From contig JAGQLY010000018.1 in the NCBI GenBank assembly GCA_020428905.1, forward strand, positions 1 to 42,021: a stretch of DNA of 42,021 nt. Direction: 5' to 3'. The position numbers and the translations under genes are program-made. The notes beneath the pieces are model-generated. The model did not search any database. It saw only the letters and a program-made list of their open reading frames with translations, and was not told the DNA's origin. Within the stretch, counting starts at the first letter, position 1; the number at the start of each line of letters is the position of its first letter. Of this stretch, positions 1-42,021 are shown in pieces. This DNA comes from Candidatus Kaiserbacteria bacterium (GTDB taxonomy: Bacteria; Patescibacteriota; Minisyncoccia; Phycocordibacterales; UBA918).

Positions 1-352
1 CAATAACGACCGCCCGAACCACTCCTCCCACAACAAATCCGAGCACCACCTCAAAATACGAAAGCGGTGAAACCAGAATCTCTTCGATGTGCCGCATAAA
101 GCGACCGAAATACACAGAACTCGATGTGTGTTGAAATGAGGAAGAAATAATATTGAGCATCAACACTCCCGGAAGCACAAACGTGATGTACGGCACCCCG
201 GCCACCTCATCAATGCTGGTTCCAATAACAAAACCGAAAATGAATACGTAGAGCGTTGCAGAAATAAGCGGAGAGAGAATCGTCTGCCCCGGCACTCGGA
301 ACATACGCTGCACTTCCCTTCGCACCAGTGTATAGAGTCCTATGAAATTCAT
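1..352 (-). CDS. ABC-2 type transporter permease, N-terminal part (runs off the window)
   Basis: Reading leftward from the ATG at 352, an open frame continues to the window edge (about 117 codons). It begins MNFIGLYTLVRREVQRMFRV and continues with hydrophobic stretches typical of ABC-2 membrane subunits of the NodJ/DrrB kind: a short cytoplasmic amphipathic N-terminus, a first TM around residues 28-45, and an FGRFMRHIEEILVSPL-like cytoplasmic loop before the next TM. Its ATG overlaps the TGA of the upstream ATPase by four bases, so the two are translationally coupled and probably form one exporter. The substrate cannot be told. The C-terminal half is outside the window. Confidence 0.82.
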   Translation of the reverse strand, partial: MNFIGLYTLVRREVQRMFRVPGQTILSPLISATLYVFIFGFVIGTSIDEVAGVPYITFVLPGVLMLNIISSSFQHTSSSVYFGRFMRHIEEILVSPLSYFEVVLGFVVGGVVRAVVI

Positions 353-1107
353 ACCGTTTGTTCTTCGGCTTCACGAGTAATTTTAAGATACTGTTCCTCG
401 AGCTTTGTGCCCCCTTGGATAAAGTCGGCCTTGGGCTTGTCTGCAATAAGCTTCCCCTTGTGTATGATAGCAATACGGTCACAGAGTATCTCTACTTCCT
501 CAAGATAGTGTGAGGTAAGAAGAATGGTCTTACCCTGTTTGCTCAACTCTTTGAAATACCGCCAAAGATCGTGTCGCTGCTCAACGTCGACACCAGCTGT
601 CGGCTCATCGAGTATTAACAAATCAGGGTCGTGAATGAGCGCTCGCGCCAGAATCACCCGGCGCTTGAGCCCTCCCGAAAGTGCCTGGAACGGTTTGTGT
701 GCATGCTCAATAAGTTCAAACTGTTCAAGAAGCGTATCGATTTTTTCTGAACGTGCCTTCTTTGAGATACCATAGTACCCTCCTACAAAGTCCAGAATTT
801 GGCGTGCATTGAGAAAAATGTCTGTATTAAACTCCTGCGGAGAGACGCCTATACGCTTGCGTGCTTCCCGATACTCAGACACAACATCAACACCAGCGAC
901 GGTGATGGTGCCTTCGGTAATTCGAGCGGTGCCGGTAATACATTGAATCGTCGTTGACTTCCCCGCGCCGTTCGGACCAAGAAAACCAAAAAACTGTCCC
1001 TTCGGAACCGAAAACGAGATATCGTCCACCGCTGTTGCTTTGCCATACTTTTTGCGCAGTCCGACTACCTCAAGGAGGGATGTCTGCGTATTTTGCGTTT
1101 CTGCCAT
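349..1107 (-). CDS. ABC transporter ATP-binding protein (ABC-2 / DrrA-like)
   Basis: A 252-aa nucleotide-binding subunit that should power the membrane permease encoded immediately downstream. Motifs seen in order: Walker A GPNGAGKST near residue 44, the Q-loop region SPQEF, the ABC signature LSGGLKRRV, Walker B LLILDEPTAGVD, and the switch His in LLTSHYLEEV. This layout is that of the CcmA/DrrA exporter ATPases. The ATG at 1107 has no Shine-Dalgarno; a TACAAT hexamer (1116-1121) lies 8 nt upstream, suggesting a nearly leaderless mRNA. It is divergent from prmC and overlaps the permease start by ATGA. Family certain, substrate unknown. Confidence 0.95.
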   Translation of the reverse strand: MAETQNTQTSLLEVVGLRKKYGKATAVDDISFSVPKGQFFGFLGPNGAGKSTTIQCITGTARITEGTITVAGVDVVSEYREARKRIGVSPQEFNTDIFLNARQILDFVGGYYGISKKARSEKIDTLLEQFELIEHAHKPFQALSGGLKRRVILARALIHDPDLLILDEPTAGVDVEQRHDLWRYFKELSKQGKTILLTSHYLEEVEILCDRIAIIHKGKLIADKPKADFIQGGTKLEEQYLKITREAEEQTV

Positions 1108-1190
1108 GTGACACTATTGTACAACCAAAACAGGGACCGAGAAACTGTGGACACAAACAGATGAACCCGTGGTAGCATACAGGCGCATTC

Positions 1191-1940
1191 ATGACACCAG
1201 AAGCAACAGAAGTGGCGTGGCTCCTTAAGGAGAAGTATGACGGCGAAAAAACCGAAGGTTTTTTCGCCGATTGCGCACGACTGCAAGCCGGCGAACCCCT
1301 CGCCTACCTCATTGGATACATCCCGTTTCTGACGAGCACTATTTACCTCGACAACCACCCACTCATCCCTCGCACCGAGACAGAGTTCTGGGTCAACGAA
1401 GTCATTACTGAACTCACCACACGAAACAAGGAATCGTTTCGTGCACTTGATCTGTGCGCCGGCTCTGGCTGTATCGGTGTCGCCTTCGCCCAAGCATTCC
1501 CGAAGGCAACAATGGACTTCGCCGAGCGTGAGACACGTCTGCACCCAACCATTCAAAAGAACCTCACCGAAAATCATCTCACTAATAGTGGTGCCATATA
1601 CGGTGGCGACCTGTTCGAAGAAGTGACCGGACGGTACGACATCATTCTTAGTAACCCACCCTACATAGATCCGGCCCTATGCCGCGCAGAACAATGCGTA
1701 CTTGAATACGAACCTCACGAAGCGCTTTTTGGTGGTGAAGCAGGCACGACGGTACTGGGACATATCATACAGCGAACAAATCCGCATCTTGCGCACGGTG
1801 GCCAACTCTACCTAGAACACGAACCCGAACAAACCGCATTTGTGCGAGAGTACGGGATGCACTTTGGTTTTATGGTGGACACTCGGCCGGATCAGTACGG
1901 TGTGGAACGCTACACATGTCTCACTAGACAAGACGTGTAG
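1191..1940 (+). CDS. prmC: Peptide chain release factor N5-glutamine methyltransferase
   Basis: This 249-aa protein matches PrmC/HemK, the SAM-dependent enzyme that methylates the Gln of the GGQ motif in release factors RF1 and RF2. Seen are the N-terminal helical substrate-binding part with GEPLAYLIGYIPF and LIPRTETEFWV (family form: P-R-x-E-T-E), the SAM-binding LDLCAGSGCIGVAFA (family DLGTGSG), and the catalytic SNPPYID at about residue 154. A TGG-TAGCAT extended -10 ends 12 nt before the ATG and there is no Shine-Dalgarno. It opens a co-directional group reaching to 4620. Oddity: bases 1241-1269, coding for DGEKTEGFFAD, form a perfect 13-bp inverted repeat. Confidence 0.93.
   Translation: MTPEATEVAWLLKEKYDGEKTEGFFADCARLQAGEPLAYLIGYIPFLTSTIYLDNHPLIPRTETEFWVNEVITELTTRNKESFRALDLCAGSGCIGVAFAQAFPKATMDFAERETRLHPTIQKNLTENHLTNSGAIYGGDLFEEVTGRYDIILSNPPYIDPALCRAEQCVLEYEPHEALFGGEAGTTVLGHIIQRTNPHLAHGGQLYLEHEPEQTAFVREYGMHFGFMVDTRPDQYGVERYTCLTRQDV
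1241..1269. repeat. Perfect intragenic hairpin in prmC
   Basis: CGGCGAAAAAACC (1241-1253), loop GAA, then its exact complement (1257-1269). It lies within codons between the PrmC N-terminal helices, a region of low conservation in the family. The A/T tract is inside the stem, so it is not a standard intrinsic terminator. Confidence 0.8.
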
Positions 1941-1958
1941 TAATGGCACAATTACTCT

Positions 1959-2183
1959 ATGCCATTCTTACTGCAGGGCGATAGCGCACACCTCCTCTCT
2001 CTCGGTGCGGGAGGAATCTACTACGTACTTCTTTTGGTATTTGTCATTCATGTACTGATACTCGCGTACCACTGGTTTAGCTACGGTACTAGCAAGACCA
2101 CCTCTCTTACCGCACTTGCCACCTATCTCCTCGGCGGCGCAGTACTTTTTCTTATGATTGCTGGAGCACTACGCACCTTTTAA
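1959..2183 (+). CDS. Small two-TM membrane protein of unknown function
   Basis: A 74-aa protein with two predicted membrane spans, about residues 18-38 (GIYYVLLLVFVIHVLILAYH) and 50-70, separated by a short polar loop containing SYGTSKTTSL. It resembles SecG only in size and topology; I see no SecG sequence signature, so no function is assigned. It sits 18 nt after prmC and 6 nt before the PH-domain membrane protein, in the same direction, which suggests one transcript. No Shine-Dalgarno precedes the ATG. An alternative ATG at 1943 stops after a few codons. Confidence 0.65.
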   Translation: MPFLLQGDSAHLLSLGAGGIYYVLLLVFVIHVLILAYHWFSYGTSKTTSLTALATYLLGGAVLFLMIAGALRTF

Positions 2184-2189
2184 ATCACT

Positions 2190-2759
2190 ATGCTTACTGA
2201 AAAAATAAAACTCGAGGCGGACGAAACAATACTCACACAAGTACGGAAGCACTGGTTTATTATTTTTGGACAGCTTTTCTGGCTTGTGTTTGCGATTTTT
2301 TTACCGGCACTTTTCTATAACACACTTTCAAATATATCTGCACTCCAGCTACTCATCGATTTATTCCAGCGCATCCCGGGAAATGTTATCGTCTTCGGAT
2401 ATGCCGTTTGGGTACTCTTGCTCTGGATGGGTATCTTCACCGTGTGGACCAACTACTACCTTGACGTTTGGACCATTACAAACAAGCGCCTCATCGCGAT
2501 AGATCAACATGGTCTTTTTCATCGGGAAACTGCGAGCTTCCGTCTTGAACGATTGCAAGACATGAACGTTGAGATCAACGGTATCATTGCAACCTTCCTC
2601 GACTACGGCATCCTTGAAGCACAAACTGCCGGTGGTGATGACGATAAGTTTCGCGCAACCGGACTTCCGCATCCCCGCGAACTCAAATCACTCATTCTCG
2701 AGGCATCTGATGTACTTCTTGATGAATATAAAACTCCCGCACATATAAGCGGTACCTAG
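2190..2759 (+). CDS. bPH-domain (DUF304/YdbS-like) membrane protein
   Basis: A 189-aa protein. Two N-terminal membrane helices (roughly residues 24-48 and 66-90) are followed by a bacterial PH-like domain, recognisable by the DVWTITNKRLIAIDQ strand pair (family pattern: Y-x-v-T-n-x-R-l-i) and the later FRLERLQDMNV and FLDYGILEAQTAGG segments. Proteins of this type are membrane-anchored and of uncertain function. It follows the two-TM protein by 6 nt, implying co-expression and possibly a joint envelope role; that last point is inference. hisS follows after 48 nt with its own promoter. Confidence 0.8.
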   Translation: MLTEKIKLEADETILTQVRKHWFIIFGQLFWLVFAIFLPALFYNTLSNISALQLLIDLFQRIPGNVIVFGYAVWVLLLWMGIFTVWTNYYLDVWTITNKRLIAIDQHGLFHRETASFRLERLQDMNVEINGIIATFLDYGILEAQTAGGDDDKFRATGLPHPRELKSLILEASDVLLDEYKTPAHISGT

Positions 2760-2772
2760 CGTTCGTCCACAC

Positions 2773-2801
2773 TTGTCTCTCACCCTCATTCAGCATACAA
2801 T
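2773..2801 (+). promoter_or_regulatory. hisS promoter (leaderless type)
   Basis: TTGTCT (2773-2778), a 17-nt spacer, then TACAAT (2796-2801). Only 6 nt separate the -10 from the ATG at 2808, so transcription should begin at or next to the start codon. There is no Shine-Dalgarno. Confidence 0.6.
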
Positions 2802-2807
2802 CTGGAA

Positions 2808-4046
2808 ATGGTAAAACACCTCTCGACACACCCCTATAAAGGCACCCGGGATTTCTATCCTGAAGATATGGCCGTACAACGGTATATCTTTGACACGTGG
2901 GCGTATGTCGCCGAACTCTATGGATACGAACGGTACGACGCTTCAGTGCTCGAACCCGCCGATCTCTACAAAAGCAAGGGCGCCGAAAACGAAGAGCTCG
3001 TCAATGAGCAGACGTATACCTTTCTCGATCGTGGTGATCGCGAAGTAACACTCCGCCCTGAGATGACCCCGACGGCCGCGCGCATGATCGCTGCAAAGAA
3101 GCGTGATCTCTCCTTCCCGGTACGTTGGTATTCCATTCCCAACCTTTTCCGCTACGAACGCATGCAGCGCGGCCGTCTCCGTGAACACTGGCAGCTCAAC
3201 TGCGACCTCTTCGGCATCGATGACTACACTGCAGACGTCGAGCTCATTACACTCGCCTACAACGTGATGACCGCTTTCGGTGCAACGGACGACATGTTCG
3301 AAATACGCATCAACGACCGAGCATGGATCACTGAAATGTTGGAAGCGGAAGGGCTTTCTCCTGACCAAGTAACAGATATGATTCTTCTTCTCGATCGCAA
3401 AGAAAAAATAGACGACTTCGACACAAAAGCAAAACATATCGCCGGGAAAACAATTGATTTCTCTGCCGCACCCAAACCGAGCAGCCGCCTCGGACGTGTT
3501 ATTGCAGGCCTTGCGGTGCTCGGTATCACGAACGTTCGCGTATCTCTCTCAACGGTTCGTGGATTCAACTACTACACCGGCGTAGTATTCGAAATTTTTG
3601 ACACCAGCACAGAAAATAATCGCTCTATTGGCGGTGGTGGCCGCTATGACAACCTCACTTCCCTCTTCGGTGGCGATCCGGTGCCCGGTATCGGCTTTGG
3701 TATGGGCGACGTCACTATGCGCGACTTCCTGGAGACACACGGCCTACTCACCGCAAACATCACTGCGCCGACGCTTGTTGTTGTCCCTACAGAGCCCGAA
3801 CACAATCTCGAAGCTGAGCGTGTCGCGCAACAATTTCGCGCCGCCGGAGTGAGTGCGACAGTGGACCTTGGTGCACGCAAACTCAAGAAGAAAATCGCTG
3901 CCGCAAGCGATGCGCTTGTCTCGTATGTCCTCGTACTCGGCGATGCCGAAACTGCCACAGGCACCTTCACCCTCAAGCGTCTCACTGATGGCACCGAAAC
4001 CAGTGGTACCCTTGAAGAATTAGTGGCTGTATGCGCCTCCCTATAG
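2808..4046 (+). CDS. hisS: Histidine--tRNA ligase
   Basis: A 412-aa class II aminoacyl-tRNA synthetase charging tRNA-His. Seen: the N-terminal YKGTRDFYPEDM typical of HisRS, the motif-2 region LFRYERMQRGRLREHWQLN, the His-binding segment VRGFNYYTGVVFEIF, the glycine-rich SIGGGGRYDNL, and a C-terminal anticodon-binding domain from about residue 320 (TLVVVPTEP onward). Motif 3 reads PGIGFGMGDVTMRDF (residues 293-307), where the usual Arg of a GLERL-like segment is replaced; such GFGMGDV forms occur in some bacterial HisRS lineages, as far as I recall. The start is supported by the TACAAT hexamer 6 nt upstream. The exonuclease gene follows after 7 nt. Confidence 0.96.
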   Translation: MVKHLSTHPYKGTRDFYPEDMAVQRYIFDTWAYVAELYGYERYDASVLEPADLYKSKGAENEELVNEQTYTFLDRGDREVTLRPEMTPTAARMIAAKKRDLSFPVRWYSIPNLFRYERMQRGRLREHWQLNCDLFGIDDYTADVELITLAYNVMTAFGATDDMFEIRINDRAWITEMLEAEGLSPDQVTDMILLLDRKEKIDDFDTKAKHIAGKTIDFSAAPKPSSRLGRVIAGLAVLGITNVRVSLSTVRGFNYYTGVVFEIFDTSTENNRSIGGGGRYDNLTSLFGGDPVPGIGFGMGDVTMRDFLETHGLLTANITAPTLVVVPTEPEHNLEAERVAQQFRAAGVSATVDLGARKLKKKIAAASDALVSYVLVLGDAETATGTFTLKRLTDGTETSGTLEELVAVCASL

Positions 4047-4053
4047 TCACACC

Positions 4054-4620
4054 ATGAGATACATCGTCTTCGACCTCGAAACCCAAAATACGGTCTTCAG
4101 TAACAATCCACTTGATCTTGATATCTCGGTTGCCTCGGCGTACGATTCAGGAACTGACACATACACCACCGTCACCGTCGACGAGCTTGCAACCCTCTGG
4201 CCGATATTTGAACACGCTGACGTGCTCGTTGGTTATAACAGCGACCACTTTGATATTCCCCTCCTCAACAAATACTATCCAGGCGATCTAACACAAATAA
4301 AAAGTATCGATCTTCTTGCAGACATTCGCGCCTCACTCGGCAAGCGCCTGCGGCTTGATAGTGTGGCACAGGCGACTGTCGGTGCAAAAAAGAGTGCCAA
4401 CGGCCTTCAGGCGGTACGCTGGTGGCACGAAGGAAAAATTGATGAAGTGAAGAAGTATTGCGAGCAGGACGTGAAGGTGACCAAAAAAGTATTCGAGTTT
4501 GCGCGTGAACACGGCAAGGTATTTTATAAAGATGGTCACAAAAAACGCGAAATACCCATCGATACCTCCCACTGGGTCAAGGAAGAAGATGCCGCTCTGA
4601 CACACTCCCTACCGTTTTAA
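4054..4620 (+). CDS. DEDD-type 3'-5' exonuclease (YprB-like RNase H fold)
   Basis: A 188-aa protein with the ribonuclease-H-like exonuclease layout: FDLETQ (D and E of Exo I, residues 6-11), YNSDHFDIPLLN (Exo II) and YCEQDVKVT (Exo III, with Tyr and Asp). The family includes YprB and the single-domain nucleases often annotated as helicase-associated RNase H-like proteins; substrate and role are not established. It follows hisS by 7 nt and has no separate promoter that I can see. Length fits a stand-alone catalytic domain. It could be a repair or RNA-processing enzyme. Confidence 0.8.
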   Translation: MRYIVFDLETQNTVFSNNPLDLDISVASAYDSGTDTYTTVTVDELATLWPIFEHADVLVGYNSDHFDIPLLNKYYPGDLTQIKSIDLLADIRASLGKRLRLDSVAQATVGAKKSANGLQAVRWWHEGKIDEVKKYCEQDVKVTKKVFEFAREHGKVFYKDGHKKREIPIDTSHWVKEEDAALTHSLPF

Positions 4621-4852
4621 GCAGTGCTCGGAAAGTTATTACTCAATATTCAAAATTTTGATGTCGGTTCTTCGTAGTCCACAATCGAGAACACTCAGAT
4701 AGATATGAAAACTGGATTCGGTAGCAAGAAGCCATAACCGCTCGCGTATTCACCTACTTTCCAATGAGTGAGTGTAATATGCAAATGACTATTTGTATAT
4801 TACCGAGCGAGTGCAGAAAGAAAGATTTCCTTACTACCACCTCAATTTTAGC
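4621..4852. other. Non-coding stretch with one hairpin
   Basis: No convincing gene lies here. The only structure I see is a 13-bp inverted repeat with one G-U type mismatch, GTAATATGCAAAT (4774-4786) and ATTTGTATATTAC (4791-4803), with a GACT loop. No T-tract follows it, so terminator function for the upstream operon is doubtful. Confidence 0.4.
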
Positions 4853-4884
4853 AAAAAAAATTGGCTCCGCCGGAGCGGAGCCAA
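4853..4884 (-). terminator. Intrinsic terminator of the 255-aa orphan gene
   Basis: On the minus strand a 10-bp perfect stem TTGGCTCCGC / GCGGAGCCAA with a 4-nt loop is followed by eight T. It lies 45 nt past the stop codon of the minus-strand gene. Confidence 0.88.
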
Positions 4885-4928
4885 GGGCAAAGGATTCAAG
4901 TGCAAGCACATAGAATCCAAAGTCTAGT

Positions 4929-5696
4929 TCAACTTGCGTCAACCGCCGCGGGGTCATCGCCGCTCCAGTCGATGTCGAGCCAGTAGAAGTCCGAGGCCCA
5001 CCTGTCGCCGCGCCAGAAGAGGTAACGGACGCAGAGGTGGCCGTCCCGGTTGCGATAGATCGTTCCCCAGAAGAAGACGGCTTTGCCTTTCCACTCCTCA
5101 GAGATGAGGTGGGGGTTGGCAAGCAGGTAGTCGAGGACGTTGGCGTTCAGGACCGGCTGTTTTGCCAGCGCCTTCCGCAACTTGTGCCCTTCGGTCATTT
5201 TGCCGTCTTTCTGGCCTTTGTCGAGGTGGAGCGCTACGTTGGCGGGGTCGAACTTGAACGTACCGCCTTTTTGATGCTCCTCGATCGACCAGCGGTTGGG
5301 CACGTATGGGTCGGTGTCACAGTCGATAGTGTGGTCCTCGTCCTTAACCTCTTTAGCATCATCAACCGGCATGAAGTAAGAATTGAGTTTATTCGCAACA
5401 GCGATCACATCACCATTGCTCATATCTAGCGGAGAACAGACACCTTCTGCCACCGTGACCAGACCATCTTTGACAGCTTTATCGAGTAATTCTCGGCACA
5501 TCTGTTCTATCGACGTTTGAGAATACTTTCGCGGAACATCAATTACAGCCTTTCCGTCAAGGTATGCCTCAATGTCACGATACTGTTGTTTGGTAGCCTG
5601 ACCGAGTTGAGTTACCCGCTCTGAACCCCAGCCCATTTTGATGAATTTTTGTACAAGCTGATTGATTTGCTTGAAGCCTTCAAAAGGCGAAGTCAT
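4929..5696 (-). CDS. Conserved-looking protein of unknown function, 255 aa
   Basis: I do not recognise a named family. The N-terminal 70 residues (INQLVQKFIKMGWGSERVTQLG onward) look helical; the C-terminal third is Trp/Tyr/Asp-rich and beta-like (KAVFFWGTIYRNRDGHLCVR, then WRGDRWASDFYWLDIDW). No signal peptide or TM segment. The start at 5696 is chosen over the in-frame ATG at 5723 because AGGAGAG lies 7 nt before it. It stands alone with its own terminator, a structured leader and an Shine-Dalgarno, unlike the housekeeping genes around it. It is divergent from the MOSC gene. The style fits CPR accessory proteins with single-gene transcription units. Confidence 0.8.
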   Translation of the reverse strand: MTSPFEGFKQINQLVQKFIKMGWGSERVTQLGQATKQQYRDIEAYLDGKAVIDVPRKYSQTSIEQMCRELLDKAVKDGLVTVAEGVCSPLDMSNGDVIAVANKLNSYFMPVDDAKEVKDEDHTIDCDTDPYVPNRWSIEEHQKGGTFKFDPANVALHLDKGQKDGKMTEGHKLRKALAKQPVLNANVLDYLLANPHLISEEWKGKAVFFWGTIYRNRDGHLCVRYLFWRGDRWASDFYWLDIDWSGDDPAAVDAS

Positions 5697-5715
5697 GACT
5701 TCTCTCCTATGTGTT

Positions 5716-5808
5716 TGGTACATGTACCATGCCAGCGGGCCTAACCGATTATTTCGGGTTTGCCATAGCAGCCAAGGTCCAAGACTTAGACACTGGCTGC
5801 TACAGCAG
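5716..5808 (-). promoter_or_regulatory. Structured leader of the 255-aa orphan gene
   Basis: Between the likely promoter region and the Shine-Dalgarno lie a perfect 14-bp palindrome (TGGTACATGTACCA, 5716-5729) and a 9-bp stem TAGCAGCCA / TGGCTGCTA with a 19-nt loop. The palindrome ends 8 nt from the AGGAG element. It could be an operator or an mRNA hairpin. Confidence 0.45.
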
Positions 5809-5855
5809 ACGCAAGTTTGTGAAGTTCAAAACCGAATATACCCTAGCAAAAAAAA

Positions 5856-5884
5856 TTGACATTGTCAATGTTTCATTATATATT
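5856..5884 (+). promoter_or_regulatory. Sigma-70 promoter of the MOSC gene, with palindromic -35
   Basis: TTGACA (5856-5861), 17-nt spacer, TATATT (5879-5884). The -35 is one arm of a perfect inverted repeat TTGACA-T-TGTCAA (5856-5868), which may be a repressor site. It lies in the divergent region between the 255-aa orphan and the MOSC gene. Confidence 0.75.
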
Positions 5885-5917
5885 CAACATAGAAATTAAT
5901 CCATTGAGGAACTCCAC

Positions 5918-6376
5918 ATGGTTGGAAAATTGCTTGGCATAGCAACAAAGCCGACAAAACGTGCAGGGATGGAACTGCATGAGTCGAGGATCATCACGTT
6001 CAACGGCGGCCTCGAAGGTGACCATCGTGGGCGAGGCGGTCTCAATCGAGAACGCCAAGTTACACTGCTTTCTGTAGAGTCGTGGGCCGAGGCATGCAAA
6101 GAACTCGGCGCTGCACTCGACTGGACCGCCCGCCGAGCCAACATACTCATTGAAGGAATAGCCTTCAATCCAACAATCCTTAATAAATGGATTAACTTCG
6201 GTGACAATGTCGTACTCGAGGTGACCGGAGAGACGAAGCCCTGCAAACGCATGGACGAGGTACACTTTGGGCTGCAGAACGCACTTCGAAACTGGCGCGG
6301 CGGTGTCTGTTGCAGAGTGATACAAGGAGGTTTCGTGAGAGTAGGTACTAACGTCGAGATCCTCACCTTTGAGTGA
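5918..6376 (+). CDS. MOSC domain-containing protein
   Basis: A 152-aa protein consisting of little more than a MOSC (molybdenum cofactor sulfurase C-terminal) domain. Visible family signatures are GLEGDHRGRGG, RQVTLLSVESW, RRANILIEGI, FGDNVVLEVTGETKPCKRMDE with the conserved Cys proposed to carry sulfur, and the closing GGVCCRVIQGGFVRVG. MOSC proteins move sulfur or bind molybdopterin-type ligands; the physiological substrate of stand-alone short forms is mostly unknown. No other molybdenum-cofactor gene is in the window. The gene has a full sigma-70 promoter, a GAGGA Shine-Dalgarno about 8 nt before the ATG, and a strong terminator right after it, so it is a one-gene unit. Confidence 0.88.
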   Translation: MVGKLLGIATKPTKRAGMELHESRIITFNGGLEGDHRGRGGLNRERQVTLLSVESWAEACKELGAALDWTARRANILIEGIAFNPTILNKWINFGDNVVLEVTGETKPCKRMDEVHFGLQNALRNWRGGVCCRVIQGGFVRVGTNVEILTFE

Positions 6377-6401
6377 GGGTCGTACCGATGAATATATCGA
6401 G

Positions 6402-6436
6402 CCACGTGGCAAGGATGTGCCACGTGGTCTTTTAAT
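6402..6436 (+). terminator. Intrinsic terminator of the MOSC gene
   Basis: Ten-bp perfect stem CCACGTGGCA / TGCCACGTGG around a 6-nt loop (6402-6427), followed by TCTTTTAATTTT. Confidence 0.88.
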
Positions 6437-6514
6437 TTTGGTGTGTATTTCTTTCTGTACAAAGTGGTGCTATGGCGATACAGTCACCCATAGATACACT
6501 GTCGAGGAATTACC

Positions 6515-6892
6515 ATGCAACAGACCAAACCGGGTACGGGCTGTGTGTGGTGGCTCTGCGGCACCACACTTGTTTCTTTCCTCATTTCGTTCTGCCTGTT
6601 GGTGGGTATAGGACGAGGACACTTTGAACCCATCCTCCTCGCACTCGCGCTTACGATATACCTGAATGTTTTTATGCCTCTAGAGGCCAGGGGTACCCTC
6701 ATTCGTATCGCAACAGCCGAATGGATGTCTCAGGCACTTGTGGCCGTTGCAGCAGCACTCCTCCTCGGAGCACTGTGGCCAACACTCTTTGCACTATTTG
6801 GTGCGAACAGGTGGGTATTCGTCGCTACGATGGGAACGTTGGGGGCATTAACGTATTTCCTTCTCAGGGAGGTGCGGCAGGCAGAACGATGA
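6515..6892 (+). CDS. Four-TM membrane protein of unknown function
   Basis: A 125-aa hydrophobic protein with about four membrane spans: residues 10-33, 38-57, 71-96 and 100-118. A short cytoplasmic N-terminus and charged C-terminus (REVRQAER) are seen. No family is recognised. A GAGGA Shine-Dalgarno precedes the ATG by 7 nt, and a 17-bp hairpin follows the stop by 4 nt. It lies between two hairpins and so appears to be a single-gene unit. Its promoter is not clear; TGTACA and TACAGT with 17 nt between (within about 6457-6485) are possible. Confidence 0.72.
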   Translation: MQQTKPGTGCVWWLCGTTLVSFLISFCLLVGIGRGHFEPILLALALTIYLNVFMPLEARGTLIRIATAEWMSQALVAVAAALLLGALWPTLFALFGANRWVFVATMGTLGALTYFLLREVRQAER

Positions 6893-6896
6893 ACTG

Positions 6897-6933
6897 AAAT
6901 CGCCATACAACACGAAGTGTTGTATGGCGATTT
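6897..6933 (+). terminator. Long hairpin after the four-TM gene
   Basis: Seventeen-bp perfect stem starting AAATCGCCATACAACAC (6897-6913), loop GAA, complement 6917-6933. The T-tract is short (ATTT), so termination strength is uncertain; it could act in both directions and also end uppP transcription from the other side. Confidence 0.6.
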
Positions 6934-7054
6934 ACGCACGTAATGAAGTAGAGCGAACCCTCTAGCAGACACCCTCGAATGATCTTTGGATCCGGGTGCT
7001 TTGGGTTTGCTTCGGTATAATAGACCAGTATATCATACTATGTACCTGTGTTTC

Positions 7055-7867
7055 TTATCCGAAGAAAACCACGAACACGATCACTACTGAAAGAATGATG
7101 CGATACCAAATAAATGGCCACAGTGTATAGCGGCGTACAAATCCGAGCATAAAGCGTATTGCGAGCAAGCCAACCACAAATGCGGCCACCGCCCCGAGCA
7201 CGATTGGCCCCCATGAAATAGCGGTATCGAGTGAAAGAAGGTCGAGCACCTTTTTTGCGCCAGCACCAAGTATCACCGGCACCGCAAGCAAGAAAGCGAA
7301 ACGGGTTGCTGCACTGCGTGACAATCCACAAAACATACCACCAACGATGGTTGCCCCCGACCGTGACATTCCCGGAAAGAGTGCCAATGCCTGAAAGAGG
7401 CCTATTGTAAAGCCAGTACGTACTCGAAGTCTATCCTGCTGCGTATGATTCTGGTAGTAGTACTCACCCACGATAAACAAGAGTGATCCTAAAAAAAGTA
7501 CCCCAGCCACAAGCAGCGGATTTCGAAACAGTGACTCCATGTACGACTCAAGAAGCATCCCAAAGACAACCGCCGGAATAGTACCCACCATGAGTGCATA
7601 CGCAAGCGTGAGGTCCGCTGCATCCACGGGTAGCCGACCCATCTTTCGGAGTACTGCCCGTACCAGTGTCCGTATATCATCAAAGAAGTACACAACTACT
7701 GCGAGCGCAGTTGCGAGGTGGAGTACCGCATCGAAGGCAAGCCCTGTCCCCTCTCCTGAAAAATCCAGGATGCTTTCGGTAAGAATAAGATGTCCCGTAG
7801 AAGAAATGGGCAAGAACTCGGTAATACCCTGTACAAACCCCAGAATGATTGATGCAATGACATCCAT
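7055..7867 (-). CDS. uppP: Undecaprenyl-diphosphatase
   Basis: A 270-aa BacA/UppP family integral membrane phosphatase that recycles undecaprenyl pyrophosphate for peptidoglycan and other envelope polymers. The two catalytic signatures are clear: GITEFLPISSTGHL near residue 14 and the SRSGATIVGG segment in the second half. About eight hydrophobic helices cover the rest. The ATG at 7867 (MDVIASI) is preferred over an upstream TTG at 7894 because family members begin close to this point and a TGC-TATACT extended -10 ends 12 nt before it. It is divergent from the dsbA-like gene. The mRNA would have a very short leader without Shine-Dalgarno. Confidence 0.95.
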   Translation of the reverse strand: MDVIASIILGFVQGITEFLPISSTGHLILTESILDFSGEGTGLAFDAVLHLATALAVVVYFFDDIRTLVRAVLRKMGRLPVDAADLTLAYALMVGTIPAVVFGMLLESYMESLFRNPLLVAGVLFLGSLLFIVGEYYYQNHTQQDRLRVRTGFTIGLFQALALFPGMSRSGATIVGGMFCGLSRSAATRFAFLLAVPVILGAGAKKVLDLLSLDTAISWGPIVLGAVAAFVVGLLAIRFMLGFVRRYTLWPFIWYRIILSVVIVFVVFFG

Positions 7868-7910
7868 AGATACGAAAAGAGTATAGCACGGCAACCCATC
7901 ACCCGATTAT

Positions 7911-7918
7911 GGTATACT
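7911..7918 (+). promoter_or_regulatory. Extended -10 of the DsbA-like gene
   Basis: TGG-TATACT (the TATACT at 7913-7918) has the TGn extension that compensates for the absence of a recognisable -35. The start codon is 28 nt further on. Confidence 0.5.
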
Positions 7919-7946
7919 TCCCTATTATTCCCCACGATATAACACT

Positions 7947-8762
7947 ATGTCAGACGATACTATGAATCCACAGCAGCGACCGGCGAGTTCTCTCGGTGTT
8001 CCAGTTGCTATTGTTATTGCCGCAGCACTTATTGCTGTCGCTATTTATTTAAGTAACGGCGGAAACGCAAATGCTCCAGCCCAAAACGCGGACGACACTG
8101 CTCAGATAACGACCGAGGCAAAACCAATTCGCGGACTCCAGGAAGGCGATCATATTCGCGGCAATCCAGATGCGGCGATTCTTATGGTTGAATACTCTGA
8201 CTATGACTGTCCGTTCTGTTCACGATTTCACGGCACGCTCACAAACGTGCTGGCGAGCCCTCGCGGTGCAGCCGGCGAGGTGGCATGGGTATACCGACAG
8301 TTCCCGCTACAAGCACTACACCCTAACGCACCAGCAATTGCACACGCATCGGAGTGTGTGAATGACGTTGCAGGCAACGAGGCCTTTTGGGCTTTCACCG
8401 ACAGCTACTTCAGCACAGGAGCGGACGACGAAGCGGGACTGTACGCAATAGTCACCGGCGCTGGCGCAGATGAAACGGCGGTACGCGCATGTATGGATGC
8501 GGGCACCCACATCAGTGCTATTCAGGAAACTATTCTTGAAGCAGCAAATGCAGGGGGGAACGGCACACCATTCACCGTATTCATCTTTAAAGACGATATG
8601 ACTGATGCGCTCAGAGCTCTTGTCGAGCAGCTATCTGTTCAGTACCGCGACAGTAGTGGAAAAAGTCTCTTCACCACCATTTCTGACACACAACTCAGCA
8701 TGGGTGGAGCGCTTCCCGAAGCGATTGTAAATCAAATCATCGAAGCACAACTCGGTTCGTAG
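7947..8762 (+). CDS. Membrane-anchored DsbA-family thiol oxidoreductase
   Basis: A 271-aa protein with one N-terminal membrane anchor (about residues 16-37, SLGVPVAIVIAAALIAVAIY) and an extracytoplasmic thioredoxin-fold domain. The active site is CPFC in VEYSDYDCPFCSRFH near residue 90, the arrangement of DsbA/BdbD-type disulfide oxidoreductases; the cis-Pro is plausibly in GTPFTVF near residue 211. A low-complexity Asn/Ala linker follows the anchor. It probably introduces or reshuffles disulfides in exported proteins such as pilins. It is transcribed away from uppP and ends at a bidirectional terminator shared with the helicase gene. Confidence 0.9.
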   Translation: MSDDTMNPQQRPASSLGVPVAIVIAAALIAVAIYLSNGGNANAPAQNADDTAQITTEAKPIRGLQEGDHIRGNPDAAILMVEYSDYDCPFCSRFHGTLTNVLASPRGAAGEVAWVYRQFPLQALHPNAPAIAHASECVNDVAGNEAFWAFTDSYFSTGADDEAGLYAIVTGAGADETAVRACMDAGTHISAIQETILEAANAGGNGTPFTVFIFKDDMTDALRALVEQLSVQYRDSSGKSLFTTISDTQLSMGGALPEAIVNQIIEAQLGS

Positions 8763-8776
8763 TCGTACGGACAAAA

Positions 8777-8818
8777 AAACAAACCTACACGCCCGCGTAC
8801 GGGCGTGTAGGTTTGTTT
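8777..8818. terminator. Bidirectional terminator between the DsbA-like and helicase genes
   Basis: A perfect 19-bp stem beginning AAACAAACCTACACGCCCG (8777-8795) with a CGTA loop and its complement (8800-8818). A/T tracts flank both sides, so it can serve both converging transcripts; its right arm touches the helicase stop codon. Confidence 0.88.
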
Positions 8819-11783
8819 ATACTCTAAGGCGTTTGTAGAGTGCACACCATTCACACCCCCTCTTTCCACATCCTTTTTTAAGCAATGCACCGGTTTTCAC
8901 GTCGTGCGCGAGCGCTTCGATCTCCTCGTTCACTCGTTTTTTATCGGTGTCTTGTACTGCGAATGTCTTCTGCTCAAACGTGCCCTTCTTCGTTTTTTCG
9001 ACAAAATCAAGAACGGTTTCTACAACACGGTACGCACCGTCTTTGTATGTATCGAGTAGCAGGTGATAGAAGACAACCTGCCGCTCCAAATCTGCTTTTT
9101 GTTCTTTTCGCTTTTTTTCCGAATACGCCTTGCCGGTCTTGTAGTCTATGACACGAACATTGCCACCGGCTTCACTCTCAAGAAATTCAACCTTATCGAG
9201 CTTTCCGCTTATGGTTAGTTCATCTCCATCGTTTAACGGGTATCGACGCTTGATATAGAGCTCCGTCGCAAGATTGGTGCTCCATATTTCATGATACACG
9301 TCATGGTACATACCAAGTGCAATAACCCCTCGCTCTGTGTACCGTTCGTATTCTCCATCAAAAAGCACCGACCGCGCCATCGCTTTTTTAAAGTATGCGA
9401 TAAGCATGTCTCTATCGAGCACCATTTTTGCATCCTTAGATGCATTGAAGTACTCTTCAAGTGCAGTGTGCACCGCATTTCCGTAGACCAGAAATGGCGT
9501 GTAGACGTCAGGCAGCAAAATAAGATTCTTAAAAAAATATTTCAGTGAGCAGTGGATATAGTTATTGAGTGCCGATACACTCAGATTGCGTTCGAAGAAA
9601 AGTTTGGTAAGGTACGCCGTATCAAACACATCCCGCTCTGGTGTAGTGTGTACAAGAAACTGAGATGAGGATGAGTAGAGTGCGCTTTCGAGATCTGCTG
9701 TATCGACACGGGTACGATACACATCATCAATTTCAGATATGAATTGGCTTGGCTCGTGTTCCACACCTTCCCAGTCGTGTTTCGATGAGGAAATGAAGAG
9801 GTGCTTTTTTGCTCGAGTCATTGCAACATAGAACAACCTACGCTCATCATCAAGTTCTCCCTTAAAGTTGTCGATGGGAAGCGCAAGCGCCGGACCACCC
9901 CTGTTTTTTTCCCATGCCTTTCGTGTTGTATTCACCATAAACACATACTCAAACTCAAGCCCCTTTGATTTGTGTGCGGTCATACACTGCACACCATCTT
10001 CTGCCATACCGTGAGTACTTTCAATGTCGATACCATACGCGCGTGCTGCGTCAACAAACGCCACGAAGTCGCCAAGAGAGTAGTGTTTGTTTTGATCGGA
10101 CTGCCGTTTGATTTCGTCAGTAAGTGTATGTGCCTTTTGGAGATGATCTCTGCTGTCGGGAAGTGTAAGTACATGTTCCAGATATCCCGACTCTTGCATG
10201 AGCTCTTTGAAGAAAACTTCAAAAGATGTGTTCTGTGAGCGAGTCTTTAGACTTTTTATACACTGAAGATACCCTTGATATGCGGGAGAATCTGCAAGAA
10301 CATCAATGAGTGCCACCCCTTCCCCCTTTGACGCATTTCTAAACGCTGCAAGTGTGCCGACTGCCACCAAGGGGTCGATCCCGAGAAAATCAATAAAAAG
10401 TGACTGCCCGAGCGCATGATTGTCACGCGGATCATGGATGACCTTGGAAAACGTAATAAGATTTGCGATGTGGGCGTCGTCGAGCACGGCGTCCTTTGAG
10501 TGAACAGTGTATGGAATATGTTCGGCACTGAAAAGCTGTTGTACCTCATCGATATGTTTGTTTGAGCGATATATAACGGCAATTTCAGATGCTGACACGC
10601 CGCCTTCGATGAGCTTCTTAATTTCCTTAGCAACATACATGAGTTCGTATGTGTAATTCTGGAATTCGTATATCTCTATCGGCCTGTCGGCTGTCATGGC
10701 AGGAGTAAGTGGAGCAGCATCGCGCATAGTGTGTGTAATCAGACTATGTGAACTCTCTAGGATAGACTTTGTCGAACGATAATTGTCGGTTAGTGTGACA
10801 ACTACCACGTCTCTGAATATGTTCTTGAATCGTGTGAACGCCTCTGCACTCGCCCCCTGAAATCGATAAATAGACTGCTTTTCGTCCCCTACCGTAAATA
10901 CGTTGGGATGACCACCGAGATGCTCAGCATCCGTTATGAGTTCAATGAGTCTATTTTGACCATCATTCGTATCTTGATGTTCGTCAACGTGAATGTACTG
11001 ATACTGTTCCTCTACATCGAGTTTCAAATTTTCATTTGTCTCAAGCTCCCTCAGTACAGTGAGCACCATGTCACTGAAGTCATATCGATTACGCTCACCG
11101 AGTTTCTCTTGATACATCTCAAAAACATCAGCAATTTCTTCTGCTTTCGCAACCCTACTTTCTATCTTCTCCAATTCCGCCGGTTTTGCGTCCCCCACGT
11201 TGTACGCACCCGTTTTCCGTTTGTAGTACACAGACTCCTCTGAAAGCATCTTTTCTTTCCACTGAGGAATACGCAAGCGAAAATCCTCCGGAGACAATCC
11301 GTCTTTTTTTATGTCGTCGATTGCGCGCTTGACAGAGAGGAGCGAGCTGAGCGGGTCGTGCGACGAGACGATGTGTGTGAACCTGCCCTCCTTGAGTATT
11401 TCTTCGAGAAGTTGCACCTTTTCGATGGCAGTAATGACTTTTGCGTACTCAAGTACCGGAAAATACGACGGGAACTCCTTGATGATATGCTCCGCAAATG
11501 AGTGAAAAGTGAAAATGTGAACCCGATACGCGGCATCACCAATAACCGAAAGGAGTTTCTTACGCATCGCATGGACACCCGAATTGGTAAATGTCAGCGC
11601 AAGTATATTCTCGGGACCCACATCTGTCTTTCGAAGAATATTTGCAATACGAAGCGTCAAAATGGTGGTCTTCCCTGTTCCCGGACCAGCAACAACCATC
11701 ACCGGACCCTCGAAGCTATCGACGGCACGTTTTTGTTCTGTGTTAAGTTTTGTGTACGCTTCCTGAAAGGCGACATCATCCAT
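8817..11783 (-). CDS. UvrD/PcrA-like superfamily I helicase fused to a RecB-type PD-(D/E)XK nuclease
   Basis: A 988-aa protein. The helicase part carries motif I VVAGPGTGKTTIL (residues about 28-40), motif II VDEHQD, motif III GDEKQSIYRFQGA, motif IV TDNYRS, motif V TAHKSKGLEF and motif VI YVAMTRAKKH. The last 230 residues form a RecB/AddB-like nuclease with DYKTGKAYS (catalytic D and K) and QVVFYHLLL. One Cys in YIHCSLKYFF and three in CGKRGCEWC near the C-terminus suggest a 4Fe-4S cluster as in AddB and Cas4. It likely resects or unwinds damaged DNA. The ATG at 11783 is chosen over 11849 because a TATAAT hexamer (11790-11795) ends 6 nt before it, giving a leaderless mRNA. Confidence 0.93.
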   Translation of the reverse strand: MDDVAFQEAYTKLNTEQKRAVDSFEGPVMVVAGPGTGKTTILTLRIANILRKTDVGPENILALTFTNSGVHAMRKKLLSVIGDAAYRVHIFTFHSFAEHIIKEFPSYFPVLEYAKVITAIEKVQLLEEILKEGRFTHIVSSHDPLSSLLSVKRAIDDIKKDGLSPEDFRLRIPQWKEKMLSEESVYYKRKTGAYNVGDAKPAELEKIESRVAKAEEIADVFEMYQEKLGERNRYDFSDMVLTVLRELETNENLKLDVEEQYQYIHVDEHQDTNDGQNRLIELITDAEHLGGHPNVFTVGDEKQSIYRFQGASAEAFTRFKNIFRDVVVVTLTDNYRSTKSILESSHSLITHTMRDAAPLTPAMTADRPIEIYEFQNYTYELMYVAKEIKKLIEGGVSASEIAVIYRSNKHIDEVQQLFSAEHIPYTVHSKDAVLDDAHIANLITFSKVIHDPRDNHALGQSLFIDFLGIDPLVAVGTLAAFRNASKGEGVALIDVLADSPAYQGYLQCIKSLKTRSQNTSFEVFFKELMQESGYLEHVLTLPDSRDHLQKAHTLTDEIKRQSDQNKHYSLGDFVAFVDAARAYGIDIESTHGMAEDGVQCMTAHKSKGLEFEYVFMVNTTRKAWEKNRGGPALALPIDNFKGELDDERRLFYVAMTRAKKHLFISSSKHDWEGVEHEPSQFISEIDDVYRTRVDTADLESALYSSSSQFLVHTTPERDVFDTAYLTKLFFERNLSVSALNNYIHCSLKYFFKNLILLPDVYTPFLVYGNAVHTALEEYFNASKDAKMVLDRDMLIAYFKKAMARSVLFDGEYERYTERGVIALGMYHDVYHEIWSTNLATELYIKRRYPLNDGDELTISGKLDKVEFLESEAGGNVRVIDYKTGKAYSEKKRKEQKADLERQVVFYHLLLDTYKDGAYRVVETVLDFVEKTKKGTFEQKTFAVQDTDKKRVNEEIEALAHDVKTGALLKKGCGKRGCEWCALYKRLRV

Positions 11784-11789
11784 ATGTCT

Positions 11790-11795
11790 ATTATA
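11790..11795 (-). promoter_or_regulatory. Consensus -10 hexamer of the helicase gene (leaderless)
   Basis: TATAAT on the minus strand, 6 nt before the ATG at 11783. A weak ACGGCA lies 17 nt further upstream. Transcription should start at the ATG itself. Confidence 0.6.
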
Positions 11796-11898
11796 TACGA
11801 GGCACACAGCTCTGCCGTATTTTGGAGACAAAGCCAAGCTCAAGACCACAAAAAACTACTCTTTACAATAGTACTCATAGGTGTATGATATTTGGTAT

Positions 11899-12357
11899 AT
11901 GGAGATTCGAGACCTTACCAAAGAAGCAGTCGTCATCCGGGAGGATGCTACGTTCCGAGAAGCTATTGAACGTATGGTTGCTGCGCAAACCAACTCACTC
12001 CTCGTTGTAAACGAAGAAGGTGTGCTTACCGGTGAGGTAAACGTCTCAGATCTCCTTGATGCAATTGTTCCTGTGAACCTTGAAGCCGATTCAGTACTAG
12101 AAGCTCTTGGCACAGAAGAATCGTTTGGGAAAGCGGTTCAGGACACTGCAAATACAGAGGTGCGTGAGTTCATGACGAGCGATATTCAACCTGTCCATGT
12201 CGATGATTCGCTGATCACTATTGCCGGCGTCGCTATCGCTCACCAGACGGCCCACATTCCCATTGTTGACCACGAGGAGCGGCCACTCGGTTTTATCTCA
12301 CGCCGTGGCCTGAAGCATATCTTGGCACAATACCTCGGTATCGCTGACTCCGCATAA
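11899..12357 (+). CDS. Two-CBS-domain protein
   Basis: A 152-aa protein made of a CBS pair. Each repeat shows the expected pattern: AVVIREDATFREAIERMVAAQTN followed by LLVVNEEGVLTGEVNVSDLL, and PVHVDDSLITIAGVAIAH followed by IPIVDHEERPLGFISRRGL. CBS pairs bind adenosyl ligands and regulate partner proteins. It lies 85 nt upstream of the Na+/H+ antiporter in the same direction, so it could sense nucleotides for that transporter; this is inference. The ATG at 11899 is preferred over 11881 because a TATGAT hexamer (11884-11889) ends 9 nt before it. Confidence 0.9.
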   Translation: MEIRDLTKEAVVIREDATFREAIERMVAAQTNSLLVVNEEGVLTGEVNVSDLLDAIVPVNLEADSVLEALGTEESFGKAVQDTANTEVREFMTSDIQPVHVDDSLITIAGVAIAHQTAHIPIVDHEERPLGFISRRGLKHILAQYLGIADSA

Positions 12358-12379
12358 CCGATCGCGTTCACGTACATAT

Positions 12380-12400
12380 GCGTGTTTGGCACGCTTTTTT
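12380..12400 (+). terminator. Weak intrinsic terminator after the CBS gene
   Basis: Five-bp stem GCGTG / CACGC with a TTTGG loop, followed by six T. The stem is short, so read-through into the antiporter gene is likely. Confidence 0.5.
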
Positions 12401-12442
12401 ATTTTGTTATCAATTTTTTAATCCACTGCACACACTACGTAT

Positions 12443-14545
12443 ATGCTCACTGTAGAATCTGCACTAGCACTCTTCTCTATGCTCGCAATATCGAGCATCT
12501 CGTTGTTTGTGGCGCAGCGCATCCATGTTCCGCATACGGTGTTTTTGGTGGGAGTTGGTGTGGTGATGGCGATCCTTACACATATCCCCGAACTCAGTTT
12601 CTTCGGAGAGTTTACACTCACGCCAGAGCTACTTTTTTTTATTTTCTTGCCAACGCTCATATTTGAATCTGCGTACAACATCAACATCAAACAACTGAGT
12701 CGCGATGCGGTTGCCATAAGTGTTCTCGCCATTGTAAGTTTGCTCGTCTCTGCCACACTCATCGGTATTGGTCTCAATTATGCCTTTGCATTTCTCGGCT
12801 TCGATATCCCTCTTATTCTCTGTCTCGTATTTGGTGCTATCATCTCCGCAACTGACCCGGTCGCCGTACTTGCGCTTTTCAAGGAGTATGGGGCACCGCG
12901 ACGTCTTTCACTCATTTTTGAAGGAGAAAGTATCTTCAACGACGGTACGGCAGTGGCACTCTTCTTAATCCTTCTTACCATCGCAACTTCAGGTGCCTTT
13001 GACGGCGGCGATATCATCGAGGGCATTGTGTCGTTTGTGGGTATGGTTATTGGCGGTATCCTTTTTGGACTTCTCTTTGGCGGATTTTTTGCAAAACTCA
13101 TTGGCTATACCCGATCAAACGAATTTGCAGCAATCACACTTACCATGGTACTTGCACACACCACATTCATCTGTGCTGAACTTTTCTCCGAGGTGGTAAC
13201 CATAGGCGGACACCCACTACACATTTCTTCTATCATCGCGACAGCGACCGCATCACTCCTCATGGGTAACTATGGCCGATACAAGCTGCCGGTACACGCT
13301 ATCGAATTTGTCGAAAAGTATTGGAGTCAGTTCGCTTTCCTTGCAAACTCACTTATCTTCATCATGATCGGTATGCTCGCAATTCAGCTCCCTGCAGCAG
13401 CACCAAGTCTCTTTATACCGATTTTGATAGCTATCCTCGTTGTCGCAGCCGCACGCGCACTTTCCATCTACCCCATCGTAGGTGTACTCAATATGTTCTC
13501 GCATCACGAAAAGCGTATACCACGTGCGTGGCAACATGTGCTTGCGTGGGGTAGCCTCCGCGGCGCACTCGCGGTAACCATGGTACTTCTCGTACCCGAC
13601 ACTCTTTCCTTCCCCGGCTGGGACTTCGCCTTTACTCCCAAGGAATTCCTTCTCACACTTACGGTAAGCTGTGTGTTTGTGACGCTCTTTGTGAAGGCGA
13701 CCACGATCGGTAGTCTTATGGGTAGACTTCGCCTCAACACCTTTACTGCCATTGAGGAGGTCAATTATCGAGAAATGCTCATCTATATCTACGACGCAAC
13801 ACTACGAAAGCTCGACCAGTCACACGAGAAACAATACATCACGGATGAGACCTACAATACACTCAAATCGACCCAGGACTCACGTATTAAACGGGTATTC
13901 TCTGAACTCAAAGAATACAGCACAGACCCAGAAATTCTTGAAAAGGTGGTCCGCCTCTATGCTATCGGTATCGAGCGAAAGCATGCGATTCTGCTCTTCG
14001 GTGCGAATGAAGTGAACGAACGTGTTATTCGGCGCATCATGGGTAAACTTGAGTACCAGAGCCAAGCCATTGAACATGATCGCTACCGAGGTGAGAAATA
14101 TGAACATGGTTCGATCCAAGATATCTTTGAGTTTTTTGCCGAGCGACTTCGCCGCATGAGCTTCAGTCGTTACACCAATACAGATCGCATCGTAGATGAG
14201 TATCTCTATTACCGCGCTCTTGCTATCGTCTCTCGCAAGGTAGTGAAGCAGCTTCGTCAGCTCAATGACTGTTTTGAGGAGACATTCAAGATGCCTCATG
14301 AGACGATCCGAGAAGTTGTTGCAGTGTACGAAGACTACCGCATCGGTTCAACTAAAAAAATGGAAGAATTCCATGCCGAGCATCACACGATGTTACGCAA
14401 AGTAGATGTTACTCTTGCCCAAAACGCTCTCTATGCACACGAGACAGATATTCTCGAAAATCTCTGCGCTCGGGAGATGGTCACCCCAAAAGTGTCGATC
14501 GCACTTGATGAACATCTCAGTACCGAAAACAAAGAAGCTTACTAG
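12443..14545 (+). CDS. CPA1-family Na+/H+ antiporter
   Basis: A 700-aa protein. The first ~420 residues are an NhaP/CPA1 transporter with about twelve membrane helices. Key signatures are SATDPVAVLALFKEYG (near residue 135) with the ion-binding Asp, and EGESIFNDGTAVALF with the ND pair that is diagnostic for electroneutral CPA1 exchangers. The SLRGALAVTM helix follows near residue 370. A long cytoplasmic C-terminal half (about residues 430-700) is hydrophilic and helical, probably regulatory. It would maintain pH and sodium balance. It follows the CBS gene. No Shine-Dalgarno precedes the ATG. Confidence 0.93.
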   Translation: MLTVESALALFSMLAISSISLFVAQRIHVPHTVFLVGVGVVMAILTHIPELSFFGEFTLTPELLFFIFLPTLIFESAYNINIKQLSRDAVAISVLAIVSLLVSATLIGIGLNYAFAFLGFDIPLILCLVFGAIISATDPVAVLALFKEYGAPRRLSLIFEGESIFNDGTAVALFLILLTIATSGAFDGGDIIEGIVSFVGMVIGGILFGLLFGGFFAKLIGYTRSNEFAAITLTMVLAHTTFICAELFSEVVTIGGHPLHISSIIATATASLLMGNYGRYKLPVHAIEFVEKYWSQFAFLANSLIFIMIGMLAIQLPAAAPSLFIPILIAILVVAAARALSIYPIVGVLNMFSHHEKRIPRAWQHVLAWGSLRGALAVTMVLLVPDTLSFPGWDFAFTPKEFLLTLTVSCVFVTLFVKATTIGSLMGRLRLNTFTAIEEVNYREMLIYIYDATLRKLDQSHEKQYITDETYNTLKSTQDSRIKRVFSELKEYSTDPEILEKVVRLYAIGIERKHAILLFGANEVNERVIRRIMGKLEYQSQAIEHDRYRGEKYEHGSIQDIFEFFAERLRRMSFSRYTNTDRIVDEYLYYRALAIVSRKVVKQLRQLNDCFEETFKMPHETIREVVAVYEDYRIGSTKKMEEFHAEHHTMLRKVDVTLAQNALYAHETDILENLCAREMVTPKVSIALDEHLSTENKEAY

Positions 14546-14560
14546 GGTACTTGTTACGTC

Positions 14561-14602
14561 GCACGAAAAAACCTTCCACATGCGTGGAAGGTTTTTTCGT
14601 GC
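14561..14602. terminator. Bidirectional terminator between the antiporter and rpoD
   Basis: A 19-bp perfect stem starting GCACGAAAAAACCTTCCAC (14561-14579) with an ATGC loop. The A-rich and T-rich halves give U-tracts within either transcript. It serves the antiporter and probably rpoD, which ends 68 nt away. Confidence 0.78.
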
Positions 14603-14669
14603 TGTATCGTTAGTGAAAAACTCCACCACGATATCCCCGCGATGGCCCCACGAGGTACTCTACGACTGA

Positions 14670-16037
14670 CTAGTAACTTTTGAGGCGCCGTGCCTTGTCG
14701 TGTTGACGAATTTTTTCGAGTGCCTTTGCTTCAATCTGTCGAATGCGTTCGCGCGTAACCCCAAACTCCTTCCCTACCTCTTCGAGCGTATGGTAGGTGC
14801 CATCGAGAAGACCGTGACGCATCTCAAGGATTTTGCGTTCCTTTTCAGAAAGTGTGTCGAGTATCTCCTCCATCTGATCAGCCAAGATACGGTGCGCCAC
14901 TTCTTGATCGGGAGCGATGATTTTGTCGTCAGAAATGAAATCCGCGAGACGTGAGCGGTCGTCTTCGTCTCCGATCGGAAGTTCGAGCGAGATGGTGTCC
15001 TGACTGATCTTTTCGATTTGGTAGATTTTCTCAACCTCAACGTCCATTTCGGTTGCAATTTCCTCCGGCATTGGATCGCGACCAAGATCTTGTGCAAGAC
15101 GACGTGAGACCTGCTTGTACTTTGCCATCGTCTCCACCATATGCACCGGAATACGGATAGTACGTGACTGGTCGGCAAGTGCACGAGTAATTGCCTGACG
15201 AATCCACCAGGTTGCATAGGTGGAAAACTTATACCCTTTGGTGTAGTCAAATTTGTCTACTGCCTTGAAGAGACCAAGGTTTCCTTCTTGAATAAGATCG
15301 AGAAGTGTCAGGTCTGCTGAGCGGCCGACATATTTCTTGGCGATAGAGACCACGAGTCGCAGGTTAGCACGCGCGAGCAGGTTGCGCGCTTCGCTATCAC
15401 CATCGACAATACGCTTCGCAAGCACACGCTCTTCTTCAGCATCAAGGAGTGGGTACTGACCAATCTCACGCAAATACATTTGAATAGAGTCATACCCACC
15501 ATCATTGCGCTTGTAGACATTACGCTTGTCGAGGAGACCCTCATTCTGTGGGTCACCGAGCATACCACCACTTTCGAGCACATCGATACTTGCTGCTGCA
15601 AGACGATCGTAAAACTGTTCAAGAAATGCAACATCACGTTCTACCTCAGGAAATTCTTTAAGAATTTCTTCGTACGTAATGTAGCCACGACTACGCCCGA
15701 GCGTCAGAAGTCCTTCGGCCTTTTTTTCCCTGAGTTGTTCTGCTTTGGAAAGAGTTTTCTTTTTGGGTGGTTTTTTGGTAACAGAACGAGACCGCGTGGT
15801 GGCAGTCTTCTTAATGGTGCGCCCTTTCGTACGGCCAGCTGATGCTCGTACGGTCTTCCGGGTGGTCTTTTTGGCAATTGATTTTTTAGCTGTGCGCCGG
15901 GTGGTCTGTTTGGTAGACCGGGTGGCTGTTCGAGCTACTTTTTTTCTTGCCTTTTTGACAGCTTTTTTAGCTGTTTTGCGTGCCCTCGTGGCTTTTGCCT
16001 TTGAGGTGCTCTTTTTTCTTGCCGATTTGGTTGGCAT
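14670..16037 (-). CDS. rpoD: Housekeeping RNA polymerase sigma factor with a basic N-terminal tail
   Basis: A 455-aa sigma-70. Core regions are clear: region 1.2 [13 protein letters not shown], region 2 [14 protein letters not shown] with [19 protein letters not shown] and [19 protein letters not shown], region 3 [11 protein letters not shown], and region 4.2 [23 protein letters not shown]. Instead of an acidic region 1.1, the first ~95 residues are a Lys/Arg/Ala/Thr tract of the histone H1-like kind ([20 protein letters not shown] and similar). A TATAGT hexamer ends 13 nt before the ATG. The dnaG gene lies just upstream, echoing the classic macromolecular synthesis operon without rpsU. Confidence 0.96.
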
Positions 16038-16106
16038 AGATTAGGCCACTACTATACCCTAAAACACAAAATAGTCTAGTGCTTTTCAGTGCATGAAAGT
16101 GGCTCT

Positions 16107-17843
16107 CTATACCCCAAGGGTAACGGGTTCTTTGAGAAGTACTTCGGCCTCTTTTACCGCTTCAAGTAGCTTGAGTGCATGGTCGGTATCGCCTCCGGCC
16201 TCTGCTTCGGCAATATGCGCACGAAGTTGAGTGAGTCGTTCTCGTGCGACTATGTGTGCAAGGCGAGTAAGGGTACTCTCGACATCCTGTTTCAGCTGCT
16301 GCGGAGACACACTCTCGATATACTCTTCATTGGTAAAAATACTCTTCCCTGCTGCATCTCCCGAGCGTTCGAGTATCGCGAGCACATCGTCTTCAGAAAT
16401 AATATTCAGTAAGTGCGCGTACACCGCCTGACCAACGGCGTCATGCGGACTGCCTTTGAGTATGTCCGAGAGCGTGTGTAGATGTATCACCAAATCACTC
16501 TTCCTATCGAGACTGCCAGCTGGTGCGTGAGCCGACACCACCCTTTCCTCTTCCTTTTCCTGCTTGCGCTCCCCATCCTCGACAACCCTTTCCACCTCAT
16601 AGTGAATCGCATCAACCGTCGTTCCCACACGTTCAGCGACCACCTGCTCAAAATACGCACGGTCAATGCGATTGGGGATACTTGCAATAAGTGGCACAAT
16701 CTCTTCTCGCGTCTGCAACTGATACGCGCGGGCGTCCTTGGTCTCTTTTTTAAGATGCCCCAGCAAAAATTCCACAACCGTCTCTGCATTCCCAACGATA
16801 CGTTTCAGTTCCTTTGGGTCTTCTCGCACAATATCCGCAGGATCCTTTCCGTCAGGAAGACCCGCAACCTTCACATCCATACCCTTCCGAAGCATAAGCG
16901 CCGCACTACGCTTGACCGCACTTATACCGGCCCGATCAGCATCAAGTGCAAGAACCACTTTGTGTGAGAGACGCCCCAAGAGTGAGATATGATGCGGCGT
17001 CAGCGCAGTACCAGATACCGCAACCGCGTTTGTATATCCTGCTTGGTGCGTGAGCACTACATCAAACTGCCCCTCAACAATAAGTGAGAAATCGAGCTTC
17101 CGAATACCATGCTTCGCCTTGTCGTATCCATAGAGCACTTCCGACTTTTGGAACAGTGTCGTCTCTGGTGAATTCACATACTTGGGTACACCATCCTCCT
17201 TCTTCATGGTACGCCCGGAAAAAGCAATCGCCCGCCCCGACGGATCCATAATCGGAAACATCACTCGATCACGAAACACATCGTATGGTTCTTTCCCACC
17301 GTCTACTGACTTAATGAGTCCTGCTTTGAGCATTTCACTGTCGGTAAACTTCAGTTCAGCAAGGTGTGTCCGAAGTGCGCGCCACTCATCAGGCGCATAT
17401 CCGATGCGCCAAATATGCTCTGTCTCCCCCGTCACGCCACGACCTTCCACATACTCAGTAATCGCCGGATGCGCTTCTCGCGCCTTGAAAAAGAATTGCG
17501 CTGCCGCCTCAAGAAGCGCGTACTGCGTATCGCGTTCATCGCGCTTCTTTGGATCTTCTGCAACGAGCTCCACTCCGGCTTTTTCTGCAAGAATTTTGAG
17601 CGCACCTTTAAAATCAACCCCCTCCATTTCTTGGATGAATGTGAAGATGTCACCACCCTTTTGGCTTGAGAAGCAGTAGTACATTCCGCGATCGGGAGAG
17701 ACAAAAAAAGATGGGGTCTTCTCGCTCGTAAAGGGCGACTTGCCTTTGTAGTGTCTCCCGGCCTTGTGGAGCTCAACATACGCACCAATGACTTCGAGAA
17801 TATCAAGTCGCTCTTTTATTTGTTCCACTTGAGAGTGCGCCAT
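16107..17843 (-). CDS. dnaG: DNA primase with a degenerate zinc-binding domain
   Basis: A 578-aa primase that makes RNA primers at the fork. The N-terminal zinc-domain fold is recognisable, but three of the four ligands are gone: the family CPFH is SPFT (Ser36, Thr39), and the family CFGC is CFSS (Cys57, Ser60). The catalytic core has the TOPRIM signature LIVEGQFDVVLTHQAGY and ALDADRAG, and the linker VSGTALTPHH. The C-terminal region is helical and may bind the helicase DnaB. The ATG at 17843 (MAHSQ) is chosen because TATACT (17853-17858) ends 9 nt before it; an upstream in-frame start at 17870 would lack one. rpoD follows after 69 nt. Confidence 0.95.
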   Translation of the reverse strand: MAHSQVEQIKERLDILEVIGAYVELHKAGRHYKGKSPFTSEKTPSFFVSPDRGMYYCFSSQKGGDIFTFIQEMEGVDFKGALKILAEKAGVELVAEDPKKRDERDTQYALLEAAAQFFFKAREAHPAITEYVEGRGVTGETEHIWRIGYAPDEWRALRTHLAELKFTDSEMLKAGLIKSVDGGKEPYDVFRDRVMFPIMDPSGRAIAFSGRTMKKEDGVPKYVNSPETTLFQKSEVLYGYDKAKHGIRKLDFSLIVEGQFDVVLTHQAGYTNAVAVSGTALTPHHISLLGRLSHKVVLALDADRAGISAVKRSAALMLRKGMDVKVAGLPDGKDPADIVREDPKELKRIVGNAETVVEFLLGHLKKETKDARAYQLQTREEIVPLIASIPNRIDRAYFEQVVAERVGTTVDAIHYEVERVVEDGERKQEKEEERVVSAHAPAGSLDRKSDLVIHLHTLSDILKGSPHDAVGQAVYAHLLNIISEDDVLAILERSGDAAGKSIFTNEEYIESVSPQQLKQDVESTLTRLAHIVARERLTQLRAHIAEAEAGGDTDHALKLLEAVKEAEVLLKEPVTLGV

Positions 17844-17884
17844 GGTGATACTAGTATACGCGAAAATCATTCGATATCAGGGGG

Positions 17885-17913
17885 TTGACATATACCTATG
17901 TATAGGTTAAATT
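17885..17913 (+). promoter_or_regulatory. Sigma-70 promoter with an operator-like palindrome in the spacer
   Basis: TTGACA (17885-17890), 17-nt spacer, TAAATT (17908-17913). The spacer holds a perfect inverted repeat ACCTAT-GT-ATAGGT (17894-17907), well placed for a repressor or activator. It drives the orphan gene at 17953. Confidence 0.75.
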
Positions 17914-17930
17914 ACACTCAGGTTTTTAAT

Positions 17931-17944
17931 CCCCGAAGGAGGGG
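17931..17944 (+). promoter_or_regulatory. Shine-Dalgarno inside a small hairpin
   Basis: CCCC (17931-17934), loop GAAGGA, GGGG (17941-17944): part of the AGGAGG Shine-Dalgarno is paired and part lies in the loop, which could limit translation. The ATG follows 8 nt later within the palindrome GGACATGTCC (17949-17958). Confidence 0.45.
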
Positions 17945-17952
17945 TACAGGAC

Positions 17953-18393
17953 ATGTCCGAATCATCGGGCTTTTTTGATTTGGGGGTGTGTGTAAAGATA
18001 CACACCCACAACGAAAATACTGGGTCTGTATGGAACATCGACCCTATAATCGGCAAATTCGTGCCGGTGCAACAGGGAGATGTGCGTGTCGGAGACCATA
18101 TGTGGGTATGGCTCGACTTTGCTGACAGGAAAACGGAAGTGCATGGATACGTCAAAGTCGAAGTCACCAAAGTGGTCTCCAGGGACTACGTACAGAGCGA
18201 AGATGCGCCTCCGGCGCATTCGGTGGACATACACTACCACTCACCCACACTGTGTGACAGCGACTGTCTCGGGGTGGGGTGCCGGCAGACGCTGCTGGCT
18301 ATCCCCGCAAACGAGGCCGCGCTCTACGCACTCGCACAGAACGAGGCGGGGATCATGCACCCGTCCCCACCCCGAAGTATCCCAAAGGAATAG
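17953..18393 (+). CDS. Orphan His/Cys-containing protein of unknown function, 146 aa
   Basis: No family is recognised. The sequence is soluble and mixed beta-like, with a central DHMWVWLDFADRK / VHGYVKVEVTKVV pair of strands. Possible metal ligands cluster in IHTHNEN (residues 16-22) and in HYHSPTLCDSDCLGVGC (about residues 93-110); a metal-binding role is only a suggestion. The gene is a single unit with its own TTGACA-17-TAAATT promoter, an AGGAGG Shine-Dalgarno and a GC-rich terminator 20 nt after the stop. It sits between the divergent dnaG and the convergent rpoC. This isolated, strongly signalled layout matches the other orphans of the window. Confidence 0.75.
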   Translation: MSESSGFFDLGVCVKIHTHNENTGSVWNIDPIIGKFVPVQQGDVRVGDHMWVWLDFADRKTEVHGYVKVEVTKVVSRDYVQSEDAPPAHSVDIHYHSPTLCDSDCLGVGCRQTLLAIPANEAALYALAQNEAGIMHPSPPRSIPKE

Positions 18394-18413
18394 AGGGGGT
18401 CAGAGAGAAACGA

Positions 18414-18443
18414 GCAGGGGCGCCCCGTGGGCGCCCCTGTTTT
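18414..18443 (+). terminator. Intrinsic terminator of the 146-aa orphan
   Basis: Eleven-bp perfect stem CAGGGGCGCCC / GGGCGCCCCTG (18414-18424 and 18428-18438) with a CGT loop and then TTTTC. It may also help end rpoC transcription arriving from the other side. Confidence 0.88.
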
Positions 18444-18467
18444 CATGTCTGTCTGTTTCGTTTTGGT

Positions 18468-21400
18468 TTATTCGTCGTCCTGTGTTGGAGCAACAGTATC
18501 GATAAGTTCTTGTTTGCGTGAACCACCGAAGCCGGTACCTGCAGGAATCAGGCGACCAATAATCACGTTTTCCATAAGCCCTGAAAGCTTGTCTTCGCTC
18601 CCACGAACCGCAGCGTTGATAAGCACCCGTGTCGTGTTTTGGAACGATGCTGCAGAAAGGAAGCTCTTACGTGAGAGTGATGTCTCAGTAATACCAAGAA
18701 TCAGTTTGTTCGCCTTAGCTTGTTCCCGACCACTTGCCTTGAGTTCGTCGTTAGTGCGCACAAAGTTCCACTCTTCAACAACATCTCCTGGAGTAAAGTG
18801 ACTGTCACCCGCTTCGGTCACCTTCACACGACTCATCATCTGCTTCACGATAAGCTCAATGTGCTTGCGGTCGATGGTCACACCCTGAAGCTCATAGATG
18901 CGATTAGTTTCATTAATGATGTATTCCTGTGTTGTCTCCTGACCCGCATACTTAAAGAGGTCGGGAAGATCGGCAGAACCATCAGTGATAAGCTCTCCCT
19001 GCTTCACTTCATCGCCCTTAGCGACCTTAAGCACACGACGGAAGTGAATTGGATATTCAATGTTATCGTTCTTCTTGGTTGCGTACTTGCTTCCTGCTGC
19101 AGGAGCAACAATCGCCACCTTCTCACGACCTTCGGTACGGATTTCAATCACCACACCGTCGGTCTTTGAAATAACGGCTGGGGTCTTCGGTGAGCGTTTT
19201 TCAAATACTTCTTCCACACGTGGAAGACCCTGGGTCACGTCTCCACCTACTGACGCAGCACCTCCGGCATGCTTCGTGTTCATAGTGAGCTGAGTACCCG
19301 GCTCGCCGATTGCTTGCGCCGCCACCGTACCTACTGCCTCACCAATATCAACCATGTGGTTAGTGGTGAGATCGGTACCGTAACACTGCTGACACACACC
19401 CTGGAGTGTCTTACAGGTCATTGGAGAACGCACCACCACCGACTCGACACCAGCTTCCTCAACCGCGATTGAGTCGAGTCGTGAGATGAGGTGTCCCTTC
19501 TTAAAGAGTGTTGTACCCTTCACATCGACGATATCCTCTGCAATAACACGTCCGCGGATTGCCTTTGCAAATGAAATAGCGATACCTGATGCGCTCACTT
19601 TGTTGATTGTTACACCCTGCTTTGTCTTACAATCTGCTTCAGTCACAATTGCATCTTGAGCAACCACGAAGAGTCGTCGGGTGAGATATCCGGCCTTTGC
19701 AGTCTGAAGAGCGGTATCGGCAAGACCCTTACGAGAACCGTGAGTCGTAATGAAGTACTCAATCGGGCTCATACCCTCCTTCATAGAAGATGTAACCGGA
19801 AATTCGAGTGTCTCACCACGCGTGTTGACGATAAGACCCTTCATACCAATCATCTGTGAAATCTGTCGGATACTTCCTCGTGCATTTGACTTCCACAAGT
19901 CGTGCGCAGGACCATTTGGATCGAGTGTCTCAGGAATAGCAGCCTCGAGTTCATTCTTGGTTTTGTGCCAGATTTGGATAATGAGACGGCGACGTTCATC
20001 ACGTGAGAGCAGACCCTCATCAAACTGGTTGCGTACCACACGTTCTTCTTCACGGGCACGCTCAATGATCGCCTGCTTCGCTTCTGGAACGACCACGTCG
20101 TCAATACCCCAGGTCACACCTGATGCTGTCGCGTATTTGAACCCGAAGCGCTTAATTTTGTCGATAACCACGGGAACAATCTCGAGTCCTTCTGCATCAA
20201 TGAGATCAATAATGACACTAAAGAGATCGCGTCCCGTTACAATGTTGTTAACGAATCGGTGATCACTTGGAAGCACACTGTTAAAGAGGAGTCGTCCGAC
20301 ACTCGTCTCGAATACCCGTCCTTCAAATTGAGCGTACTTTGGTGTATCGGTCGCGAGCACCTTGATCTTTGAACGGAGATCTACCACGCCATAGTCAAAA
20401 GCATTGATAGCATCGTTTGGTGAAGCGAAGTACTTACCCTCACCCTTCCCTCCTTCGATAATCTTGGTCATCCAGAATGAGCCAAGCGCAATATCCATGA
20501 GCGATTCAGACACCACCGGCTCTCCAGAACCCGGCTTCAAGATATTACGGTTTGCAGAAATGATTTCCTTTGCTTCAAGTTGTGCTTCGGTTGAAAGTGG
20601 TACGTGTACCGCCATCTGATCACCGTCGAAGTCGGCGTTGAACGCACGACAAACGAGCGGGTGAATCTGGATCGCATTTCCTTCGATAAGGACGGGACGA
20701 AATGCCTGAATACCCTGTCGATGGAGTGTCGGCGCACGGTTGAGCAACACATGCTTATTCTTGATTACATCCTCAAGAATCGCCCACACTTCCGGCACAC
20801 CGTCTTCAATGAGCCGGCCCGCACCGCGAATATTGTATGCGAGTTCCTGTCGCAAAAGCTCTGAGATAACGAATGGTCGGAAGAGCTCAAGTGCCATATG
20901 TTTCGGAAGACCACACTGATCGAGTGCGAGTTCCGGACCAATAACGATCACTGAACGTCCTGAGTAGTCCACGCGCTTACCGAGCAAGTTTTGACGAAAG
21001 TATCCCTGCTTGCTTTTGAGATAGTCAGAGAGTGACTTGAGTGGTCGGCGTTGTGCTTGACTCATCGCAGAGTACGCAGTATTGCCGTGACGGATTGAAT
21101 TATCTATCAGTGCATCAACCGCTTCTTGAAGGATACGCTTCTCGTTACGGAGAATCACATCCGGCGCCATAATATTGATGAGCTTCTTGAGACGGTTGTT
21201 ACGATTGATGACGCGTCGATAGAGATCGTTGAGATCGCTCGATGCATGTCGGCCACCTTCGAGTGCAACCATTGGACGGAGTGCCGGTGGAATAACCGGA
21301 ATACGAGTGAGGAACATCCACTCTGGACGAACACCTGCGTGAGTCATGCCACGAATAAGCGAGAGCCGCTTGTCGAGCTTTGCACGTTCTGCTGCACCAG

Positions 21401-22121
21401 CAGTTTCGCGCTCTTTCTCGAGTCGGTCACGAAGTGCAACAAGGTCGATGTTTTTGAATAGATTGTAAATAGACTCCGCACCAATCTGTGCCTCAAAAAG
21501 GGTTGAGTACTTCATCCCGAATTTGTGGTAGTGCATCTCGTCGAGAATGACACCTTCGTAGATTCCCTGAATCTCCTTCTTGGTTTCGTCCATACGACTC
21601 TTAAGCTCCTCACGCGCGTTGTCGCTGGTGAGTTCCTTGAGCTTCGTCTTGTATTCGCCTTCGAGCTCTTTGAGAAGCCGGCTTCGTTCGCTTTCACTTA
21701 CTTTGGTGACAATATATCCTGCAAAGTAGATGACCTTTTCGATACTTGCTGCGGATGTGCCCAAAATGAGTGCGATGCGGCTTGGTACGCCACGGAGGAA
21801 CCAGATGTGTGACACTGGTACACAGAGTTCAATGTGTCCCATGCGTTCGCGACGCACAATTGAGCGTGTGACTTCAACGCCACATTTTTCACAAACAATG
21901 CCCTTATAACGAATACCACGGTATTTCTTACATGAACATTCATAGTCCTCAACAGGACCGAAGATGCGCTCATCGAAAAGGCCATGCTTTTCTGGTCGCT
22001 GGGTGCGATAGTTGATGGTTTCCGGCTTGGTAACCTCGCCCTGTGACCACTCGAGAATACGTTCAGGGGAAGCGAGCTTGAGGCTCACTTCGCTGAATGG
22101 TGTTGGTGTGTGTGTTTTCAT
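18468..22121 (-). CDS. rpoC: DNA-directed RNA polymerase subunit beta'
   Basis: A 1217-aa catalytic subunit of RNA polymerase. Seen are the N-terminal zinc-ribbon CSCKKYRGIRYKGIVCEKCG, the catalytic Mg-binding NADFDGDQMAVH, the second zinc site with ADCKTKQG and CKTLQGVCQQCYG, and the bridge/trigger-loop area with GEPGTQLTMNTKHAGG. Length is near that of other compact bacterial RpoC proteins. It follows rpoB by 27 nt and is evidently co-transcribed. No Shine-Dalgarno precedes its ATG. A GC-rich hairpin (18414-18438) lies just beyond its stop codon. Confidence 0.98.
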   Translation of the reverse strand: MKTHTPTPFSEVSLKLASPERILEWSQGEVTKPETINYRTQRPEKHGLFDERIFGPVEDYECSCKKYRGIRYKGIVCEKCGVEVTRSIVRRERMGHIELCVPVSHIWFLRGVPSRIALILGTSAASIEKVIYFAGYIVTKVSESERSRLLKELEGEYKTKLKELTSDNAREELKSRMDETKKEIQGIYEGVILDEMHYHKFGMKYSTLFEAQIGAESIYNLFKNIDLVALRDRLEKERETAGAAERAKLDKRLSLIRGMTHAGVRPEWMFLTRIPVIPPALRPMVALEGGRHASSDLNDLYRRVINRNNRLKKLINIMAPDVILRNEKRILQEAVDALIDNSIRHGNTAYSAMSQAQRRPLKSLSDYLKSKQGYFRQNLLGKRVDYSGRSVIVIGPELALDQCGLPKHMALELFRPFVISELLRQELAYNIRGAGRLIEDGVPEVWAILEDVIKNKHVLLNRAPTLHRQGIQAFRPVLIEGNAIQIHPLVCRAFNADFDGDQMAVHVPLSTEAQLEAKEIISANRNILKPGSGEPVVSESLMDIALGSFWMTKIIEGGKGEGKYFASPNDAINAFDYGVVDLRSKIKVLATDTPKYAQFEGRVFETSVGRLLFNSVLPSDHRFVNNIVTGRDLFSVIIDLIDAEGLEIVPVVIDKIKRFGFKYATASGVTWGIDDVVVPEAKQAIIERAREEERVVRNQFDEGLLSRDERRRLIIQIWHKTKNELEAAIPETLDPNGPAHDLWKSNARGSIRQISQMIGMKGLIVNTRGETLEFPVTSSMKEGMSPIEYFITTHGSRKGLADTALQTAKAGYLTRRLFVVAQDAIVTEADCKTKQGVTINKVSASGIAISFAKAIRGRVIAEDIVDVKGTTLFKKGHLISRLDSIAVEEAGVESVVVRSPMTCKTLQGVCQQCYGTDLTTNHMVDIGEAVGTVAAQAIGEPGTQLTMNTKHAGGAASVGGDVTQGLPRVEEVFEKRSPKTPAVISKTDGVVIEIRTEGREKVAIVAPAAGSKYATKKNDNIEYPIHFRRVLKVAKGDEVKQGELITDGSADLPDLFKYAGQETTQEYIINETNRIYELQGVTIDRKHIELIVKQMMSRVKVTEAGDSHFTPGDVVEEWNFVRTNDELKASGREQAKANKLILGITETSLSRKSFLSAASFQNTTRVLINAAVRGSEDKLSGLMENVIIGRLIPAGTGFGGSRKQELIDTVAPTQDDE

Positions 22122-22148
22122 AGTGTAGTAACAATGAGTGATGAGCGA

Positions 22149-25100
22149 CTAATACTTGCTGCGGTCAAATCCGGTTTCGCGCTTGAGATCCACATCGAGT
22201 GAAAGTCCACGAAGTTGGTTTACCAACACGTTAAATGCGGCCGGGGTATGTGGGTGACTAATACGTTCCCCACGTACAATCGCATCGAAAGCTGCCGATC
22301 GACCTACGATATCGTCAGACTTAATAGTGAGCATTTCTCGGAGCGTGTATGCCGCACCGTATCCAAGAAGCGCCCATACCTCCATTTCTCCAAAGCGCTG
22401 TCCACCAATCTGCGCCTTACCTCCAAGCGGCTGCTGGGTAATAAGCGAGTACGGACCAATCGAACGCATGTGGATCTTGTCCTCCACCATGTGGTGCAGC
22501 TTCAAGATATACATGTATCCAACAGAAATACGTTGTGCAAATTCTTCTCCAGTACGTCCGTCACGAAGCGGTACCTTACCGTCGGCAGGAAGCCCTGCGG
22601 CAACAAGCTCTTCCTTCACCTCCTTTTCGCCCGCACCCGCAAAGGCCGGTACGATCGCTTGGTAACCGAGTGTGTTCGCTGCCATACCAAGGTGCAACTC
22701 AAGAATCTGTCCGAGGTTCATACGACTTGGTACACCCAGTGGTGTCAGAATGACATCCACCGGACGACCATCTTCCATGTACGGCATGTCTTCTTCCGGA
22801 AGAATACGTGAGATAACACCCTTGTTTCCGTGTCGTCCTGCGAGCTTGTCTCCCACAGAGACGTTACGCACCTGCGCAACGGTGATGAGAATCTTCTTAA
22901 TCACACCACTTTCAAGCTGGTCACCGTTCTCACGAGAGAATACCTTCACGCCGATAACACGACCGCGCTTCCCCGCCTCAAGTCGCAGCGAGGTGTCCTT
23001 CACATCTTTTGCCTTTTCACCGAAGATAGAACGAAGGAGCCGTTCTTCTGGTGTGAGTTGAGTCTCACCCTTTGGTGTTACCTTTCCAACCAAGATATCT
23101 CCCGGTCGTACTTCAGCACCAACACGGATGATACCCTCTTCGTCGAGATTGCGGAGCTTCTGCTCGCTCACGTTTGGAATATCCGGGGTAGTCACTTCCG
23201 GACCAAGCTTAGTGTCACGTACCGACACGTCGAGCTCGTCGAGGTGAATAGTTGCAAACTTGCTGTTCTTTACCAATCGTTCAGAAATAATGATCGCGTC
23301 TTCGTAGTTAGCACCGCTCCAGCTCATGAATGCCACCAACGCATTTTGGCCAAGTGCCATCTGTCCTTCGTCTGTTGACGAAGTGTTCGCGAGAACATCG
23401 CCGCGCTTAACCTTTTGTCCGGTAGTCACCGCAGCACGGTGGTAGAACGCTGAAAAGTCGTTCGTGCGTTGGAATGTAGTAAGCGGATACTCACGCTTTT
23501 TGCCATCTTTGTTCTTAACAACAATGTGTCGCGCATCTGCTTCCATCACTTCTCCCGCTTCGTCAGCAACGATAAGTCTGCCGGTATCACGTGCGGCCAT
23601 TTCTTCTACACCAGTACCAACAAGCGGTGCTTCCGGTACGATACATGGCGTCGCCTGCTTCTGCATGTTACTTCCCATGAGGGCACGGTTTGCGTCGTCG
23701 TGGTTAATAAATGGCACCATCGATGTCGCTACAGAGAACGCCTGATTGGTCGCGATATCCATATACTCGACGTCTTTCTTGGCCACAATACGTGGTTCGC
23801 CATGGTAGCGTACCTCCACAACGTCTGACTGAATCTTGCCGTCTTCACTGACCGCCACAGCCGCGTGCGCGATGTGGAAGTTTTCTTCTTCGTGCGCGTT
23901 GAAGTAGACCACTTCATTGGTTACCACGCCCTTTTCCACTTTTGCATATGGTGTTTCGATGATACCGAAGCGATTGACGCGTGCGTACATTGAGAGGCGA
24001 AGAATAAGACCGATGTTTGGTCCTTCCGGTGTGTGGATCGGGCAGAGCCGTCCGTAGTGACTGGTGTGCACGTCGCGCACATCAAAACCGGCACGTTCGC
24101 GGGTCAAACCACCCGGACCGAGTGCTGAAAGTGTGCGTAGTGCTTCGAGCTCTGCGAGCATGTTTTGCTGCGGCATGAACTGCGAGAGTTGGTTGGTCGT
24201 GAAGAATTCTTTGATTGCCGCTTGGAGTGGACGCGGGTTCACAAGCTGAATAGGAAGCGACGTTTCAGCCTCGATGGTAGACATACGGTCTTGAATATTT
24301 CGCTTCATGCGGGTCATACCGACACGAACACGCTGCTGCACCATTTCGCCAAAGTAGCGCACACGACGGAATCCGAGATGATCGATATCGTCTGCGATTG
24401 CACCTGGAGTGTGATTCTGCTCAATGATGTGCTTGATGATGATCGCAATATCATCAATTGAAACCGTGCGCACTGCCGTTGCTTTGCTGTCAGTCGACAT
24501 ACCAAAACGCTCATTGAAGTGGTGGCGACCGATTTCAGAAAGGTCGTATCGTTCTGGTGCAAAAATAGAATCGACAAACTCGCGTGCGTTCTCAACAGTC
24601 GCAAGGTCACCGTCGCGAAGTCGTTTGTATATTTCAATGTATGAATCGTCCGGTGTCTGTGCGGGATCTTTTTCGATAGTTGCTGCAAGGTAGTCTTCTG
24701 CGTGCGGAAAACCCTTAAAAAGCTTTTTGATCTCCTTGTCGTCCGCACCAAGAACACGGAGGAGCGAAGTGATAGGGAACTTTCGCTTGCGGTCTACCTT
24801 CACGTAGAGGGCTCCGTCTGCTTCAGACTCAATCTCTACCCACGCACCGCGAGCAGGAATGATCTTGGCGCCAAAGTATGTGCGACCCTTTGATTCGTTC
24901 GTGGTGAAGAAAATACCGTAACTTCGTGCAAGCTGTGGCACGATGACACGTTCGACACCGTTGATGATGAACGAGCCGTTTTCGGTCATAAGCGGAAAGT
25001 CCGTCATGAAAATTTCCTGACTCTTCTCACTACCGAACGTTTTGTTCTTGAGAATTACCTCAGCACGAAGAGGTGCTTCATACGTGAGTTTGTTTTCTTT

Positions 25101-25361
25101 TGCATACTCTGGTGTGGTCTTCGGGCTGCCGAGCTCGTACTTTCTGAAGACAAGCTCGAATTTTTTGTCAGAGTAGTCGGCAATCGGAGAAAACTCCTTG
25201 AATACCTCCTTAAGACCATTCTCGATGAAGGCCTTGAACGACTCGCGCTGTGGCTCGATGAGGTCTGGAATCTCTACACGTGGACCACGGTAGTTCTCGA
25301 AACGCTTCTTTGGAAGCATACCCACCGATGGTGCAGTAGCGGTTTTTGGTGCGTTGGACAT
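22149..25361 (-). CDS. rpoB: DNA-directed RNA polymerase subunit beta
   Basis: A 1070-aa subunit. Family landmarks include KKRFENYRGPRVEIPDLIEPQ at the start, the rifampicin-region segment FFTTNQLSQFMPQQNMLAELE ending in RTLSALGPGGLTRERAGF, GRLCPIHTPEGPNIGLI, and the C-terminal GGKAQIGGQRFGEMEVWALLGYGAAYTL. It leads the rpoBC operon. The ATG at 25361 has no Shine-Dalgarno, yet the best promoter lies about 270 nt upstream, so the transcript carries a long leader with several hairpins. No ribosomal protein genes (rplJ/rplL) are next to it, unlike in most bacteria. Confidence 0.98.
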   Translation of the reverse strand: MSNAPKTATAPSVGMLPKKRFENYRGPRVEIPDLIEPQRESFKAFIENGLKEVFKEFSPIADYSDKKFELVFRKYELGSPKTTPEYAKENKLTYEAPLRAEVILKNKTFGSEKSQEIFMTDFPLMTENGSFIINGVERVIVPQLARSYGIFFTTNESKGRTYFGAKIIPARGAWVEIESEADGALYVKVDRKRKFPITSLLRVLGADDKEIKKLFKGFPHAEDYLAATIEKDPAQTPDDSYIEIYKRLRDGDLATVENAREFVDSIFAPERYDLSEIGRHHFNERFGMSTDSKATAVRTVSIDDIAIIIKHIIEQNHTPGAIADDIDHLGFRRVRYFGEMVQQRVRVGMTRMKRNIQDRMSTIEAETSLPIQLVNPRPLQAAIKEFFTTNQLSQFMPQQNMLAELEALRTLSALGPGGLTRERAGFDVRDVHTSHYGRLCPIHTPEGPNIGLILRLSMYARVNRFGIIETPYAKVEKGVVTNEVVYFNAHEEENFHIAHAAVAVSEDGKIQSDVVEVRYHGEPRIVAKKDVEYMDIATNQAFSVATSMVPFINHDDANRALMGSNMQKQATPCIVPEAPLVGTGVEEMAARDTGRLIVADEAGEVMEADARHIVVKNKDGKKREYPLTTFQRTNDFSAFYHRAAVTTGQKVKRGDVLANTSSTDEGQMALGQNALVAFMSWSGANYEDAIIISERLVKNSKFATIHLDELDVSVRDTKLGPEVTTPDIPNVSEQKLRNLDEEGIIRVGAEVRPGDILVGKVTPKGETQLTPEERLLRSIFGEKAKDVKDTSLRLEAGKRGRVIGVKVFSRENGDQLESGVIKKILITVAQVRNVSVGDKLAGRHGNKGVISRILPEEDMPYMEDGRPVDVILTPLGVPSRMNLGQILELHLGMAANTLGYQAIVPAFAGAGEKEVKEELVAAGLPADGKVPLRDGRTGEEFAQRISVGYMYILKLHHMVEDKIHMRSIGPYSLITQQPLGGKAQIGGQRFGEMEVWALLGYGAAYTLREMLTIKSDDIVGRSAAFDAIVRGERISHPHTPAAFNVLVNQLRGLSLDVDLKRETGFDRSKY

Positions 25362-25627
25362 GTATGAGTAACTAGTTAGTAATCTGTGGTGGGTAGTCAG
25401 CGAAAACCGAAGGTTTTCGCTGATACATCACACACCCCCAATAATTGAACAGGTGACACAGAAAAGCACGCGTCAAAACGCGTACGAGACCCGACCCACC
25501 TATTCGGCTTGTAATTGCATCACTCTTGAATTGTGATTTGGAGCAACGGCTCCTTAATACCCCCTATTCGCTTTATGAAAATCCCTCAACCAAAACTCAC
25601 TCAATACAGGAAATGCGTATGCCACAG
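25362..25627 (-). promoter_or_regulatory. Long structured rpoBC leader
   Basis: On the minus strand the leader between the -10 (25628-25633) and the rpoB ATG contains GGAGC/GCTCC (fwd 25542-25555), an ACGCGT/ACGCGT hairpin (fwd about 25470-25485) and a 12-bp perfect hairpin TCAGCGAAAACC with a 3-nt loop (25397-25423). No ORF with a convincing start is seen. An autoregulatory or attenuation role is possible. Confidence 0.5.
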
Positions 25628-25656
25628 AGTCTACCAGAGAGATCCATCTTGGTCAA
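25628..25656 (-). promoter_or_regulatory. rpoBC promoter
   Basis: On the minus strand TTGACC (25651-25656), 17-nt spacer, TAGACT (25628-25633) preceded by TGG as an extended -10. It is back-to-back with the promoter of the orphan at 25726; the two -35 elements are 5 nt apart. Confidence 0.65.
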
Positions 25657-25661
25657 ACGTC

Positions 25662-25690
25662 TTGCGTATATGAGTATATTGTGTTATAGA
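25662..25690 (+). promoter_or_regulatory. Promoter of the 127-aa orphan
   Basis: TTGCGT (25662-25667), 17-nt spacer, TATAGA (25685-25690). The start codon lies 35 nt downstream. Confidence 0.55.
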
Positions 25691-25725
25691 ATTCACAGAA
25701 TACGCAGCCCTAAACGGGAGGACTT

Positions 25726-26109
25726 ATGGACGTACTGTGGTTAAAATCCGGCACCACGGCACAGGATGACGGCCTTGTCCCCTATGATCCTAACCATGGG
25801 GAAACAACGTTGGCCTTTGTCTACTGGGACACAGTGGGTGGTGGTCTGCTTTTGGTCGGGCCGTGTGCATCAAGTCATGCACATAGCCACCTGTGTCAGT
25901 ATGCCCTTCGCGCTGACGACGGCGCCAACGAGCATCGTGTGCCCGTGCAAAAGGCAGACGTGGTCGGGATTGGTCACGATGGTCGTGTCACACAGTGGGG
26001 CAACGGTGCTAAGAGCGCATCAGACGAGCTCAAATCGAGGATCGAGGAGGTACTCTTTCCGCACCACCCATCGAACTACTGGGACCCACACGATTGCTGC
26101 AGCCACTAA
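25726..26109 (+). CDS. Orphan His/Cys-rich protein of unknown function, 127 aa
   Basis: No family is recognised. The protein is soluble, with a beta-rich first half (LAFVYWDTVGGGLLLVGP) and His/Cys clusters PCASSHAHSHLCQY (about residues 46-59) and HPHSNYW-like ending in DPHDCCSH at the C-terminus, which might bind metal. The start is fixed by GGGAGG 4 nt before the ATG; that Shine-Dalgarno is partly paired with CCC at 25708-25710. It has its own promoter and terminator, and stands alone between the divergent rpoBC operon and the convergent DUF2127 gene. Confidence 0.75.
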   Translation: MDVLWLKSGTTAQDDGLVPYDPNHGETTLAFVYWDTVGGGLLLVGPCASSHAHSHLCQYALRADDGANEHRVPVQKADVVGIGHDGRVTQWGNGAKSASDELKSRIEEVLFPHHPSNYWDPHDCCSH

Positions 26110-26127
26110 GGTGCAGCAAACCAAATT

Positions 26128-26160
26128 GCCGGACGCTCCCGCGTCCGGCGTTTTCTATTT
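26128..26160 (+). terminator. Intrinsic terminator of the 127-aa orphan
   Basis: Nine-bp perfect stem GCCGGACGC / GCGTCCGGC (26128-26136 and 26141-26149) with a TCCC loop, followed by GTTTTCTATTTTT. Confidence 0.88.
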
Positions 26161-26174
26161 TTACACCACTTTTT

Positions 26175-26684
26175 CTACACACCCCCGGAAGCTCGTCCTC
26201 CTTCGAGAACCGTCTGTTGCAAAAGTGATTTCCACCGATTGTACTCTTGGTATATCAATACAAAAATACCAATGTCGATCACGATCACACCCAATAAAAC
26301 GAGTGAGTGGGTATGCACTAATCGCAAGGTGCTAAATAGCACAAAAATCCCGATGAGATAGAGACTTACCGGAAAGGCCCACAGTCGGTGTCGCAGGAGA
26401 TTGAAAGACAGGAATGCATCAAGCACACCCCAAAATATAAAGTACAGCGCAAGAAAGTACGTCACCTCAAGTGGGTGCCTAGTGAGAATCATGCTCACGG
26501 CCGAGAAGAGAAGATCAGAGGAGTCTTGAATAAGTTCGTGTTCCATCACCCTCGTCACCACCTCGAGTATGGATTGGCCAACCACCTTCAAAAGCGCAAG
26601 ACCAAAAAGGACTCGCGCGAGTCCGTAACAAATACGCCACCACATCGCCGCAACAAAAAGTCTCGTGTGTACTATTACATCCAT
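26175..26684 (-). CDS. DUF2127-like integral membrane protein
   Basis: A 169-aa protein with about four membrane helices (WRICYGLARVLFGLALLKVV, VTYFLALYFIFWGVLDAFL, WAFPVSLYLIGIFVLFSTLR, and SLVLLGVIVIDIGIFVLIY). The spacing and the LLRHRLWAFP and IYQEYNRW segments fit the DUF2127 family, whose function is unknown. The ATG at 26684 is chosen over an in-frame start at 26735 because TGT-TATGCT ends 6 nt before it and the longer form would run to the trmD stop. It lies 51 nt downstream of trmD in the same direction. Family call is from pattern memory. Confidence 0.72.
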   Translation of the reverse strand: MDVIVHTRLFVAAMWWRICYGLARVLFGLALLKVVGQSILEVVTRVMEHELIQDSSDLLFSAVSMILTRHPLEVTYFLALYFIFWGVLDAFLSFNLLRHRLWAFPVSLYLIGIFVLFSTLRLVHTHSLVLLGVIVIDIGIFVLIYQEYNRWKSLLQQTVLEGGRASGGV

Positions 26685-26735
26685 ACGCACAGCATAACAC
26701 CTTGACTCCGCCCCTAACAAAATAGGTTGGAACAT

Positions 26736-27404
26736 TTACACACCCCTCCGTTTTTCTATCTCCTTATGATCCCCTGAGAGAAAGACTTTCGGCACAGTGT
26801 ACTTCTTTTTTTTGTGAGTGATTGTCTCTGGTCGAGTGTACATCTCGCCAGAACTCACTCGTGCGTCTTCAAGCGACTCAAATGTCCCAAGCACTCCCGG
26901 AATCTGTCGTGACACAGTATCAATAATTGCAAGTGCTGGAAGCTCGCCTCCGGTGAGCACGTAGTCGCCGGTTGATACTTCCTCCGCCTTAAGAATCTTT
27001 TTGACTCGAGAATCAATACCTTCATAGCGGCCGGAAATAAGTACGAGATGGTCATACCGTTTTGCGAGTTTCTTTGCCATCGCGCTCGTGAATGCTTTGC
27101 CTCGAGGCGACATGATGAGTGTTTTGATAGATGTGCCCTTCTTTCGCCCTACCGCTTTCTCCCACGCAGCGAGTACCGGATCGGCTTGCATCACCATACC
27201 AGGACCGCCACCATACGGACGATCGTCCACTTTCTGATGACGATTTTTTGAAAAATCGCGCGGGTTGTAGTACGAGACCTCAATCTGCTTCCCTTTCTGC
27301 TTCGCACCCTTTCCTTTCTCTTTTTTCTGAGCACGCCCCAACACACTCGCGTCCGTGTACGCTTTGCAGACTTCGGGGAATAGTGTGATGACGTGGAAAT
27401 GCAT
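26736..27404 (-). CDS. trmD: tRNA (guanine(37)-N1)-methyltransferase
   Basis: A 222-aa SPOUT-class enzyme that makes m1G37 in tRNAs and so prevents frameshifting. Diagnostic parts are MHFHVITLFPEV at the start, RPYGGGPGMVMQADPV, the AdoMet-knot segments LISGRYEGIDSRV and DYVLTGGELPALAIIDTVSRQIPGVLG, and the C-terminal YTRPE. The tail is somewhat short but complete. It follows the khpA terminator hairpin and has its own promoter candidate and a ~110-nt leader. In many bacteria it sits in rpsP-rimM-trmD-rplS; here rimM and rplS are absent. Confidence 0.97.
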   Translation of the reverse strand: MHFHVITLFPEVCKAYTDASVLGRAQKKEKGKGAKQKGKQIEVSYYNPRDFSKNRHQKVDDRPYGGGPGMVMQADPVLAAWEKAVGRKKGTSIKTLIMSPRGKAFTSAMAKKLAKRYDHLVLISGRYEGIDSRVKKILKAEEVSTGDYVLTGGELPALAIIDTVSRQIPGVLGTFESLEDARVSSGEMYTRPETITHKKKKYTVPKVFLSGDHKEIEKRRGV

Positions 27405-27437
27405 GGATTTTATTTAGTACGTAGAACGTAATTGGCG

Positions 27438-27463
27438 GTAGGTAGCTGAGACCAGTTACCTAC
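27438..27463 (-). promoter_or_regulatory. Hairpin in the trmD leader
   Basis: An 11-bp stem with one G-U pair, GTAGGTAGCTG (27438-27448) and CAGTTACCTAC (27453-27463), loop AGAC. No T-tract follows, so it is more likely a leader structure than a terminator. A smaller TACGT/ACGTA repeat lies closer to the ATG (27418-27430). Confidence 0.45.
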
Positions 27464-27527
27464 GCTAGTCTTGCACGGTTTTTTGTTTTTTCAAAATATA
27501 TGTCGGTGGTCACGTGTAGAAACCATT

Positions 27528-27557
27528 ATCATACATCCGCCGATACCTAAGCGACAA
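27528..27557 (-). promoter_or_regulatory. Candidate trmD promoter
   Basis: On the minus strand TTGTCG (27552-27557), 18-nt spacer, TATGAT (27528-27533). The ATG is about 120 nt downstream. Confidence 0.4.
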
Positions 27558-27595
27558 AACAACAACCGCCTCGTTCCGAGGCGGTTGTTGTTTTG
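27555..27595 (-). terminator. Terminator downstream of khpA
   Basis: A 19-bp perfect stem CAAAACAACAACCGCCTCG (27555-27573) with a TTC loop and complement (27577-27595), 14 nt past the khpA stop. On the minus strand the stem ends with TTTTG, a weak U-tract. Confidence 0.75.
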
Positions 27596-27608
27596 AAAAC
27601 ACATCCCT

Positions 27609-27971
27609 TTAGATCTTCAAATCGTCGAGAGCGTCGTCGAGACTCTTCGGCATATCAGGGTTATCGTCTACACTTTCGTTCGTGTCATCCATTGGTGCAT
27701 CACTTGAGCCCATTGAGCGAGTGCCTCCTTCTGGTTCATTTATCTTGAGGTTGACTCGCGCATCGTTCTTCATACCAACCACGCGGAGAAGTGTGCGGAT
27801 CGCCTTTGCAGTATTTCCTGAACGGCCGATAATCTTGCCCATATCCTCTGCGTGTACATCAAGAGTAAGAAGTACACCCATTTCATCAACAGTACGGTTG
27901 ATCTTTACGCTCTCCGGATGATCGACAAGCGCTGTTACCACCTGCTCCAGAAATTGCTGGTCTCTTTCCAT
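27609..27971 (-). CDS. khpA: KH-domain RNA-binding protein (KhpA-like) with acidic tail
   Basis: A 120-aa protein. Residues 1-78 form the single KH domain of the KhpA/YlqC family, with the RNA-binding loop GKIIGRSGNTAKAIRTLL (GxxG = GRSG). Residues ~80-120 are an acidic, Asp-rich tail (DDTNESVDDNPDMPKSLDDA) that the usual ~75-80-aa family members lack. KhpA binds RNA and in several bacteria links to cell-division control. It lies 113 nt downstream of rpsP and upstream of trmD, the usual neighbourhood. No Shine-Dalgarno is evident. Confidence 0.92.
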   Translation of the reverse strand: MERDQQFLEQVVTALVDHPESVKINRTVDEMGVLLTLDVHAEDMGKIIGRSGNTAKAIRTLLRVVGMKNDARVNLKINEPEGGTRSMGSSDAPMDDTNESVDDNPDMPKSLDDALDDLKI

Positions 27972-28084
27972 AATATTCTGATTAGAACTTTTTATCTGTT
28001 ATAGCGACCGATAGCTGACTGCAGTATCGTGCCTACCCTAAATGGTAGCAAGCACACCACAAAACGCAACGGGTGTCTTGGGGG

Positions 28085-28639
28085 CTAGGCCTCTTTTGGC
28101 TCTTCGGTGTTCGCGCCCGCTTCAGTTTCTGCCACTGATGCAGGAGCTTCTTCTGTGGTTTCAGACACGGCTTCTGCTGGTGCCTCTTCTGCCGTCGCTG
28201 GAGTCTCTACCTCTCCAGATGCGGGAGCTTCTTCCGTAGCAGGAGCACCTTCTTCTGTCGGTGCCTCTTCGGCAACTCCCTCTGCAGGTGCTGTTGTTTC
28301 CGCTACTGGTGCAGCAGCTGCTGCTTTTGCCTCCTCTTCTGCCTTCAGTGCCTCTTCATTAATAATCGGTGCCTTCTTTGGAAGCACATTCTTCTTCTTA
28401 CCTTCGACAATCTTGTTGGTAATCAGCAAGTTGTGAAGCGTATCAGACACCTGCACACCTTTGCTAATCCAATCTTTGGCCTTATCACCATCAATTTGGA
28501 ATTGGTTGAGCTTTGGGTTGTATGAACCCAAAAGATCAATGTGTTTGCCGCTTTTTGGACCGCGACGCGAGTCAGTGACGATCACGCGAAAAGAAGCATC
28601 ATTCTTTCGCCCAATCCGTTGTAAACGCATTTTTAACAT
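28085..28639 (-). CDS. rpsP: 30S ribosomal protein S16 with a long Ala/Glu/Pro-rich tail
   Basis: A 184-aa protein. S16 itself covers about residues 4-80 (MRLQRIGRKNDASFRVIVTD, RRGPKSGKHIDLLGSYNP, and DWISKGVQVSDTLHNLL). From about residue 95 a low-complexity tail rich in Ala, Glu, Pro and Thr (EEAPTEEGAPATEEAPASGE and similar) more than doubles the usual 80-90-aa length. S16 helps 30S assembly; the tail probably extends from the ribosome. The ATG at 28639 is supported by TGG-TATTGT ending 8 nt upstream; MRL at 28630 is possible. Divergent from rnr. Confidence 0.94.
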   Translation of the reverse strand: MLKMRLQRIGRKNDASFRVIVTDSRRGPKSGKHIDLLGSYNPKLNQFQIDGDKAKDWISKGVQVSDTLHNLLITNKIVEGKKKNVLPKKAPIINEEALKAEEEAKAAAAAPVAETTAPAEGVAEEAPTEEGAPATEEAPASGEVETPATAEEAPAEAVSETTEEAPASVAETEAGANTEEPKEA

Positions 28640-28675
28640 AGGCACAGACAATACCAGCATACGAGGAAATAGTCA

Positions 28676-28704
28676 ATGACAGCACGGTTCAGCCGTGGTA
28701 CACT
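28676..28704 (+). promoter_or_regulatory. rnr promoter (leaderless type)
   Basis: ATGACA (28676-28681), 17-nt spacer, TACACT (28699-28704) with a TGG extension. The ATG follows 9 nt later, so the leader is 0-3 nt. Confidence 0.6.
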
Positions 28705-28713
28705 CCCCTCGTT

Positions 28714-30657
28714 ATGTCTACACAGACCACATACGAGGGAGTCATCGCAATCCGTGGAAAAGGCACAGGTTTTGTGTCTGTGCCCGGGTTTGAGGAGGAT
28801 ATTGTAATCCCAAACGAAGCACTTTCCTTCGCACTCGACGGTGATGTGGTAGCGATCGAGCTCACCAAAAAGGTTCCCGGAAAACGCCAAGAAGGTCGGG
28901 TGCTCCATGTCATTGAAGAAAAGTGGCATGAGCTTATTGGTGTTGTGCAATACAAAGACAACATATATCGACTCATACCAGACAATCGAAAGATCCATGT
29001 ACGACCGGTGCTTCCTGACGCAACCGACACACACCGCGGTATGAAGGTTGTGGTAGAAATCGCTGCGTGGAAAAATCCCCTTACCGACCCCATCGGTACT
29101 GTCACCGAGGTCTTGGGACCAGCGGGCGATCACGAAACCGAGATGCAAGCGATCATTCGCAGTGGTGGCTTCTCTGAAAACTTTTCTGAGGATGTCGCGG
29201 CGGCGGGGCGTGCACTCTATGAACGCAAAGGGGACATTTTTAAGGCAGCAGTTGAGGACACCACCGGCCCCAATCCCCGCCGCCGCGACATGCGCGACGT
29301 TCCCACCTGCACCATCGATCCGAAAGATGCGAAGGATTTCGACGACGCAATCTCACTGCGGCAAATTGGCAATGATATATACGAGGTTGGTATCCATATC
29401 GCAGATGTGTCACAGTACGTTACCGAGAATGACACCATAGACACAGAAGCGCAAAAGCGGGGTACGTCTATCTACCTCGTCGATCGGGTGATCCCGATGC
29501 TTCCTGAGGTGCTCTCAAACGATCTCTGTTCCCTTCGTCCCGATGAAGATCGACTCGCTTTCTCTGCCGTATTTACTATGACAAAAGACGGACACATCAC
29601 CGACGAATGGTTCGGACAGACTATCATCCATTCCGACAAACGCTTTAGCTATGAAGAGGCCCAGGAAGTGCTCGATAGCGGCAGCGGCACAATGCATGAC
29701 GAACTCACAACACTCATGACTATCGCGCGGAAACTCCGCACGAAGCGTCATCAAGATGGTGCCATTTCCTTCGAACAGCCGGAGGTACGCTTTGAGCTCG
29801 ATGCAAATGGTGTACCGCTTCGCGCATATACCAAAATGCGCACCGAAACCATGCTCATGATCGAAGATTACATGCTCCTTGCCAACAAACGCGTGGCCGA
29901 ATTTGTGTATAAACTTGCTAAGAAAACCGGCACAAAAGAAGCGTTCGTCTATCGTGTACACGATGTCCCCAACCCAGACAAAATTGAGGACCTGTCCATC
30001 TTTCTTCATGCGCTCGGATACGAATTTAAAGCACATAAAGGCGTGGTGGAGGCACGTGACATCAATAAGCTACTCAAGGAAGTTGAAGGTACTCCGGAAG
30101 CAAACCTCATCAAAACCGCAACCATACGCTCAATGGCAAAAGCCATCTACACCACCAAGAATATCGGCCACTACGGACTCGCGTTCAAGTACTACACCCA
30201 CTTCACCTCACCTATCCGCCGCTATCCAGACCTCATGGCCCATCGTATACTGCGCCGCCACCTCGACCACTCACGTATCGGTGGCAAAGAGCTCGCAAAA
30301 TTTGAAAAGCTTTCAATCCAGTCGTCTGAACGCGAAATGACCGCCGTACAGGCAGAACGCGACTCGATTAAGTACAAACAGGTTGAGTTCATGCAGGGTA
30401 AGGTGGGAAAAGAATTTGACGGTATTATTTCGGGCGTCTCAGACTGGGGTGTCTATGTCGAAGAAAAGGAATCGCGCGCCGAAGGCATGGTGCGCCTCTC
30501 TGCGCTCAAGGGAGACTTCTTCACCCACGAAGCGACAAAATACCGTGTAAAAGGAGAAAAGACCGGAAAGATATTCTCTCTCGGTGACGAGGTACGTATC
30601 AAACTCGTCCGTGCCGACCTCGAGGAACGTCAACTTGATTTCGAGCTCGTGTCCTAG
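28714..30657 (+). CDS. rnr: RNase R / RNase II family 3'-5' exoribonuclease
   Basis: A 647-aa RNB-family enzyme that degrades structured RNA from the 3' end. Two cold-shock-like OB domains cover about residues 1-170, the RNB domain follows with the catalytic TIDPKDAKDFDDAISL, and a C-terminal S1 domain starts near residue 565 (GKEFDGIISGVSDWGVYVEE). It is shorter than E. coli RNase R because it lacks the helix-turn-helix N-terminal and basic C-terminal tails. The promoter and the divergent rpsP start share a 74-nt region, and both use extended -10 elements. It is monocistronic as far as can be seen. Confidence 0.95.
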   Translation: MSTQTTYEGVIAIRGKGTGFVSVPGFEEDIVIPNEALSFALDGDVVAIELTKKVPGKRQEGRVLHVIEEKWHELIGVVQYKDNIYRLIPDNRKIHVRPVLPDATDTHRGMKVVVEIAAWKNPLTDPIGTVTEVLGPAGDHETEMQAIIRSGGFSENFSEDVAAAGRALYERKGDIFKAAVEDTTGPNPRRRDMRDVPTCTIDPKDAKDFDDAISLRQIGNDIYEVGIHIADVSQYVTENDTIDTEAQKRGTSIYLVDRVIPMLPEVLSNDLCSLRPDEDRLAFSAVFTMTKDGHITDEWFGQTIIHSDKRFSYEEAQEVLDSGSGTMHDELTTLMTIARKLRTKRHQDGAISFEQPEVRFELDANGVPLRAYTKMRTETMLMIEDYMLLANKRVAEFVYKLAKKTGTKEAFVYRVHDVPNPDKIEDLSIFLHALGYEFKAHKGVVEARDINKLLKEVEGTPEANLIKTATIRSMAKAIYTTKNIGHYGLAFKYYTHFTSPIRRYPDLMAHRILRRHLDHSRIGGKELAKFEKLSIQSSEREMTAVQAERDSIKYKQVEFMQGKVGKEFDGIISGVSDWGVYVEEKESRAEGMVRLSALKGDFFTHEATKYRVKGEKTGKIFSLGDEVRIKLVRADLEERQLDFELVS

Positions 30658-30880
30658 ATGTCTTAATGCTCATCATACCCTTTCTCTACCGCTTTGTAAG
30701 AGACTGCTTTTTCTGACGTCATCACAACCATGCATCATACGCATATACAAACCAAAACTGTTTCTAATTATTGTACTGCTGTACAGGGCTCTTTCTTTGG
30801 TGCCCTCATTTCTGATCTAGCCGTAGCTTTGGTTTATATGCATCTATAACACAGACATATAGAGATAGAGAAAGTGAGAC

Positions 30881-30909
30881 TCCGGCTGGACCAGAAGCCG
30901 GAATTTTTT
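30881..30909 (+). terminator. Intrinsic terminator upstream of the GNAT gene
   Basis: Seven-bp stem TCCGGCT / AGCCGGA (30881-30887 and 30896-30902) followed by TTTTTTG. It lies about 225 nt after rnr and 43 nt before the GNAT ATG. It may simply end rnr, or, if the GNAT promoter lies before it, act as an attenuator. Confidence 0.7.
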
Positions 30910-30951
30910 GTTTCAGCAGATATTTCTACTCAACAACATGAGGTAAAAGAC

Positions 30952-31500
30952 ATGACTGAAGACAACAGAACAGTGTTCCTTCACAACGATGACGTACATC
31001 TGGTGCTCATCGAGGAAACCGATGCACCAACACTGCTTCGGGGCATGAACGATACTGGTACTACTCGCTTCCTTAACCGTGTCGACATGCCGACCTCCTT
31101 GGATTTTGAACGCGAATGGGTGCGCGGTCTCTATACGAGTACCAACAAATTGGTACTCGGGATTTGGATGGTGGAGAGCCAAAAGCTAATCGGTACCATT
31201 AGTCTCAATAAACTTTGTTATCGGAACGGCACCGCCATTCTTGGTATCGCAATATTCGACACTACCCATCACGGCCGTGGTATCGGCACGAGTGCAATAA
31301 CCATGCTTCTCGAACACGCTTTCACACGGATGAACCTGCGTGCAGTAAAACTCTCGGTGTTCTCACACAACGCACGTGCACTGCGCTGTTATAAGCGATG
31401 TGGATTTGAGGTTGTCGGCACAATACCGAACTGGGTATTTGTGGACGGAAAGTATCGAGACGAGATCATCATGGTTGTGCGTCGCAGGCGTGCACACTAA
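30952..31500 (+). CDS. GNAT-family N-acetyltransferase (RimJ/RimL-like)
   Basis: A 182-aa acetyltransferase fold. Motif A reads AILGIAIFDTTHHGRGIGTSAITMLLEHAF (the acetyl-CoA loop is HGRGIGTSA), and the C-terminal half has LRAVKLSVFSHNARALRCYKRCGFEVVG, the family N-x-R-A-x-x-x-Y-x-x-x-G-F pattern typical of RimJ/RimL and SpeG-type enzymes. The substrate (a protein N-terminus, polyamine or aminoglycoside) is unknown. The ATG at 30952 is fixed by GAGG about 8 nt upstream. The gene stands alone between two terminators. Confidence 0.88.
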   Translation: MTEDNRTVFLHNDDVHLVLIEETDAPTLLRGMNDTGTTRFLNRVDMPTSLDFEREWVRGLYTSTNKLVLGIWMVESQKLIGTISLNKLCYRNGTAILGIAIFDTTHHGRGIGTSAITMLLEHAFTRMNLRAVKLSVFSHNARALRCYKRCGFEVVGTIPNWVFVDGKYRDEIIMVVRRRRAH

Positions 31501-31510
31501 TACGCAACAC

Positions 31511-31542
31511 AATGGCGAACCCCTTCGGGGTTCGCCATTTTT
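31511..31542 (+). terminator. Intrinsic terminator of the GNAT gene
   Basis: Thirteen-bp perfect stem AATGGCGAACCCC / GGGGTTCGCCATT with a TTC loop (31511-31539) followed by a short T-tract. Confidence 0.85.
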
Positions 31543-31674
31543 CCGTATATACGGAACATTTTCCAGCATACTCCACACACAGTATGATATACTAATATAT
31601 CATACTACGCATCTCGATCGGTAGCCATCTGGCGATTAATCACCAGATGGCTTTAGACAGCTATTCTAGCTGTC
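31541..31674. repeat. Cluster of palindromes in the GNAT-smc convergent gap
   Basis: Four further inverted repeats follow the terminator: TTCCGTATATACGGAA (31541-31556, perfect), AGTATGATAT / ATATCATACT with a 6-nt loop (31581-31606), AGCCATCTGG / CCAGATGGCT with a 10-nt loop (31623-31652), and GACAGCTA / TAGCTGTC with a TTC loop (31656-31674). No coding potential is convincing; a -10-like TATGAT (31583-31588) with TTTCCA 17 nt before it might start a small RNA. The rest of the gap, 31675-31809, shows nothing firm. Confidence 0.5.
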
Positions 31675-31809
31675 CTACTTCAAAGGTAACCAGAGGATAC
31701 TATAAATGTGGAAATAAAATGAACTACCCCGATGCAGAGCATACTGGGTAAAGATTGAATATAAATGGGTGCGATCAAAGTTTGAGGTGAATTTGGATTC
31801 TGGCACACC

Positions 31810-34116
31810 CTACTTCGCGACCGCGACCGCTTCGTCAAATTTCACGGAAAGGAGTTTGGAGACCCCGTCGCCAGCCATAGTGACTCCATACAACACCCCT
31901 GCCCGACTCATGGTTTCACGATTGTGAGTGATAAGGATGAGTTGGGAGCGTTCTGCAAGCGCGGAAATCATATCGCCGTACCGGCGACTGTTTGCCTCGT
32001 CGAGTGCAGCATCAGTTTCGTCGAGAATAACAAAGAGCGGCGGGTTGACCTGACTCATCGCAAAGATGAGCGCAATTGAGGTGAGTGCTCGCTCGCCGCC
32101 GGAGAGCATGTCGAGCCCACGGACACGCTTGTTGGGCAGCTGTACGTTAATTTCAATCCCTTCGACACCCTCTTCTTCTGCTTCGGCGTCTTCAGCGAGA
32201 CCACTCTCTTCGTTAGCACCGAAGTCAAAATCTTCGTCATGTTTTCTCTTTCGCACTTTCGGTTTTACACGGTCAAGCTTCGCTGAACCGCCGCCAAACA
32301 TGAGTGTAAAGAATCGAGCAAACTCTGTTTGGATTTGTTCGATCCCTGCGACAAATTGTTCGTTGAGCTGCTCGGTGAGCTCGACAATGAGCACTTCAAG
32401 TTTTTCAGCAGATTGTTCGAGATCAGTGATTTCTCGTACCAAGAATTCGTCACGCTCTTTGACATCAGTGTACTCTTTGAGCACATCTTCATTAGCACCG
32501 ACACCAAGCTCCTCAAGACGAATCTTCATTTTCTCCAGATGGCGACGCCTCTCGTATTGCTTGGCACGCTCTTCCCCGACCAGTACTTCGAGCGTAAGCT
32601 CCATGCCGTCGTCATTTGTGAGGGAATGATCACGATACGCAGTTATCCCACGACCGATAAGTGCCACTCCTTCCTGGAGCTCGCGCTTAAATTCTGTGCG
32701 TTCGCGCTCGAGTGTTGCTTGTTTTGTCTCAATGGTACGCAGCTCCTGCTCCGCCTCTCTGATACGGTTCATGATCTCAAAGATTGCACGTTCCGCCTCC
32801 CGACTTTCAGTAGACTCATCCTCGATTGCCTGACGAAGCGCCATATATTCCTCTTCCACCGACACCTCTTCTTCAGCGATACGCTCGCGTTCTTTGGCGT
32901 TCTTCTCTCGTTCTTTGGTGAGTTCCGCGAGTTCCTCACGTTCTGCCTTCGCAGATACAACCTCACGTTTTTTAGGGTCGTTAAGAAGTGACTTGAATAC
33001 GCCCACAACGTCAGTGAGTGCACGACGCACGGCCGACACCTCCTCGTCATCTGCAGCTTTCACTGCAATCTTTTCTGCGGACACAACTGCGGTCTTGACC
33101 TCACTATACGGAACGGGCGCATCTTCCGCCTCCTCCTGCTTTTGTTCCATCTCCTGAATACGACGCTCCAAGAATGCGATCTGCCCCTCAATGAGTCCTT
33201 CACCTCGCACTGCTGCCTGCCGCCGCGTACGCACCTCAGCGACACGCTTCTCGAGTGCTACCAGTGCAGCGCTTTTTTCATCTTGTTCATTTTTCTCAAG
33301 CGTACGCTTTGCGTCTTCAAGTAGTGCCGACTGCTCTTTCAATGCTATACGAGGCGCTTCGGCACTGCGCGCAATCGCTTCAGTGTGATAGGTAAGATAC
33401 AGATCTTCACGTTTGAGATACTCGGCGTAGTAGACGGTGAGCTCCTCACGAAGCGCTAACGACTTTTCCATCTTCTTTACCTGTCGCTCAAGAAATCTGA
33501 GGTGCGGCACCACCTCGCGGCGCAACGATTCCACCTGTGCGATATTTTCTCGCGTCTTCTCCAACCGTCGTTCACTCTCGATTTTTTTATATTGATACAC
33601 TTTAAGTCCGAGCGCATCTTCAACCATTTCGCGTCGCTCCTTCGGGGTCGCGGTGAGGATACGATCTGCTTCTCCTTGGGAAATAATGTGATGACCGGTG
33701 GGGCCGATGTTGGCAGAAGCGAGGAGCTCTTGAATATCACGCAATCGGGTGCGTGACCCATTCAGTACGTATTCGTTGGTACCGTCGCGATGCACGATAC
33801 GCTCAATAATCACCTCATCAAAATCGACCGGAAAGGTGCGTTTCCCGCCTTGAGCGGCGTTGTCGAGCCGAATAACCACCGACGCACGATTTGAGCGAAC
33901 GACACTCGTCGAGCCGTTAAAAATAAGATCCTCTCCCTTGCGACCACGGAGCGACCTCATGGACTGCTCACCAAGCACAAAGCGAAATGCTTCGGCAACA
34001 TTCGACTTCCCAGAACCGTTTGGACCAACGATTGCTGTAATCGGAGTCGAAAACTCAAGCTCCGCCTTTTTGGCAAATGATTTAAATCCGTTGATGGTGA
34101 GCTCTTTGAGTTGCAT
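31810..34116 (-). CDS. smc: Short SMC-type chromosome segregation ATPase, apparently without a canonical hinge
   Basis: A 768-aa protein with SMC head ends: Walker A VGPNGSGKSN near residue 30, the Q-loop and ISQGEADRIL, and at the C-terminus the signature LSGGERA (671-677), Walker B LFVILDETDAALD (from 694) and the D-loop. Typical bacterial SMC is 1150-1200 aa. Here the two coiled-coil arms are short and the middle (about residues 330-400, PVPYSEVKTAVVSAEKIAVK and RRALTDVVGVFKSLLNDPKK) is too small for, and does not resemble, the glycine-bearing SMC hinge. An acidic insert (DEDFDFGANEESGLAEDAEA and onward) lies before the signature. It should act in chromosome compaction or repair. Followed upstream by the pilin, rnc and nusB genes. 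Confidence 0.87.
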   Translation of the reverse strand: MQLKELTINGFKSFAKKAELEFSTPITAIVGPNGSGKSNVAEAFRFVLGEQSMRSLRGRKGEDLIFNGSTSVVRSNRASVVIRLDNAAQGGKRTFPVDFDEVIIERIVHRDGTNEYVLNGSRTRLRDIQELLASANIGPTGHHIISQGEADRILTATPKERREMVEDALGLKVYQYKKIESERRLEKTRENIAQVESLRREVVPHLRFLERQVKKMEKSLALREELTVYYAEYLKREDLYLTYHTEAIARSAEAPRIALKEQSALLEDAKRTLEKNEQDEKSAALVALEKRVAEVRTRRQAAVRGEGLIEGQIAFLERRIQEMEQKQEEAEDAPVPYSEVKTAVVSAEKIAVKAADDEEVSAVRRALTDVVGVFKSLLNDPKKREVVSAKAEREELAELTKEREKNAKERERIAEEEVSVEEEYMALRQAIEDESTESREAERAIFEIMNRIREAEQELRTIETKQATLERERTEFKRELQEGVALIGRGITAYRDHSLTNDDGMELTLEVLVGEERAKQYERRRHLEKMKIRLEELGVGANEDVLKEYTDVKERDEFLVREITDLEQSAEKLEVLIVELTEQLNEQFVAGIEQIQTEFARFFTLMFGGGSAKLDRVKPKVRKRKHDEDFDFGANEESGLAEDAEAEEEGVEGIEINVQLPNKRVRGLDMLSGGERALTSIALIFAMSQVNPPLFVILDETDAALDEANSRRYGDMISALAERSQLILITHNRETMSRAGVLYGVTMAGDGVSKLLSVKFDEAVAVAK

Positions 34117-34130
34117 GGTATATCTTTTTG

Positions 34131-34613
34131 TTAGCGTAGAATGACACCGTAGGCCTCACTATCTTCGGTATCGACACATGTGGTAGACCACGTCTGATTG
34201 ATTTCAAACTCGGCAGTCTCGGCATATACTACCGACACCGTCTCACCATCACAGGTGTATTCGCTGTCGTAGACGTACCCAAATCCTTCACGACCGTCAC
34301 GCGGATCAGTTGGAATGCGGGCGATATATGGCGTAAGGATCGTATCGATAGCGTCGGTACAATCGGCTCCCGCCGCTCCCGAACCAAGTACCCAGCCGTC
34401 GGCACAGTCGGGATATGTGTCATGAGTGTTTTTGTACAGACGGAGGGCGAGTTGTATTTGTGATATATCGCTCACCCGAGCTGCATCATGTGCCTTTGCC
34501 CGCGAGTTCCCCAGCGAGGCGTACACAATGAGCGCAAGTATAGCGATCACCGCAGACACAAAAATAAGCTCTAATAAACTAAAGCCGCGCGCATCGTGTG
34601 CGGTGGTATTCAT
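34131..34613 (-). CDS. Type IV pilin / pseudopilin-like protein
   Basis: A 160-aa protein with a classic class III signal: a short leader MNTTAHDARG, then FSLLELIFVSAVIAILALIV as the processing site (G|F, Glu at +5) and hydrophobic spine. The C-terminal globular part has four Cys (YPDCADGW, GADCTD, YTCDGE, TTCVD), likely disulfide-bonded, which fits the DsbA-like gene in the window. It resembles GspG/ComGC-type pseudopilins, serving type IV pili or competence machinery. TGG-TAAAAT ends 8 nt before the ATG. No prepilin peptidase or assembly gene is in the window. Confidence 0.9.
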   Translation of the reverse strand: MNTTAHDARGFSLLELIFVSAVIAILALIVYASLGNSRAKAHDAARVSDISQIQLALRLYKNTHDTYPDCADGWVLGSGAAGADCTDAIDTILTPYIARIPTDPRDGREGFGYVYDSEYTCDGETVSVVYAETAEFEINQTWSTTCVDTEDSEAYGVILR

Positions 34614-34657
34614 TAACCATTATTTTACCACGTCTCCCGACGCAAGGGTGGTGAGTA

Positions 34658-35368
34658 CTACCACCCACGTGCTTCAATGGCGCGTTCAGCGGCACTTTGT
34701 TCTGCTTCTTGCTTGGCACGTCCCTGCCCTTCAGCAATCTGTTCAGATCCTAGAAACACACCGACGGTAAAGACACGGTCGTGATCGGGACCCTCTTGTC
34801 CGAGCGTTTCGTATCGAGGCGTGATACTGGTGTGTTCTTGAGCAAGCTCCTGGAAGCGACTCTTTGCGTCCTGCCACAAACGCTTTGCGACGATAGTGTC
34901 GGTCTTGTCAAATAAGTTGGCAGCAATGAATTGTTCTGCGGCCTCGTAGCCCTTATCAAGATAGAGTGCACCGATAAGTGCCTCGAATGCATTAGCGAGA
35001 ATGTACTGCCGTGCACGGCCAGTGTCTCGTTCCTCACCCTTTGAGAGCAGAAGAAAGTCATTAACACCAAGTTGAGTCGAGGCATCAGCAAGCGAGGTAG
35101 TGTTGACGAGGGCGGCACGAATCGAGGTGAGTTCCCCTTCGGGCTTCTCTGGAAACTTAGCAAAGAGAAAGTCAGTGACTACCAATTCGAGTACCGCGTC
35201 GCCCAAAAATTCGTACCGCTCGTTATGATCTTGGGTTGCCTCGCGGTGTTCATTGAGATACGAACGGTGTGTGATAGCGGTGAGAAGATGGATTCTGTCG
35301 CTAAAAGACACGCCGAGAATTTTCTCGAGTGCTTCAAAGTCTACTGCATTTGTTTGTTCCTCTGACAT
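34658..35368 (-). CDS. rnc: Ribonuclease III
   Basis: A 236-aa endonuclease that cuts double-stranded RNA and processes rRNA precursors. The RNase III signature NERYEFLGDAVLELVVTDFL (residues about 47-66) and the second acidic site in ANAFEALIGALYLDKGY are present, and a double-stranded RNA-binding domain (DAKSRFQELAQEHTSITPRY to SAAERAIEARGW) ends the protein. The ATG at 35368 (MSEEQ) is chosen because TGG-TAAGGT ends 7 nt upstream; a start at 35392 is possible but lacks support. It is followed by the pilin and smc genes on the same strand and preceded by nusB. Confidence 0.96.
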   Translation of the reverse strand: MSEEQTNAVDFEALEKILGVSFSDRIHLLTAITHRSYLNEHREATQDHNERYEFLGDAVLELVVTDFLFAKFPEKPEGELTSIRAALVNTTSLADASTQLGVNDFLLLSKGEERDTGRARQYILANAFEALIGALYLDKGYEAAEQFIAANLFDKTDTIVAKRLWQDAKSRFQELAQEHTSITPRYETLGQEGPDHDRVFTVGVFLGSEQIAEGQGRAKQEAEQSAAERAIEARGW

Positions 35369-35427
35369 TGGCGCTACCTTACCACAAACCACAAAAAATG
35401 GAATGGTCGTGTTTAATGGGAGAGTTT

Positions 35428-36327
35428 TTATACTTTTTTAGAAACAAGCATTGTGATTGCTTTGGTGACAATCGGCAGGATATCTTCGTAGAAATTCAAA
35501 TCCAAAATATCAGCCACCTTGAACCACTGCGCATCATCAAGACCACCCTTCTGTTCAAGCACAAGCTCCTGATACGGTGCTTGCGCAAGGAAGTAGTTCA
35601 CCTGCTTACGCACCTTGCCCTTTTCGGGATGTGTCGCGATGTACTCATTTTTGCCAAGTTCCGCCTCTATGGCCACCGCAAGACCGATTTCCTGTTTAAT
35701 TTTTCGGATAGCACCTTCCTGCACATCTTCTGTTTCCTCAATACCACCCTTGGTAAGGGTCCAGTGTCCAAAGATGTCGTGCACCAACGCAAGATATATT
35801 TCGCCGCCATCGGACGCGTATACTACCGCACCCGCAAGACGTTCTATCGGCATCTCTTCGTAGGGTACTTCACGCTTACGCTTCTTACCCACTTCGTCCT
35901 TTCCCGGCTCACCGATTTCTTTGTATACAGCCCCAAGCACGCCGTTAACAAATTTACTTGAGTTTTCACCACCAAACTGTTTGGCGAGTTCTATTGCTTC
36001 ATTGATAGCAACCTTCGCCGGTACTTCGGCACGATCGGCAAAGAGTAGTTCGTAGAGACCAAGACGAAGAATATTGCGATCCACCGGAGAGATACGATCA
36101 ATCGGCCAGTCTGGTGCCGCCTTTTCAATAATGAGATTAAGTTCGTCCTGTTTCTGCATGACACCATCAAGCAGTTTTTTCATAAATGGCGTATCTGAAT
36201 TGTTGGGAGCAAACTCTTCAACGTTACGAGTGAGTACTGTATCAATTTCGTTCTTCTCTACGCCATTAAGATCCCACTCAAAGAGTGTTTGGAGAACAAT
36301 GGAACGTGAAAGGTGTCTATTTGCCAT
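35428..36327 (-). CDS. nusB: NusB antitermination factor fused to a Nudix-type domain
   Basis: A 299-aa two-domain protein. Residues 1-~137 are NusB: RSIVLQTLFEWDLNG, WPIDRISPVDRNILRLGLYELLF and VAINEAIELAKQFGGENSSKFVNGVLG. After a Lys-rich linker, residues ~155-299 are Nudix-like: LAGAVVYASDGG, WTLTKGGIEETEDVQEGAIR and KIKQEIGL. Against the Nudix box G-x5-E-x7-R-E-U-x-E-E-x-G-U, the R-E becomes R-K and the E-E becomes Q-E, so catalysis may be altered or lost. An AAGGAGG lies 17 nt before the ATG, too far for it, but well placed for an in-frame AUU at 36336 (see findings). A TGG-TACACT element is upstream. Confidence 0.9.
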   Translation of the reverse strand: MANRHLSRSIVLQTLFEWDLNGVEKNEIDTVLTRNVEEFAPNNSDTPFMKKLLDGVMQKQDELNLIIEKAAPDWPIDRISPVDRNILRLGLYELLFADRAEVPAKVAINEAIELAKQFGGENSSKFVNGVLGAVYKEIGEPGKDEVGKKRKREVPYEEMPIERLAGAVVYASDGGEIYLALVHDIFGHWTLTKGGIEETEDVQEGAIRKIKQEIGLAVAIEAELGKNEYIATHPEKGKVRKQVNYFLAQAPYQELVLEQKGGLDDAQWFKVADILDLNFYEDILPIVTKAITMLVSKKV

Positions 36328-36365
36328 ATATGAAATGAACGATTCCTCCTTCTAGTGTACCAGAA

Positions 36366-36409
36366 AAAATCCCCGCACGGACTACCTAAACGTGCCGTGT
36401 GGGGATTTT
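36366..36409 (-). terminator. Terminator of rpmF
   Basis: A 15-bp stem with one G-U pair, AAAATCCCCGCACGG (36366-36380) and CCGTGTGGGGATTTT (36395-36409). On the minus strand it ends in six T, right after the rpmF stop. Confidence 0.85.
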
Positions 36410-36412
36410 CTC

Positions 36413-36784
36413 TTACGCTGACTTCTCTTCTGATGTTGTTTCGGCTTTTGCTTTTTTCTTCTTTGCTTCGGTCTTCTTTACTTCCTGTGCTTCTTCTTCC
36501 TTCGCAATATTCTCTGCTGGTGCCGCGGGTGTCTCCGGAGCACCGAGTGCAAGATCTGCCGTGATACGGTCTTCCTTTGCCTTGATACGTGCGTCGCGCT
36601 TGGTCTTTTCTGCCTTAAGATCCATTACCTGGCGGCCGTTATAAAAACCACATTCAAGACACATGTGGTGTGGGCGGTGCTGTGCGCCGCAGTGTGAACA
36701 TGTCGAAAGTGCCGGCGCCTTAAGCGCGTGGTGGCTGCGGCGGTTCTTGGTGTGAGACCGCGTATGTCGCATTCGTATAACCAT
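36413..36784 (-). CDS. rpmF: 50S ribosomal protein L32 with a charged C-terminal extension
   Basis: A 123-aa protein. L32 spans residues ~1-55: the basic MRHTRSHTKNRRSHH start and the zinc-ribbon CSHCGAQHRPHHMCLECGFYNGR with its CxxC...CxxC pairs. Residues ~60-123 are a low-complexity extension, Lys/Ala/Glu-rich (EVKKTEAKKKKAKAETTSEE), that normal ~57-aa L32 lacks. The ATG at 36784 (MVIRMRH) is supported by TGC-TATAGT ending 10 nt upstream; MRH at 36772 is an alternative. It lies between rnhB and nusB, each on the same strand. Confidence 0.92.
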   Translation of the reverse strand: MVIRMRHTRSHTKNRRSHHALKAPALSTCSHCGAQHRPHHMCLECGFYNGRQVMDLKAEKTKRDARIKAKEDRITADLALGAPETPAAPAENIAKEEEAQEVKKTEAKKKKAKAETTSEEKSA

Positions 36785-36825
36785 AGTGGCAAGCACTATA
36801 GCAGATATTCACGAAAAGGCAATAT

Positions 36826-37419
36826 TTAAGAAAATGTGCGGCAGAATGATGCCCGGTGGACGACCGAAAGACCGTGTACGGCAAGCGCCGTACGGTGGGC
36901 CTCGGTGCCGTATCCCTTGTGTATCTCAAATCCGTACTCCGGGTACTTTTTTGCCAAACGGACCATGTGACGATCTCGGATAACCTTGGCGAGGATTGAG
37001 GCAAGGCCGATGATACGTTCCTTTTGGTCTCCTTTTACGATGGTTTCTTGGTGTGGGTAGTTGCTTGGTGCACGAAGGAGACCATCGAGTTTAATTTCGG
37101 TCTCTGCCGGATTGAGTTTCAATCGCCTGAGCCCACGATCAATTCCTTGTCGTACTGCCTGAGTAATTCCCTTTTTGTCGATTGTCGCTGCACTGACGAG
37201 TGAGACAGCATAATCGAGCACCTGTTCCTTTTTGAGTTGTTGTGTGCGGAGAAAAATCGCTTCGCGATTTTTCTCCGACAGTTTTTTAGAATCCGTTACT
37301 CCCGGGACACATTTCCAATCAAAATTCTTTGGTACAACAACAACGCCCACAGCCACCGGACCGGCGAGGGGGCCTCTTCCGGCTTCATCAACACCAACAC
37401 TATACGCTGTCTTTTTCAT
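36826..37419 (-). CDS. rnhB: Ribonuclease HII
   Basis: A 197-aa type 2 RNase H that removes ribonucleotides from DNA. The catalytic start VDEAGRGPLAGPVAVG (Asp-Glu pair), LKLDGLL, and SILAKVIRDRHM with the third and fourth acidic positions are present. The ATG at 37419 has AAGGAGG 15 nt upstream. Two oddities: codons for SEKNREAIFL lie in a perfect 14-bp hairpin (37247-37277), and the first 41 nt of the gene are repeated exactly 155 nt upstream. Confidence 0.96.
   Translation of the reverse strand: MKKTAYSVGVDEAGRGPLAGPVAVGVVVVPKNFDWKCVPGVTDSKKLSEKNREAIFLRTQQLKKEQVLDYAVSLVSAATIDKKGITQAVRQGIDRGLRRLKLNPAETEIKLDGLLRAPSNYPHQETIVKGDQKERIIGLASILAKVIRDRHMVRLAKKYPEYGFEIHKGYGTEAHRTALAVHGLSVVHRASFCRTFS
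37247..37277. repeat. Perfect intragenic hairpin in rnhB
   Basis: CGGAGAAAAATCGC (37247-37260), loop TTC, complement (37264-37277): a 14-bp perfect stem inside conserved coding sequence (family DSKKLSEKKRE region). Confidence 0.8.
37379..37419 (-). repeat. 41-bp direct repeat, copy A (rnhB codons 1-14)
   Basis: The first 41 nt of rnhB, from ATG to GCCGG. It is identical to copy B (37534-37574). Confidence 0.95.
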
Positions 37420-37442
37420 GATTTCGTGAGGGGGCCTCCTTC

Positions 37443-37574
37443 TTACAGAAGCTGTACACCTTGTCGACAGTTTGTTTCCCTTCGGTCACAAACTGTCTGG
37501 CAAGGTCTTGCGAAAGCGCCCCGCGCTTTCTCACCGGCTTCATCAACACCAACACTATACGCTGTCTTTTTCAT
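37443..37574 (-). pseudogene. Duplicated rnhB 5' end with a palindromic insertion (43-codon remnant ORF)
   Basis: From ATG 37574 the frame shares its first 14 codons (MKKTAYSVGVDEAG) with rnhB, then diverges and stops at a TAA (37443-37445) after 43 codons. The diverging ~94-nt segment holds two hairpins: GAAAGCGC/GCGCTTTC with a 3-nt loop (37512-37530), and ACAAACTGTC/GACAGTTTGT (37468-37499) embedded in ACCTTG/CAAGGT. After it, AGGCCCCCTC, which matches rnhB codons 15-18, reappears at 37428-37437 as part of the region bearing the true Shine-Dalgarno. It looks like a duplication of at least 53 nt of rnhB into which a palindromic piece was placed. It could also be a translated leader. Confidence 0.75.
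37534..37574 (-). repeat. 41-bp direct repeat, copy B
   Basis: Identical to 37379-37419; opens the remnant ORF at 37443-37574. Flanks of the two copies differ. Confidence 0.95.
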
Positions 37575-37602
37575 TTTGTACTTTTAAGTATACGGCATGA
37601 GA

Positions 37603-37635
37603 AAACCGCCACACATCCTGTATGGCGGTTTCGTT
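37603..37635 (-). terminator. Terminator of the 88-aa orphan
   Basis: Nine-bp stem AAACCGCCA / TGGCGGTTT (37603-37611 and 37623-37631), extended by 3 bp after one mismatch. On the minus strand TTTTC follows. Its other strand also has a short T-tract. Confidence 0.75.
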
Positions 37636-37651
37636 TTAAATGGAGCCGTCA

Positions 37652-37918
37652 CTACTTGGGTACCAACTCAAGGTCGGACATGCCGGTACGCGTACGTATC
37701 GTCTCCAAACGGTAGTCCCGAACGCGCGCGTCAATCTCGTCCTCTGGTACCGCAAACAGCGTCCCAACATTCTGGGTATTGAGACGGATAGTTACGTTAA
37801 ACTTGCCACTCACAAATAACGTACGTACAAATAGGTACCCATCGTCCCGACGATATACTTCAGCACCTTCCATACCGTGTGCAGTGTATGTGGTCCATAC
37901 TACGGTTGACTGTGACAT
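37652..37918 (-). CDS. Orphan protein of unknown function, 88 aa
   Basis: No family is recognised. A small soluble, beta-rich protein: VVWTTYTAHGMEGAEVYRR, then DGYLFVRTLFVSGKFNVTIR strands, and a charged helical C-terminus (EDEIDARVRDYRLETIRT). No TM, signal or Cys. AGGAG lies 6 nt before the ATG, and TATAGT (37939-37944 on the minus strand) is a likely -10. It is a single-gene unit with its own terminator, next to another orphan of the same style. Confidence 0.75.
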   Translation of the reverse strand: MSQSTVVWTTYTAHGMEGAEVYRRDDGYLFVRTLFVSGKFNVTIRLNTQNVGTLFAVPEDEIDARVRDYRLETIRTRTGMSDLELVPK

Positions 37919-37984
37919 GGCGATCTCCTAAAATTGTCGACTATACTGAACATATCACCGTGCCTACCCACGCGCAAGAAGCAT

Positions 37985-38028
37985 GAAAAAGAAAACGGCC
38001 CCGGCGCTGGTGTAGCGCGAGGCGTTTT
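37985..38028 (-). terminator. Terminator of the 106-aa orphan
   Basis: Imperfect GC-rich stem (AAAACG...CGTTTT outside, GGCGCT/AGCGC inside, 37992-38028), followed on the minus strand by TTTTCTTTTTC. Confidence 0.65.
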
Positions 38029-38034
38029 GTGGGG

Positions 38035-38355
38035 TCAGTCGGGCAGCCACCGTGACACACTCTCGTCGTCACGGTCCGTGAGAAAAGAGTGCCAAAGATC
38101 AACCATCCTTTGCTTCAGACAGAGATGTTGTCTCCTGAATGCCTTCGCGGCCAATAGCCGCGAGACTTTGTCACATTCAGTGGCAGCGCATTCTGCATCG
38201 ACGTGTTGCATACATACGTCCATGCCAACGTTGATAAATGCGGTAAGCCACATCCTGTCACCTTCCGGTTCATGCTTCGCATGAACCACAATGCCACGAA
38301 TGTATGCGATTGAAAACCCTTCTCGGACTTTCAACCATACGATTCTTTTATACAT
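38035..38355 (-). CDS. Orphan protein of unknown function, 106 aa
   Basis: No family is recognised. The N-terminal half is beta-like (YKRIVWLKVREGFSIAYIRG, WLTAFINVGMD); the C-terminal half is helical with Cys residues at VCMQH, AECAATEC and HLCLK. The start at 38355 is fixed by AGGAGG 8 nt upstream; the longer frame from 38427 is not supported. It has a nearly ideal promoter (38416-38444) and a terminator. A CCTGCC/GGCAGG hairpin abuts the Shine-Dalgarno. It is divergent from dnaE. Confidence 0.75.
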   Translation of the reverse strand: MYKRIVWLKVREGFSIAYIRGIVVHAKHEPEGDRMWLTAFINVGMDVCMQHVDAECAATECDKVSRLLAAKAFRRQHLCLKQRMVDLWHSFLTDRDDESVSRWLPD

Positions 38356-38366
38356 AATATGATCCT

Positions 38367-38381
38367 CCTGCCTCAGGCAGG
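38367..38381 (-). promoter_or_regulatory. Hairpin abutting the Shine-Dalgarno of the 106-aa orphan
   Basis: CCTGCC-TGA-GGCAGG on the minus strand; the last two or three bases of the right arm are shared with the AGGAGG Shine-Dalgarno, so folding could hinder ribosome binding. Confidence 0.45.
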
Positions 38382-38415
38382 TGAAAAAACTGGTGGGGGC
38401 AAAAATCCGGGCAGC

Positions 38416-38444
38416 ATAATAACCCAATTATATTGCTATGTCAA
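38416..38444 (-). promoter_or_regulatory. Sigma-70 promoter of the 106-aa orphan
   Basis: On the minus strand TTGACA (38439-38444), 17-nt spacer, TATTAT (38416-38421). The start codon is 60 nt further on. Confidence 0.8.
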
Positions 38445-38472
38445 TGACTCTCGGTGGACAGTGCCGCTCTGT

Positions 38473-38478
38473 TATAAT
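38473..38478 (+). promoter_or_regulatory. -10 hexamer of dnaE (leaderless type)
   Basis: TATAAT with a TGT extension, 9 nt before the ATG at 38488. No clear -35. Confidence 0.6.
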
Positions 38479-38487
38479 GGCAAGACT

Positions 38488-41400
38488 ATGGCAGAAAAAG
38501 TGAGTGCGGAAAATACCGAAGCGATGGAAACGGCGCACAGCGATGTCCGCTTTGTTCATCTCCATACACACAGTCACTATTCCCTTCTCAACGCCATTCC
38601 CACAACCAAAGAACTGGCGGCGGCAGCGAAAGCCGACGGAATGCCCGCACTTGCACTCACCGACGCTGGTGCACTCTACGGTGCCATTGATTTTTATAAA
38701 TCATGTACGAAGGAAGGTATTAAGCCAATCATCGGACTCGACGCCTACCTCGCCCCACGTACCCTCCACGACAAAGATGCTGGCATAGACAAGCCCCGCG
38801 GGCGTGCTGTTTTTCTTGCTAAGAGCCACACCGGATATGTGAACCTTATCAAGATGGTCACCCGCTCTTTCGTTGACGGCTTTTACTACAAACCTCGCAT
38901 CGACCATGCGCTTATTGAGGAGCTTCACGAAGACGTAGTGTGTATCTTGCCCTCATTTAGTGGCGAACCAGCACTCGCACTCAAAGATGACGACACCGAA
39001 GCAGCCGGTGCTGTCCTCGATTGGTACCGCGGCATTTTTGGTGACGACTGCTACCTCGAACTCACGCACCATCCAGAAATTACAGGACACGAAGAGCTGC
39101 AAGAAAAAATTCGGGCACTCGCAACGACTACAAACACACCCCTCGTCGCGGCGCATGATGTGTACTACCTCAAACCCGAAGACCACCTTGCACGCGAAGT
39201 AATGCTCAAAATCCAAAATGGCGGCGCAGTCGAAGACACCAACGCCTTTGAAGAAGGAACTGCGCCGGACTTTTCATTTATCACCCAAGAGAAAGCTGTC
39301 GAGCTCTTCACTGACACCCCTGAAGCAGTAGCGAATACGCTCAAGATCGCAGAGAAGTGTACCGTCGAAATGACACCCGGCGAAACCTGGTACTTCCCAA
39401 ACTACATCATTGAAAGTGGTCGCGAGCCAGACGACGAACTCCGTATCACCGCAGAAGAGGGCGTGTCGTGGCGCGGGCTTGATCCGGAAGATCCAGTGGT
39501 GAGAGAACGCCTCCACTATGAGCTTGGGGTCATTAAGGCAAAGGGATACGCAAAATATTTCCTCGTGGTGGGAGATCTCATTCGTGAAGCGCGCGAGCGA
39601 AATATTTTGACCACCATTCGTGGTTCGGTCGCAGGATCACTTACCACGTACGTCCTCGGAATTACCAATGTAAACCCGCTCGAATATCGACTTCCCTTCG
39701 AGCGCTTTCTTAATCCGGAACGACCGTCGGCCCCGGATATCGACATGGACTTCGCCGATAATCGTCGCGATGAGATTATTGCGTATGCCCGTGAAAAGTA
39801 CGGGGCTGACAAGGTGGCGCAGATTGGTACCTTCGGGACCATGATGGCACGCGCAGCGGTGCGTGATACGGCGCGCGCGCTCGGCTTCCCGTATGCGACC
39901 GGCGACCGTATTGCAAAACTCATTCCCATGGGCAGCCAAGGGTTCCCGATGACGATCGCGCGCGCACTTGAAATCGAACCCGATCTCAAGGAACTTTACG
40001 CCAAAGACACTGAGACACAGGAAGTTATAAACCTTGCACGACAAATAGAGGGGCGGGCGCGACACCTTGGTGTACACGCAGCTGGTGTAGTGATCGCGCC
40101 GCGCCCGCTCGATGAGTTCACCCCCGTCCAGCCCGATCCAAAGACCGGAAAGCTCATTACCCAATACGAAATGCACAGCGTCGGCGAGGATGGTGTCGGG
40201 CTCTTGAAGTTTGACTTCCTCGGTATCAAAAACCTTGCCATTCTCGCCGATGCGGTCGATCGCGTACGTGCTATTCATGGCGTGAAGATTGATATCGAAA
40301 ACATCCCCGTCGATGACAAAAAAACGTTCGCGATGCTCGCACGCGGCGAAACCATGGGACTCTTCCAGCTCAATGGTTCCGGTATGACGGCGTTTCTCAA
40401 GCAACTGCGGCCGACGACCATCTACGATATCAACGCGATGGTGGCACTGTATCGCCCGGGACCGATGGAGTCTATCCCCCAGTACATTGAGCGCAAACAT
40501 GCACCGAATCTTGTTTCCTATCTCGATCCCCGTCTTGAACATATTCTCAACCGTTCGTATGGCGTGATCACCTACCAGGACGACGTGATGATGATTGCTA
40601 TTGAGCTTGCGGGATACTCGTGGCTCGATGCTGACAAACTCCGAAAAGCAATGGGAAAGAAGATTCCTGAAGTGATGGAGGCCGAAAAAGAAAAGTTACT
40701 CTCCGGCTTCGTTGAGTACGGCAAACTGTCTGCCTCTGTTGCAGACAAGCTCTGGAAGCTTATTGAGCCATTTGCCGCATACGGATTCAATAAAGCGCAT
40801 GCGGCAAGCTATGGTCGTGTCGCGTACCAGACCGCATACATGAAGGCGAATTATCCTGTTGAGTACATGTCGGCAGTGCTCACGGCTGACGCCGGAGACA
40901 CCGAGAAGATTTCAGAAATAATTCACGAATGTGAACGTATGGGTATCGAGGTGCTGCCGCCGGATATCAACGAAAGCTACTCCGCCTTTTCGGTAGTGCC
41001 TGCCAAGGGTACGGTTGAGGCAAAGATTCGATTTGGGCTCACTACTATCAAAAACTTCGGTGAGGGTGTCGCAGACACCATCATTCGTGAGCGCAAAAAC
41101 AACGGCCCGTACACCTCCATCACCGACTTCCTCACTCGCGTCACTGATCGCAGTTTAAATAAAAAGTCGCTTGAAGCACTCATTATGACAGGCGCATTCG
41201 ACCAGTTTGAAGAGCGTGGCATCATGCTCTTCAATCTCGATACCCTTCTTGGATTTAACAAAGAACAAACTGCGGGCAAAGAGGCATCGCAAGATTCTCT
41301 CTTTGCCGCCGTCGGTGATACGAGCGTACACACCATCACCCTCACGGAAGGATCTCCGGCAACAACCGCTGAAAAATTAACTTGGGAAAAAGAACTCCTC

Positions 41401-41766
41401 GGCGTCTACGTCTCCGGCCACCCACTCGACCAACACACTGAAGAACTCAAGAAACGCCCGAGCATCGGCGTTCTCAAAGCCGACGGGAGAAACGGCATTC
41501 CAATTGTGACTGCCGGTATGGTGGAGACAGTGCGAGAACTCCTTACAAAAAAGGGAGATCGTATGGCCTTCGTACAGCTCGCAAATCAGTCTGATGCAAT
41601 CGAGATGGTCGCCTTCCCCGAAACCTACCGCGCATACCAAGCACTACTACAACCTGGCACCTGCGTTGCAGTGAAGGGGCGCCTCTCCGTACGCAATGAC
41701 GAACCAACAATCGCCCTTGAGAAAGTAAAGTCGCTTGCACCGAGCACTGAGAGCGAGCCGTCTTAG
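38488..41766 (+). CDS. dnaE: DNA polymerase III subunit alpha
   Basis: A 1092-aa replicative polymerase. An N-terminal PHP domain (FVHLHTHSHYSLLNAIP to GIKPIIGLDAYL) is followed by the polymerase palm with the catalytic PDIDMDFADNRR, fingers with ARHLGVHAAGVVIAP, the tandem HhH region (KAHAASYGRVAYQTAYMK nearby) and a C-terminal OB fold. In the PHP domain, family metal ligands are partly replaced: the usual L-D-G is LNA, T-D-H-G is TDAG, and G-x-E is GLD, so PHP exonuclease activity is doubtful. The ATG at 38488 (MAEKV) is chosen over the frame start at 38359 because TATAAT ends 9 nt upstream. A T-box leader follows. Confidence 0.97.
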   Translation: MAEKVSAENTEAMETAHSDVRFVHLHTHSHYSLLNAIPTTKELAAAAKADGMPALALTDAGALYGAIDFYKSCTKEGIKPIIGLDAYLAPRTLHDKDAGIDKPRGRAVFLAKSHTGYVNLIKMVTRSFVDGFYYKPRIDHALIEELHEDVVCILPSFSGEPALALKDDDTEAAGAVLDWYRGIFGDDCYLELTHHPEITGHEELQEKIRALATTTNTPLVAAHDVYYLKPEDHLAREVMLKIQNGGAVEDTNAFEEGTAPDFSFITQEKAVELFTDTPEAVANTLKIAEKCTVEMTPGETWYFPNYIIESGREPDDELRITAEEGVSWRGLDPEDPVVRERLHYELGVIKAKGYAKYFLVVGDLIREARERNILTTIRGSVAGSLTTYVLGITNVNPLEYRLPFERFLNPERPSAPDIDMDFADNRRDEIIAYAREKYGADKVAQIGTFGTMMARAAVRDTARALGFPYATGDRIAKLIPMGSQGFPMTIARALEIEPDLKELYAKDTETQEVINLARQIEGRARHLGVHAAGVVIAPRPLDEFTPVQPDPKTGKLITQYEMHSVGEDGVGLLKFDFLGIKNLAILADAVDRVRAIHGVKIDIENIPVDDKKTFAMLARGETMGLFQLNGSGMTAFLKQLRPTTIYDINAMVALYRPGPMESIPQYIERKHAPNLVSYLDPRLEHILNRSYGVITYQDDVMMIAIELAGYSWLDADKLRKAMGKKIPEVMEAEKEKLLSGFVEYGKLSASVADKLWKLIEPFAAYGFNKAHAASYGRVAYQTAYMKANYPVEYMSAVLTADAGDTEKISEIIHECERMGIEVLPPDINESYSAFSVVPAKGTVEAKIRFGLTTIKNFGEGVADTIIRERKNNGPYTSITDFLTRVTDRSLNKKSLEALIMTGAFDQFEERGIMLFNLDTLLGFNKEQTAGKEASQDSLFAAVGDTSVHTITLTEGSPATTAEKLTWEKELLGVYVSGHPLDQHTEELKKRPSIGVLKADGRNGIPIVTAGMVETVRELLTKKGDRMAFVQLANQSDAIEMVAFPETYRAYQALLQPGTCVAVKGRLSVRNDEPTIALEKVKSLAPSTESEPS

Positions 41767-41784
41767 GGGAAGCCGCTCTTTTTT
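41750..41784 (+). terminator. Probable dnaE terminator
   Basis: AGAGCG (41750-41755) and CGCTCT (41774-41779) form a 6-bp stem with a long loop over the stop codon, followed by six T. Confidence 0.5.
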
Positions 41785-41790
41785 ACTTCA

Positions 41791-41818
41791 TTGACAACCG
41801 CGACGAGCGCGGTACCAT
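41791..41818 (+). promoter_or_regulatory. Promoter of the T-box transcript
   Basis: TTGACA (41791-41796), 16-nt spacer, TACCAT (41813-41818). The spacer contains an ACCGCG/CGCGGT inverted repeat. Transcription would start near 41825. Confidence 0.55.
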
Positions 41819-41824
41819 GATCTA

Positions 41825-42004
41825 CACAGAGATTGCAGTGATCACCATCCACTGTCCTATAAAGGAGCACTCGTGCCTAATCTGTACTAATGAAGTACCT
41901 GTCCGGCATATCGGGCAGGAAACTCGGTGGAACCGCGGTCACACGCCAGATCGCCCGAGTGAAAATACGACTCCGTCGTTTTTTCACTCGGGCGCTTTTG
42001 TTTT
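41825..42004 (+). promoter_or_regulatory. T-box riboswitch (tRNA-sensing leader)
   Basis: The T-box sequence TGGAACCGCGG is at 41928-41938, flanked by ACTCGG (41922-41927), which pairs with CCGAGT (41955-41960) to make the antiterminator. That same CCGAGT is part of the terminator stem at 41952-41994, so the two folds exclude each other. Upstream, CCTGTCCG/CGGGCAGG (41898-41919) fits Stem III. The first domain is only about 60 nt: ACAGA (41826-41830) pairs with TCTGT (41881-41885) with a GA bulge, and inside is CAGTG-ATCACCATC-CACTG (41836-41854). A specifier AUC (Ile) in that terminal loop is my inference, recalling ultrashort Stem I ileS T-boxes of actinobacteria. The regulated gene, probably an aminoacyl-tRNA synthetase, lies beyond the window. 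Confidence 0.88.
41952..42004 (+). terminator. T-box regulated intrinsic terminator
   Basis: CGCCCGAGTGAAAA (41952-41965) pairs with 41981-41994; after one T-T mismatch ACGAC/GTCGT extends the stem. CTTTTGTTTT follows (41995-42004). Confidence 0.9.
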
Positions 42005-42021
42005 ATTACTATGTACACACG

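Follow-up and report, generated by a model that had tools for sequence, protein, structure and literature searches.

A broken rnhB start beside a probable copy of a dispersed palindromic element family in Candidatus Kaiserbacteria

The gene for ribonuclease HII (rnhB) in a Candidatus Kaiserbacteria genome is preceded by a second, broken copy of its own beginning, and the question raised by this locus is what separates the two copies and how the spare one came to be there. Within the window (the whole 42,021-nt stretch of DNA analysed here), the first 41 nt of rnhB recur upstream with 100% identity at an offset of 155 nt, as a preliminary description had stated. The pair is the only repeated 41-mer of the window in either orientation, and chance is therefore excluded. 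We refer to the start of the working gene as T2 and to the upstream copy, which is flush with a palindromic insert, as T1 (Table 1). The order dnaE–rnhB–rpmF–nusB is common to members of the genome family to which the window belongs, so that rnhB lies at its native place.

In the direction of the gene, T1 stops after GATGAAGCCG-G, and past the insert the rnhB reading resumes as a direct copy of GAGGCCCCCTC (X1), in agreement with the earlier statement that the next rnhB codons follow there. The resumed sequence had also been assigned to the Shine–Dalgarno region of the intact gene; it does contain GGAGG, but the 15 nt that separate this motif from the rnhB start codon are long as Shine–Dalgarno spacing. 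The insert, described as ~94 nt with two hairpins, is indeed palindromic and occupies about 37439–37533, but its hairpins number three; the last two bases of the modelled element (to 37535) are shared with T1. The element's open frame is carried by the minus strand in the window. The insertion frame is the one that meets the element's stop, with the intact start directly downstream.

Table 1. Positions and supporting evidence for the parts of the rnhB locus, in window coordinates
Feature	Position	Strand	Evidence
rnhB, ribonuclease HII, intact	36826–37419	−	PF01351, E 9.1e-37
T2, first 41 nt of working rnhB	37379–37419	−	Exact direct repeat of T1
Filler, 8 nt, between T2 and X1	37420–37427	−	Matches no native upstream sequence
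X1, direct copy of the rnhB codons past the junction (original 37366–37376)	37428–37438	−	Exact 11-nt match; junction test
Palindromic element, three hairpins	about 37439–37535	+	106.7 bits against covariance model R1
Hairpin A, 3 bp, loop TTACA	37440–37450	+	Covarying
Hairpin B, 16 model pairs	37458–37506	+	Covarying
Hairpin C, 7 model pairs	37512–37530	+	Covarying
T1, broken upstream copy of rnhB start, flush with element	37534–37574	−	Exact repeat; compared with element-free relatives
43-codon ORF, T1 fused to element, closed by the element's conserved TAA	37443–37574	−	
Putative promoter, presumably native	37575–37595	−	−10-like TATACT adjoining T1 upstream

Taking the evidence as a whole, we consider it likely that the insert belongs to a family of small mobile palindromic elements, previously unlabelled, in Candidatus Kaiserbacteria-type Patescibacteria. 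The element is ~95 nt long, has three covarying hairpins and is dispersed at up to 69 copies per genome. A DNA search located a 96% copy in the same genome beside a tRNA-Cys gene (G000:C4:13225-13320) and a 71% copy adjoining a nucleotide-kinase-like gene, with matches in 37 of the 49 genomes of the family. The search of genome and relatives proposed in the preliminary description was thus fruitful, and a covariance model (R1, built from 13 copies) matched 47 of these 49 genomes (699 matches summed) and 8 copies in the window's own genome at E < 1e-6. An insert without other copies, or a leader conserved in all relatives, is not what we observe: copies abound and few rnhB loci carry the element. 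It lies just upstream at three of the 29 other family rnhB loci retrieved (L155, L162 and L171), and a fourth, in G015, was reached via L065.

Beyond the family, at least 18 of 285 genomes in an even sample of the class match under stricter filters, two of these being family members. An exact-pattern scan of genomic contigs returned mostly Candidatus Kaiserbacteria, Zambryskibacteria and other Patescibacteria MAGs, and no Rickettsia, among the matches listed; the same pattern had 0 matches in viral contigs. Rfam searches of three loci at E up to 5 gave only tRNA and chance-level matches, none of them on the element. A literature search that covered few subscription journals found no description of it.

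The hairpins are supported by very strong covariation. Double changes occur at 17 of 26 pairs in 13 sequences, and the observed values were reached by 0 of 500 shuffles; in 81 sequences, whose alignment was fitted to the model, all 26 pairs change on both sides, with 451 double-change cells compared with 106.7 in shuffles. One-sided changes of the G-U type account for 56 cells, 32 of them at one pair, and their scarcity beside the double changes hints that the palindrome may matter as DNA or on both strands. Relative to shuffled sequences, the window insert folds with z −6.3 on the plus strand and −3.7 on the minus strand. Terminal inverted repeats were not detected in 235 copies, where on average 2.46 of 12 positions are complementary between the first and last 12 nt (2.85 when shuffled).

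Some copies reside within protein-coding genes. Read in gene direction, the frame beginning at the element's GTG stays open in 56 of the 180 cores but in only 26 of 180 shuffled cores; the next frame opens with TGA and the third often closes at TAA near the 3′ end. Element copies lie in frame, with no duplication, within RsmH, at one site of IleS in two genomes, and, as a variant open in phase 1, within LepA. In all three proteins the element forms an insert of 30–35 residues left unmatched by family or structure-sequence comparison: 1m6y aligns with RsmH over 40–241 and 277–377, and 8c8v with IleS over 65–303 and 336–450. Two further ORFs, one 2OG-oxygenase-like and one for a membrane protein, contain the element in frame, with family matches that are absent or do not bracket the insert. 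Gene interiors are nevertheless avoided as compared with controls, 44 of 144 copies lying inside ORFs against 72% of 499 control positions. So the frame decides: where it is open, the element is carried as peptide, and where it meets a stop, an intact start stands alongside. Insertions in the open frame would be tolerated as extra peptide.

The duplicated gene start had been regarded as a tandem duplication; far from being private to this locus, it is a recurrent companion of the element. We counted, in copies with flanks of at least 220 nt, sequence flush with the element end CTCA/C (here and below, the slash marks the junction or break) that has a second copy no more than 220 nt away across the element. 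By this rule 30 of 159 copies are flanked by a flush duplication whose intact member lies 5′ of the element, as against 0.4% in swapped pairs. How many copies qualify depends on how the duplication is anchored: one rule gave 35 of 173, the requirement of full flanks 30 of 159, and a looser anchor, which has no null of its own, 52 of 235. Most element copies have no flush duplication. The mirrored arrangement occurs in 11 of 159 copies, several of them tandem arrays, and weakens the notion that the duplication always lies on one side. At a mirrored locus in the window's own genome (L068, G000:C1), an exact 47-nt repeat abuts the 5′ end of the element, and a terminator-like hairpin stands intact on the opposite side.

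Duplicated protein targets include rnhB (in several genomes), msrA, GH1 glycosidases, a kinase, a glycosyltransferase and an MBL-type gene, the names other than rnhB being a reading of N-terminal sequences. In the tRNA cases (Gln, Arg, Leu, Tyr, Cys and Ile), the broken tRNA part adjoins the intact gene. The junction is in phase 1 in 16 of 17 protein cases, and the broken start meets a stop in or soon after the element. This is also the nature of the 43-codon ORF of the window, which is a broken gene start read into the element's stop; the purpose-made regulatory leader once suggested is not supported. The element ends at G-rich sites (RRG/G): the last two target bases are G in 23 and 22 of 30 cases, and the next base is G in all 30. 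At L062 and L097, in two genomes, a tRNA-Leu(CAA) gene lies between miaA-like and parB-like genes in opposite orientations, with the element in the same orientation at both.

The rnhB loci allow the broken and unbroken states to be compared. In element-free relatives there is a single rnhB start, at the position now held by T1. Among the five element-bearing cases (G000, G002, G015, G018 and G048), the break points vary between DEAG/R and VG/VDEAG, so that a single inherited insertion does not account for all of them. Two-piece rnhB matches in G014, G030, G031, G039, G045 and G047 were considered as further cases and rejected, each being one continuous match in which the element was not found. 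X1–element–T1 junctions without duplication occur at L001, L098 and L268 and in the rnhB genes of G002, G015 and G018.

The filler between T2 and the element resembles native upstream DNA in only two of 33 cases (L186 and L108), and a long flush target-site duplication was rejected as a general rule on this ground. Near-identical pairs have their outer limit at the start codon in the window, L005 and L096, and near a tRNA or terminator end at L186, L365, L060 and L097, but not at L370 and L368; the numbers are small. Near the element's other end, about six cases show a direct copy of the target, and 9 of 28 show an inverted copy that is 7 nt or longer, where 4.5% is expected.

The divergence between T1 and T2 bears on the order of events. 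The two are 100% identical in 12 of 52 cases, and many other pairs differ at 10–25% of positions. The differences comprise 44 synonymous and 7 nonsynonymous changes, a count made on stretches trimmed to the best amino-acid agreement, so that far-end nonsynonymous changes are undercounted, and with the tandem array L093 left out. T1 as a neutral leftover copy would not show such a bias. At L062, T1 is the 5′ half of a tRNA-Leu with the acceptor of the orthologous tRNA in G018, while the intact tRNA has another acceptor; a simple fresh duplication therefore fails there. Taken together, the near-synonymous differences and the L062 acceptors indicate that at least some of the intact copies represent another allele and not a fresh duplicate.

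These observations give weight to an account in which the spare start came first, by tandem duplication or by an allele replacement that left the old start in place, and the element inserted afterwards into this leftover, which was not essential. The synonymous excess is what two alleles would give, the L062 fragment belongs to the other tRNA-Leu type, and in G015, G018 and G019 it is the T1-like start that has the ancestral-looking MKW form, T2 being the odd one. Against this stand the identical pairs and the association at rnhB, where leftovers were seen with the element in five inspected cases and without it in about one (L179), so that leftover and element are linked. We regard a spare start that preceded the element as a real possibility, though one that we do not favour. 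L179 itself, upstream of rnhB in G019, shows another ATGAAATGG start fragment, with no element beside it, which may be a scar.

Several further explanations treat the arrangement as functional. An attenuator or re-initiation leader, formed by the T1 ORF and the hairpins and acting on the downstream gene, would account for the constrained look of the T1 codons and for a TAA stop supplied by the element ahead of an AAGGAG-like sequence. It is nonetheless improbable, because element and duplication also occur at tRNA genes, in both orientations relative to the gene (the opposite one at L002, L060 and L097), because the element lies in frame within genes that have no duplication at all, and because T1 at L108 is broken by a second palindrome. 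The latter is a different, 27-nt palindrome that splits the already broken tRNA-Gln start. Removal of element, filler and T2 in the manner of an intron, joining T1 to the gene body, would fit the shared end point of T1 and T2 and their common resemblance to working starts; yet the structured strand is antisense to protein genes and sense at L002 and L060, the joined L062 tRNA would carry mismatched acceptor arms, and Rfam yields no intron family, which leaves this very unlikely. We give as little credence to a guide or antisense RNA in which the structured core is followed by antisense T1 and acts on the neighbouring gene: T1 is flush with the core's 3′ end and often identical to T2, but the 10–25% divergence of many pairs and the lack of any adjacent match at most copies speak against it. 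An assembly artefact might be suspected in a draft genome of 35 contigs, but many independent assemblies show the same arrangement with differing sequences, and such an error is scarcely credible.

What moves the element was approached through candidate enzymes. Reverse transcriptase (PF00078) was found in 12 of 49 family genomes and was absent from the copy-rich G014, G007, G010, G044 and G041; Y1 transposase was found in 28 of 49 and was absent from the copy-rich G007 and G009, and one of 30 Y1 loci (in G041) has an element nearby. No mobilising enzyme was found among these candidates, and mobility based on either was rejected as a general mechanism on this distribution. In the window's own genome a truncated Y1 transposase of the IS200 type lies 1.5 kb from a copy of the element, and there is a single RT-like gene (L326, G000:C32; L338, G000:C25). 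Comparison of flanks for a clean empty site gave relatives at only about 64–79% identity, except for one short repeat-like match (210 nt at 85%).

On balance we lean towards an element that is non-autonomous DNA, moved by an enzyme and inserted precisely at RRG/G with 0–3 nt lost. Its movement would produce hardly any conventional target-site duplication, or none. Outside the open frame, and in tRNA genes, insertions would survive only beside an intact gene end, and the survivors would be those that gained a second end at or near the event. The spare end may arise during or soon after insertion, by replication-coupled template switching or allele exchange; this timing, the weakest of our inferences, is suggested because the spare end is so often found beside the element. 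That insertion and spare end are a single event, in which the element's own pathway copies the end of the target gene, is a speculative and rather unlikely extension. The copied outer limits (start codons, tRNA 5′ ends and terminator ends) would then resemble RNA ends, and an essential gene that was hit would be left working, a harmless-landing strategy for a mobile element without an enzyme.

The preliminary description had likened the insert to the palindromic elements of Rickettsia. As set out in two reports, these are ~100–150 bp, form long stem-loops, are dispersed, enter conserved protein genes as in-frame fusions by way of an open frame and are also inserted in RNA genes (PMC2229807, PMC10969869). 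The present element likewise fuses in frame into RsmH, IleS and LepA and is found with RNA genes, so that in-frame entry into coding sequences stands; membership of the Rickettsia families fails on the terminal inverted repeats. It differs further in having three separate hairpins with no repeat joining its ends, in its host, which belongs to an unrelated phylum, and in the recurrent duplicated gene start or tRNA part flush at one end. The comparison is a good analogy in behaviour. Protein-coding palindromes of Wolbachia are reportedly a comparable system.

Other small elements resemble it in part. Bacterial MITEs (ERIC, RUP, Correia/NEMIS) are likewise small, non-autonomous, intergenic-biased and structured, but the present element has neither terminal inverted repeats nor a short fixed target-site duplication, and a search that covered Y1 found no partner transposase. 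REP/REPIN sequences with RAYT (Y1) are also dispersed hairpin elements, and Y1 genes occur in some of the present genomes, but not in all copy-rich ones and seldom near the element; gene-end duplications are not known as a feature of REP. SINE-like retroelements, inserted by target-primed reverse transcription, share one flush end, variable filler at the other and a variable, long duplication, whereas RT is missing from most copy-rich genomes here and junctions like that of the window show no duplication that is flush at both ends.

The result is an element family that is new but of a known kind, and that has an unusual companion in the duplicated gene end. Mobile DNA that survives within coding sequence is best known from Rickettsia and its relatives. 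A further case, seemingly unrelated and comprising hundreds of copies in ultra-small Patescibacteria, shows that genome streamlining does not preclude such elements, and its many copies can be compared to learn how they move and how host genes withstand them. The loci at which an intact gene end recurrently adjoins a broken one serve as natural experiments on the rescue of essential genes and on gene-start turnover. For annotation, start fragments upstream of genes in these genomes can be element scars.

Three further features of the window were recorded. A perfect 14-bp palindrome at 37247–37277, within the rnhB coding sequence, is not a member of the element family. Two small ORFs between rnhB and dnaE (37652–37918 and 38035–38427, both on the minus strand) have no Pfam match. 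One ORF (35428–36327, minus strand) is a fusion of NusB and NUDIX domains, both above Pfam cut-offs.

Follow-up and report, generated by a model that had tools for sequence, protein, structure and literature searches.

A candidate transcription-terminating T-box riboswitch for tRNA-Thr with a compact, junction-like decoding domain in Patescibacteria

Which tRNA is read by a T-box leader whose decoding part is very short, and does such a leader fit any T-box class described so far? Both questions arise at the 3′ end of the stretch of DNA analysed here (the window, 42,021 bases), which is one whole contig (C11) and whose 3′ end is the contig end. An earlier note, made from the letters alone, had placed a T-box core, an antiterminator, a mutually exclusive terminator with a U-tract, a Stem III and a promoter of the leader's own in this region, and we recovered all of these elements in the same places. 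The features, all on the forward strand, are as follows.

38359-41766 (+): dnaE (DNA polymerase III alpha), the upstream syntenic neighbour, from Pfam
41791-41818 (+): promoter, with -35 TTGACA at 41791-41796 and -10 TACCAT at 41813-41818, from a consensus scan
41826-41830 (+): P1 5′ strand ACAGA, which closes the decoding domain by pairing with 41881-41885, from family pairing
41831-41835 (+): GAUUG linking P1 to the specifier hairpin (a purine bulge GA, then UUG), kept across families along with CUAA
41836-41854 (+): P2, the specifier hairpin, CAGUG-loop-CACUG, from covariation
41844-41846 (+): specifier codon ACC (Thr), followed by A41847, from the alignment and the tRNA-Thr anticodon GGU
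41856-41865 (+): P3, variable hairpin CCU-AUAA-AGG, from minimum-energy folds
41867-41876 (+): P4, variable hairpin GCA-CUCG-UGC directly 5′ of CUAA, from hairpin counts against shuffles
41877-41885 (+): conserved CUAA and P1 3′ strand UCUGU, from the alignment, pairing and other families
41893-41921 (+): Stem III (41898-41919) with 5′ flank AAGUA and 3′ flank AA, from sequence and alignment
41923-41959 (+): antiterminator, with A1 CUCGG/CCGAG, bulge UGGAACC and A2 GCGGUC/GAUCGC, from RF00230 and covariation
41923-41927 with 41955-41959 (+): A1 helix, from sequence
41928-41931 (+): T-box bulge UGGA, from sequence and U73 of tRNA-Thr
41935-41940 with 41949-41954 (+): A2 helix, from sequence
41952-42007 (+): intrinsic terminator, with a hairpin at 41952-41994 and a U-rich tail at 41995-42007, from fold energy
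42011-42021 (+): probable thrS start (ATG TAC ACA CG...), cut by the contig end, from thrS on contig C24 and the gene order of relatives

The promoter agrees with the consensus at 10 of 12 positions around a 16-nt spacer, and the transcript is expected to start at about 41825-41826. Most homologous leaders have TTGAC and TAnnAT-like elements upstream at a similar distance. Folded as a whole, the leader reaches z = -6.7 relative to shuffles and is therefore more than a chance structure. The covariance-model search that the earlier note had proposed gave a match to the discriminator half only (RF00230; 23.8 bits, E 0.0022 in a 422-nt search), far short of the gathering score of 93. That score is a curator's threshold rather than a biological feature, and the shortfall explains why standard annotation misses the leader. 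In a permissive Rfam scan the terminator hairpin also drew miRNA matches, which are due to chance.

The 5′ flank of Stem III, which in the family is mostly AAGNG (with AA as the 3′ flank) and corresponds to the RRRNG motif (as defined in PMC7778990), reads AAGUA in the window, with A in place of the last G. Pairing in the antiterminator is supported by covariation across leaders of many genes, with a score of 0.538 compared with 0.193 after shuffling. The 3′ strand of A1 is common to antiterminator and terminator, so the two helices are mutually exclusive, and the terminator hairpin is predicted at -31.5 kcal/mol as against -12.7 for the antiterminator segment alone. A terminator was found in all 29 family leaders, that is, in the present leader and its 28 homologues. 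The suggestion that a CPR (Patescibacteria) genome would here carry a transcription-terminating T-box with a very short decoding part is borne out.

The gene after the leader is very probably thrS, the leader-thrS join spanning more than one contig in this assembly. Only 11 bases of the probable gene are readable on C11 (ATG at 42011). The genome's own thrS is 5′-truncated at the very end of contig C24, where only about the first 15 codons are missing, and it scores 605.6 bits on TIGR00418 (cut-off 383.65). The ends of both contigs agree with leader and thrS being neighbours; a search for a tail overlap between C11 and C24 found none. In relatives, dnaE lies immediately upstream of the leader in 26 of 28 family loci, in the order dnaE-leader-thrS, and the same order is therefore very probable here. 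Of the 28 homologous leaders from the same family, all those whose 3′ sequence is readable are followed by thrS. The leader was found in 42 of the 49 genomes of its family. A pattern search for it matched 32 named genome contigs, with a ThrRS start motif within reach on the 3′ side in 24; where their titles name a taxon it is always Patescibacteria, mostly Candidatus Kaiserbacteria and Paceibacterota, and a few titles give only 'bacterium'.

Aligning the 29 leaders allowed us to ask which triplet serves as the specifier. ACC at 41844-41846 is invariant (29/29) and is followed by A in 28 of 29; it is complementary to anticodon GGU of a tRNA-Thr encoded in this genome. ARAGORN places tRNA-Thr GGU, UGU and CGU among the genome's tRNA loci, all with U73, a discriminator base shared only by Thr and Cys among the tRNAs found. 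The UGGA bulge forms all four pairs only with UCCA, which tRNA-Thr with U73 supplies. Since codon, downstream gene and discriminator base agree, the leader reads as a sensor of tRNA-Thr. The earlier note had favoured tRNA-Ile, read through AUC at 41841-41843, and had listed ACC and CAC as other readings of the loop. AUC is indeed present there, followed by A as in ileS T-boxes, and the CAGTG/CACTG hairpin was correctly located at 41836-41854 with AUC inside its 9-nt loop. This triplet is nevertheless out of register with the aligned specifier: its column holds GCU, ACU, CUU, UCU and others in homologues, whereas the AUC of ileS leaders lies three positions further on, where the family has its ACC. 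The downstream thrS also speaks against tRNA-Ile, as does A73 of this genome's tRNA-Ile, which cannot complete pairing with UGGA, and we regard an ultrashort Ile-sensing T-box as next to impossible. The earlier note had itself named the lack of a conserved AUC in related leaders as a reason to abandon its proposal; that lack is what the alignment displays, and it removes the Ile reading while leaving the T-box reading standing. Of the two substitutes, ACC turned out to be the aligned specifier, and CAC is an unconserved triplet. Sensing of tRNA-His through CAC (41843-41845) was likewise rejected, as a tRNA-His with the usual C73 would need UGGG, the bulge seen in a hisG leader. Separately, at locus L048 (G000:C25:4485-4557) ARAGORN reports a tRNA-Ile with anticodon UAU beside a tRNA-Ile GAU, which is unusual for bacteria.

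The decoding part had been estimated at about 60 nt. Its length is 58 nt in the window (54-103 nt in the family), in line with that estimate, yet it is more than a specifier hairpin, as P1 encloses P2 and two further hairpins. The comparison of homologous leaders that had been proposed revealed strong covariation: P2 shows two-sided covariation in all 6 pairs of the family helix, with 94.8% of cells paired. The family loop has 7 nt; an A.C closing pair widens it to 9 nt in the window. The four inner pairs of P1 are paired in 100% of the 29 leaders, as CAGA/UCUG. In 7 of 17 leaders of other families, P1 forms with wholly different sequence around GAUUG...CUAA (GGUUG once), for example GGCGAU/GUCGUU, AAAAC/GUUUU, UUUCCU/AGGAAA and UAUCAGC/GCUGAUA, compared with 0.6 on average and 3 at most when 3′ parts were swapped. 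Most free minimum-energy folds in the family choose another P1 register, AGAUUG/UAAUCU, which we rejected because its outer pairs are disrupted in each of the seven leaders outside the family in which the P1 used here is kept. Across the family, both the sequence and the length of P3 and P4 are variable. A hairpin of at least 3 pairs ends at CUAA in 23 of 29 leaders, compared with 8.5 expected from shuffles, and 27 of 29, folded freely to minimum energy, show an outer helix with at least 3 hairpins. The specifier hairpin is thus apparently one arm of a four-way junction. Judged by sequence only, no IDTM, stem II S-turn or IIA/B pseudoknot is recognisable in the decoding domain, and 27 of 29 family domains lack AGUA, the S-turn word.

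These features point to a T-box riboswitch for thrS that acts by transcription termination and senses uncharged tRNA-Thr(GGU), a reading to which we assign a probability of roughly 0.93. In this mechanism, ACC in the P2 loop, on one arm of the compact junction, would pair with anticodon GGU. The 3′ end of uncharged tRNA-Thr, UCCA, would pair with the UGGA bulge and stabilise the antiterminator, and RNA polymerase would then read on into thrS. With charged tRNA-Thr the bulge would stay unfilled, the 3′ strand of A1 would join the terminator hairpin, and transcription would stop. For this proposal, the alignments supply the helices, the identity of the specifier, the match between bulge and discriminator base, the competition with the terminator and the gene context; binding of the tRNA, sensing of its charge and read-through are what analogy with described T-boxes predicts. 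One could instead suppose a decayed T-box that terminates or attenuates thrS constitutively and senses no tRNA. Indeed, no IDTM or stem II is recognisable in the leader, and one relative, G108 (L032/L081), has no specifier hairpin between promoter and Stem III. Decay is very improbable all the same, because P2, P1 and the antiterminator have changed in a compensatory way and ACC and UGGA are strictly conserved, which shows selection on both tRNA contacts.

How the proposed tRNA-Thr sensor relates to known T-boxes depends on its decoding domain. Four classes are described: in I and II, which are generally transcriptional, stem I is long and carries the IDTM, whereas III and IV have a short or intermediate stem I, lack an IDTM and are mostly translational, class III requiring stem II (PMC10482949). 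IDTM and stem II augment tRNA binding in described T-boxes, and a long stem I bearing the IDTM is described as a general requirement of transcriptional members (PMC7583486). With class I (B. subtilis tyrS type, RF00230) the present leader shares Stem III, the UGGN bulge in a two-helix antiterminator, a competing intrinsic terminator and a downstream aminoacyl-tRNA synthetase gene. It has a 58-nt domain in place of the long stem I with IDTM and stem II, however, and an apical specifier rather than one in an internal loop. Class II (glyQS) is also transcriptional and works without stem II, but has a long IDTM stem I and is glycine-specific. Class III (ileS of Nocardia farcinica and Mycobacterium) comes closest in its short stem I without IDTM, its apical specifier followed by A and its canonical discriminator domain. 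It differs in having an RBS switch, where the family here has a transcription terminator (29/29) and a Thr codon, a specifier loop of 5-6 nt (7 nt in the family, 9 nt in the window), and a stem II S-turn with IIA/B pseudoknot, where here neither is recognisable by sequence and P3 and P4 lie inside P1. The parallel with the ultrashort actinobacterial ileS leaders drawn in the earlier note therefore holds for the short stem I with its specifier in an apical loop and goes no further. A short decoder with an apical specifier, a terminator and no recognisable stem II fits none of the four classes, while its discriminator domain and its logic keep the leader among the T-boxes.

One possible explanation is a disguised class III T-box, in which P2 and P1 are the short stem I, and P3, P4 and CUAA are a shrunken stem II with IIA/B that clamps the codon-anticodon helix, here coupled to a terminator. 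The short stem I and the apical-loop specifier followed by A are as in class III (PMC10482949, PMC7583486), and Ile leaders of the same phylum look intermediate by eye, with longer domains resembling stem II-IIA/B. We consider this unlikely, as P1 closes around P3 and P4, a topology unlike stem I followed by stem II, P3 and P4 are free to vary in sequence and length, the AGUA S-turn word is missing from 27 of 29 domains, and the specifier loop has 7 nt rather than 5-6. We somewhat favour a fifth T-box class across Patescibacteria, in which a closed four-way junction, P1-GAUUG-P2-P3-P4-CUAA-P1′, would decode tRNA-Thr and act by antitermination without IDTM or stem II.

The same discriminator is widespread in the phylum. 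A model of this domain (R2), run on 380 sampled Patescibacteria genomes, found matches in 131, and about 110 T-box loci were read, with genes assigned by NCBIfam for representatives and by BLAST cluster or eye for the rest. Downstream genes include ileS, thrS, glyS, valS, aspS, lysS, proS, alaS, argS, tyrS and trpS, as well as argG, argH and hisG; in loci L074-L184, many synthetase and amino-acid genes are preceded by a T-box discriminator. We compared the downstream gene with the triplet that occupies positions 3-5 of a 7-nt hairpin loop and precedes an A; the two agree in 28 of 70 leaders, relative to 9.0 ± 2.4 (maximum 18) in 10,000 shuffles of the labels, a figure that is not a strict probability because the leaders share common descent. 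The loop is typically CU-ACC-AA in front of thrS, CU-AUC-AA in front of ileS and UU-GGC-AA in front of glyS; at the same loop position in other Patescibacteria, GGC or GGA precedes some glyS genes. The bulge follows the expected discriminator base, with UGGA for Thr (17/17) and Gly (10/10), UGGC for Asp (7/7) and UGGG for His (1/1), and UGGU for Ile (17/22) and also for Val, Arg, Pro and Tyr. The Rfam gathering score is reached by 0 of 20 representative loci, so these leaders escape routine annotation. The R1 hits L089 and L091 are false positives with no T-box core.

Most T-boxes described so far come from Gram-positive bacteria (PMC10482949, PMC2494555). In the literature searched we found no paper linking them with Patescibacteria or CPR, and earlier sightings are possible. 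A large, terminator-linked family with a decoder of 54-103 nt makes the minimum RNA for reading a tRNA directly testable. It also points to control of synthetase genes by amino-acid starvation in ultra-small bacteria that depend on hosts and about whose regulation little is known.

Several individual loci add to this picture. In the glyS leaders L093, L148 and L183, the whole 5′ domain looks like one hairpin, about 35-40 nt long, and neither stem II nor IDTM is evident; these are possibly the smallest T-boxes. The ileS leaders L087, L092, L115, L134, L137 and L138 have a short stem I, an apical specifier (such as CUAUCAA) and apparent stem II-IIA/B-like elements, and several end in a terminator-like hairpin; they are possibly class III-like but transcriptional. 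In the dnaE-thrS gap at L032:1440-1600 / L081 (G108:C1:207377-207451), the promoter runs straight into Stem III, antiterminator and terminator, leaving a T-box with no visible specifier domain. A Thr-type leader at L170 (G510:C40:18515-20353), with ACC and a P1 of 10 pairs, stands before a GNAT-like acetyltransferase frame, not thrS. The ThrRS frames of L007-L033 and L074-L085 begin almost at the RH(S/T)LAH motif and seem to be missing the N-terminal TGS domain. In L005, L191, L194, L200 and others, ThrRS matches only from about residue 162 of the genome's own ThrRS, and the part preceding the catalytic core seems to be absent from these proteins.
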